DNA of 51,359 bases, taken from positions 1 to 51,359 of the forward strand of contig CAJXZV010000003.1 in assembly GCA_913063835.1 (NCBI GenBank), read 5' to 3'. Positions within the stretch are counted from its first letter, which is position 1. Each line of letters starts with the position of its first letter. Below are positions 1-51,359 of this stretch, piece after piece. The DNA comes from an uncultured Eubacteriales bacterium. Its GTDB lineage: Bacteria > Bacillota > Sulfobacillia > UBA995 > UBA9673. The notes under the pieces were generated by a model, which was not told the DNA's origin, ran no database searches, and saw only the letters and a program-made list of their open reading frames with translations. Made by a program: the position numbers and the translations under genes.

Positions 1-615
1 CCCGGGCCCCTCGGTGACGGGGATGCCTCCTCCCCCGGAGGCGATGACCACGACACCGCTCTCGACCAGGGCCCGGATCTCGTCTCTCTCGACGATGCGG
101 ATGGGGTCGGGCGAGGGGACCACCCTGCGCCACTGGCCGGCACGGACCTCTCTCATGACCCATCCCCGTTCGGCCGCGAGGGCCTCGGCCCTGGCCGCCG
201 GATAGAAGGGCCCTACGGGCTTGGTGGGATTGTCGAAGGCGGGGTCGGCCGGGTCCACCACGACCTGGGTCACAAGGCTGACGACACGAGGGTCGCGGCC
301 GCGCGAGAGGAGTTCGTTGCGCAGGGCCTGCTGGATCATGTACCCGATGAGTCCCTGGCTCTCCGCACCGCAGATGTCCAGGGGCATGGCCGGGACCTGT
401 TCGGCGCCCTCCTCGTTCTGGATGAGGATGTTCCCCACCTGCGGACCGTTGCCGTGCGTGACAACGACCCGGTGGCCCATCTCGATGAGGGAGACGATGG
501 CGCCGGCCGTCTGGGCGATGTTGGCCCTCTGCTCCTCCGCCGTCCCCCTCTGCCCGGGCTGGAGTATCGCGTTCCCCCCCAGAGCGATGACGACCGTTTC
601 ACCTCTGGGTTGCAT
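1..615 (-). CDS. arcC: Carbamate kinase, 3' end cut off by window edge
   Basis: Hand translation from 615 downward: [70 protein letters not shown]...[16 protein letters not shown], with characteristic [15 protein letters not shown] and SGGGGIPV motifs; open to the window edge so missing from the ORF track. Confidence 0.93.
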
Positions 616-674
616 CTCATCCCCCGTTCCCGTTCCGGACCGTTCCCACCTGCCCGTCCCCTGCGACGCCGGGC

Positions 675-1685
675 TCACCGGTCCCTTATGTTGACCCCCC
701 TACCGCATCTACGGCACTTCCTCCCTTCGAGTTCCATCCGCCGGGCCGAGAAACCTCGTCTCGAGACCAGGACCGCGCCGCAGGACGGGCAGGCCGTGTC
801 TGCGGCATCGACCTCCCAGGCGTTGCCGATGTAGACGTAAGACAGGTGCCGGGCGGCGATGTCTCTGGCCCGCCTCAGGGTCTGGACGGGTGTCTCGGGG
901 CGGGTCATCTTCCAGTTGGGGAAGTAGCGCGACAGGTGCAGGGGTATTTCCGGGGAGATGCCCGCCAGCCACTCAGAGAGGCGTTCGACCTGGTCGTCCC
1001 CGTCGTTGAGGCCCGGGATGATGAGACAGGTGACCTCGACATGACACCCGGCCGCATGGGCGGTCTCGACCGTCCGGAGGACCGGCTCGAGGCGGCCGGA
1101 GCAGACCTCCCTGTAGAACTCTGTCGAGAAGGACTTCACGTCGACGTTCATGGCGTCGACATAGGAAAGCAAGTCCTTGAGGGGCTCTTCCCGCACGTAG
1201 CCGTTTGTCACGAGCACGTTCTTCAGGCCGCGCTCCCGCGCGAGTCTCGCGGTGTCGAGGACGTACTCGAACCATACGAGAGGCTCGCTGTAGGTGTAGG
1301 CCAGCCCGATGCACGGCCGCTGCGGGTCGCTCCACGCGGCGGCCGTCTCGACCGCCCTCTCAGGCGGGAACGGGACGTCCTCACCGTCGCCCTGTGACAG
1401 CTCCCAGTTCTGGCAGTGTCGGCAGCGCAGGTTGCAGCCGTAGGCCCCGAGCGAGAAGATGTAGGTGCCAGGGTGGAAGTGGTAGAGGGGCTTCTTCTCC
1501 ACGGGGTCCATGGCGTAGGAAGCCACGCGGCCGTACTTCACGGCCACGAGGACACCGTCCTGGTTCCTGCGGACCCGACAGAACCCGACCTTCCCCGGAC
1601 GGATCCGGCAGTCCTGGGGGCAGAGGAGACAATGGACGACATCCCCTTCGAGCTTCTCGTAGTAGTCGGCCTCCCGCATCCACAC
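675..1685 (-). CDS. amrS: AmmeMemoRadiSam system radical SAM enzyme
   Basis: [12 protein letters not shown] (CxxxCxxC) motif, N-terminal [10 protein letters not shown]...GFC cysteines, C-terminal CPSCG...CRRCG; adjacent to MEMO/AMMECR1 gene. Confidence 0.92.
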
Positions 1686-1782
1686 CCCTCCCGCGGTGTG
1701 CGGGCCCGAGCGCTACGGGCCCGAGTCACGGCCCCGACCGGGTCGCCCGCCGCACCGGGCACGCTCCCCGCCCCGGCGTCTC

Positions 1783-3264
1783 TCAGCGGTAGCGTGTCAC
1801 CCTGAACCGGAAGAGCCGCACCCCGGACTCGCCCGGGCTTATCCCCGCCTTCTGCATGGCGATCCTTACCTGGTCCTGGACCGTGTCGACGCCCTCAAGG
1901 TCGGGCAGGAGAAGACCGGTCCGGTCCCCCTTGGTGACGATGACCCCGTAGACCGCGGGGTCCAGTTCGTCGACCCCGGAGACCGGTTCCGGAGGCTCGA
2001 GGACGTCCACGGAGTACTCGAGGTCGCCCAGTTCGTCCTCACGGACGGGGGGGAACCTCGGGTCGGACGTCCCGGCCTGGATGGCGTTCCTGACGATCTC
2101 CTCGGCGAGGTTCGGGGCGGTGGGCTGGATGGTCCCGATGCATCCCCGGAGCTGCCCCCCCTTCTTGAGGGACACGAAAGCGCCGGCCCGGCGGTCGAGG
2201 CCGGGGCTCGAGGCCGGCGCCGAGATGCGCCGCCCTTCACGCACGTACGTCTCCAGCGAGAGACGGGCCAGGCGCACGAACGGGTGTGGCGCCTGGTCCC
2301 GACCGGCCGCCGTCCGGCCGCCGCCCGGCTCCAGCCCCGGGTCCTCTCCGTCCTGTCCGGGGCCTTCCGTCTTCCCCTCCGCCTTCCCCTCCGCGGGGGC
2401 GGTCCTCCCACCGCCGCCTGGAGCCTCCAGACGGGTGTTCCTCGGAAGGAAGGTGGCCACGGCGTACCCGACGCCGAAGGGGCCCTCGTAGGAGAGGACC
2501 TCGGGCACGACGTCGAGGCCGTCGAGAGCGCCGAAAAGGGTCAGGATGGGGCCGAAACCGCACTCGCCCGCCCGCTCGACGAGTTCGGGGTCCATCTCCA
2601 GCAGGGCCTTGACGTCGGCTCGGGCGAGGGCGTCGACGACCCTCCGGTCGAAGATGCGGCCCATCGGGTCGTAGCCGGCAGGAGCGCCCTCGGTCAGGCG
2701 GTGAGAGAGGTCACCGCTGGCCACGTAGACGATGCGCACCCCGAGTTCCACGGCCGCCGCCTGGACAGCCTGGCCGAACCGGTAGAGCTCCTCCCGTCGG
2801 AGGGGGCCGACGGCACCCGCGACGAGCCGGCACTCGAGCCCGGCCTCGGTGAGGTAGTGGAGCGGGACGAGGACGGCGTAGTGCAGCCTGTCCGGAGGGC
2901 GGAAGCTCATCTTGTCCGCGTCAGGGGTGAAGACGGTGACCTTCCTCCGGGCGGCTTCCTCTCGGATGCGGTCGACCAGCCGGAGGTCGTTGCCGAAGCG
3001 GAGGGACGTGCCGGCGATGCCGAACTCGCGGAAGTTCCCCTGCAGGAGAGGGCTTGCCAGGAGCGTCACCGCGTTGCGGACCACCGGACCGTGCGGGGCG
3101 ATGACGACGACCGTGTCGGGTCTGATGTCCCGCACGAGGGCGGCGACCCCCTGGAGAGCGCTCCGGGTCTTCACGACCTGGTCGAGGTCCTTGTCACCGA
3201 TCTCCGGAACGATGATGGGCGCGTGCGGGGACAGCACCCCGAGGACGATTCCTGCTCGAGCCAT
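1783..3264 (-). CDS. Fused MEMO1-like (N-terminal) and AMMECR1 (C-terminal) protein
   Basis: MEMO-like [16 protein letters not shown]...VVIAPHGPV...[18 protein letters not shown]1-like [45 protein letters not shown]; joined by a Gly/Glu-rich linker. Confidence 0.93.
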
Positions 3265-3271
3265 GACGCGC

Positions 3272-4429
3272 TCACTCCCGGACGTCCCCGACGTGGACCT
3301 TGACCACGTCGGGCGATGTCGAGGCCTGCAGGAGGCAGGCGTAGTTCACCAGGAACCCGACCTCCTCACCGACGGAAAGGCGGCCGGGGTAGTCCTCGAT
3401 GTCGAGCACGAGGTGGTCGCTGGTGGCTCCCACCACCTCGATGCCGCCGGCGAGCGGTTTCAATCCCTCCGGAACGATATCCTGCCTTCCGGCCGCGACG
3501 ACGGCGCGGAGGCGGAGGCCCCTGTCGACGAAGACGGGACGGCGGCCGAAGGCGTCCTCGGCGAGCTCGCCGACCGGAGCGCTCGGCTTCTTGCGTATCT
3601 CGATGATCCGGGCCCAGAAGGTGACCGCATCGAGGTGACACCCGGGAAGGGGCTCCCGGCGCAGACTGTCCCGCCCGAGGACGATGCCCTCACCGACCCG
3701 GAGGTCGTGCAGGCCGTCCGGGAGGCGCTCTCCTCTCACCAGGAGGGGAAGGACCGCCGTGTTCCCGGCCGACACCCTGAGAAGCCGCCCCAGGCGCTCA
3801 CCGGTCTCCCGGGCCAGGGTCAGAAGGTGTTCGAGGTGCTCAGGCGTCGGGACCACTCCGGAGAAGCAGGCCATGTTCGCGGCCAGGCCGGCGACGTGGG
3901 CCCGCCGCGAGGGGTCGCTCCGGCCCGCGGCCCGGGCCATCCGCTCCTCGAACTGCACGGCCGCATCGGGGACCTCCTCCGGCAGGAATCCTTCCCTCAG
4001 GTCTCCGAAGTCGACGGTCAGGAGCACCTCGTAGGGCCGGTCAGGCCCGGTCGCCCTGGCGAGACTCTCCGCGACCTCGAGGCTCGCGCACAGGACGCCG
4101 TCGGAAAGGGCCACCGCCGCCGGGGCGTCGGCCGGGGAGGGCTCCCGGAGAAGAAGGAACGGGACCCTCCGGTCCGCCGTGCCGCCCGCGCCTACGCCGC
4201 GCAGGGCCTGCAGGCGGCGGAGGTTCGACAGGCGGGAGTCGGCCAGGCCCGCCGCCCCCCCGGCCAGGAAGGCCCGGGCGACCGCCGGGTCGCCTCGGAG
4301 GACCTTGGTCACGGCGTGGAGCTCGAGGCCGGCCGCACGGCAGCACCCCGCCAGGGCCCGCGTGTTGGCGGCCAGCTTGACAAGGTCGATCTCGAGTCTC
4401 GGCGCCGGTGACGTCGACGTCGGTGCCAC
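3272..4429 (-). CDS. Alanine/ornithine racemase-family PLP-dependent enzyme
   Basis: [14 protein letters not shown]...[18 protein letters not shown]...[15 protein letters not shown]...[12 protein letters not shown]...[24 protein letters not shown]; start uncertain (ORF open to 4597; GTG at 4429 chosen before the conserved domain). Confidence 0.75.
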
Positions 4430-4663
4430 TGCGGCCGGTTTCCTCCCAGACACACGGCCGCCCCGGGTCGTCGGCTGCAGAGCGCCCCGAGGACGGCCAT
4501 GACGCAAGACCTGTCGAAGACCGGGGGAAGGGGCCTCCGGTCCCGACATCCCATTCCATTCTACCCGAGTCAGGTCCTCACCTTCGGCGGCCGCCACCCG
4601 CCCGCCCGGCGGCCCGGAACCTCCGGGGGCGGGGCCGCCGGGAAGAGCCGAGGTCCGGGCGGT

Positions 4664-5509
4664 TCAGGCCGTGCCGGGCGGCGGCTGGTGGACGAAGCGG
4701 CAGATGCCGAAGAAGATGGCCATGGCGATGAGGTGCTGGTAGTCCGGGTCCTGCAGGAGCGCGAGGTCGCGCGGGTTGGACAGGAAGCCCATCTCGACGA
4801 CGACGGCGGGAGCGTCCGTCTCTCTGATAAGGAAGATGTCCTGGCGCCCGTTGGGCTGCCGGTCGGTTTCACCGGTGACCCGCACGAGCTCGCCCTGGAT
4901 GGCTTCAGCGAGGAACCTGCCGCCGGGGTGCGCCCCGGGCATGTAGAAGGTCTGGGCGCCGCGCCAGACGCTGGAAGGGAAGGAGTTGCAGTGCAGGGAG
5001 ACCAGGAGGTCGGCCCCGGCCCGCTTCACCGCCTCGACCCTCCGGATGAGCTCCGCCCGAACGGCCGAGCCGTGGCGCTGCGAGTCCCCCGGCTGGAGAA
5101 GGTCGCGGTCCTCGGTCCTCGTCAGGAAGACCTCGGCCCCGGCCCGGACGAGGATGTCGCGGAGTTTCAGCGACACAGCCAGGTTCAGGTCGGCCTCCAC
5201 CACGCCGCTGTCGGTGATCACGCCGGGGTCGAAGCCGCCGTGACCGGGGTCGATGGCCACGACGAGGCCGGACAGGACGCCTGTGACGGGGACGACCGGA
5301 CCGTCGGGCAGCCAGGCGGCGCCGAAAGCCGCAGCCACAGGGCCGCCGGCCAGAAGCCACCCCACGGCGGCCACCCCCAGGAGCAGGGCCGCACCCAAGG
5401 CCGCAGGGGTCGACGGGGAGGCCAGGCCTCGCGAACCGGTGATGCGGGTCGGCCGCTCGGCTGCGGCTGTCGCCCCGGCAGAGGCCCTCGGCCCCGCTCG
5501 ATGAGGCAT
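4664..5509 (-). CDS. cwlD: N-acetylmuramoyl-L-alanine amidase (Amidase_3), CwlD-like
   Basis: VVAIDPGHGGFDPGV...LVSLHCNSFP...VVVEMGFLSNPRD; position after rpsI as in other Bacillota. Confidence 0.85.
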   Translation of the reverse strand: MPHRAGPRASAGATAAAERPTRITGSRGLASPSTPAALGAALLLGVAAVGWLLAGGPVAAAFGAAWLPDGPVVPVTGVLSGLVVAIDPGHGGFDPGVITDSGVVEADLNLAVSLKLRDILVRAGAEVFLTRTEDRDLLQPGDSQRHGSAVRAELIRRVEAVKRAGADLLVSLHCNSFPSSVWRGAQTFYMPGAHPGGRFLAEAIQGELVRVTGETDRQPNGRQDIFLIRETDAPAVVVEMGFLSNPRDLALLQDPDYQHLIAMAIFFGICRFVHQPPPGTA

Positions 5510-5673
5510 TCGGCTCCATCCTCCCGCCGCCCGCTCCGGGTAGGCCTCTGGCCGCCCCGAAGCCTCTTCCGACCATTCGTATGTCGGGTCGGAGCGGACT
5601 TAGCACATCGGCGACCTGTCGGCGGGACGGACGGAGGGCGTCGACCGGAGACGGCTCCGTCTCTGGCGCCGCC

Positions 5674-6105
5674 TCACCTCTTGGAGAACTGCGGGGCCTT
5701 GCGGGCCTTCTTCAGCCCGTACTTGCGGCGCTCCTTCATCCGCGGGTCCCGCGTCAGAAGGCCGGCCTTCTTGAGGATGGGTCGGTAGTTCTCGTCGACC
5801 AGGAGCAGGGCCCGCGCGATGCCGTGCCTGATGGCCCCGGCCTGCCCGGACATCCCCCCGCCGCTCACCCGGACGATGACGTCGAACCTGTCGTCCAGAT
5901 GGGTGAGGCGGAGCGGGAGGGTGAGCGAGTCCCGGAGCATCGGCGTCGGGAAGTAGTCGTCGACGGGCCTGCCGTTGACGATGATCCGTCCTTCGCCAGG
6001 CACCAACCGTACACGAGCGACAGACGTCTTGCGCCGGCCGGTACCCTGGTACTCGACAGAACGCTGGGTGAGAGTCGTCGCCACCGCTGCCGGCACCACC
6101 TTCAC
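5674..6105 (-). CDS. rpsI: 30S ribosomal protein S9
   Basis: [27 protein letters not shown]...[25 protein letters not shown]. Confidence 0.97.
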
Positions 6106-6530
6106 AGTTCGAGTTCCTCGGGTTGCTGCGCTTCGTGGGGGTGGACCGGGCCGGCGTAGACCTTGAGCTTCTTCGCCATGGCCCGCCCCAGGCGGTTGTG
6201 CGGCAGCATCCCGCGGACGGCTATCTCGATGACCCTTTCAGGCCTCGTCTGCATCATCCGGCGGAAGGTGGTCGTCTTCAACCCGCCCGGATAGCCGGAG
6301 TGCCGGTAGTAGAGCTTGCCTTCGGCCTTGTCTCCGGTGACGACCACCTTGTCGGCGTTGATCACGATGACGTAGTCCCCTGTGTCAAGAAAGGGGGTGT
6401 AGGTGGGCTTGTGCTTGCCGCGCAGGATGGCGGCGATCCGGCTGGCCAGACGGCCCAGGGTCTTGCCCTCGGCGTCAACGACGTACCAGCGTCTCTGTAT
6501 CTCAGAAGGTTTGGCCACGTACGTCCGCAT
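6102..6530 (-). CDS. rplM: 50S ribosomal protein L13
   Basis: [29 protein letters not shown]...[32 protein letters not shown]. Confidence 0.97.
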
Positions 6531-6560
6531 AGGATGTCCCCCTCGAACGGCACAACTCGA

Positions 6561-6590
6561 ATTCTAATACGCGCGAGAATCCGGTGTCAA
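6561..6590 (-). promoter_or_regulatory. Sigma-A-like promoter upstream of rplM
   Basis: TTGACA - 18 nt - TAGAAT read on the minus strand. Confidence 0.6.
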
Positions 6591-7492
6591 GGCAGGTAGA
6601 CGCCTCCCGGAAGCAGGGCCGCCGAAGGCTCTCCCCGGGCGGGTGCGGCCTCCGCTTCGGTCGGAGACTCGTAGCTGACCCTTTCCAGCCAGAGGCCGTG
6701 AGCCGGTGCGGTCGGCCCCAGCTCCTCCCTGACTCCGCTCCGCAGGGCCTCCCGGGTGACATCCGGAGGCAGGCGCCCCTGCCCGACCTCGAGCATGGTC
6801 CCGACGATGATGCGCACCATGTGGTACAGGAAGCCGTCACCCGTGACCTCGAAGGTGAGGACCTCGCCGCCGGGGGGGTGCCACGCCGGGACCGGGCGGC
6901 TCTCGATGCAGGCGCGGTGGATGGTCCTCGTCGTCGTCTGGGCGGAACTCCCCGTGTCCCTGAAAGCGGCGAAGTCGTGGCGGCCCTCGAGCGGCTCCAA
7001 GGCCGCCCGGCAGGCTTCGAGGTCGAGTCGGAACGGGAAGTGAAGGGACCACTTCCGGTAGAACGGTGACGGAAGGGGTGACCGCCAGACGTAGTACCGG
7101 TAGGTCTTGGAGACCGCGTCCCGCCTCGGGTCGAACCCCGGAGCCGCCCTCTGTGCCGAGAGGACGACGATGTCCGGCGGCAGGTGGCTGTTCAGGGCCT
7201 GGGGCAGATGGTCGCAGGGCACCGTCAGGCGGCTGGAGAAAGCGCAGACCTGCCCCTTGGCATGGACCCCCGCGTCGGTCCTGGAGGCGCCGGTGACCAC
7301 CACTCGCTCGCCACGCTCCCCCTCAGGGGATATCTTCGCCAGGGCGGCTTCCAGGCGGGCGGCCACGGTGTCCAGGCCCGGCCTCTGGAGCTGGAAGCCG
7401 TGGTAGGCCGTTCCGTCGTAGGCCACGACAAGACTGTAGCGCGGTACGTCGTCCGCCGGCCTCCCGCGGCCGAGGGCGTCCTCACCTCTCAC
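6587..7492 (-). CDS. truA: tRNA pseudouridine(38-40) synthase
   Basis: YSLVVAYDGTAYHGFQ...GASRTDAGVHAKGQV...KTYRYYVW...GDGFLYHMVRIIVGTMLEVGQG; GTG start overlapping the ecfT stop (GTGA). Confidence 0.94.
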   Translation of the reverse strand: MRGEDALGRGRPADDVPRYSLVVAYDGTAYHGFQLQRPGLDTVAARLEAALAKISPEGERGERVVVTGASRTDAGVHAKGQVCAFSSRLTVPCDHLPQALNSHLPPDIVVLSAQRAAPGFDPRRDAVSKTYRYYVWRSPLPSPFYRKWSLHFPFRLDLEACRAALEPLEGRHDFAAFRDTGSSAQTTTRTIHRACIESRPVPAWHPPGGEVLTFEVTGDGFLYHMVRIIVGTMLEVGQGRLPPDVTREALRSGVREELGPTAPAHGLWLERVSYESPTEAEAAPARGEPSAALLPGGVYLP

Positions 7493-8310
7493 CCGGGCCA
7501 CCACCTGAGGCCGATGACCACGGCCGCCATGAATCCCGTCAGCGCGGCGGCCGCCGCGTCGAGAGCGGTGGCCCGGAGGCGGTTGAGCCGGGTCCGGTGT
7601 CTTCCCCCCCGGTAGCACCTGGCCTCCATCGCTGTGGCCAGCTCGTCCGCGCGGCGGAAGGCCGAGACGAAGAGGGGGACCAGGAGCGGAACGAGGCTTC
7701 GTATGCGCCGCGAAAGGCTCCGGCTCTCGAAGTCGGCACCGCGAGCCATCTGGGCCTTCATGATCTTGTCGGCCTCTTCCATCAGCGTCGGGATGAAGCG
7801 CAGAGCGATGGTCATCATCATGGCCAGCTCGTGGGCCGGCAGGCCCACGACGCGGAACGGGGCCAGGATGCTCTCGAGGCCGTCCGTCAGGGACACGGGC
7901 GAGGTGGTGAGGGTGAGGAGAGAGGCCATGACAAGGAGCAGGAGCAGCCTGGCCACCATGAACAGGCCCATCCTCAGGCCCTCCCACGAGGCCACGAGGG
8001 GCCCGAGGGTGAACATGGTCCGGCCCGGGGTCAAGAAGAGCTGGAGCGTGAAGGTCAGCACAAGAAGGATGAGGACCGGCCGGAGGCCCCGGAGAAGCAT
8101 CCTCGCCGGGACACGGGCGAGGTGGACGGCAAGGACGGTGAAGGCCGTCAGCGTGGCGTAGGCGGCGGCGTCCGTCGCGGCGAACAGGACCACCATGAAG
8201 ACCCCCACGATGGTTATCTTCGTCCTGGGGTCGAGCCGGTGCACCACCGAGGAGCCGGAGAGGTACTGGCCGATGGTGATGTCTCTAAACATGGACAAGC
8301 CCGGCGTCAC
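7489..8310 (-). CDS. ecfT: ECF transporter transmembrane T component
   Basis: IGQYLSGSSVVHRLDPRTKI, hydrophobic segments, MAMEARCYRGG-like TAMEARCYRGGRHRTRL; follows ecfA1/ecfA2. Confidence 0.92.
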   Translation of the reverse strand: MTPGLSMFRDITIGQYLSGSSVVHRLDPRTKITIVGVFMVVLFAATDAAAYATLTAFTVLAVHLARVPARMLLRGLRPVLILLVLTFTLQLFLTPGRTMFTLGPLVASWEGLRMGLFMVARLLLLLVMASLLTLTTSPVSLTDGLESILAPFRVVGLPAHELAMMMTIALRFIPTLMEEADKIMKAQMARGADFESRSLSRRIRSLVPLLVPLFVSAFRRADELATAMEARCYRGGRHRTRLNRLRATALDAAAAALTGFMAAVVIGLRWWPG

Positions 8311-9220
8311 CCTCCCGTCCGGAACCGGCGCGGCGCGGCCTGCCCGCCCTGATCCACTGGTCGATCTCCTCGGCCGCCTCCCTCGGGCTCAACCGGGAGA
8401 CGTCGACCTGAGCCCCCCTGGCGGCCAACGCGTGCATCAGGGCGACGACGGGTGGTGCGTCGAGTCCCAGGCGGCGCAGACTCTCCGGGTCCCGGAAGAC
8501 TTCACGGGTCGGACCGTCCAGGATGAGGCGTCCCTGGTCGAGGATGATGACCCTGTCCACGAGAGCGGCGAGGTCTTCCATGTTGTGGGAGACGACCACC
8601 AGGGTGAGCCCCCATCTCCGGTGCAGTCTCGAAAGTGTCTCGAGTAGTTCGAGCCGCCCGCGGGGGTCCAGGCCCGCCGTCGGTTCGTCGAGGACGAGGG
8701 TGGCGGGTCTCATGGCCAGGACCCCGGCGATGGCCACCCGCCGCATCTGGCCCCCCGAAAGGCTGAAGGGGGACCTCCGCCCGAGAGCCTCGGCCTCGTC
8801 CTCGGGGACACCGACCATCCTCAGGGCGACGGTCACACGGCGTCGGACCTCCTCCTCGGGCAGGCCGAGGTTGCGCGGGCCGAAGGCGATGTCGTCATAG
8901 ACGCTCTCCTCGAAGAGCTGGTGTTCGGGGAACTGGAAGATGAGGCCGACCTTCCGCCTGACCTTGTGCAGGTCCGCGGTCCTCGGACCGTCCTTCTCCC
9001 GGGGCCACAGGTCCTCTCCGTCGATGAGCACCCGGCCCGACGTGGGCCTGAGAAGACCGTTGAAGTGCTGGATAAGGGTCGACTTGCCGGAACCCGTCGG
9101 GCCCATGATGCCGACCGTCTCACCGTCGTCTATGCGCAGGCTGACCCTGTCGACGGCGACGACGGCGCGTTCTGTCCCAGGCATGTAGACATGGGTGAGG
9201 TCGACCGTTTCTATGGACAT
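8285..9220 (-). CDS. ecfA2: ECF transporter ATPase A2
   Basis: Walker A GPTGSGKST, SLSGGQMRRVAIAGVLAM, LVLDEPTAGLDPRGR. Confidence 0.92.
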   Translation of the reverse strand: MSIETVDLTHVYMPGTERAVVAVDRVSLRIDDGETVGIMGPTGSGKSTLIQHFNGLLRPTSGRVLIDGEDLWPREKDGPRTADLHKVRRKVGLIFQFPEHQLFEESVYDDIAFGPRNLGLPEEEVRRRVTVALRMVGVPEDEAEALGRRSPFSLSGGQMRRVAIAGVLAMRPATLVLDEPTAGLDPRGRLELLETLSRLHRRWGLTLVVVSHNMEDLAALVDRVIILDQGRLILDGPTREVFRDPESLRRLGLDAPPVVALMHALAARGAQVDVSRLSPREAAEEIDQWIRAGRPRRAGSGREGDAGLVHV

Positions 9221-10050
9221 AGGAAGTCCACCATGGCCTCCAGGGTGAGGACGGACGGAGGGATAGGGTGGCCGGCCTCTTCCAGGAGGCGGCGGACGCC
9301 GACGATCTGCGGCACCCCGAGCCCGATGCCCTCCAGGAAGTCCACCTCGCTGAAGACTTCCTCCGGACGCCCGTCCATGACGAGGTGTCCCCGGTCGAGG
9401 ACCACGACGCGGTCGGCCAGGGCCGCTTCCTCCATGAAATGGGTGATGAGGACGACGGTGAGACCTTCGTCCCGGTTGAGGCGGCGAACGGTCTGGAGGA
9501 CCTCGCGCCGCCCCCTGGGATCGAGCATGGCCGTCGCCTCGTCGAGGACCAGACAGGCGGGTCTCATGGCCAGCGCGCCGGCGATGGCCACCCGCTGCTT
9601 CTGGCCTCCGGACAGGAGATGCGGGGCGTGGCGGGCGTAGTCCTGCATCCTGACGAGGGCGAGGGCTTCGTCCACCCTACGCCGGATCTCCTCGGGTGGG
9701 ACCGCGAGGTTCTCCGGGCCGAAGGCCACGTCCTCCTCGACCACCGTGGCCACGATCTGGTTGTCGGGGTTCTGGAAGACCATCCCCACCGTCTGCCTGA
9801 TGGACCAGTGATGGTCAGGGTCCCGGGTGTCGAGGCCGTTAACGGTCACGCGGCCCTCGGTTGGAAGCAAAAGGGCGTTCAGGTGCCGGGCGAGGGTGGA
9901 CTTGCCTGAACCGTTGGGCCCGATGACGGCGACGAACTCCCCTTGTGCGATGCGAAGGTCCACACCCTCGAGGGCGGTGACCTCCTGCTCCGTCCCCGCT
10001 CCGTAGCGATGTCCGAGACCACTGGTCACGATGAGATCGTCAGGCGGCAA
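9211..10050 (-). CDS. ecfA1: ECF transporter ATPase A1
   Basis: Walker A GPNGSGKST, LLSGGQKQRVAIAGALAM, LVLDEATAMLDPRGR; start uncertain (TTG at 10050 chosen, ORF open to 10209). Confidence 0.9.
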   Translation of the reverse strand: MPPDDLIVTSGLGHRYGAGTEQEVTALEGVDLRIAQGEFVAVIGPNGSGKSTLARHLNALLLPTEGRVTVNGLDTRDPDHHWSIRQTVGMVFQNPDNQIVATVVEEDVAFGPENLAVPPEEIRRRVDEALALVRMQDYARHAPHLLSGGQKQRVAIAGALAMRPACLVLDEATAMLDPRGRREVLQTVRRLNRDEGLTVVLITHFMEEAALADRVVVLDRGHLVMDGRPEEVFSEVDFLEGIGLGVPQIVGVRRLLEEAGHPIPPSVLTLEAMVDFLCP

Positions 10051-10168
10051 GTTGCGAGGTTCCTCCCCCAGGGCTCCGGAGGCGCGGCCGGCGCCAGGCC
10101 GGACCAGGGCGACGCGGAGCCGTCGGCACCCACCCGTCGGCCGCACGCTCTCTCTGTGCGGGGAATTC

Positions 10169-10510
10169 TCAGCGCACCAGCTCCAGGAGGGCGATGGGCG
10201 CCCCGTCACCCCTGCGGTTGTCGAGCTTGACGATGCGGGTGTACCCTCCGGACCTGTCGGCGTAGCGGGGCCCTATCTCGTCGAAGAGTCTCTTGAGGAC
10301 GTCCTCGTCGAGGATGAAGGCCGCCGCCTGCCTCCGCGCGTGCAGGTCACCCCTCTTGGCCAGGGTGATGAGCTGTTCGGCGATAGGCCGACACTCCCTG
10401 GCCTTGGCTTCGGTCGTCTCTATCCGTTCGTGGGCGAAGAGGGCCGTCACGAGGTTCCTGAAGAGAGCCCGGCGATGGCCTCTGGTCCGCCCGAGCTTAG
10501 CCTGTCCCAT
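10169..10510 (-). CDS. rplQ: 50S ribosomal protein L17
   Basis: [61 protein letters not shown]. Confidence 0.97.
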
Positions 10511-10563
10511 AGGCTCTGCGTCCTCCCATCGAACACCGGACCGCGACGGGCCGGCGGGCCGGC

Positions 10564-11517
10564 CTACTCCTCAGGCTCGGCCAGGCTGAGATCGAGTTCG
10601 GCCAGCTTGGCCTTTACTTCCTCGAGTGATTTCTTGCCGAGGTTCCGGACCTTCATCATCTCGGCCTCGGTCTTGGAGATGAGTTCACCGACCGTGTTTA
10701 TGCCGGCCCGCTTGAGGCAGTTGAAGGACCTCACCGAGAGTTCCAGCTCCTCGACGGGCATGTCGAGGATACGGTCCCGCTCCTCCTCACCGGCGTCGGC
10801 CAGGAGCTCCACCCCCTGACCCTGCTCGGTGAGCTCGGTGAAGAGGAGCAGGTGTTCGGTCAGGATCCGGGCCCCCAGGCTCACGGCTTCCTCCGGGGCC
10901 ATGGTGGCGTTGGTCCAGACCTCGAGGGAGAGCTTGTCGTAGTCGGTGATTTGCCCCACCCGGGTGTCCTCGACGGTGAAGTTCACGCGCCGCACAGGCG
11001 AGAAGATGGAGTCGACCGGAATCACCCCGATGGGCTGCTCCGGCCACTTGTTCCGTTCGGCCGGAGCGTAGCCGCGCCCGCGCTCGACGGTCATCTCCAT
11101 GTAGAGCCGACCGTCCTTGTCGAGCGTCGCGATGTGGAGGTCGGAGTTGAGGATCTCGATGTCCGCCCCGGCGATGATGTCGCCGGCCTTGACCTCCTGC
11201 TCCCCTTCGGCCTCCACCCGCAGGATACGCAGGTCGTCGGGGCCGTGCATCTTGATGCAGAGCTGCTTGAGAGCCAGGATGATGTCTGTCGTGTCCTCCA
11301 GCACGCCCGGGATGGTCGAGAACTCGTGAAGCACCCCGTCTATCTTCACCGTCGTCACGGCGGCTCCGGGCAACGAGGAGAGGAGGACCCGCCTGAGCGA
11401 GTTGCCTAGAGTCGTCCCGTAGCCGCGCTCAAGCGGCTCGACCTCGAACCGGGCGTAGGTGTTGTCCTCGGAGCGGTCGACACACACGATCCTCGGCTTC
11501 TCGATGGTCAGCATCAA
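10564..11517 (-). CDS. rpoA: RNA polymerase alpha subunit
   Basis: [32 protein letters not shown]-terminal [39 protein letters not shown]. Confidence 0.98.
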
Positions 11518-11608
11518 ACCGCCTCCTTGAGACGATGAACCTCTCCGTCAACGCCGGCGCGGAGGCCGGACGAAACGTCACCCTCCGGCCGCGGCATGGT
11601 CCGTCCCC

Positions 11609-12235
11609 TCAGCGAGAGTAGAACTCGATGATGAGGCGTTCCTGGACGGGAACGTCGATCTCTTCCCTCTTGGGAAGCCTCAGGACCTTGCCCTTCATCT
11701 TCTCGTGGTCGACCTCGAGCCAGTCCGGAACACCGCGCTGGGCGCCCAAGCCGGCCAGTTCCTTCAGCCTGGGCAGGTTGCGGCTCTTTTCGTGGACCGC
11801 GACCTCGTCGCCCTCCCGGACCTGGAACGAGGGGATGTTCACCCGGCGGCCGTTCACCGTGAAGTGTCCGTGGCGGACGAGCTGCCTGGCCTCAGCCCGC
11901 GAGCTCGCCAGCCCCATGCGGTAGACGACGTTGTCCAGTCGTCTCTCGAGAAGCTGCAGGAGCACCTCACCGCTGACACCCCTGGCTCGGGTGGCACGCC
12001 GGTAATAGGTGCGGAACTGCCGTTCGAGCACCCCGTAGATGCGGCGGGCCTTCTGCTTCTCGCGGAGCTGGATGCCGTACTCCGTCGGCTTCCGGCGGAA
12101 GCGGGCCCTGTGGCCCGGAGCTTCAGGCCGGTGCTCGAAGACGCACTTCGCACTGTAGCACTTCTCGCCCTTCAGGTAGAGTTTCACGCCCTCCCGCCGG
12201 CAGAGCCGGCAGACCGGGCCGGTGTATCTAGCCAT
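11609..12235 (-). CDS. rpsD: 30S ribosomal protein S4
   Basis: [16 protein letters not shown]...[39 protein letters not shown]. Confidence 0.97.
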
Positions 12236-12253
12236 AGTCTTTCGACACCTCCA

Positions 12254-12652
12254 TCAGACGCGGCGGCGCTTGGGCGGCCGGCAGCCGTTGTGGGGTATGG
12301 GCGTCACGTCACGGATGGCGTTTATCTCGAGTCCGGCCGCCTGCAGCGAACGGATCGCCGCCTCGCGGCCCGAACCGGGCCCCTTGACCAGGACCTCGAC
12401 CTCTCTCAGCCCGTAGTTCATGGCTTCCCGGGCGGCCGCCTCGGCCGCCATGCCGGCCGCGAACGGCGTCCCTTTCTTGGAGCCCTTGAAGCCCTGGGTC
12501 CCGGACGAGGCCCAGGCGAGGGTGTTGCCGCTCCGGTCGGTTATGGTGACGATGGTGTTGTTGAACGTCGAACGGATGTGAGCCACCCCGCGTTCGACGA
12601 GCTTCCTCTCCTTCTTGCGGGCCGACGGCCCCTTTGTCCTGCGCGGAGGCAC
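12254..12652 (-). CDS. rpsK: 30S ribosomal protein S11
   Basis: [30 protein letters not shown]...[18 protein letters not shown]. Confidence 0.98.
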
Positions 12653-12724
12653 CAGCTTTACCGCCTTTCACTTCATCTAGATTGCTCTTTGTGTCGACCG
12701 GCCCGGAGGCCGGCCCCTTCGACA

Positions 12725-13096
12725 TCACTTCTTGCGGCGCACGCCGACGGTCTTCCGCGGACCCTTTCGCGTCCTGGCGTTCGTCCGGGTCCGCTGGCCC
12801 CGGACGGGAAGACCGCGCCGGTGACGCAGTCCACGGTATGTCCCGAGGTCGATGAGGCGCTTGATGTTCATCTGCACCTCGCGCTGCAGGTCACCCTCGA
12901 CCTTGTAGTTGCGCTCGATGGTGTCCCTGAGCCTGGAGACCTCCTCCTCGGTAAGGTTCCGCACCCTTGTGTCGGGATTGACCCCGGTTTCGGCGAGAAT
13001 CTTCCTGGAGGTCGAAAGGCCTATACCGTAGACATAGGTCAAGGCTATCTCGATCCGCTTGTCTCTCGGCAGGTCCACTCCTGCGATGCGAGCCAT
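12725..13096 (-). CDS. rpsM: 30S ribosomal protein S13
   Basis: [26 protein letters not shown]...[32 protein letters not shown]. Confidence 0.98.
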
Positions 13097-13124
13097 TCCC
13101 GGTCACACCTCCCCGAGGGGCTTT

Positions 13125-13244
13125 TCAGCCCTGCCTCTGCTTGTGCTTCGGGTTCTCGCAGATGACGACAACCCGGCCCTTGCGCCTGATGACCTTGCAC
13201 TTATCGCAGATCCGCTTCACTGACGGGCGAACCTTCACGTTCAA
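13125..13244 (-). CDS. rpmJ: 50S ribosomal protein L36 (Cys-containing type)
   Basis: Hand translation, TTG start: [39 protein letters not shown]; too short for the ORF track. Confidence 0.96.
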
Positions 13245-13313
13245 GACCTCCCCGAATCCGGCTTACCCAGGAGACGGACGGCTGGACCGACCGGCGCGGT
13301 CTTCCCCCGGACG

Positions 13314-13532
13314 CTACTTGTAGCGGTACAGGATGCGGCCGCGGGTCAGGTCATAGGGCGAAAGCTCCACCAGGACCCGGTCCCCCGGGAGAATCCGGAT
13401 GAAGTGCATCCTTATCTTGCCGGACACATGGGCCAGGACCTTGTGCCCGTTGTCCAGCTCCACCCGGAACATGGCGTTGGGAAGAGGCTCGATGACCTTC
13501 CCCTCTACCTCTATGGCGTCCTTCTTACCCAT
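13314..13532 (-). CDS. infA: Translation initiation factor IF-1
   Basis: [65 protein letters not shown]. Confidence 0.98.
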
Positions 13533-13944
13533 GACTGAAGACGTCCTCCTCCGGCTCTTGCTCCGGCTCTTGTCTTCCTCCGGCCGGGCCCTCGGGCCGG
13601 CGGGCCGCCTCGAGAGACGAGCCGCCTGTGCGGTGAAGTTCGGCCACGAGCCTGTCCACGGCCTCGGCCACCGCCCTGTCCGTGATCACGCTCTGCGGAG
13701 CGAACCTCTCCTCCGCGTCCGGGACCCTGAGCGGGAAGACCTCAAGGTGCTTGACGTTCTTCTTCTTGGGGCAGGCAAGGGACCGGCGCCTGCCGTCCGC
13801 GACCATCACCCACCGCCGGTCCTTGACCCCGACGACGAGGAAGTACGTGCCGGAATCGCGCCCCGCTCTCGACCTCACGAGCTGGCCGATGCGTAAGCCT
13901 TCCTCGGTCATTCGTCCCCTCTCCCACGTATTGCCGGTTGCCAT
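13525..13944 (-). CDS. KOW-domain RNA-binding protein (L14e/L6e/L27e-like)
   Basis: [55 protein letters not shown], located between map and infA. Confidence 0.85.
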
Positions 13945-13970
13945 ATTTCTCCAGTAAAAAGTCGCTCTTT

Positions 13971-14000
13971 AGTATATCATTCAGCCTGGTTTCTATTCAA
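13971..14000 (-). promoter_or_regulatory. Sigma-A-like promoter upstream of the KOW gene/infA
   Basis: TTGAAT - 18 nt - TATACT on the minus strand in an AT-rich intergenic gap. Confidence 0.6.
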
Positions 14001-14071
14001 TTGTGGTTTTCTCCAACAGCCACCTGACTCGTGTCGTCGCGCCGCGTGGGCCCCACGCCCCCGGCCGTCCG

Positions 14072-14821
14072 TCAGGGGAGGGTCAGGATGAGCGGGCCGT
14101 CTTCGGTGACGGCCACCGTGTGCTCGTAATGGACCGAACGCTTCCGGTCGACGGTGACCACCGTCCACCCGTCCTTGAGACAGGTGACGGCATAGTCACC
14201 CTCGTTCACCATGGGCTCTATGGCGAGCACCATCCCCGGTTTCAGCAGGGGCCCCTGGCCCGGAGGACCGTAGTTCGGCACCTGGGGGTCCTCGTGCATG
14301 GCCTGGCCGATACCGTGCCCGACGTAGTCGCGGACGACCGAGAACCCTCTCCCCTCCGCGAAGCTCTGGATGGCGTGGGATATGTCCGAGAGCCGCCCGC
14401 CGGGAACGGCCTTCTCGATGCCGGCCGCCAGCGCGCCCTTCCCCGCCTCCATGAGTCTGGACGCCCGCCTGTCCGCGCGGCCGCCGACAGCGAAGGTCAC
14501 CGACGCGTCACCGTAGTAGCCCCCGTACCGCACTCCGACGTCGATGCTGAGCAGCTCACCCTTGCGCAGGACCCGCGGACCGGGTATCCCGTGCACGACC
14601 TGTTCGTTTATCGAGGTGCAGATGGTGGCCGGAAAGCCCCGGTACCCTTTGAACGCCGGAACGGCCCCCGCCTCGGTGATGAGCCTCTCGGCCAGCCGGT
14701 CGAGGTCGGCCGTTGTCACCCCTGGGGCGGCCTCGGCCTCGAGCACCCGAAGGACCCTCGCCACCAGGCGGCCGGCCTCACGCATTATCTCGATCTCCTT
14801 GGGCGTCTTCAGGACTATCAT
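14072..14821 (-). CDS. map: Methionine aminopeptidase, type I
   Basis: MIVLKTPKEIEIMREAGRLVARVL...SIDVGVRYGGYYGDASVTFAVG...GHGIGQAMHEDPQVPNYG...LAIEPMV. Confidence 0.97.
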   Translation of the reverse strand: MIVLKTPKEIEIMREAGRLVARVLRVLEAEAAPGVTTADLDRLAERLITEAGAVPAFKGYRGFPATICTSINEQVVHGIPGPRVLRKGELLSIDVGVRYGGYYGDASVTFAVGGRADRRASRLMEAGKGALAAGIEKAVPGGRLSDISHAIQSFAEGRGFSVVRDYVGHGIGQAMHEDPQVPNYGPPGQGPLLKPGMVLAIEPMVNEGDYAVTCLKDGWTVVTVDRKRSVHYEHTVAVTEDGPLILTLP

Positions 14822-15474
14822 GGGCCGAGACGCAGAGCCTTCACCAGGCGGTCGGTCACCGCATCGACGTTCCCTCGCCCGTCGACCTCCCTGACCAGCC
14901 CGCGCCGGGCGTAGTAGCTGATGAGAGGCTCGGTCTCCCGCCGGTAGACCTCAAGCCTTGACCTCGCCGTCTCCTCGGTGTCGTCGGTCCTCTGGTAGAG
15001 AGGACCGCCGCAGAGGTCGCAGACCCCCAGGGCCCGCGGTGGCTTGTAGAGCAGGTGATAGTTGGCCCCGCACCCGCGGCAGACCCGCCGGCCGGTCAGC
15101 CTTCTCACCGCCTCCTCCACCGGCAGGGTGATGTTCACCACCGCGTCCAGGGAACGGCCGCTCTCCTCAAGAAGCCCGTCCAGGGCTTCGGCCTGCCGGA
15201 GCGTGCGGGGGAACCCGTCGAGGATGACGCCCCTCGCCCGGCCAGTCTCCTCTTCCCTGATGCGGGCGCCGATGAGGTCCACGATGAGCTCGTCGGGCAC
15301 AAGGAGACCGGCGTCCATGAAGGTCTTGGCCTTGCGGCCCAGCTCCGTCCCCTCTCTGACGGCCTCTCTCAGGAGGTCCCCCGGCGAAAGGTGTAGAAGG
15401 TCGAACCGCTCGGCAAGGATCTTGGCCTGCGTGCCCTTGCCGGCGCCCGGCGGTCCCATCATGACGATGTTCAA
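14818..15474 (-). CDS. adk: Adenylate kinase, Zn-binding lid type
   Basis: MNIVMMGPPGAGKGTQAKIL...LDGFPRTLRQAEAL; lid CRGCG...CDLCGG. Confidence 0.97.
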   Translation of the reverse strand: MNIVMMGPPGAGKGTQAKILAERFDLLHLSPGDLLREAVREGTELGRKAKTFMDAGLLVPDELIVDLIGARIREEETGRARGVILDGFPRTLRQAEALDGLLEESGRSLDAVVNITLPVEEAVRRLTGRRVCRGCGANYHLLYKPPRALGVCDLCGGPLYQRTDDTEETARSRLEVYRRETEPLISYYARRGLVREVDGRGNVDAVTDRLVKALRLGP

Positions 15475-15511
15475 GCTCCGGTCCCTCCCCCCGACAAGCC
15501 GGTGGAGCCCC

Positions 15512-16771
15512 CTACTTCAGGAAGCCCTGGTAATGCCTCATGACCAGGTGCGTCTCTATCTGTTTCATCGTCTCCAGGGCGACGCCGACGACGATGAGGA
15601 GGGCCGTGCCGCCGAAGTAGACCGCACCGACGCCGGTCAGGTTCTGGACGAGCGTCGGCAGGACGGCGGCGATGAAGGCCAAGAACAGCGCTCCGGCGAG
15701 GGTGACGCGGTTCAGCACCTTGTTTATGTACTCGGCCGTCGGGCGACCCGGACGGATGCCCGGGATGAAGCCGCCCCATTTCTTGAGGTCGTTGGCCACG
15801 TTCATCGGGTTGAACTGGATGGCCGTGTAAAAGTAAGTGAAAAGGACGATCAGCACCGCGTTGGTGGCGACGTACAGCCAGCCGCTAAAATCGAACAATC
15901 CCGCGATCCTCTGGGCCACCGGATGGTCTATGAACTGGGCGATCGTCACCGGGAAGGCCAGGAGCGACGTCGAGAAGATGACCGGGATGACCCCGGCGGT
16001 GTTCACCCGGATCGGCAGATGGGTCGTCTGACCGCCGTAGTAGCGCCGCCCCTTGACCCGCTTGGCGTACTGGACCGGGATGCGCCTCTGGCCCTCCTGC
16101 ATCCACACGACCGCAGCGATGACGACCAAGGCGACAACAGCCAGAAGCGCCACGTTCAGGATGTTGATCGTCCCTGCCGTCAGGTACGCCCACAGAGAAC
16201 CCAGACCGGAGGGAAGCCGGGACACGATGCCCGCGAAGATGATGAGCGAGATGCCGTTCCCTATCCCGCGTTCGGTTATCATCTCTCCGAGCCACATGAG
16301 GAAGGCGGTGCCGGCCGTGAGGCTGAGAGCGATGAGGGTGATGCTCCCGAAGGTCGGCGAGATGACCGCCGTCCTCATGGCGTAGGACATCCCGTAGGCC
16401 TGGATGAGAGCGAGGATGACGGTGCCGTACCGGGTGTACTGGGTCAGCTTCTTGCGGCCTTCCACGCCCTCCTTCTGGAGCCGCTCGAAGTGCGGGATGA
16501 CCACCGTGAGCAACTGCATGATGATGGACGCGTTGATGTACGGCGTTATGCTCATGGCGAAGACGGAAAAGGCCTTGAAGGCGCCGCCCGAGAAAAGGTC
16601 GAGAAGACCCAGAAGGCTGCCGCCCTGGAAAAGCTGTTCTATCCTCGTCGTGTCTATGCCCGGGACAGGGATGTGTGTTCCGACGCGAAAGACGAGGAAC
16701 ATCCAGAGGGTGAAGACGATCCTCCTCCGGAGGTCCGATATGCGCATCGCGCTCCTTAGCGTCTGGAGCAA
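15512..16771 (-). CDS. secY: Preprotein translocase subunit SecY
   Basis: GTHIPVPGIDTTRI...LGLLDLFSGGAFKAFSVFAMSITPYINASIIMQLL...GNGISLIIFAGIV. Confidence 0.98.
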   Translation of the reverse strand: MLQTLRSAMRISDLRRRIVFTLWMFLVFRVGTHIPVPGIDTTRIEQLFQGGSLLGLLDLFSGGAFKAFSVFAMSITPYINASIIMQLLTVVIPHFERLQKEGVEGRKKLTQYTRYGTVILALIQAYGMSYAMRTAVISPTFGSITLIALSLTAGTAFLMWLGEMITERGIGNGISLIIFAGIVSRLPSGLGSLWAYLTAGTINILNVALLAVVALVVIAAVVWMQEGQRRIPVQYAKRVKGRRYYGGQTTHLPIRVNTAGVIPVIFSTSLLAFPVTIAQFIDHPVAQRIAGLFDFSGWLYVATNAVLIVLFTYFYTAIQFNPMNVANDLKKWGGFIPGIRPGRPTAEYINKVLNRVTLAGALFLAFIAAVLPTLVQNLTGVGAVYFGGTALLIVVGVALETMKQIETHLVMRHYQGFLK

Positions 16772-17212
16772 CTAGATCACCTCGGTCTTTCCGCCGGCGG
16801 CCTCGATCTTGCGGACCGCCGACCGGGAGAAACGGTGCGCCCGGACCGTCAAGGCCTTGCTGAGCTCACCGTCACCCAGAACCTTCACCCCGTCCAGGAC
16901 CTTGCGGATGACTCTCTTCTCGAGGAGGACCTCGGGCGTCACCACGGTCCCCTCATCGAACCGGTCCAGGTCGTCAAGGTCCACCAGGGCGAAAACCTTC
17001 CGGCTCGGGTTCTTGAAGCCCCTCTTCGGCAGCCGCATGGCCAGCGGCATCTGGCCCCCTTCGAACTGGGGACCCTTGCCACGACCGGACCTGGCCCTCT
17101 GTCCCTTGTGCCCGCGGCCGGCCGTCTTGCCGCGGCCGGACCCTATACCACGGCCGACGCGCCTGCGTTCCTTCCTCGAACCTGGAGCCGGCGCCAGTTC
17201 ATGCGTCCTCAC
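16772..17212 (-). CDS. rplO: 50S ribosomal protein L15
   Basis: [38 protein letters not shown]. Confidence 0.97.
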
Positions 17213-17295
17213 AGCCGGCGCACCTCCTCTGGTCAGTCGAACCGCATGAATTCACTCTTCGTCCTCAGCATCCTCGGCGAGGTCCCCGTCGAAGG

Positions 17296-17691
17296 CTACG
17301 CGTCCGCGTCCTTCTCCGCGCCCCCGCCCGCCTTGGACGTCTTCTTGGCCTTGGCCTGAGTCTTCTTCTTGGCCGGGGCCTTGGAAGCCGCTTCCTTCAC
17401 CTTCTTCTCGGCTGTCTTCTTCTCGGCTGTCTTCTTCTCGGCTGTCTTCTTCCCGGCTGTCTTCTTCTCGGCCGTCTTCGCCCTCCGGGACGCACGAGGC
17501 TTCTTCTCCGGCCTCTCCACCACCTCGACGAGGTGCCGGACGACCCTGATCATGCCTCGGACGGCCGGCGTGTCCCGGTGGGTGACCGTCTGGCCTATCT
17601 TCCGGAGGCCGAGGGCCCTGACGGTGCGGTCCTGGCGCTTCGGGTAGCCGATCGTGCTCTTCACGAGGGTTATCTCAAGCCTGTCTCCCAT
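17296..17691 (-). CDS. rpmD: 50S ribosomal protein L30 with long Lys/Ala-rich C-terminal tail
   Basis: L30 core LEITLVKSTIGYPKRQDRTVRALGLRKIGQTVTHRDTPAVRGMIRVVRHLVEVVE followed by ~70 residues rich in AEKKT repeats. Confidence 0.93.
   Translation of the reverse strand: MGDRLEITLVKSTIGYPKRQDRTVRALGLRKIGQTVTHRDTPAVRGMIRVVRHLVEVVERPEKKPRASRRAKTAEKKTAGKKTAEKKTAEKKTAEKKVKEAASKAPAKKKTQAKAKKTSKAGGGAEKDADA
17401..17480. repeat. ~15-bp tandem repeat (CTTCTTCTCGGCTGT) coding for AEKKT units in rpmD tail
   Basis: About five consecutive near-identical copies visible in the sequence. Confidence 0.9.
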
Positions 17692-17745
17692 GGGTTTCTC
17701 CTCCGCTCTGGGGCCTGGCCCGACGCCCGGGTGTCAGGACCGGGG

Positions 17746-18252
17746 TCACGCCATGAGCTCGTCGACGGGCTTGCCTCTCAGCCTGGCGACCTGCTCTGCG
17801 CTCTTCAGGGACCTGAGGCCTTCCATGGTGGCGTAGACGGTGTTGGCGGCGTTGGAGGAGCCCAACGACTTCGTAAGGATGTCGCTTATCCCGGCGGCCT
17901 CGAGAACGGCCCTGACAGGGCCGCCGGCGATGACCCCGGTGCCCTTCGAGGCCGGCTTCAGGAGGACCTTGCCCGCGCCGAAGTGACCGACGACCTCGTG
18001 CGGGATGGTCGTCCCGACGCGCGGGACGGTGATCATGTTCTTCTTGGCCTCCTGCACGCCCTTGGCGATGGCGTCCGGGACCTCCGGCGCCTTGCCCAGC
18101 CCGACCCCCACACGGCCGTCACCGTCACCGACAACGACGAGGGCGCTGAAGCTGAAGCGCCGGCCGCCCTTGACGACCTTGGCCACACGCTTGACGGCCA
18201 CAACCTTTTCGAACAGCTCCGTGTCCAGTTCGTTCTCGCCCGTTCGTGCCAA
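17746..18252 (-). CDS. rpsE: 30S ribosomal protein S5
   Basis: [53 protein letters not shown] start at 18252 chosen. Confidence 0.96.
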
Positions 18253-18328
18253 GTGTCTCTCACCTTCCCCCCGGCCCGGCGCCCCCCGGCCCCGCGCGGC
18301 GGCGGGCCGGCCGGAAAACCTAGAAGCC

Positions 18329-18688
18329 CTAGAACTCGAGGCCGGACTCACGGGCGGCCTCGGCCAGCGCCTTCACCCGTCCGTGGTAGAGATACCCGCC
18401 GCGGTCGAAGACCACCTTGGTGACCCCGCGGGCGACGGCTCTCTTCCCCAAGAGCTCCCCCACGGACCTGGCAGCGCTGATGTTGCCTCCGCTTCCCAGC
18501 TTCAGTTCAGGGTCCAGCGAAGAGGCGGATACGAGCGTCCGCCCGCTCACGTCGTCTATGATCTGCGCGTATATGTGTCGAGAGCTACGGAAGACGTTGA
18601 GCCGCGGCCTGTCGGGCGTCCCGACGACCTTGCGCCTTATGCGAAGGTGGCGTCTCTTCCTCGCCTCTTCCTTGCCAAGCTTAGCCAT
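18329..18688 (-). CDS. rplR: 50S ribosomal protein L18
   Basis: [45 protein letters not shown]...[26 protein letters not shown]. Confidence 0.97.
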
Positions 18689-18742
18689 GTTCTTTCAACC
18701 CTCTCACCAGCCCTGGTCCCGGCCCGGCACGCTGGACGGCTC

Positions 18743-19282
18743 CTACTTCACTGTCTTCCCTATCGGGATGTGCCGGACGCGTTCATCGCGGTAGCGGATG
18801 CCTTTGCCGTGATAGGGCTCTGGGGGCCTGACCTTTCGGATGTTGGCGGCCACCTGCCCGACGACTTGCTTGTCCGTTCCCTTCACGACGACGGTCGTGG
18901 GCGTGGGGGTTTCGATCGTGACCCCCTCAGGCGGGACGATCTCCACCGGGTGCGAGTAGCCGACATTGAGGGTCAGGCGCCTCCCCTGGACGGCGGCCCG
19001 GTAGCCCGTCCCGACGATGGTGAGGTGCTTCTCGAAGCCCTTCGTCACCCCGTCGACCATGTTGGCGATCATGGTCCGCGTCACGCCGTGCAGAGCCCGG
19101 TGGACCGGCTGGTCGCTCGGACGCTTGACGACGATCGTGTCGGAGTCGATCTCCACCACCATGTCCCGGTGCACACGGTGCTCGAGGGTGCCGAGGGGTC
19201 CTTTGACGGTTATGACATCCCCGTTCTTGGTGACCGTCACACCCTCCGGTATCCGGATCGGCTTCTTACCCACTCTTGACAT
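18743..19282 (-). CDS. rplF: 50S ribosomal protein L6
   Basis: [34 protein letters not shown]...[14 protein letters not shown]. Confidence 0.97.
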
Positions 19283-19329
19283 GTCGCTTACCCCCGTCTC
19301 AGGGTCACAGGCTCGGGACGTGTCACCAG

Positions 19330-19728
19330 TCACCAGACGTAGCAGATGACCTCGCCGCCGACACCCTTGGCCCGGGCGTCCCGGTCGGTGATGACGCCTT
19401 CCGGCGTCGACAGAATGGCTATCCCCAGACCACCGAGGACTCTCGGCACGTTCTCCTTCTTCACGTAGACCCGGAGACCGGGCCTCGAGATCCTCCTGAG
19501 GCCGTTGATGACGGTCTCACGGTTGGGACCGTACTTGAGGTATATCCTGATGGAGCCCTGCCGCCCGTCGTCGATCCAGGCGTAGTCCCTTATGTAACCC
19601 TCTCGCTTGAGGATCTCGGCGATACTCCTCTTGATCTTAGACCCCGGTATGTCCACACGGTCGTGATGAGCCGCGTTGGCATTCCGTATCCGGGTCAGCA
19701 TGTCGGCAATGGGATCGGTCGTGGACAC
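19330..19728 (-). CDS. rpsH: 30S ribosomal protein S8
   Basis: [44 protein letters not shown]...[36 protein letters not shown] start. Confidence 0.97.
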
Positions 19729-19766
19729 GCCCAAAACCCCCTTCTCGCCGGAACCCTTTCGGGGTC

Positions 19767-19952
19767 CTACCAACTGGCTTTGCGCACTCCGGGTATCAGG
19801 CCGCGGTGGGCCCGCTCCCGAAAACACATGCGGCACATGCCGAACCGGCCCATGTAGGCCCTCGGCCGACCGCAGATGCGGCAACGGTTGTAGGCTCTGG
19901 TCTTGTACTTGGGCTCTTTCCGCCACTTTTCCATGAGCGCCTTGCGTGTCAT
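19767..19952 (-). CDS. rpsN: 30S ribosomal protein S14 type Z
   Basis: [61 protein letters not shown]. Confidence 0.98.
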
Positions 19953-19967
19953 CTCAAGGCCCCCTCC

Positions 19968-20507
19968 CTACTCGCGGAACGGCATCCCCAAGAGCTCGAG
20001 GAGAGCCCGCGCCTCTTCGTCCGTCCGCGCCGTGGTGACGATGGTGACGTTCATCCCGCGTATCTTCTCGACCTTGTCGTAATCGATCTCGGGGAAGATC
20101 AACTGCTCCTTTATACCCAGGGTGAAGTTGCCGCGGCCGTCGAAGGAGCGGGACGGCACCCCTCTGAAGTCGCGGACCCTCGGCAGGGCGACGCTGACGA
20201 GTCTGTCGAGGAAGTCCCACATCCGGTCACCCCGCAGGGTGGTGAAGGCCCCGATGGGCATTCCCTTCCTCAGCTTGAAGGCCGAGATGGACTTCTTGGC
20301 CCTGGTGACGACGGGCTTCTGCCCGGTTATGGTCATCAAGTCGGTCACCGCGCCGTCCAGAGCCTTCGGGTCCCGGGTCGCCTCACCCACGCCCATGTTC
20401 ACCACGATCTTCTCGACCCGCGGCACCTCCATCGGGCTCCTGTACCCGAAGCGCTCCTTGAGCGCCGGCACGACTTTTTCAAGATAATGCTGTTTCAATC
20501 TGGGCAT
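19968..20507 (-). CDS. rplE: 50S ribosomal protein L5
   Basis: [59 protein letters not shown]. Confidence 0.98.
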
Positions 20508-20527
20508 CTGGGTGGGTCCTCCCTAGC

Positions 20528-20905
20528 TCACCGGTCGACCACTTCGCCGCAGCGCCGGCATGTCCGCACCAGGCGGCCGTCTTCCAACCGCCTGCGGCCG
20601 ACGCGCGAGGGCTTGTTGCAACGCGGGCAGACCAGCATGACCTTGTCCCGCGGGAGCGGGGCCTCCTGGTCGACGATGCCGCCCTGCATCATCTTGCCTC
20701 TCGGCCTCATGTGCTTCTTGACCACGTTCACGCCTTCGACGACCACACGGCGGGTCTCGGGCTCGACCCGGATGACCTTACCCCTCCGGCCTCGGTGCTT
20801 GCCGGACAGGACGACCACCGTGTCGCCCTTCCTGATGTTCAACTTGGCCTTCGAAGCCGCAACCTTGTTCTTCGCCAAACCAGCCCACCTCGCTTCCGTC
20901 CGCAA
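20528..20905 (-). CDS. rplX: 50S ribosomal protein L24
   Basis: NIRKGDTVVVLSGKHRGRRGKVIRVEPETRRVVVEGVNVVKKHMRP. Confidence 0.96.
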   Translation of the reverse strand: MRTEARWAGLAKNKVAASKAKLNIRKGDTVVVLSGKHRGRRGKVIRVEPETRRVVVEGVNVVKKHMRPRGKMMQGGIVDQEAPLPRDKVMLVCPRCNKPSRVGRRRLEDGRLVRTCRRCGEVVDR

Positions 20906-20935
20906 TGCCCGGGCCTGGCCGGGTGCCCCTGACGG

Positions 20936-21304
20936 TCACAAGACCTCCGGGGCGAGCGAGATGATCTTCATGAACTCCTTCTCCCGCAGCTCACGCGCGA
21001 CAGGACCGAATATGCGGGTGCCCTTCGGCTCCTTCCCGTCGCCCAGGAGAACACCAGCGTTGTCATCGAAGCGGATGTGCGTGCCGTCAGGCCGGGTCAG
21101 CCCCTTCTTGGAGCGGACCACGACGGCCCTGACGACATCCCCCTTTTTGACCACGCCTCCGGGGGAGGCTTCCTTCACCGAAGCCACGATTATGTCGCCT
21201 ATGTTCGCGTACTTGCGCCGCGAACCGCCGAGCACCCTTATGCACATGATCTCCTTCGCCCCGGTGTTGTCGGCGACGACCAGCCTGGTCTGAGGCTGAA
21301 TCAT
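20936..21304 (-). CDS. rplN: 50S ribosomal protein L14
   Basis: [46 protein letters not shown]; start set at 21304. Confidence 0.98.
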
Positions 21305-21342
21305 CAACGTCCACCTCTTTCGAGCTACGGCCTGAAGGCCGG

Positions 21343-21600
21343 CTACTCGGCCCTCTCCAGGATCTCGACAACAAGCCAGCGCTTGTCCTTGCTCAGAGGG
21401 CGCGTCTCCGCGACGCGGACGCGGTCTCCCACGCGACATTCGTTCTTCTCGTCGTGGGCCTTGAGCTTCTTGGTCCGCTTCAGACGGCGCCCGTAAAGCG
21501 GGTGCCTCTCGAGGGTCTCGATGGTGACGACCACGGTCTTGTCCATGGCGTTCGAGGTCACCCGCCCGATCCGCGTCTTCCTGGTCCCTCTGACCTGCAC
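21343..21600 (-). CDS. rpsQ: 30S ribosomal protein S17
   Basis: [69 protein letters not shown]. Confidence 0.98.
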
Positions 21601-21612
21601 CGCTGAACCTCC

Positions 21613-21837
21613 TTAGCGCACCTGGGCCTGCCTCAGGCCGGCCAACTCGCGTTCTCTCTGAATGGTCTTGACCCTTGCGATGTCCTTCCGCACCTGTCTC
21701 AGCCTCATCGGATTGTCAAGCTGGCCGGTGGCCATCTGGAACCTGAGGTTGAAGAGCTCCTCCTTGAGCTCCTTGAGCTTGGCCTGGAGCTCGGCGTCAC
21801 TCAGCTGTCTCAGCTGCTCAACCTTCAACCTGTCCAC
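21613..21837 (-). CDS. rpmC: 50S ribosomal protein L29
   Basis: [56 protein letters not shown]; start uncertain. Confidence 0.95.
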
Positions 21838-22252
21838 CACCCAGTTCAGCACGGCTGACGATGCGGGTCTTGAGCGGGAGCTTGTGCGAGGCCAGCCGCA
21901 GCGCCTCCCGTGCCACGTCCGCCGGGACCCCGGCGATCTCGAAGAGGATCCGGCCGGGCTTGACCACGGCCACCCAGTACTCGGGTGACCCCTTACCGCT
22001 GCCCATGCGCGTCTCAGCCGGCTTGGCCGTGACCGCCTTGTCCGGGAAGATCCTGATCCAGACCTTTCCGCCCCTCTTGGTGTGGCGGGTGAGGGCGATA
22101 CGTGCCGCCTCGATCTGCCGGTCCGTCACCCAGGCCGGCTCCAGAGCCTGCAGGCCGTGCTCGCCGTAGAAGATCTCGGCGCCCCGCGTGGCCTTGCCCT
22201 TCCGGGTGCCGCGGTGCGGCTTGCGGTACTTGACCCTCTTCGGCATCAGCAT
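21818..22252 (-). CDS. rplP: 50S ribosomal protein L16
   Basis: [70 protein letters not shown]. Confidence 0.98.
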
Positions 22253-22255
22253 GAA

Positions 22256-22945
22256 TCACTCGCCTGCCTCTCCTTCCGGCACGTCCTGACCCGTCCGGTC
22301 GGCGGCCGCCTTCTTCTCAGGCAGAACCTCGCCCTTGTATATCCAGACCTTTACCCCGATCTTCCCGTAGGTGGTGTCCGCGTCAGCCGCTCCGTAGTCG
22401 ATGTTGGCCCTCAAGGTGTGAAGGGGAACGGTCCCCTCCCACGCGCGCTCCCGGCGGGCGATCTCCGCGCCGCCGATGCGGCCGCTCACGACCACCCTCA
22501 CACCCTTGGCCCCCGCCTTCATCGCCCGGGAGATGGCCTGCTTCATCGCCCGTCGGTGGGATATCCGCTTCTCGAGGGCGCCGGCGATGTTCTCCGCGAC
22601 GAGCCTGGCGTCCAGCTCCGGCCGCTTGACCTCGACGATGTTCACGGCTATCTGCCTTCCGGTCATCTCCTCGAGCTCCCGGCGCAGCTCGTCGACGCCC
22701 GCCCCGCCCCGACCGATCACCATCCCGGGCCTGGGGGTGTGCAGGGTCACCTTCACCCTGTTGGCGGCCCTTTCTATCTCAATCCGGGAAACCCCGGCGG
22801 CGGCGAACTTCCTGTGAATGTGGTTCCTTATCCTGTCGTCTTCGAGGAGCAGGTCGGCGAACTGCTTCTTTCCGGCGAACCACTTCGCGTCCCAGTCCTC
22901 GATGATGCCCAACCTAAGCCCCTTGGGGTGGACCTTTTGCCCCAC
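22256..22945 (-). CDS. rpsC: 30S ribosomal protein S3
   Basis: [24 protein letters not shown]...[15 protein letters not shown]...[12 protein letters not shown]. Confidence 0.98.
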
Positions 22946-22975
22946 CTGGTTCCCTCCTTTCCGCCGCCTCCTCCG

Positions 22976-23344
22976 TCACTCGCGCTCACGGACGACGACC
23001 GTGATGTGGCTGGTCCGTTGCTTTATCTCGAAGGCCCGACCCCTCTGCCGGGCCTGCCAGCGCCTGAAGGTGGGCCCTCCGTCGGCGTAGGCCTCGGCCA
23101 CGTAGAGCTGGTCCCGCTTGAGGTCGTAGTTCTGCTCGGCGTTGGCCGCGGCCGACCTGATGGCCTTGGACACGACGCTCGAAGCCCGCTTCGGAGTGAA
23201 CCGCAGGACCGCAAGGGCCTCGTCCACGCTCTTTCCCCTCACCAGGTCAAGGACGATGCGGACCTTGCGGGGGGCGATCCAGACGTGTCTCACGACCGCC
23301 CGAGCCTCGTCCGGCCTGGCTTTTGTGGTCCTGGTCCGTGCCAT
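22976..23344 (-). CDS. rplV: 50S ribosomal protein L22
   Basis: ARAVVRHVWIAPRKVRIVLDLVRGKSVDEALAVLRFTPKRASSVVSKAIRSAAANAEQNYDL. Confidence 0.97.
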   Translation of the reverse strand: MARTRTTKARPDEARAVVRHVWIAPRKVRIVLDLVRGKSVDEALAVLRFTPKRASSVVSKAIRSAAANAEQNYDLKRDQLYVAEAYADGGPTFRRWQARQRGRAFEIKQRTSHITVVVRERE

Positions 23345-23392
23345 CGACTGATACCTCCCGCCCGACCCGGCGAAAGCCGGGGCCCCACTACG

Positions 23393-23677
23393 CTACTTGA
23401 GGGCGGTCGACCGCTCCGTGTGGGCCCCGTGTCCCCGGAAGACCCGGGTCGGCGCAAACTCTCCCAGCTTGTGGCCTATCATCTCTTCGGTTATGTAAAT
23501 CGGAACGTGACGGCGGCCGTCGTGCACGGCGATGGTGTGTCCGACCATCTCGGGGACGATGGTGCAGTCCCGGGCCCAGGTCTTGACGACACGCTTCTCG
23601 TTCCGGGCGTTCATGGCCTCGATCTTCTTCATGAGCTTTGCGTCCACATAAGGCCCCTTCTTCCTCGACCTGCCCAT
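23393..23677 (-). CDS. rpsS: 30S ribosomal protein S19
   Basis: [78 protein letters not shown]. Confidence 0.98.
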
Positions 23678-23740
23678 GCAGCGGCGCCTCCCTTCCTCCG
23701 GACTTCAGGCTGTGTCCGGTCCGGTCCCCGCCTCAGGGAC

Positions 23741-24571
23741 CTACCTGGTCCTCCGCTTGACGATGAACCGGTCGGACTTCTTGCGCTTCCGACGGGTGCG
23801 GGTCCCCAGGGCCGGCTTGCCCCAGGGTGTGACCGGGTGCTTGCGCCCGACCGGAGACCGGCCCTCGCCGCCCCCGTGCGGGTGGTCCACAGGGTTCATC
23901 GCCACACCGCGGACGGTGGGCCGCCGGCCCTTCCAGCGGGCCCTCCCGGCCTTCCCGATGGTGATGTTCTCGTGCTCGACATTCCCCATCTGGCCGATGG
24001 TCGCCCGGCAGTCCCTGTGCACAAGGCGGACCTCGCCCGAGGGGAGACGGAGGTGCGCGAACGGGCCCTCCTTGGCCATGAGCTGGGCCGAGGTCCCGGC
24101 CGCACGGCAGAGCTGACCCCCTTTGCCTGGGGTGAGCTCGATGTTGTGGACGAACGTCCCCGTCGGCACCTCGGAAAGGGGCAGGTGGTTCCCTATCCGG
24201 ACGTCGGCACCGGGACCCGACACCACGGTGTCGCCGACCCTGAGCCCCAGGGGAGCCAGGATGTAGCGCTTCTCACCGTCGGCGTAGTGAAGGAGGGCCA
24301 GACGTCCCGAGCGGTTAGGGTCGTACTCGATAGCGGCGACCTTGGCCGGGACGCCGTCCTTGTCCCGTTTGAAGTCCACGTCGCGCAGGGCCCGGCGGTG
24401 GCCCCCTCCACGGTGCCTGACCGTGACTCTGCCGTGGCTGTTCCGTCCGCCCCACCTCTTCTTCCGGGAGACCAGGGCCTTCTCAGGCCGCTTCTTCGTG
24501 ATCTCCTCGAAGGTGGAGACGGTCATGCCCCGCCGCCCCGGCGAAGTCGGTTTGTATTTCTTGATAGGCAC
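23741..24571 (-). CDS. rplB: 50S ribosomal protein L2
   Basis: [31 protein letters not shown]...[36 protein letters not shown]. Confidence 0.98.
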
Positions 24572-24680
24572 TGGCGCTCAACTCCTCCAGAGACCCGGCC
24601 GGCACCGACCTCAGCGCCGCCGGCCGGCCGCCCGGTGCCGCCGCCGATGCGGACGGCCCGGGTCCGGCCCCGGGTCCCGG

Positions 24681-24971
24681 TCAGCTCATATCCTCGAAGA
24701 CCTTGATCCTCTCTCCCTCTTCGAGGGTGACGACAGCTTTCTTGTAGCTCGGCCGCCTCCCGCGGAAGACGCCCATCCGGCGCATCTTGCCGAGCTGCCT
24801 GATGGTGTTGACGCTCCTCACCCTTACCCCGAACGCCTCTTCCACAGCCCGCTTGATCTGGTTCTTGTTGGCCCTGGGGTCGACCAGGAACGTGTACTTG
24901 TTCTCGGCCATCGCGGCTGTCGTCTTCTCCGTGACGACCGGGCGGATGAGGATATCCGCGGCCCGCTTCAC
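24681..24971 (-). CDS. rplW: 50S ribosomal protein L23
   Basis: [54 protein letters not shown]. Confidence 0.97.
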
Positions 24972-25594
24972 GATCCGAACACCTCCTCGACCCTTGCCAC
25001 GGCGTCCCGGGTCATGAGGACCTTGGCGTGGCCCAGGAGGTCGTAGACGTTCAGGTCGTCGGCCCGCCGGGTGTCGACCCCCGGTATGTTCCTGGCCGAG
25101 AGGACCAGGGTGCGGTCGGTCTCAGGGGTCACGATGAGGGCCGACCCCTTCACGTTGAGCTTCTCGAGTATCGAGACGACCTTCTTCGTCTTCGGCTCCT
25201 CCAGCTCTATGGTGTCGAGGACGAGCAGGCTCCCGTCCCTGACCTTGGCCGACAGGGCCGAGCAGAGGGCCTTCCGGCGCATCCGCTTCGGGAGGGCCTG
25301 GGTGTAGTCGCGCGGCTTCGGGCCGAAGGTGATGCCGCCTCCGCGCCAGATGGGCGAGCGGATGCTGCCGGCGCGGGCGAGGCCGGTCCCCTTCTGTCTC
25401 CACGGCTTGCGGCCGCCGCCGCGGACCTCGGACCGCCCCTTGGTCGAGGCCGTCCCCCGGCGCTGCGCGGCCAGGTAGGCGGTCACCGCCTGGTGCATCA
25501 AGGCCTCGTTCACCTCTGCCCCGAACAAGGCGTCGCTCAGTTCGACCTCGCCGACGACCTCGCCGTCGACGTTGTAGACGTCAACTCTGGGCAA
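24968..25594 (-). CDS. rplD: 50S ribosomal protein L4
   Basis: [66 protein letters not shown]. Confidence 0.97.
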
Positions 25595-25598
25595 CTCC

Positions 25599-26240
25599 TC
25601 ACACCTTCTTTCGCCGGGCCCCGGCCTGGTCGCGGACCACGACCAGACCGCCCCTCGGTCCCGGTACGGCGCCTTTGATCAAGAGGAGGTTCCTCTCGGG
25701 GTCGACGCCGACCACGGTCAGCCCGCGCACGGTGACCCTTTCGGCGCCCATGTGCCCCGGCAGCTTGCGCCCTTTGAACACCCGGGCCGCGTCACGCGAC
25801 TGGAGGGAACCGGGCGCCCGGTGGTACTTTGAGCCGTGGGCCATCGGCCCGCGCCTGAACCCGTGCCTCTTGATGCCCCCGGCGAAACCCTTCCCCTTGG
25901 ACGTGCCCGTCACGCAGACGATGTCACCGGGCTGGAAGATGTCAGCCGAGATCGTCTGGCCGACCTCATAGGCCGAGCTGTCCTCCACGCGGATCTCACG
26001 GAGGACCTGGGCCGGCTTAACCTTGGCCTTGGCGAAATGCCCCTTGAGGGGTTTGGAGACCCGGTGCTCCGACTGCTCTCCCAGGCCGAGCTGAATGGCT
26101 TCGTAGCCGTCCTTCTCCCGGGTGCGCCGCTGGACCACGACGCAGGGACCGGCCTGGACCACCGTCACCGGGACGGTATGCCCGTGCTCGTCGAAGAGCC
26201 GTGTCATGCCGACCTTGCGTCCCAGGATCCCCTTGGGCAT
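25599..26240 (-). CDS. rplC: 50S ribosomal protein L3
   Basis: [37 protein letters not shown]...[34 protein letters not shown]; start set at 26240. Confidence 0.97.
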
Positions 26241-26311
26241 GAACACTTGCCTCCTATCACGGGGACGCCGCAGGCGTCCCCCGCCCCGACCCGGCACCGG
26301 GTCGGAACTCC

Positions 26312-26620
26312 TCAGAGCTTGATCTCGATGTCGACCCCGGCCGGCAGGTCCAACCTCATGAGCGCGTCGACCGTCTTGGCCGTAGGCTCGACGATGTCGA
26401 TGAGGCGCTTGTGCGTCCTCATCTCGAACTGCTCCCTGATGTCCTTCTCGCCGTTCGGCGCCACCAGGATGGTGTAGACGCTCTTCTCCGTCGGAAGAGG
26501 AACCGGTCCCGAGACCTTGGCGCCGGTGCGCCGTGCCGTGTGCACGATCCGCTCAGCGGACTGGTCCAGAATCTTGTGGTCGAAGGCCCGCAGGCGGATG
26601 CGTATCTTCTGGCTCGTCAT
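26312..26620 (-). CDS. rpsJ: 30S ribosomal protein S10
   Basis: [48 protein letters not shown]. Confidence 0.98.
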
Positions 26621-26642
26621 GACCTACCCCCCTGCCGTCCGC

Positions 26643-27845
26643 CTACTCGATGATGGACGTGACGACACCGGCGCCGACGGTCCGTCCGCCCTCACGGATG
26701 GCGAACCTGAGGCCTTCCTCGATGGCGATGGGGGTGATGAGCTCGACCTCCATGTTCACGTTGTCGCCCGGCATCACCATCTCCACGTCCTCCGGCAGCT
26801 TGATGGTCCCCGTCACGTCCGTCGTCCGGAAGTAGAACTGCGGGCGATACCCGTTGAAGAACGGCGAGTGACGCCCACCCTCTTCCTTGGTCAGAACGTA
26901 GACCTGCGCCTTGTACTTCGTGTGCGGCTTGATCGAGCCGGGCTTCGCCAGGACCTGCCCCCGCTCGACCTCGTCCTTGTCGATGCCGCGCAAAAGCACC
27001 CCGATGTTGTCCCCGGCTATCCCCTCGTCGAGGATCTTCCGGAACATCTCCACCCCGGTCGCCACCGTCTTGCGCGGCTTGTCCATCAGCCCGACGATCT
27101 CGACCTCGTCCCCGACCTTCACCCGGCCGCGCTCGACCCGGCCCGTCGCCACCGTCCCGCGACCCGTGATGCTGAACACGTCCTCCACAGGCATCAGGAA
27201 CGGCTTCTCCGTGTCACGCTCCGGCGTCGGGATATACTCGTCGACCGCGTCCATGAGCTCGAGGACCGACTTGCACCACTCGCACTCCGGACGGCCGCAC
27301 CCGCACTCCAGAGCCTTCAAGGCCGACCCCTTCACCACCGGGATCTCGTCGCCCGGGAACTCATACTTGCTCAGTAGCTCCCGTACCTCGAGCTCCACCA
27401 GCTCCAAAAGCTCCGGGTCGTCCACCATGTCCGTCTTGTTCATGTAGACCACCATCGCCGGCACCCCGACCTGCCGCGCCAGGAGAATGTGCTCCCGCGT
27501 CTGCGGCATGGGCCCGTCCGCCGCCGACACCACCAGGATCGACCCGTCCATCTGCGCCGCCCCGGTGATCATGTTCTTCACGTAGTCCGCATGACCGGGA
27601 CAGTCGACATGCGCGTAGTGCCGCTTCTCCGTCTCATACTCCACGTGCGCCGTGTTGATCGTGATACCCCGCTCACGCTCCTCAGGCGCCTTGTCGATCT
27701 CGTCGAACGGCACATACTCCGCCTGGTCCCTCTTCGACAAGACAAGCGTGATCGCCGACGTGAGCGTCGACTTCCCGTGGTCCACATGACCGATCGTCCC
27801 GATGTTCACATGCGGCTTCGTGCGCTCGAACTTCTTCTTGGCCAT
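26643..27845 (-). CDS. tuf: Elongation factor Tu (copy 1)
   Basis: [32 protein letters not shown]...[20 protein letters not shown]...NKTDMVDD; Cys-rich insertion [11 protein letters not shown]. Confidence 0.99.
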
Positions 27846-27903
27846 TTTCGCTCGTTCTCCCTTACTCCGTCCGGGGCCGGCGCAGGCCCCGGTTCCGGGA
27901 TGG

Positions 27904-29982
27904 TTACTTCCGCCCCGCCCCCCGGGCGCCGATGGCCGCGCTGGACACCGCGGGCGGCGCCGGCTCGTAGGCGGCGAACTGCATGGTGTAGGTCCCCCGT
28001 CCCTGGCTCTTGGAACGCAGGTCGGTGGCGTACCCGAACATCTCAGCCAGGGGCACGTGGGCCTTTATCACATGGACCCCGCTCCTCGTCTCCATTCCGT
28101 CGACCCGGCCGCGCCGTGCGTTGATATCGGCCAGGACGTCGCCCATGTACTCCTCGGGGACAAGGACCTCGACCTCCATCACCGGTTCGAGGATGACCGG
28201 GTCGGCCTTGGAGAGGGCCCTGCGCATGGCCATCGACGCGGCCACACGGAAGGCCATCTCGGAGGAGTCCACCTCGTGGTACGAACCGTCGACAAGGGTG
28301 CACGAGACCCCGATGACAGGGTAGCCGGCCAGGACGCCGCTCTCGCACGCCTCCCGGGCACCCTGCTCCACCGCGCCGATGAACTCGGACGGGATGACCC
28401 CGCCCTTGATGGCGCTCTTGAAGACGAAGGGTTCCTCCGACGGTTCGACCTCGAGCCAGACGTGACCGTACTGGCCGTGTCCCCCGGTCTGGCGGACGAA
28501 GCGGCCTTCCGCCCGCGAGCGGCCCCGGATGGCCTCCCTGTAGGCCACTTGGGGACGGCCCACGTTGGCCTTGACGTGGAACTCCCGGAGGAGGCGGTCG
28601 ACGATGATCTCCAGGTGGAGCTCGCCCATGCCGGCGATTATCGTCTGGCCGGTCTCCTCGTCCGTGAAGGCCCGGAAGGTCGGGTCCTCTTCGGTCAGCC
28701 GGTCGAGCGAGGTGGTGAGCTTGTCCTGGTCGGCCTTTGTCTTGGGCTCGATGGCCACCGAGATGACCGGCTCGGCGAAGGTCATCTCCTCGAAGACGAT
28801 GGGCCGGGCTTCGGTGCAGAGGGTGTCTCCGGTCTTTGTCTCCTTGAGCCCGACGATGGCCACGATGTCACCCGTCCGCGCCTCGCCGACTTCTTCCCGG
28901 TGATGGGCGTGCATCCGGAGGATGCGGGAGACGCGCTCCCTCTTCCGCCGCGCGGGGTTGAGAAGGACGCTCCCGGCCTTGATGACCCCGGAATAGACGC
29001 GCACATAGGTCAGACGCCCCACATAGGGGTCTGTCTGGATCTTGAAGGCGAGAGCCGAGGCGGCCTCCTCGTCACTCGGCCTGCGCGACGCCGGCTCGCC
29101 GGTGGACGGGACCCTGCCCTCCACGGCCGGGATGTCGACCGGAGACGGGAGGTAGTCGGTCACGGCGTCAAGGAGGAGCTGGACCCCCTTGTTGCGGTAG
29201 GAGGCCCCGCAGAGGAAAGGCACCAGTTCGACCTCGACGGTGCCGCGCCTAAGGGCCCGGCGGATGAGGTCCGGCGGCACCTCCTTGCCCTCGAGGTACA
29301 GGGCCATGACCTCGTCGTCATGCTCTGCCGCCGCTTCCAGGAGCTTCTCGCGGTACTCGCTGATGAGGCCGGCCATCTCCTCGGGAGGTTCCCTGTCGAC
29401 GAGCCTCGTTCCCAGCTCGTCGGTGTAGTAGACCGCCTTGCCCTCGATCAGGTCGCAGATGCCCCTGAAGCCGTCCTCACACCCTATGGGGAGCTGGACG
29501 ACCACCGGCCGGCAGCCCAACTTCCTGCGGGCCTCCTCGACCACCGCGAGGAAGTCGGCCCCGACGGTGTCCATCTTGTTGACGTAGGCGATGCGCGGGA
29601 CCCGGTACTTGTCGGCCTGACGCCAGACGGTCTCCGACTGGGGCTGGACACCGCCCTTGGCGCAGAAGATGACGACGGCCCCGTCGAGGACCCTGAGCGA
29701 CCTTTCGACCTCGATGGTGAAATCTACGTGCCCTGGCGTATCGATAATGTTGATGCGGAAACCCTTCCAGTCGCACGCGGTGGCGGCGGATGTGATGGTG
29801 ATTCCCCGCTCCTTCTCCTGGACCATCCAGTCCATGGTCGCGGAACCCTCGTGGACCTCCCCCATCCGGTGCACGCGTCCCGTGTAGAACAGGATGCGCT
29901 CGGTGGTGGTCGTCTTCCCGGCGTCGATGTGGGCGACGATACCTATGTTCCGCACCTTTTCAAGGGCGTGCTCTCTAGCCAT
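27904..29982 (-). CDS. fusA: Elongation factor G
   Basis: [67 protein letters not shown]; start set at 29982. Confidence 0.98.
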
Positions 29983-30089
29983 CTCTCGCTCGACCTCCCT
30001 TCCGTGACCGGCGTCTTCTCCCGGCGGCAGGCCCGGCCCGCCGGCGACCGATAGCCGGCACCGGGCCGCAGGCCCGGCACCCGACCGTA

Positions 30090-30560
30090 TCACCATCGGT
30101 AGTGGGCGAAGGCCTTGTTGGCCTCGGCCATCCGGTGCGTGTCTTCCTTCTTCTTCACCGCGTTGCCGGTGTTGTTGGCCGCATCGATGAGCTCCGCGGC
30201 CAGCCGTTCGGACATGCTTCTTTCGCCCCGGTTCCGCGCCGAGTCGATGAGCCAGCGCATGGCAAGCGATGACCTGCGTTCAGGCCGCACCTCGACCGGC
30301 ACCTGGTACGTGGCACCGCCGACCCTCCTCGACTTGACCTCGAGGACGGGGGCCACGTTCTTCAGGGCCATCTGGAAGACCTCGATGGGGTCCTTGCCCG
30401 TCCTCTCCCGGATGATGTCCAAGGCCGTGTAGACGATCTTCCGGGCCAGAGACTTGTGCCCGGCGTACATTATCTTGTTCGTGAACCGGGCCAAGGCTTC
30501 ATTGCCGTAGACCGGGTCGGGCTCGATTTTCCGGCGCGGCGCCCTGCCGCGTCTTGGCAC
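30090..30560 (-). CDS. rpsG: 30S ribosomal protein S7
   Basis: [50 protein letters not shown]. Confidence 0.98.
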
Positions 30561-30581
30561 TGTGCTCCCCCCTGCCTCACG

Positions 30582-30956
30582 TCACTTCTTCGGTCGCTTC
30601 GTCCCGTACTTGGACCGCCCGCGCTTGCGGCCCTCGACCCCGGCGGCATCCAGTGTTCCCCGGATGATGTGGTACCTGATACCCGGCAGGTCCTTGACGC
30701 GTCCGCCGCGCACCAGGACCACGGAGTGCTCCTGGAGGTTGTGCCCCTCACCGGGGATGTAGGCGCTGACCTCCTCGCCGTTGGTCAGGCGCACCCGTGC
30801 CACCTTCCGCAGAGCCGAGTTGGGCTTCTTCGGCTGCATGGTCTTCACGACCGTGCAGACGCCCCGCTTCTGAGGGTTGCCGCGCAGGGCGGGCGATTTC
30901 GACTTCTCCCGCTTGCGGGCTCTCCCCTTACGGATCAACTGGCTTATCGTCGGCAA
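30582..30956 (-). CDS. rpsL: 30S ribosomal protein S12
   Basis: [59 protein letters not shown]...[35 protein letters not shown] start. Confidence 0.98.
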
Positions 30957-31036
30957 CGAAACACCTCCCAAGAGAACAAAAAGGACCTTCAATCAACTCT
31001 TCAGTTGTCAGCGCCCTAGCTGGTCAGGCCTCCTTG

Positions 31037-31291
31037 CTAGTCCTCGAGCACGGCCGCGGAGGCCGCCCCGACCTGGATCCCGCAGGCTTGCCCTAGCCTC
31101 GCCATGGAGTCGGCGTAGACAACCTCGACGTTCTTCTCTTCGCAGAGCCTCAGGAGCTCCCGCACCACGCGCTCTTCGGCGTCGCGGGCGACGTAGACAA
31201 CCTTCACCTGGTCCTTCTGGAGCGCCTTCAGCGTCTGCTTTGTCCCCACAGTCTTAGCCTTGGCCCCGGTAAGCCTCTCATAGAGCGACAC
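31037..31291 (-). CDS. Ribosomal protein L7Ae-like RNA-binding protein (YbxF family)
   Basis: SLYERLTGAKAKTVGTKQTLKALQKDQVKVVYVARDAEERVVRELLRLCEEKNVEVVYADSMARLGQACGI between rpoC and rpsL; GTG start chosen. Confidence 0.92.
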   Translation of the reverse strand: MSLYERLTGAKAKTVGTKQTLKALQKDQVKVVYVARDAEERVVRELLRLCEEKNVEVVYADSMARLGQACGIQVGAASAAVLED

Positions 31292-31346
31292 TGAGTCGTT
31301 CCCCCTGAGCTGGAATAACCGGGTCAAGCCAGACAAACACTCACCT

Positions 31347-31375
31347 ATTCTAGCACCCGGTCCTGAAAGTGTCAA
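31347..31375 (-). promoter_or_regulatory. Sigma-A-like promoter upstream of L7Ae-rpsL-rpsG-fusA-tuf
   Basis: TTGACA - 17 nt - TAGAAT on the minus strand. Confidence 0.65.
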
Positions 31376-31411
31376 TGCAAAGGCCGCCTGCCGCGTCCCC
31401 GGGCTGTCCGG

Positions 31412-34400
31412 CTAGTCGTCGGCCCGAGACCTTTCAGCCTCCGGAGCCGCGGAAGCCCCGGGCCCGGCCGGCGAACGGTCCTCCACCTGCCCCTCACCGG
31501 GGAGGGAGACGTCTACTTCTTCGCTCCGGGCTTCCACGTCCCCGTCCTCAGCCGGCGGCTCCCCGGCCGCAGGGCCGTCCCCGACGACGCCCTCACCCGG
31601 AGCGGCCCCCTCGCCCGGCGGCTGCGCCTCGGCCTCCTCGGGTCCAGGCGCCTCGACGTCCTCCGGCAGGAGCACCTCCGCCTCTTCCTCTTCCTCCTCC
31701 TCAAGCTCCTCGCAGGTGATGCGGATGTTGCGGTAGCAGCTCATCCCGGTGCCCGCCGGAATGAGCTTCCCGATGATGACGTTCTCCTTGAGGCCCAGCA
31801 GACGGTCCCTCTTGCCCTTTATCGCCGCGTCGGTGAGGACGCGGGTCGTCTCCTGGAAGGACGCCGCGGACAGGAAGGATTCCGTCGCCAAGGCGGCCTT
31901 GGTGATGCCCATGAGCACCGGCTTGGCCGATGCGGGCTTGCCCCCCTCGGCCAGGACCTTCTCGTTGGCCTCCTCGAAGTCGAAACGCTCCACCAGACCG
32001 CCCGGCAGGAGGTCCGTGTCCCCGGGGTCCTCGACCTTGACCTTGCGCAGCATCTGCCGGATCACGGTCTCGATGTGCTTGTCGTTGATGTCGACACCCT
32101 GCATCCGGTAGACCTTCTGGACCTCACGGAGGAGGTGGAGCTGGACATCCCGCGTCCCCTTGATCTTGAGGATGTCGTGCGGGTTGACCGGTCCCTCGGT
32201 CAGTCTGTCCCCTGCCTCGACCTCCTGCCCGTCATGGACGATCAGCCGTGCCGTGTAAGGGACGACATAGGTGGCCGTCTCCCCGTCGGCGGCCGTGACC
32301 ATGATCTCACGCCGCCCGCGGCTGTCGGAAATCTGGACGGTACCGGAGATCTCGCTGATGACGGCCTGCCCCTTGGGCTTGCGGGCCTCGAAGAGCTCCT
32401 CGACCCTCGGGAGACCATGAGTGATGTCCTCTCCGGCGACACCGCCGGTGTGGAAGGTCCTCATCGTGAGCTGGGTCCCCGGCTCGCCGATGGACTGGGC
32501 GGCGATTATGCCCACGGCCTCCCCGGCGTTGACGATCCTGCCCGTGGCCAGGTCACGGCCGTAGCAGAGACTGCACACGCCGTGCTTGGTGCGGCAGGTG
32601 AGGACCGACCGGATCTCGACTTTCCGGATGCCGGCTTCGATGATCCTGTCGGCCAGCTCCTCGGTTATCTCCTCGTCAGCCGTCACCAGGACCTCGTCGG
32701 TCTCAGGGTGCCTGATGTCCTCGAGGGCGACCCGGCCCACAATGCGGGACCTGAAGTCCTCGATGACCTCGGCGCCGTCCCGAATCTCGGCGACCGGTAT
32801 GCCCAGGGTCGTCCCGCAGTCCCACTCTCTGACGATGACGTCCTGGCAGACATCCACCAGGCGCCGGGTGAGATACCCGGAGTCTGCCGTCCGCAGGGCG
32901 GTGTCGGCAAGGCCCTTGCGCGTGCCGTGGGTGGAGGTGAAGTACTCGAGGACGGTCAGCCCCTCGCGGAAGTTGGCCCTGACGGGGTGCTCTATGATCT
33001 GCCCCGCCGGGTCGGCCATCAGGCCCCGCATCCCGGCCAACTGGGAGATCTGGCTCACGTTGCCCCGCGCCCCCGAATGGGCCATCATGTAGACCGAGTT
33101 GAACTTGTCCGCCTGGAGGCTCTTCATCAGGTTGTTGGTGACCGTGTCCTTGGCCTGGTTCCAGATCTCGATGACCTTGCGGCGGCGCTCCTCGTTGGTG
33201 ATGAGGCCCCGGCGGAACTGCTGCTCCACGTTCGCGACCTTCTCGTCGGCCTCGGCCAGTATCTCCTCCTTGGAGATGGGGACCTGGAGGTCGGAGAGGG
33301 CTATGGTCGTCCCGGCCCGGGTGGCGTAGGCGAACCCGAGGTCCTTGATCCTGTCGAGCATGGCCGCCGTCGTAGCCTGGCCGCAGATGCGGTAGCACTT
33401 GGCCACGATGTCGGCCAGGACGTCGCGGTCGACCTCCTCATTGACGAACCTGAGGGGCTCGGGCAGACTGTCATTGAAGATGACACGGCCGACGGTGGTC
33501 CGGAGGAGCTCACCGTCGTACTTCACCAGGATCGGCTGGTGGAGCCTCAGCATCCCCAACTGGTAGGCCATGATGGCCTCGTCAGGGCCTGAATAGGCCT
33601 TGAGCCCCGCCTTCCGGCGGTCTTCCGGAGCGGCCTCCCCGCCCTCGGCGGCGCCCTCCTCCGCCTGTCCGGCGCCGGCTCCGGCACCGGCGCCGGCACC
33701 CTCGTCTTCTCCGTCCGGGGCCCGCTCGTCGCTCTCAATGGTCAGGTAGTAGATACCGAGGACCATGTCCTTGCTGGGCGAAACGACCGGAGTCCCGTCC
33801 TTCGGGCTCAGGAGGTTGTTGGCCGAGAGCATGAGGACCCTCGCCTCAGCCTGAGCCTCGGAGGAGAGAGGCACGTGAACGGCCATCTGGTCCCCGTCGA
33901 AGTCGGCGTTGTAGGCGGTGCAGACAAGGGGGTGGACCTTGATGGCCCGCCCCTCCACGAGGACGGGTTCGAAGGCCTGGATGCCCAGGCGGTGGAGGGT
34001 GGGCGCACGGTTGAGGAGGACGGGGTGCTCCTTGATGACCTCCTCGAGGATGTCCCACACCTCGGGACGCATCCGCTCGACCATCCGCTTGGCGCTCTTT
34101 ATGTTATGGGCGTACCCCAGGTTGACCAGCCTCTTCATCACGAAGGGCTTGAAGAGCTCCAGGGCCATCTCCTTGGGGAGGCCGCACTGGTGCAGCTTCA
34201 GCTCCGGCCCGATGACGATGACCGAACGGCCGGAGTAGTCGACCCGCTTCCCGAGCAGGTTCTGCCGGAAACGTCCCTGCTTGCCCTTCAGCATGTCGCT
34301 GAGGGATCTCAGCGGCCGGTTGCCCGGGCCGGTGACCGGCCGTCCGCGGCGGCCGTTGTCGATGAGGGCGTCAACAGCCTCCTGGAGCATCCGCTTCTCG

Positions 34401-35248
34401 TTCCGGACGATGATGTCCGGCGCCCCGAGGTCGAGGAGCCTCTTGAGACGGTTGTTCCGGTTGATGACCCGTCGGTAGAGGTCGTTGAGGTCGGAGGTGG
34501 CGAACCGGCCGCCGTCGAGTTGGACCATCGGTCTGAGGTCGGGCGGGATGACCGGTATGTACCTGAGGATCATCCACTCCGGGCGGTTGCCGGACTTGCG
34601 GAAGGCCTCGACGACCTCCAAGCGGCGGGTGGCCCGGGTCTTGCGCTGTCCGGAGGCCTGCCTTATCTCGGCCCGGAGCTCCCTGGCCATCTGGTCCAGG
34701 TCTATCTGCTCGAGGAGCTCGAGCACCGCCTCAGCGCCCATCCCGGCCTTGAAGGACTGGCCGAACTTCTCCCTGGCTTCGCGGTACTCCACCTCTGTCA
34801 GCACTTGCCGGGGGCTGAGAGTGGTCTCACCCGGGTCCGTGACGATGTAGGCGGCGAAGTAGAGGACCTTTTCCAGCGCCCGCGGTGAGATGTCGAGAAG
34901 GAGGCCCATCCGGCTCGGGATACCCTTGAAGTACCAGATGTGCGAGACGGGCGCGGCGAGCTTGATGTGCCCCATCCTTTCGCGGCGCACCTTGGACCGC
35001 GTCACCTCGACCCCGCAGCGGTCGCACACGATGCCCTTATAGCGGATCCTCTTGTACTTGCCGCAGTGGCACTCCCAGTCGCGCTGCGGCCCGAAGATGC
35101 GCTCGCAGAACAGGCCGTCGCGTTCAGGCTTCAGGGTTCGGTAGTTGATGGTCTCAGGCTTCTTGACCTCTCCCCGCGACCACTCGACGATCTGCTCGGG
35201 TGACGCCAGACCGATCTTCAGGGAGTCGAAGTTGTTCACGTCAAGCAC
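31412..35248 (-). CDS. rpoC: RNA polymerase beta' subunit
   Basis: [54 protein letters not shown]...[17 protein letters not shown]. Confidence 0.99.
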
Positions 35249-35325
35249 AGGTTATCTCCTCCGGCAGGCTTGATGGAGACACCGGTGAACACAGAGTCTG
35301 GGACACGCGGACGACCGGCGCCGCG

Positions 35326-38300
35326 TCATCCGCCCTGCTCCTCATCAGCTTCATCCTCCGCGCCTTCGGGCGGAAGGCCCGGGTCCTCCTCATCACGGGG
35401 CTCCGGGTCGGCCTCGGCTTCCTCCTCCTGCCGGTCCTCCTCCCCGCCCGTGAGGAGGGCGCGGGCCTGGCGCCGCCTGGCCTCCGCGTCCTCTTCCTCC
35501 TCGACACTGCCTTCATCCTCGGCCTCTCGTTCCGGAGCGGCCGAGGCGGCGGCACCGTCCTCGTCCGGTCTCAGCGAGAGGAAGAGCTGGTCTTCCTCGT
35601 CGGCCGCGCCGGCGAGGAAGCGCCTGGCCTCCAGGCGACGGCTGGCCGCACGGCCGAGACCGCTCGCCGCCAGCCCGCCCTCCTCATCGAGTTCCTCGCC
35701 GCCGCCGAGGTCGAGGTCCAGTTCGCGGGCCCGCTCGACGACATCGTCATCCGCCTCCCGGATCTCTATCTCACGGGAGTCCTCCGAGAGGACCTTGACA
35801 TCCAGAGCAAGGCTCTGGAGTTCCTTTATCAAGACCTTGAAGGATTCCGGCACACCGGGCTCAGGGACGTTCTCTCCCTTGACGATGGCCTCGTAGGTCT
35901 TGACCCGGCCGACGACGTCGTCCGACTTCACAGTGAGGAGCTCCTGGAGGGTATAGGCCGCACCATAGGCCTCCAAGGCCCAGACCTCCATCTCCCCGAA
36001 GCGCTGACCGCCGAACTGCGCCTTGCCTCCGAGGGGCTGCTGGGTGACAAGGGAGTAGGGACCCGTCGACCGCGCGTGGATCTTGTCGTCGACGAGGTGG
36101 GCGAGCTTCAGCATGTAGGCGTACCCGACGGTGACCCTGCTGTCGAACGGCAGCCCGGTGCGGCCGTCCCGGAGCTGGATCTTCCCGTCCCGCGGAAGGC
36201 CGGCCTTCTCCAGGTAGTCGGCGACGTCGTCCTCGGTCGCCCCGTCGAAGACCGGGCTTGAGATCCAGATACCGAGAGCCCTCGCGGCCCAACCCAGGTG
36301 GGTCTCCAGGATCTGGCCGATGTTCATCCTCGACGGGACCCCGAGGGGGTTGAGGACGATGTCCACCGGACGCCCGTCGGGAAGGAAGGGCATGTCCTCG
36401 TCGGGGAGGATCTTGGCGATGACGCCCTTGTTCCCGTGGCGGCCGGCCATCTTGTCGCCTTCCGATATCTTGCGCTTCTGGGCCACATAACAGCGCACGA
36501 GCTGGTTGACGCCGGGACCCAGCTCGTCGCCTGCCTCGCGGTAGAAGACCTTCACGTCGACGACGATGCCGCTCTCCCCGTGAGGCACCCGGAGGGAGGT
36601 GTCACGGACCTCACGGGCCTTCTCACCGAAGATGGCCCGCAGGAGCCGTTCCTCAGCCGTGAGCTCGGTCTCGCCCTTCGGGGTGACCTTCCCGACGAGG
36701 ATGTCCCCGGGCATGACCTCGGCGCCGACGCGGATGATGCCGCGTTCGTCCAGGTTCTTGAGGACGTCCTCACCGACATTCGGGATGTCCCTGGTTATCT
36801 CCTCAGGACCCAGCTTCGTGTCGCGCGCTTCACACTCGTGTTCCTCTATGTGTATGGAGGTGAACACGTCGTCACGGACGAGTCTCTCCGAGATGAGGAT
36901 GGCGTCCTCGAAGTTGTAGCCCTCCCAGGGCATGAAGGCGACGAGCACGTTCCGGCCCAGGGCCAGCTCGCCGTGGTCGGTGGAGGGGCCGTCGGCGAGC
37001 AGGTCGCCTCTTTCCACCTTCTGGCCGACCCTTACGACAGGCTTCTGGTTCATGCACGTACCCTGGTTGGAGCGGCCGAACTTCATCAGTTCATAGGTGT
37101 CCTGTCCATCCTTACCGCAGTCGACGACTATCTCGCGGGCCGTGACCCTGGTGACGGTGCCGGCGCGGTGGGCCGTGACGAGGACGCCCGAGTCGTGGGC
37201 GACCCGGGCCTCGATGCCCGTCCCGACGAGGGGCGCCTCGCTCCGGATGAGCGGGACGGCCTGGCGCTGCATGTTGGCGCCCATCAGGGCGCGCCCGGCA
37301 TCGTCGTTCTCGAGGAACGGTATCAAGGCCGAGGCGACGCTCACGACCTGCTTGGGCGAGACGTCCATGTAGTCCACCTTCTCGGCCGGGACCGTGACGA
37401 TCTCGTTGCGGTGGCGGCAGGTCACCCTCCGGTTCTTGAACCACCCGTTCTCGAGCGGCTCGTTGGCCTGAGCGATGATGTTCTCCTCTTCGTCGTCCGC
37501 CGTGAGGTACTCGATCTCGTCGGTGACGACCTTCCTTTCCTTGTCGACGCGCCGGTAAGGCGTCTCGATGAAGCCGTACTCGTTCACCCGGGCGTAGGTG
37601 CTGAGATTGCCGATGAGCCCGATGTTCGGGCCTTCCGGAGTCTCGATGGGGCACATGCGTCCGTAGTGCGAGTCATGGACGTCGCGGACCTCGAAGCCGG
37701 CCCGCTCCCTGGTCAGACCGCCCGGCCCGAGCGCGCTCAGCCGCCGCTTGTGGGTCAGCTCGGCCAGAGGGTTGGTCTGGTCCATGAACTGTGAGAGCTG
37801 ACTGGACCCGAAGAACTCCTTGACCGCGGCCACGACCGGCCGGATGTTGATAAGGGCCTGGGGGGTGATGATGTCGACGTCCTGGATGGTCATGCGCTCC
37901 TTGACCACCCGCTCCATCCGGGCCAGGCCGATGCGGAACTGGTTCTGGAGCAGCTCGCCGACACACCTCAGGCGGCGGTTGCCGAGGTGGTCGATGTCGT
38001 CGGCCCTGCCGAGGCCCTTGTACATGGTCAACATGTAGTTGATGACGGCGACGATGTCCTGACGGGTCAGGGCCCGGACGTCCGTCGGCGGGCAGCCGTT
38101 TCCGATGACCCTCACCCGGGTGTTGCCCACCTCGACCTCGACACTGGTTATGCCGGCCGCATCGATCTTCTTGGCCTCATCACGGCCGATGGTCGTCCCG
38201 GCCGGAACGATGACGTTCCCGGCCTTGTCCCTGATGTCCTCGGCGGCGACCGTGCCGCGCAGGCGCCGCTCGAAACTGAGCTTCTTGTTGAGCTTGTACC

Positions 38301-39117
38301 GGCCCACCTTGGCGAGGTCGTAGCGCCGGGTCTCGAAGAACAGCGACTCCAGAAGACCCCTGGCACTCTCCACCGTGGGCGGCTCACCGGGACGCAGGCG
38401 CTTGTAGATCTCGATGAGAGCCTCATGTTCGGACTGGGTAGGGTCCTTGTCGAGGGTGTTGAGGATGTGCGTCGACTCGCCGAGAACCCTCAGTATCTCT
38501 TCGTTCGTGTCGTACCCGAAGGCGCGGAGGAGGACGGTCACGGGTATCTTGCGGGTCCGGTCGACCCGGACGTAGATCACGTCATGACTGTCGGTCTCGA
38601 ACTCGAGCCAGGCTCCGCGGTTCGGGATGAGGGTGCAGAAGATGAGGCGCTTGCCGGTGGCGTCGACCTGCTCGGAGTAGTAGGCGCCGGGAGACCTGAC
38701 GAGCTGGCTCACGACCACCCTCTCGGCGCCGTTGATGATGAAGGTGCCCTTCTCGGTCATGAGCGGGAAGTCGCCCATGAAGACTTCCTGCTCCTTGACC
38801 TCGCCGGTCTCGCGGTTGATGAGCCTGACGTTCACCCGCAGGGGTGCGGCATAGGTCACGTCGCGTTCGCGGCACTCGGCGACGCTGTACTTGGGTTCGT
38901 CGAGGCGGTGGTCGATGAACTCCAGGACGAGGTTCCCGGTGAAGTCCTCGATGGGGGAGATGTCCTTGAACATCTCACGGAGGCCGTCTCTCAGGAACCA
39001 ATCGTAAGACTTGCGCTGGATCTCGATGAGGTCCGGCATCTCAAGGACTTCCTTGATCCGCCCGAAATGCTCCCGTTCCCTCACGCCTTTCGGCATGCCG
39101 TGGCTCTCCTCCCGCAC
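35326..39117 (-). CDS. rpoB: RNA polymerase beta subunit
   Basis: [33 protein letters not shown]...[65 protein letters not shown]. Confidence 0.99.
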
Positions 39118-39210
39118 GGAAAGACTCGGGACCCCCGGAACTCGGGTCAGGGGTATCCCTGGGCCATGGGTGACATGCAGGGACCTCTGTTGTAAGGAAT
39201 AAGCTTAGTG

Positions 39211-39237
39211 TTACCCTCCGGAGGGAGTACGATACAT
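39211..39237 (-). CDS. Candidate 8-codon leader ORF in rpoB 5' UTR (MYRTPSGG)
   Basis: ATG TAT CGT ACT CCC TCC GGA GGG TAA preceded by GGAGAAGGAATTCT (SD-like), ~40 nt downstream of a strong predicted promoter; no proof of translation. Confidence 0.3.
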   Translation of the reverse strand: MYRTPSGG

Positions 39238-39276
39238 AGAATTCCTTCTCCTGCCCGCTGCAATAAGCAAGTTACT

Positions 39277-39305
39277 AGTGTAACACGACCCCCTTTGTTT
39301 GTCAA
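39277..39305 (-). promoter_or_regulatory. Sigma-A-like promoter upstream of rpoBC
   Basis: TTGACA - 17 nt - TACACT on the minus strand. Confidence 0.7.
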
Positions 39306-39341
39306 AAGCAAATCCCGAAAATCCGTTGCCCGCAACAAGGC

Positions 39342-39375
39342 GGCGAAGGGGGGCTTCGGAGGGCCCCCCTTCGCC
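39342..39375 (-). terminator. Hairpin terminator/attenuator between rplL and rpoB
   Basis: Perfect 13-bp inverted repeat GGCGAAGGGGGGC / GCCCCCCTTCGCC with 8-nt loop; no immediate poly-U run, so may be partial attenuator. Confidence 0.6.
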
Positions 39376-39401
39376 CGCTGTGGGTCCGGTCGGCCTGAGT
39401 T

Positions 39402-39785
39402 CTACTTTATCTCGACGCTGGCACCCTGCTCTTCCAGCTTGGCCTTTATGGACTCGGCCTCTTCCTTGGAGACCTTTTCCTTCACCGGCTTCGGCGCCCC
39501 GTCGACCAGGTCCTTGGCCTCCTTGAGGCCGAGGCCGGTGATCTCCCGGACGGCCTTGATGACCTGGATCTTCTTGTCCCCGGCGGACTTGAGAATGACG
39601 TCGAACTCGCTCTTCTCCTCCTCGGCCGCCGCGGCGCCGGCCGCCGGAGCGGCGGCCGCGGGTGCGACGGCAACCGGAGCCGCCGCCGAGACCCCGAACT
39701 CCTCCTCGAGGGCCTTGACGAGCTGGGAGAGTTCAAGGACGGTCAGGCCCTTCACGGCCTCGATAATCTCATCGACTTTCGACAC
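39402..39785 (-). CDS. rplL: 50S ribosomal protein L7/L12
   Basis: [44 protein letters not shown]...[44 protein letters not shown]. Confidence 0.98.
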
Positions 39786-39862
39786 CAGCTACACCTCCTG
39801 AAAGCTTAGGCGCCCGAAGGCACCTTCAGGCCGGGCTCCAGGGCCGGGTGGCCGGGCCCGGG

Positions 39863-40393
39863 CTACGCGGCTTGGGTCTTCTGCTCAGCGATACGGTTGA
39901 GGGCGATGACGAGCCCTCTCAGGTTGCCGGCCAGGACCCGGTGGAACGCAGCGACGGGCCCCTGTACGGTCCCTGCGAGTTGCCCGAGCAGCTCGGTCCG
40001 GGTGGGCAGGGCCGCGAGGGACTTCACCTCTTCGGCCCCCAGGACGCGCCCTTCGAGGTATCCGCCCTTGAAGGAGAGTTCCTTCTTGGTCTTTGCTCCG
40101 AACCGGCTGATCACCTTGGCCGGCGTCACCGGGTCTTCGTAGCCGAAGGCGACCCCTGTCGGACCGACGAGGAAGGGCTCGAGGCCCTCGATGCCCGCCC
40201 TCTGGGTCGCCAGCAGCACGAGGGAGTTCTTGACCACCCGAAACTCCACACCGGCCTCACGAGCCATGCTCCTGAGGAGGTTCATGTCAGCCACGGAAAG
40301 ACCCTGGAAGTCCGCAAGGACGACCGATTGCGCTCTCTTGAACTTCTCCTCGAGGACCTCCACCGTCTCTTCCTTCTGCCGGCGTGTCACCAA
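39863..40393 (-). CDS. rplJ: 50S ribosomal protein L10
   Basis: EVLEEKFKRAQSVVLADFQGLSVADMNLLRSMAREAGVEFRVVKNSL. Confidence 0.97.
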   Translation of the reverse strand: MVTRRQKEETVEVLEEKFKRAQSVVLADFQGLSVADMNLLRSMAREAGVEFRVVKNSLVLLATQRAGIEGLEPFLVGPTGVAFGYEDPVTPAKVISRFGAKTKKELSFKGGYLEGRVLGAEEVKSLAALPTRTELLGQLAGTVQGPVAAFHRVLAGNLRGLVIALNRIAEQKTQAA

Positions 40394-40439
40394 CCCGACT
40401 CACCTCCCGGTCACCTGAACCGGTCCGCCCCGAAACGTC

Positions 40440-40580
40440 GAAACCCTGCGCCGCAGACGGGCGCAGGGCACCGCACGGCGGGAAGACCGCCGCCCTGATC
40501 GCCTCGGCAGGCCGGCCACACGGGGCCGCTTAGGTCTCCCGGGCTCCTCCCGGAGACACCTGCTGTCTACGGCCGGTTCA
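40440..40580 (-). ncRNA. Ribosomal L10 leader (autoregulatory 5' UTR of rplJL)
   Basis: Minus strand contains GGCCGTAGACAGCAGGTGTC...CCTGCCGAGGC, resembling the L10-leader core, followed by a CCCTGCGCC/GGCGCAGGG hairpin before rplJ; boundaries approximate. Confidence 0.7.
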
Positions 40581-40652
40581 CGCGTCTTGGATTTCATCCT
40601 TCGGCCCGGCCGCATCCTGCTCGGAGACGGCCCGGGCCGAAAGGTCGATGTT

Positions 40653-41345
40653 CTATTGAACGAGCTTCTGGGTGTTCACCCGAACGCCGGGCCCCATGGT
40701 CAGGGAGAGGACGACGCTCCGGAAGTACTGGCCCTTGGCCGCCGCCGGCCTGGCCTTGCTCAAGGCCTCCATCAGGGTCCTGAAGTTGTCGAGGAGCTTC
40801 TCGTCCTCGAAGGAGGCCTTCCCGATGGGAGCGTGAACGATACCGGTCTTGTCGGCCCTGAACTCGATCTTGCCCGCCTTTATCTGCCGGACCGCCTGGG
40901 CGATGTCGAAGGTGACCGTCCCCGACTTGGGGTTGGGCATGAGCCCGCGAGGGCCCAGGATACGGCCGAGCTTCCCCACCACGCTCATCATGTCCGGCGT
41001 GGCGACGGCGACGTCGAAGTCGAGCCAGCCCTCCTGGATCTTCGCGGCAAGGTCCTCGGCCCCGACATAATCGGCACCGGCCTCTTCGGCCTCCCGCGCC
41101 TTCTCCCCCTTCGCGAAGACGAGGACCTTCCTCTGCTTGCCCGTCCCCGCCGGAAGGACGACGGTCCCGCGGACCATCTGGTCGGCGTGCTTGACATCGA
41201 TGCCCAACCTCACCGCGACCTCGACCGTCTCGTCGAACTTGGCCCGCTTCGTCTCCTTCACGAGGCGGATGGCTTCCTCGGGGTCGTAGAGGCGCTCCGG
41301 GTCCACCTTCGCCGCCACTTCCCTGTAGCTTCTGGCCTGCTTCAT
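40653..41345 (-). CDS. rplA: 50S ribosomal protein L1
   Basis: [51 protein letters not shown]...[16 protein letters not shown]. Confidence 0.98.
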
Positions 41346-41349
41346 CGTC

Positions 41350-41775
41350 TTACTCCTCCACCGTTATACCCATACTGCGGGCCGTACCCTCGATCATCCG
41401 CATGGCCGCCTCGAGGCTTGCGGCGTTCAGGTCGGCCATCTTCGTCTGGGCTATCTCCCGGACCTGCTCCCGCGTCACCCGGCCGACCTTCTCCCGGTTG
41501 GGCACACCCGATCCCTTCTCAAGACCCGCGGCCCTCTTGAGCAGGACGGAAGCCGGGGGGGTCTTGCAGACGAAGGTGAAGGAGCGGTCTTCGAACACCG
41601 TTATCTCAACGGGAACGACCAGGCCGGCCTGCTTGGCCGTCCTTTCGTTGTACTCCTTGCAGAAGGCCATGATGTTCACGCCGTGCTGGCCCAAAGCCGG
41701 GCCCACCGGCGGGGCCGGCGTAGCCTTGCCGGCCGGTATCTGGAGCTTGATAATCGCGAGAACCTTCTTGGCCAC
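41350..41775 (-). CDS. rplK: 50S ribosomal protein L11
   Basis: [73 protein letters not shown]. Confidence 0.98.
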
Positions 41776-41843
41776 TGGAACGAACCTCTTCTCCTGTCTG
41801 TGATGGCGCCGCCCGGACGGAGAGCCGCAACCCTGCCGACCCT

Positions 41844-42605
41844 TTAGAGCTTCTCTACCTGGCTGAAGTCGAGTTCCACAGGGGTCTCCCGGCCGAACAT
41901 CGACACGGACACCCTGAGCTTACCCTTGTCGAGGTTGATCTCCTTGACCTTTCCGATGAACCCCATGAACGGTCCGCTGATGACCTTGACGCTCTCCCCG
42001 CGTTCATAGATGACCTTCGGTCTGGGCTCGTCAACCCCCATGTGCCGCAGGATGCTCCGGACCTCGCTCGGCTCGAGCGGCACGGGCCTCGTGCCGGAGC
42101 CGACGAACCCGGTGACGCCTGGGGTGTTGCGGACCACGTACCACGAGTCGTCGTTCATGACCATTTCCACGAGAACGTATCCCGGGAAGATCTTCTTCTT
42201 GCTGATGAGCTTCCGGCCGTCCTTGTACTCGATCTGGTCCTCGGTGGGGACGATGATGCGGAAGATCTTGTCCTGCATCAGCATGGACTCGATCCGCTTC
42301 TCGAGGTTCTTCTTGACCTTGCCCTCATAGCCCGAGTAGGTGTGGACCACGTACCACTTCTTCTCGGGATGGTCGGGGTGAGCCTCGCCGCCGCCTTCCT
42401 CTTCTTCCTGTTCTTCCTGGGCCTCGGCGGCGGTCTCGGCGGCACGGTCATCCTCGTTGTCTCCGCCGTCCTGCCCGGGCCGGTCCGCCTCCGTCGGGTC
42501 TGCAGGTTCGTCCTCCACCACGGACGGAGTGTCGCCGGTCGCCGCGGCGGTGCCGGTGGACCTCAAGACGGTGTCCTCTTCGCTACCGTTTCTTTCCGTA
42601 GGCAT
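41844..42605 (-). CDS. nusG: Transcription termination/antitermination protein NusG with acidic N-terminal extension
   Basis: [27 protein letters not shown]...[30 protein letters not shown]...[33 protein letters not shown] start at 42605 chosen. Confidence 0.95.
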
Positions 42606-42664
42606 TCTCAAGGGGCCCGAAGGCCCCTCACCTCCAGCACGGCCCCGCCCGGCTCCCGGACCGC

Positions 42665-42874
42665 TCAGGCCCCGAAGAGAAGCAGGGAGAGCCCGGTGCT
42701 CAGAATCGTATCCACGACCCAGATCATGGCCGCGACGATGGTCACCGAGATGACGACCACCCCGGTGTAGACGACGGTCTGTCTCCGGTCGGGCCAGACC
42801 ACCTTCCGCAGTTCCGTCCTCACTTCGCGCAGGTATCGCCCCACCCGCGCCGGCAGAGACCTGAGCCAGTGCAT
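42665..42874 (-). CDS. secE: Preprotein translocase subunit SecE
   Basis: VGRYLREVRTELRKVVWPDRRQTVVYTGVVVISVTIVAAMIWVVDTIL. Confidence 0.95.
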   Translation of the reverse strand: MHWLRSLPARVGRYLREVRTELRKVVWPDRRQTVVYTGVVVISVTIVAAMIWVVDTILSTGLSLLLFGA

Positions 42875-42899
42875 ACGCCAACCACGCCCCGAATTTTAA

Positions 42900-42976
42900 T
42901 GGCAGGCCCGGAGGGACTCGAACCCCCAACATGCGGTTTTGGAGACCGCCGCTCTACCCATTAGAGCTACGGGCCT
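42900..42976 (-). tRNA. tRNA-Trp(CCA)
   Basis: AGGCCCGTAGCTCTAATGGGTAGAGCGGCGGTCTCCAAAACCGC...GGGTTCGAGTCCCTCCGGGCCTGCCA; cloverleaf by eye, CCA encoded. Confidence 0.95.
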
Positions 42977-43055
42977 ACCTCAAAACTTTACCTTGATTTG
43001 GTCTTGCTCCCCGGGGCCGGGCCTTCGTTCGTTTATCCGGCCCGCCCCTGCGTGT

Positions 43056-43205
43056 TCATCGGGTCTCCTTGTGGACGGTGTGCCGGCCGCACCACCGGCA
43101 GTACTTCTTGAGCTCGATCCGCTCAGGGTCGTTACGCTTGTTCTTCGTGGTGGTGTAGTTCCGCCTCTTGCACTCGGTGCAGGCAAGGGTGATGATCTCC
43201 CGCAC
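43056..43205 (-). CDS. rpmG: 50S ribosomal protein L33 (Cys-containing type)
   Basis: Hand translation, GTG start: [49 protein letters not shown]; below ORF track cutoff. Confidence 0.96.
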
Positions 43206-43265
43206 ACCCGCCACTCCCGTCCTCTGAAGCCCCGCCTGGCCCCGACAGGGCCGGTAGCGGTATCA

Positions 43266-43295
43266 AATCTACCACAGCGAGGCAAACGGTGTCAA
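43266..43295 (-). promoter_or_regulatory. Sigma-A-like promoter upstream of rpmG-tRNA-Trp-secE-nusG
   Basis: TTGACA - 18 nt - TAGATT on the minus strand. Confidence 0.55.
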
Positions 43296-43338
43296 CAAAA
43301 CCGCGAGGGCGGGGAGCCCGCTCCGCGGCGGGCTCCCC
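43296..43338 (-). terminator. Rho-independent-type terminator after tuf2
   Basis: GGGGAGCCCG-CCGCGGAG-CGGGCTCCCC stem-loop then GCCCTCGCGGTTTTGTT on the minus strand. Confidence 0.7.
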
Positions 43339-43394
43339 GGCCGTCCGAAACCACCTGAATCGGTGCCGCCCTGTCGGCTTCGCCTGCCGTCCGC

Positions 43395-44597
43395 CTACTC
43401 GATGATGGACGTGACGACACCGGCGCCGACGGTCCGTCCGCCCTCACGGATGGCGAACCTGAGGCCTTCCTCGATGGCGATGGGGGTGATGAGCTCGACC
43501 TCCATGTTCACGTTGTCGCCCGGCATCACCATCTCCACGTCCTCCGGCAGCTTGATGGTCCCCGTCACGTCCGTCGTCCGGAAGTAGAACTGCGGGCGAT
43601 ACCCGTTGAAGAACGGCGAGTGACGCCCACCCTCTTCCTTGGTCAGAACGTAGACCTGCGCCTTGTACTTCGTGTGCGGCTTGATCGAGCCGGGCTTCGC
43701 CAGGACCTGCCCCCGCTCGACCTCGTCCTTGTCGATGCCGCGCAAAAGCACCCCGATGTTGTCCCCGGCTATCCCCTCGTCGAGGATCTTCCGGAACATC
43801 TCCACCCCGGTCGCCACCGTCTTGCGCGGCTTGTCCATCAGCCCGACGATCTCGACCTCGTCCCCGACCTTCACCCGGCCGCGCTCGACCCGGCCCGTCG
43901 CCACCGTCCCGCGACCCGTGATGCTGAACACGTCCTCCACAGGCATCAGGAACGGCTTCTCCGTGTCACGCTCCGGCGTCGGGATATACTCGTCGACCGC
44001 GTCCATGAGCTCGAGGACCGACTTGCACCACTCGCACTCCGGACGGCCGCACCCGCACTCCAGAGCCTTCAAGGCCGACCCCTTCACCACCGGGATCTCG
44101 TCGCCCGGGAACTCATACTTGCTCAGTAGCTCCCGTACCTCGAGCTCCACCAGCTCCAAAAGCTCCGGGTCGTCCACCATGTCCGTCTTGTTCATGTAGA
44201 CCACCATCGCCGGCACCCCGACCTGCCGCGCCAGGAGAATGTGCTCCCGCGTCTGCGGCATGGGCCCGTCCGCCGCCGACACCACCAGGATCGACCCGTC
44301 CATCTGCGCCGCCCCGGTGATCATGTTCTTCACGTAGTCCGCATGACCGGGACAGTCGACATGCGCGTAGTGCCGCTTCTCCGTCTCATACTCCACGTGC
44401 GCCGTGTTGATCGTGATACCCCGCTCACGCTCCTCAGGCGCCTTGTCGATCTCGTCGAACGGCACATACTCCGCCTGGTCCCTCTTCGACAAGACAAGCG
44501 TGATCGCCGACGTGAGCGTCGACTTCCCGTGGTCCACATGACCGATCGTCCCGATGTTCACGTGCGGCTTCGTGCGCTCGAACTTCTTCTTGGCCAT
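43395..44597 (-). CDS. tuf: Elongation factor Tu (copy 2)
   Basis: Protein identical to copy 1 in the ORF track; DNA near-identical. Confidence 0.99.
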
Positions 44598-44774
44598 ACC
44601 GAGGGATGCCTCCTTTTGCTACCCTGTCCTAATTATGTCAGGGCTGCAGGGCCTCTATGCTTTTCGCGCCCCCCCGGAGTAATCCTTCCTCCCTGCCGGG
44701 TGCGGGCGCAGGCCCACGCCGCTGACGGACCTCCGGCCGGCGGGCCGGCCGTGCGGAGTCGCCGATAAAGAAGT

Positions 44775-44850
44775 GGAGCCACCGATGGGAATCGAACCCA
44801 TGACCACCCGCTTACCATGCGGGGGCTCTACCTCTGAGCTACGGTGGCTC
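44775..44850 (-). tRNA. tRNA-Thr(GGT)
   Basis: GAGCCACCGTAGCTCAGAGGTAGAGCCCCCGCATGGTAAGCGGGTGGTCATGGGTTCGATTCCCATCGGTGGCTCCA; loop ATGGTAA. Confidence 0.95.
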
Positions 44851-44900
44851 TGAATGCATTAAGACGGCACGGCCGTGATGGACGTGCCGTCCGCTTGTCT

Positions 44901-44977
44901 TGGTTGCGGGGGTGGGATTTGAACCCACGGCCTCCGGGTTATGAGCCCGACGAGCTACCTGACTGCTCCACCCCGCG
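44901..44977 (-). tRNA. Initiator tRNA-fMet(CAT)
   Basis: CGCGGGGTGGAGCAGTCAGGTAGCTCGTCGGGCTCATAACCCGG...CCCCCGCAACCA; C1:A72 mismatch and GGG/CCC anticodon-stem pairs. Confidence 0.95.
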
Positions 44978-44985
44978 GTATGAGG

Positions 44986-45071
44986 TGGTGGAGAGGGCTG
45001 GATTTGAACCAGCGAAGGCGTCCGCCAGCAGATTTACAGTCTGCCCCCTTTGGCCACTTGGGTACCTCTCC
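44986..45071 (-). tRNA. tRNA-Tyr(GTA)
   Basis: GGAGAGGTACCCAAGTGGCCAAAGGGGGCAGACTGTAAATCTGC with long variable arm, ends CCTCTCCACCA. Confidence 0.95.
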
Positions 45072-45084
45072 ACTATTGGACAGC

Positions 45085-45160
45085 TGGAGCTGGCGATGGG
45101 ACTCGAACCCAAAACCTGCTGATTACAAGTCAGCCGCTCTGCCTGTTGAGCTACGCCAGC
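45085..45160 (-). tRNA. tRNA-Thr(TGT)
   Basis: GCTGGCGTAGCTCAACAGGCAGAGCGGCTGACTTGTAATCAGC...CGCCAGCTCCA; loop CTTGTAA. Confidence 0.95.
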
Positions 45161-45221
45161 ACTGGGCTGGTACCTCTTTTTCAAGGTTCGACCGGCCGCT
45201 CCCCGCGCCGGTCGCTCACAC

Positions 45222-45250
45222 ATTATACGCGGTTTGGTCATGGGGGTCAA
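45222..45250 (-). promoter_or_regulatory. Sigma-A-like promoter of the tRNA-tuf2 unit
   Basis: TTGACC - 17 nt - TATAAT on the minus strand. Confidence 0.75.
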
Positions 45251-45264
45251 GGAAGCGCATCGTG

Positions 45265-45987
45265 TCAGGCCAGAGCCTGGGACCGGTTCGTGCCGCCGCC
45301 CCTGACCGCGGAACGCCCGCCGGGCTCTCCGCGCCGTTCGAGATACTTCTCCAGCTTCCGCTTGACCCTCTGCAGGGCGTTGTCGATGGATTTGACATGC
45401 CTGTCCAGCTCATTGGCTATCTCCTGGTACGACTTGCCGTCGAGATAGGCCATCAGCACCCGCCACTCGAGGTCGCTCAGAATCTCGACCATCTTCTCCT
45501 CGATGTTCCCGAACTCTTCCCGGCTTATGATGAGTTCCTCCGGGTCGGTTATCTTGGTGCCGGAGATCACGTCAAGAAGAGTGCGGTCCGAATCCTCGTC
45601 GTATATGGGCTTGTTCAGCGACACGTACGAGTTGAGCGGGATGTGTTTCTGTCTCGTCGCCGTCTTGATGGCGGTTATAATCTGCCGCGTTATGCACAAC
45701 TCCGCGAAGGCGCGGAAAGATGACAGCTTGTCGCTCCTGAAGTCCCGGATGGCCTTGTAGAGACCTATCATGCCCTCCTGAATTATGTCCTCACGGTCGG
45801 CCCCGATGAGAAAATAAGACCTGGCCTTGGCTCTGACGAAGTTGCGGTACTTGTTGATGAGGTACTCTTGGGCCAGCCTGTCACCCTCACGCGCGGTCTC
45901 CACTACGTCTTCGTCCGGCATGCCTTCGAAGACACTGTAGTCTTCCCGCTGCGTATGAGAGCTAAAAGCCACAGACTTCGCCTCCAA
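45265..45987 (-). CDS. sigH: RNA polymerase sigma-H factor
   Basis: EYLINKYRNFVRAKARSYFLIGADREDIIQEGMIGLYKAIRDF...FAELCITRQIITAIKTATRQKHIPLNSYVSLNKPIY; TTG start. Confidence 0.95.
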   Translation of the reverse strand: MEAKSVAFSSHTQREDYSVFEGMPDEDVVETAREGDRLAQEYLINKYRNFVRAKARSYFLIGADREDIIQEGMIGLYKAIRDFRSDKLSSFRAFAELCITRQIITAIKTATRQKHIPLNSYVSLNKPIYDEDSDRTLLDVISGTKITDPEELIISREEFGNIEEKMVEILSDLEWRVLMAYLDGKSYQEIANELDRHVKSIDNALQRVKRKLEKYLERRGEPGGRSAVRGGGTNRSQALA

Positions 45988-46073
45988 GCCTTGTGCACGG
46001 AAAAAGGATTTGAGGTGGGAACCTGACCCGGCCTAGTCGAGCTGGCTGCGGCAGTCTGGCTGATTGTGTCACC

Positions 46074-46102
46074 ATTATAGAAACGCATGTTGGACAAGTC
46101 AA
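46074..46102 (-). promoter_or_regulatory. Sigma-A-like promoter upstream of sigH
   Basis: TTGACT - 17 nt - TATAAT on the minus strand. Confidence 0.75.
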
Positions 46103-46130
46103 GACATGCCTGCCGGCCGGTGGGACATCT

Positions 46131-47552
46131 CTAGCGCCCGATGCGGGTGGGCTTGCGTGACGCCGGCGGCCGGTCCGTCTCGTCTCCCGCCGTCCGGCCG
46201 CCCTGGACCGGGCCGACAGGCGGGCCGGTGCGGATGTGGCCGGGAAGAGGCTCGTAGTGGTCGACGAACAGGAGCTCCCGCCGGACGAGGCGGCCAGCCT
46301 GGAAGACCTCGCGCCACAGGCGGACGTCACGGCCGTCGAAGGACGGCCGGACGACCTCCTGTGTCCCCGGGGGGAGGTCGGGGTCCGTTTCGACCACGGG
46401 CTCGGCCGGGACCAGGTTGGTCTCCTCGGTGCGGAGGACCACCGTCACCTCCACCGTGCGCCGCCCCCAGACGGAGACCTCCAGACGCGACCCGTGCACC
46501 CATGTGGTCAGGATGACCGGGAAGGCCCGGGGGTTCTTGATGACAAGGTCGAGGTCCGGATATGAGACGGTGGCGTCGCGTCCGAGGCCTATGTAGGGAA
46601 GCGGTCGGGAGTGGTGATGGCGGGTCACGACGTCGAGGTCGGCGAGCAGGGCGGCGTTGAAGACCGTCGTCGCCACTTGGCAGACACCGCCCCCCACCCC
46701 CTGGACGATATGCCTGTCGACGATCTCCGGCGCCTGTCGGTAACCGCGCTCCGGAGTGCGCGGGCCGACCGTCTCGTTGAACGACAGGGTGCCGCCCGGA
46801 GCGATCACCGCCCCGTCCAGACACGCCGCCGAGAGGATAATGTTCCAGGTCCGGCCCTTCTCACCGGGGTCGAAGGTCGTCGAGAAGGTCGCCAGGCGGT
46901 CCCTGTCCAGAGAGGCCAGAAGCGCCGGGTCCCCGGACGGCTCCAGGGGCACGGCGACCACGGGCACAAGGACCGGACCGGCCCCCTCGAAACGGGCGGC
47001 CGCCGCGAAGAGGGCTTCTTCCGTCGCCGCGCGGTCCAGACGCCGCCCGGGGCGACCCTCGCGAACCTCTCCCGTGCGTGGGTCGAGGGAGGCGTTGCCG
47101 GCCGGCACGTCGATGTCTGAGGCCAGGTCGTCAAGGACCATGACGACCCTGTCCGGGTCGGCCTTCACCACGGGGAGGACCCGGGCCCCTGACACCGATA
47201 TCCGCAGGAGGTCGAGGAGGCGTCGAGGCAGGTCACCGCGGCGGCCGGCGGCCAGGGCCGCAGCGGCCGTCTTCTCAAGGTCGTACCTGAGGCCGAGCCG
47301 CGCCGTGTCAACGGTCCACGACCTCCCGGCCTCGGCATCCTCGAACCGGACCTCGCCGTGCGGCCACAGCCCGTCCGGGCCGCACCCACGCTCCTCGGCC
47401 CACCGGTCGAGCGCCCGGGCGAGCCCCCGCTGGTCGAGACCGCCGACGGCGAGCGAGTCCACGCTGACGTTGGGGAAGACCCGGCCGGCGGCCTCAAGCC
47501 ACCCGAGATAGCCCGTGAGCAGGAGGACGAAGGAGGCCGAAAGGGCGGCCAT
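46131..47552 (-). CDS. VanW-family protein with putative peptidoglycan-binding N-terminal domain
   Basis: N-terminal TM segment; APGGTLSFNETVGPRTPERGYRQAPEIVDRHIVQGVGGGVCQVATTVFNAALLADLDVVTRHHHSRPLPYIGLGRDATVSYPDLDLVIKN; start uncertain. Confidence 0.88.
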   Translation of the reverse strand: MAALSASFVLLLTGYLGWLEAAGRVFPNVSVDSLAVGGLDQRGLARALDRWAEERGCGPDGLWPHGEVRFEDAEAGRSWTVDTARLGLRYDLEKTAAAALAAGRRGDLPRRLLDLLRISVSGARVLPVVKADPDRVVMVLDDLASDIDVPAGNASLDPRTGEVREGRPGRRLDRAATEEALFAAAARFEGAGPVLVPVVAVPLEPSGDPALLASLDRDRLATFSTTFDPGEKGRTWNIILSAACLDGAVIAPGGTLSFNETVGPRTPERGYRQAPEIVDRHIVQGVGGGVCQVATTVFNAALLADLDVVTRHHHSRPLPYIGLGRDATVSYPDLDLVIKNPRAFPVILTTWVHGSRLEVSVWGRRTVEVTVVLRTEETNLVPAEPVVETDPDLPPGTQEVVRPSFDGRDVRLWREVFQAGRLVRRELLFVDHYEPLPGHIRTGPPVGPVQGGRTAGDETDRPPASRKPTRIGR

Positions 47553-47569
47553 AGCACGCGCGACACCTG

Positions 47570-48346
47570 TCAGCCGCGGGCCTCCTGGGGCGGGCCGTCG
47601 TCCCGGGCTCCGGCCGAACGCTGACGGACGGCCTCGAAGATGAGGACGGCCGCCGCGACGGAGACGTTCAGGGACTCTGCGGGGCCCCTCATCGGGATCC
47701 TCACCAGGAAATCGCATTTCTCCCTGACCAGGCGCCGGAGTCCCCGGTGCTCGCCGCCCAGGACGATCACCGCCGGAAGGGTGAAGTCGACCTCCGTGTA
47801 GAGCATGTCGGCGGCGGCGTCCGCGCCTATGGTCCACAGGCCCTTCTCCCTCAGTTCATCCATGGCCCTGGCCAGGTTGACCACTCTAGCCACCGGCAGG
47901 CGGTCAGCGGCTCCGGCGGCGGCCTTGACCGCGGCCGGGGTCAGCCCCACCGCGCGGCGGGTCGGGAGGACGAGGCCGTGAACTCCGGCCGCCGCCGCCG
48001 TCCTGATGACCGCGCCCAGGTTCCGGGGGTCTTCCACACCGTCCAGGGCGACGAGGAGAGCAGCCTCCCGCCGCTGTTCGGCCAGAGACAGAAGGTCACC
48101 GAGGTCCCGGTAGGCCATCGGCTCGGCCAGAGCCACCACACCTTGGTTGACCCTGTCGCCGCTCATGGCGTCGAGTCGGGCGCGCGGGACGTAGGTGACA
48201 GGTATGCCGGCGGCCCGCGCCATGTCGGCGACCTCGGCGGCCGAACCCCGGGCCCCGCTGACGATGAAGAGCCGGTGGATGCGGCGGCCGGCCCGGATGG
48301 CCTCGAGGACCGGATGCCTGCCCTCTATCTGCTCGAACCGACCCAT
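47570..48346 (-). CDS. rlmB: 23S rRNA (guanosine-2'-O)-methyltransferase RlmB-type (SpoU)
   Basis: IEGRHPVLEAIRAGRRIHRLFIV...LLVALDGVEDPRNLGAVIRTAAAAGVHGLVLP...LGGEHRGLRRLVREKCDFLVRIPMRGPAESLNVSVAAAVLIFE. Confidence 0.95.
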   Translation of the reverse strand: MGRFEQIEGRHPVLEAIRAGRRIHRLFIVSGARGSAAEVADMARAAGIPVTYVPRARLDAMSGDRVNQGVVALAEPMAYRDLGDLLSLAEQRREAALLVALDGVEDPRNLGAVIRTAAAAGVHGLVLPTRRAVGLTPAAVKAAAGAADRLPVARVVNLARAMDELREKGLWTIGADAAADMLYTEVDFTLPAVIVLGGEHRGLRRLVREKCDFLVRIPMRGPAESLNVSVAAAVLIFEAVRQRSAGARDDGPPQEARG

Positions 48347-48380
48347 GTCCTACAGAAACCACCCTTAGAAATAGCCCCGC

Positions 48381-49106
48381 TCACTCCAGCCTATCCCCGT
48401 CCGAGTGGCCCGGGTCCGGCCCGCGCCGGCCCCGACCGGCCGGGACACGGCGCAGATGCCGGTAGCGACCGCACGACAGGGCCCCCTCGGGACAGCGCCC
48501 TTCAGACTCACAAGGGGACCCGGCCCTTTCGAAGAGGGCCGGGGCGACCCTCTTCACCTCCCGAAGCATGTCGTAGGCGATCCGGCGAATCTCCCACTGG
48601 GCGCGCCGGCAGCAGCGCAGACGGAAGAAGTTGTGCAGGCTGCGCGCGTTGAACGTGGCGACGAGCCTGGTCGCCACACCCTGCCCGAGCACCATCCGCG
48701 CGTCCTCGGGCGGGGCCCCCTCGTCGAGAAGCCTGCGGTAGACACCGAAGGCCCGGGCCATCTCCGACCGGTAGATCTCGCGAAGGGCCGGGTCCTTCCT
48801 GAAGGCCGGGGGCAGTACGTAGCACGGCCGGTCGGGGGTCACATATCGAAGGGACTGGACGGAGTAGGAGGCGATGCGGTGGCGGGTGAGCTGGGCCAGC
48901 ATGGCCCGGGAACCCTCCACGTAGAACTGGAAGGAGGCGTGCTCGAAAGGTGACAGGTGGCCGGCTTCCCACAATCTGGCGACCAGGCGGCACACCTCGT
49001 CCTGAGCCATTCCCTCCGCCACCTGCGCCTCTCCGCCGGGCGAGTAGCAGAGGCGGGCGGCACGGGCCACGGTCAGGTCAGGCTCCGGTGTCCAGGTCAG
49101 GAGCAC
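48381..49106 (-). CDS. thyX: FAD-dependent thymidylate synthase
   Basis: RHRIASYSVQSLRYV ThyX motif; HLSPFEHASFQFYVEGSRAMLAQLTRHR; ATRLVATFNARSLHNFFRLRCCRRAQWEIR. Confidence 0.95.
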   Translation of the reverse strand: MLLTWTPEPDLTVARAARLCYSPGGEAQVAEGMAQDEVCRLVARLWEAGHLSPFEHASFQFYVEGSRAMLAQLTRHRIASYSVQSLRYVTPDRPCYVLPPAFRKDPALREIYRSEMARAFGVYRRLLDEGAPPEDARMVLGQGVATRLVATFNARSLHNFFRLRCCRRAQWEIRRIAYDMLREVKRVAPALFERAGSPCESEGRCPEGALSCGRYRHLRRVPAGRGRRGPDPGHSDGDRLE

Positions 49107-49175
49107 GGCCCGTGGTCTAATCTCGACGGGGTCGGCCGGTCCCGGCTCGGCCCTCGGCGGTCCGTCCCCCAGCGC

Positions 49176-49570
49176 TCACCGCCTCCTTCTCACCACGGTT
49201 CCTTCCGGCGTGTCCTGGACCTCGTAGCCGAGGTCGGCGAGCGAATCACGGACGAAGTCGGCCAGTTCGAACCGTCTGTCCGCCCGCAGCCTGCGGCGGA
49301 CCTCGAGGAGAAGGTCGAGAAGCGGCCCGGCGTCGGCGGCTTCGCCCCTAGGGACAGGTCCTTCTTCCTCCACGACCCCGAGGACACCTGCCCCCAGCCT
49401 TATCATGGCCGAAAGAGCCCTTTCAAGGGCCTCCACCGGCTCGGCGTCCGGGCCCCTCGCCAGGGCCCTGTTCGAACTCCTGGCAAGGTCGAAGAGGGCG
49501 GCCAGGGCCCCGGCCGTGTTGAAGTCGTCGTCCATGGCGGCCTCGAAGCGGCGCACGGCGGCGGCGGCGC
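49176..49570 (-). CDS. cysS: Cysteinyl-tRNA synthetase, C-terminal (DALR-side) fragment only; 5' part lost at junction
   Basis: VRRFEAAMDDDFNTAGALAALFDLARSSNRAL...AGVLGVV...LLLEVRRRLRADRRFELADFVRDSLADLGYEVQDTPEGT; N-terminal HIGH/KMSKS domain absent. Confidence 0.88.
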
Positions 49571-49571
49571 C
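49557..49571. other. Chimeric junction between two unrelated sequences (GGC-repeat microhomology)
   Basis: In-frame ORF 49176..50048 switches from PilB-like N-terminus (...SLFPKQEATQIEYDAGAAAA) to CysS C-terminus (VRRFEAAMDDDFNTAGA...) at GGCGGCGGCGGCG. Confidence 0.8.
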
Positions 49572-50048
49572 CGCATCGTATTCGATCTGCGTGGCCTCCT
49601 GCTTGGGGAAGAGCGACTTGATCTCGGCCGGCGCCTCATTGGCGAGGCTGAGTTGGCGAACCAGCTTGTCGTGTTCGACGATGACCGTTTCGATGGCTAC
49701 GTTCATCTTCTGACGCAGCTCTTCGATCGGCTTCGGATCGCTCGGGTCGGACGTGGCGAGGATGAGGCGGTTCTCGCGACGCCCCAGCGGCAACAGGCGC
49801 AACTGGGCAAAGTGCTTGTTGGCCGACAGCACGGCCGGCACGGTGTCGAGCTTGTACTGCGCAAGATCCAGCAGCGGCATCTGGTACTTGCCCGCCACGA
49901 AGACCGCCAGATCATGCGCGCTCATGATGCCGCTGCCCACCAGCTCGTCGATCAGCTGCGTGCGTTTTTCACGCGCGCTCTGTTCGAGTTGGGTAAGTAG
50001 CGTCGGCGCGATCCGCCGGCTCTGCGCTAGAGCAAGTCCGAGTGTCAT
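49571..50048 (-). CDS. pilB: Type IV pilus assembly ATPase PilB, N-terminal fragment (MshEN-type domain), betaproteobacterial type
   Basis: MTLGLALAQSRRIAPTLLTQLEQSAREKRTQLIDELVGSGIMSAHDLAVFVAGKYQMPLLDLAQY...LPLGRRENRLILATSDPSDPKPIEELRQKMNVAIETVIVEHDKLVRQL; no Walker A region present. Confidence 0.85.
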
Positions 50049-50308
50049 GAGTCCAGTCCGTCAGGCTGAAGCTGACCATTTCAGCGCGCGCCGGGCCCCA
50101 CCGCCTCCTGCGCGCGCTCGCCCCCCAAGGCGATTGTTCTATGTTCTGCCGCCGGTACCCCACCCATTCGTGGGGGGTGAGGCCCGGAGTCGGGGCAGTT
50201 TGCCGACCGCTATGCAATTTGTAAAGCACGCTTAAAAGCGACACGTGCATTTGTGCCACATCGGCAGAAAACCGCGTGGACTGAAGTGCCAAGCTTCTAA
50301 GTGTGGAG

Positions 50309-51358
50309 TCAGCTGCGCTTCTCGGGGGCTTTCGGCCGATGCAGCCGCACCGTGCGGATCGATTGGCTGTCCATCTGCACGATATCCATCACGCACCCGG
50401 CAATGCGCACGCTCACCGTCGCTTCCGGAATCTCTTCCAGTACTTCCAGCACCAGCCCGTTCAGCGTCTTCGGCCCGTCGGTCGGCAGGTGCAGGTCCAG
50501 GCGCCGGTTCAGGTCGCGCAACGACATGCCCGCGTCGGCCAGATAGGCGCCATCCGCACCCCAGGCCAGCTTGCCGGCATGCGGCAGCGTGGTGGTGAAC
50601 TCGCCGATCATCTCTTCGATGATGTCTTCCAGCGTCACCAGCCCCAGCATGTCGCCGTATTCGTTGATCACCAGGCCGATGCGGCGGCGATTCTCCTGGA
50701 AATACTGTAGCTGGCGGAACACCGGCGTGCCGCTCGGCACGAAGTAGGGCTGGGCGAGCAGGCCGCGGAAGTCGTCGTGGGTTAGCTCCGGATGACCCAG
50801 CAGCGACAGCGCCTTGCGCACGTGCAGGATGCCGATCACCTGGTCGGTGTCGCGCTCGAACACCGGCAGCTTGTTGTGGTAACAGGTCTCCAGCTGGCCG
50901 ACGACCTCGTCGATCGGACGCGACAGGTCCAGCGATTCCACCTTGGCGCGCGGCGTCATCACGTCGTCCACCGTAATGGCTTCCAGGTCGAACAGGTTCA
51001 GCAGGATGCTGCGGTGCTTGTGCGGGATGAAGTTGCCCGATTCCAGCACCAGCGTGCGCAGTTCCTCGGTCGACATGCGCTGCTCCGGCGCCTTGCGCGT
51101 GTTGATGCGCACCAATCTGAGCACACCCATGGCAAACGCGTTGACTACCGCCACCAGCGGCGTCGAAATCTGCAGCAGCGGCTTGATGATGAAGCTGGCG
51201 GGAAACGCAACGCGTTCGGGATAGGTCGCGCCCACGATCTTCGGGGCGATCTCGGCGAACACGATGATGAGAAACGCCACGATGGCCGTGGCGATCGACA
51301 GCGTCGTTCCGTTGTTGCCAAAGTAGTGGATCGCCAGGGTGGTGATCAGCACCGGCAC
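50309..51358 (-). CDS. HlyC/CorC (CNNM + CBS + CorC_HlyC) family transporter, 5' end probably truncated by window edge
   Basis: FAEIAPKIVGATYPERVAFPAS...LFDLEAITVDDVMTPRAKVESLDL...KLPVFERDTDQVIGILHVRKAL...RRIGLVINEYGDMLGLVTLEDIIEEMIGEF. Confidence 0.93.
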   Translation of the reverse strand: MPVLITTLAIHYFGNNGTTLSIATAIVAFLIIVFAEIAPKIVGATYPERVAFPASFIIKPLLQISTPLVAVVNAFAMGVLRLVRINTRKAPEQRMSTEELRTLVLESGNFIPHKHRSILLNLFDLEAITVDDVMTPRAKVESLDLSRPIDEVVGQLETCYHNKLPVFERDTDQVIGILHVRKALSLLGHPELTHDDFRGLLAQPYFVPSGTPVFRQLQYFQENRRRIGLVINEYGDMLGLVTLEDIIEEMIGEFTTTLPHAGKLAWGADGAYLADAGMSLRDLNRRLDLHLPTDGPKTLNGLVLEVLEEIPEATVSVRIAGCVMDIVQMDSQSIRTVRLHRPKAPEKRS

Positions 51359-51359
51359 G

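Follow-up and report, generated by a model that had tools for sequence, protein, structure and literature searches.

The AmmeMemoRadiSam proteins are found in both bacteria and archaea, and MEMO1 and AMMECR1 are their relatives in humans. No described reaction for the set, comprising AmrA (TIGR04335), AmrB/MEMO (TIGR04336) and the radical SAM enzyme AmrS (TIGR04337), was found in the literature. Human MEMO1 binds iron through H49, H81 and C244 (PMC11081632). The oxidative degradation of D-ornithine is better described; in Clostridioides difficile, it is encoded by an operon comprising ord, ortA, ortB, oraS, oraE, or4 and orr (PMC8803604). In such a pathway, Orr racemizes L-ornithine to D-ornithine, OraSE, a B12/PLP radical mutase, converts this to 2,4-diaminopentanoate, and Ord with OrtAB yields acetyl-CoA and alanine. 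A third system for comparison is the arginine deiminase route (arcA-arcB-arcC), with which the locus described here has arcC in common.

The window, which is the whole 51,359-nucleotide stretch of DNA analysed, constitutes an entire contig (G000:C3) of a MAG of 181 contigs that is 93% complete. Confirming the first-pass annotation with some corrections, genes encoding CwlD, an Orr-type racemase, a LigB-type/AMMECR1 fusion (AmrBA), AmrS and ArcC lie co-directionally on the minus strand, all five with profile matches far above chance. The gene for the N-acetylmuramoyl-L-alanine amidase CwlD (4664..5509, minus strand) matches PF01520 (E 6e-45) and TIGR02883 (E 5e-55; 186 bits against a cut-off of 221.6). 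Next to it are rpsI and rplM (5674..6530, minus strand), the end of a ribosomal-protein block that anchors synteny; their order is kept in relatives, as judged from tblastn orthologues, and there cwlD, lying upstream of either amrBA or ord, is the anchor gene. The previously reported gap of 7 nt from the orr stop at 3272 to the amrBA start at 3264 was confirmed, and 97 nt separate amrBA from amrS. At the other end, the N-terminal two thirds of arcC, encoding carbamate kinase (1..615, minus strand), match positions 2-196 of TIGR00746 (E 4e-83). As the contig stops at base 1, the match spans no more than 195 of 309 positions, and the cut gene scores 279 bits against a cut-off of 358; the full-length orthologues at the equivalent place in relatives pass. 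Its start may be GTG 678, overlapping amrS, or ATG 615. With the window being the whole contig and ending at base 1, the orr-amr-arcC cluster is truncated. The notion that the four genes form a complete, self-standing system was rejected, as both the contig end and a deletion (below) cut the cluster. A promoter scan of bases 1-6000 gave no candidates, and the few terminator-like matches in the same interval were not at the relevant gene ends. An Rfam search of the window and of the stretches of five relatives recovered no riboswitch or other family besides tRNAs.

AmrS (675..1685, minus strand) passes the model of its family (TIGR04337; 331 bits, cut-off 220). Its cysteines comprise a CX3CX2C motif at positions 84/88/91 together with Cys19/22/26/36 and Cys299/302/324/327, and all 11 were invariant in an alignment of 69 sequences. 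The adjoining amrBA (1783..3264, minus strand), characterized with Pfam and NCBIfam, had initially been read as a MEMO-AMMECR1 fusion. This holds for the AMMECR1 half (residues 330-491; 1792..2277, minus strand), which carries the motif LRGCIGT with invariant R373, G374, C375 and G377, matches PF01871 (E 2e-46), and passes TIGR04335 (128.6 bits, cut-off 99). The presumed MEMO half (residues 10-269; 2458..3237, minus strand) proved to be of the LigB, or class III extradiol dioxygenase, type (PF02900; E 2e-36, 125.6 bits); it falls just under the TIGR04336 cut-off (24.9 bits versus 26) and has no Pfam Memo match. Thus, AmrS and AmrA pass as AmmeMemoRadiSam components, and the fusion beside AmrS joins AmrA to an AmrB-type domain, which is LigB-type and borderline for the curated AmrB model. 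The predicted structure of AmrBA consists of two folded domains joined by a disordered linker (282-323), and the best PDB matches were TK2203 and aminophenol dioxygenase for the LigB-type half, and AMMECR1 proteins. The LigB-type half aligned to TK2203 with a TMt of 0.84, to aminophenol dioxygenase with 0.76 and to MEMO1 with 0.54, and a sequence-profile search of the PDB did not recover MEMO1. The reading of this half as a straightforward MEMO1 orthologue was rejected. The class III dioxygenase fold is shared with MEMO1. Among the residues H14, H58, H188 and C235, which are invariant in 52 of 52 sequences, His14, His58 and the cysteine may correspond to the MEMO1 iron site, but E234, conserved in 92%, and not C235 beside it, aligns with the dioxygenase glutamate.

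The relatives of the window's organism carry a complete D-ornithine degradation cluster at the orthologous site (L031-L050), in the order cwlD-ord-ortA-ortB-oraS-oraE-or4-orr-amrBA-amrS-arcC-OTC. In L046, OraE, Or-4, OrtA, OrtB and Ord pass the NCBIfam equivalog cut-offs (NF040739, NF040740, NF040741, NF040743, NF040744) and OraS matches PF16552. These are the genes of the C. difficile-type operon; the placement of arcC/OTC and the Amr genes at the cluster end is a feature of the window's lineage that is not seen in most other taxa with a D-ornithine operon. In the relatives, OTC and ArcC could convert citrulline to ornithine with a gain of ATP. The window genome differs from a canonical deiminase route in that arginine deiminase was not found (best TIGR01078 match in the MAG 28 bits, cut-off 489). 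The first-pass suggestion of a link to D-ornithine/arginine metabolism was thus correct for the racemase and arcC, since both belong to this catabolic cluster in relatives.

Of the D-ornithine operon, the window keeps only orr and a scar. Between cwlD and orr there is no ord, ortA, ortB, oraS, oraE or intact or-4; in their place lies a decayed 3' piece of or-4, the GlmL-related ornithine-degradation gene (about 4430..4609, minus strand). Detected by tblastn with the Or-4 proteins of relatives (best E 2e-9, with the match running on in other frames), this remnant is frameshifted, carries an internal deletion, and is readable in pieces in three frames. Its DNA is 83% identical to the or-4 of L032 across 48 bp, and its local score of 126 exceeds those of 200 other window segments (at most 86.5) and of shuffled sequences (81). 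The ord-ortA-ortB-oraS-oraE-or4 stretch has been lost from this site. The MAG is fragmented and its contig ends inside the cluster, and the gap might thereby be attributed to an assembly artefact or a mixture of strains. This is very improbable, however; a misjoin would not leave a part-deleted or-4 remnant in three frames at the junction, and family searches of the rest of the assembly found neither OraE (best 22.8 bits, cut-off 800) nor OrtB (best 55 bits, of threonine-synthase type, cut-off 550). These genome-wide searches covered OraE and OrtB, and the absence of ord, ortA and oraS refers to the cwlD-orr interval. All three genomes of the same family retain OraE as well as orr, and it is with their Orr proteins that the one from the window groups, indicating that among the lineages sampled only that of the window has undergone the loss. 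The ancestor of the family would then have possessed the complete cluster, and the window lineage would no longer be able to run the oxidative ornithine pathway. Taken together, what survives at the locus is likely the 3' half of an arginine/ornithine fermentation cluster set within a conserved Bacillota block, rplM-rpsI-cwlD-amrBA-amrS, with the Amr proteins most likely serving an independent function. It is an example of an operon that has been lost with the racemase of its first step left intact.

The first-pass annotation placed the start of this racemase gene at base 4597. That position is within the or-4 scar; residues 1-65 of the corresponding open reading frame overlap the GlmL-like remnant and are not racemase, and the NF040742 alignment begins at residue 66, or base 4402. 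The likely start is GTG 4429, upstream of which GGGAGGAAA would serve as the ribosome-binding site of orr (3272..4429, minus strand). The product is a fold type III PLP racemase (NF040742; E 8e-80) whose score of 268.5 bits is below the curated cut-off of 480. This cut-off is strict, since even Orr orthologues of the class that belong to complete operons do not reach it (399 bits, for example, for G087, whose operon is L046). Among solved structures, the Orr profile comes closest to YhfX and alanine racemases (PDB 4kbx, 5yyc), which align over the N-terminal barrel and the PLP lysine region, but the similarity is weak (E about 1e-10), coverage is partial, and their substrates are different. 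In the Orr tree, which has poor backbone support, the window's Orr groups with those of the three same-family genomes and is sister to L031.

With its pathway gone, Orr would now have another purpose or be a recent orphan. That it serves, or has come to serve, a purpose beyond D-ornithine degradation, such as the provision of D-ornithine or another D-amino acid for the cell wall or signalling, is a tentative possibility. The frame is intact, downstream of the scar it has a start codon and a ribosome-binding site of its own, all residues conserved among 23 relatives are kept, and the ratio of changes unique to the window genome and to G002 is no different for Orr (23:15) than for the neighbouring genes (64:42; p=1), so that this test for relaxed selection after pathway loss gave no clear sign of it. 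Eight genomes of the class likewise retain Orr with OraE undetected, although some of these absences may be gaps in MAGs. Against such a use, the loss may be too recent to have left its mark, the terminal branch of Orr in the protein tree is longer in the window genome than in G002 (0.32 versus 0.20) with the reverse for amrBA, the sequence does not reveal the substrate, and the score stays under the NCBIfam cut-off for Orr. The branch lengths hinted at relaxed evolution of Orr that the comparison of unique changes did not show; its lack of clear relaxation is unexpected for a plain orphan.

The neighbourhood survey proposed with the first-pass annotation revealed that the orr-amrBA/amrS-arcC linkage is conserved in the class. 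Where orr and amrS occur on one contig, they are within 6.5 kb of each other in 27 of 27 class genomes, representing 11 families, and amrS is linked to arcC in 15 genomes, also of 11 families; as with all linkage counts here, the genomes are phylogenetically dependent. Outside the class, orr directly precedes amrBA in 13 genomes of seven families. With G376, G286 and G009, orr adjoins amrBA though the ora operon lies elsewhere without orr beside it, and the same is true of G367 as far as its contig reaches. These cases speak for more than passive synteny. Biosynthetic genes are involved as well; amrS and argC are no more than 10 kb apart in 50 genomes, which represent 28 families.

This company, with both catabolic and biosynthetic arginine genes, raises the question of whether there is a functional coupling of AmrBA and AmrS to ornithine/arginine metabolism, by maturing, repairing or regulating an enzyme or by acting on a derivative. 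Such coupling is considered rather unlikely. The association was seen in one phylum only, and the neighbours of AmrS in other phyla are unrelated; AmrS is present in 147 of 200 genomes of the phylum, and is unlinked from the Orr gene in at least 32 named genomes that have one. Each module also occurs alone: G006 has orr, oraE and arcC and no AmrS, while G010 and G017 have Amr-arcC-OTC and neither orr nor oraE. In addition, cwlD is an equally good neighbour, standing next to the amr genes in 25 of the 40 amr loci from the phylum outside the class (argC in 20 of 40), and we know of no tie of cwlD to arginine. The older Bacillota order cwlD-amrBA-amrS, with argC-argJ-argB-argD frequently behind it, also occurs without any ornithine gene. 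More doubtful still is the specific proposal that AmrBA and AmrS act as a metal/radical maturation or modification system in this metabolism, on a protein or product common to arginine synthesis and D-ornithine degradation; if true, it would explain why, in the Bacillota, Amr is found time and again beside orr, ora, arcC/OTC and argCJBD.

The preferred reading, that of a remnant fermentation cluster within an older block, accounts for the position of AmrBA and AmrS mainly by cwlD-amrBA-amrS being an old gene order next to which arginine/ornithine genes settled. Most likely, the metal-binding dioxygenase-like and AMMECR1 domains of AmrBA would here act jointly with the radical SAM enzyme AmrS in a function of their own. 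Given the occurrence of cwlD-amrBA-amrS without ornithine genes and of both modules apart, the earlier suggestion of a D-ornithine/arginine role remains, for the Amr genes, a correlation within one phylum; it is a testable lead and not a finding. Likewise, the description of the locus as a candidate under-described system applies to the Amr part, the ornithine pathway being known in itself and broken in the window genome; this part constitutes an interesting lead, with no new system demonstrated. The placement of Amr between cwlD and the arginine/ornithine genes across one phylum nonetheless provides a concrete, testable context. The natural separations, in G006 on the one hand and in the window, G010 and G017 on the other, show that the ornithine and Amr modules can live apart and point experimenters to informative comparisons. 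Ornithine genes were also observed beside Amr in varied orders, such as amrS-ord-ortAB-oraSE-arcC in G027 and cwlD-oraSE-or4-amrBA-amrS-OTC in G045, an observation that counts against the preferred reading.

The window constitutes one complete contig (51,359 bases) of an assembly of 2.30 Mb in 181 contigs and 93% completeness (G000), and on the minus strand the genes at its left end run in the order rplM-rpsI-cwlD-orr-amrBA-amrS-arcC, with arcC, the carbamate kinase gene, interrupted at base 1 by the contig end. The genes of the cluster described in the first-pass annotation are real, each being confirmed by Pfam and NCBIfam profiles. Its start for orr, the gene of the Orr-type ornithine racemase-like protein, was placed too far upstream, at 4597: the first ~65 residues of that ORF are not racemase, the homologous part begins at 4402, and GTG 4429, preceded by GGGAGGAAA, is the likely start. 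The spacing of 7 nt between orr and amrBA was measured at the same value; amrBA and amrS are separated by 97 nt. Depending on which of two possible arcC starts is used, arcC overlaps amrS or begins 59 nt after it.

All-against-all comparison of 20 stretches fetched from relatives revealed the recurring neighbours of this locus. A representative, L046, reads cwlD-ord-ortA-ortB-oraS-oraE-or4-orr-amrBA-amrS-OTC-(cyclic-diphosphoglycerate-synthetase-like); its Ord, OrtA, OrtB, OraE and Or-4 all score above NCBIfam equivalog cut-offs, and its OraS matches PF16552. This cluster corresponds to the oxidative ornithine degradation pathway of C. difficile, which proceeds through racemisation, amino shift, dehydrogenation and thiolysis to acetyl-CoA (PMC8803604). 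In 15 class genomes (11 families), arcC lies directly 3' of amrS, commonly with OTC next. The racemase and arcC are thus explained by a known catabolic cluster, and to that extent the ornithine/arginine link proposed earlier stands. Downstream of arcC/OTC, a P-loop/CobW-like protein of ~440 amino acids recurs (cluster c0, in 17 of the 20 class stretches; L046:5137-6516 and equivalents). None of the NCBIfam models matched it, it bears a weak likeness to cyclic 2,3-diphosphoglycerate synthetase (PDB 9sxb, E 1.6e-6), and it also adjoins ora operons located elsewhere (L191:4749, L192:4805, L194:4729); possibly, it is an unrecognised member of the ornithine/arginine cluster.

In the window lineage this pathway has been lost. 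Neither OraE nor OrtB was found across the whole G000 assembly, and while a gene missing from a metagenome-assembled genome is weak evidence, the site of loss itself carries a scar (about 4430-4609). The interval from cwlD to the likely start of orr is down to 234 bases, which hold pieces of the or-4 3' end: in one frame, 'GGRVAAAEGEDLTRVEW' pairs with 'GRVAVAEGKDLTEVEW' of the relatives' Or-4 (tblastn, E down to 2e-9), followed by 'VGTGGPFPR' in a second frame and 'MAVLGAL' in the third, an internal stretch being absent between them. The local DNA score was 126, compared to maxima of 86.5 for 200 other window segments and 81 for 200 shuffles. As OraE and orr are both present in all three other family members, and the window Orr nests with theirs in the Orr tree, the loss is private to the window lineage among those sampled. 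Neither arginine deiminase (best match 28 bits) nor argC (best E 1e-10) was found in G000, and hence an arginine route via the window locus is not evident.

Orr lacking a detectable OraE was observed in 8 of 151 class genomes, including G115, which keeps or-4 beside orr and looks like a second, partial loss. Outside the class, ortA-ortB sit between cwlD and amrBA in L159 (11193-13049), a further incomplete vestige of this operon; its genome (G335, 94% complete) gave zero OraE matches. The window Orr has a longer terminal branch than that of G002 (0.32 vs 0.20). Nevertheless, no invariant residue is changed relative to 23 relatives, and the ratio of changes unique to G000 to those unique to G002 is 23:15 for orr against 64:42 for its three neighbours (Fisher p=1), which gives no clear indication of relaxation.

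An older gene order beside cwlD accounts at least partly for where the Amr genes stand, and for them the proposed link is a correlation within one phylum. Across forty loci from outside the class (L131-L170) the order is rplM-rpsI-cwlD-amrBA-amrS-argC-argJ-argB-argD; cwlD occurs in 25 of them and argC in 20, the stretch from cwlD to argD being found in about half, and carB or argF often follows argD. Of 200 phylum genomes, 50 (28 families) have amrS and argC no more than 10 kb apart, and we found no description of a link between AmmeMemoRadiSam and arginine biosynthesis genes. In clostridial genomes, for example those of Geosporobacter, Anaerosolibacter and Petromonas, cwlD-amrBA-amrS is retained although arginine genes are absent nearby, and AmrS loci outside Bacillota have unrelated neighbours.

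A survey of neighbourhoods, among mostly metagenome-assembled genomes covering about half of the GTDB species, families not being independent and flanks limited, gave a divided answer. Within the class, orr and amrS are co-present in 47 of 151 genomes, and wherever both occupy the same contig (27/27; 11 families) they lie within 6.5 kb; co-occurrence p-values were very small with relatedness ignored, and AmrS is common anyway (above cut-off in 147 of 200 phylum genomes). Outside the class, 13 of the 200 (7 families) have orr less than 4 kb from amrS, spaced as orr-amrBA-amrS, and five more have them on one contig >90 kb apart. Only 11 of 80 named Orr loci have amrBA nearby; most have ornithine-pathway neighbours (or-4 52/80, oraE 44/80), and of 39 among 50 named Orr genomes with AmrS above cut-off, it is beside orr in 7 and elsewhere in 32. 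The Amr and ornithine modules separate in both directions: G006 has orr, oraE and arcC with AmrS absent, G010 and G017 carry Amr-arcC-OTC but lack orr and oraE, and the window retains Amr and orr with the pathway gone. Yet in G376, G286 and G009 (L191, L192, L193) the ora operon lies elsewhere without orr, which still precedes amrBA at the cwlD site; the same displacement is seen in G367 (L194) as far as its contig extends, and G027 and G045 represent at least two rearranged orders in which ornithine genes are still close to Amr. This persistence argues against pure inertia. Because the modules part both ways, yet orr-amrBA endures, a functional tie between Amr and ornithine/arginine metabolism is considered improbable, though not negligible.

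Concerning the Amr proteins, AmrS has a CX3CX2C motif plus two groups of cysteines, eight in all, that do not vary across 69 sequences, and amrBA has invariant His14, His58, His188, Cys235 and the AMMECR1 motif LRGCIG (52 sequences). The AlphaFold model of the fusion (mean pLDDT 87; linker 282-323 disordered) matches class III extradiol-dioxygenase-type and AMMECR1 proteins, and MEMO1 more weakly. MEMO1 binds iron through H49, H81 and C244, a Cys in place of the dioxygenase Glu (PMC11081632), whereas the AmrB half carries a near-invariant Glu (E234) next to the invariant C235, either of which may be a metal ligand. The radical SAM enzyme may act with or on the fusion protein. Since amrB and amrA are separate adjoining genes in L050:8109-9426 (G017), L185:5807-7154 and L187:5756-7133, the fusion is one of two architectures.

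Elsewhere on the minus strand, a pair of tuf genes (26643-27845 and 43395-44597) whose profile scores are identical flanks the rpoBC/str block, a usual arrangement for duplicated tuf. In the nusG ORF (41844-42932, minus strand) the domain spans residues 193-362, far from the start of the ORF, which shares bases with tRNA-Trp (42900-42976); the real nusG start is internal to this ORF.
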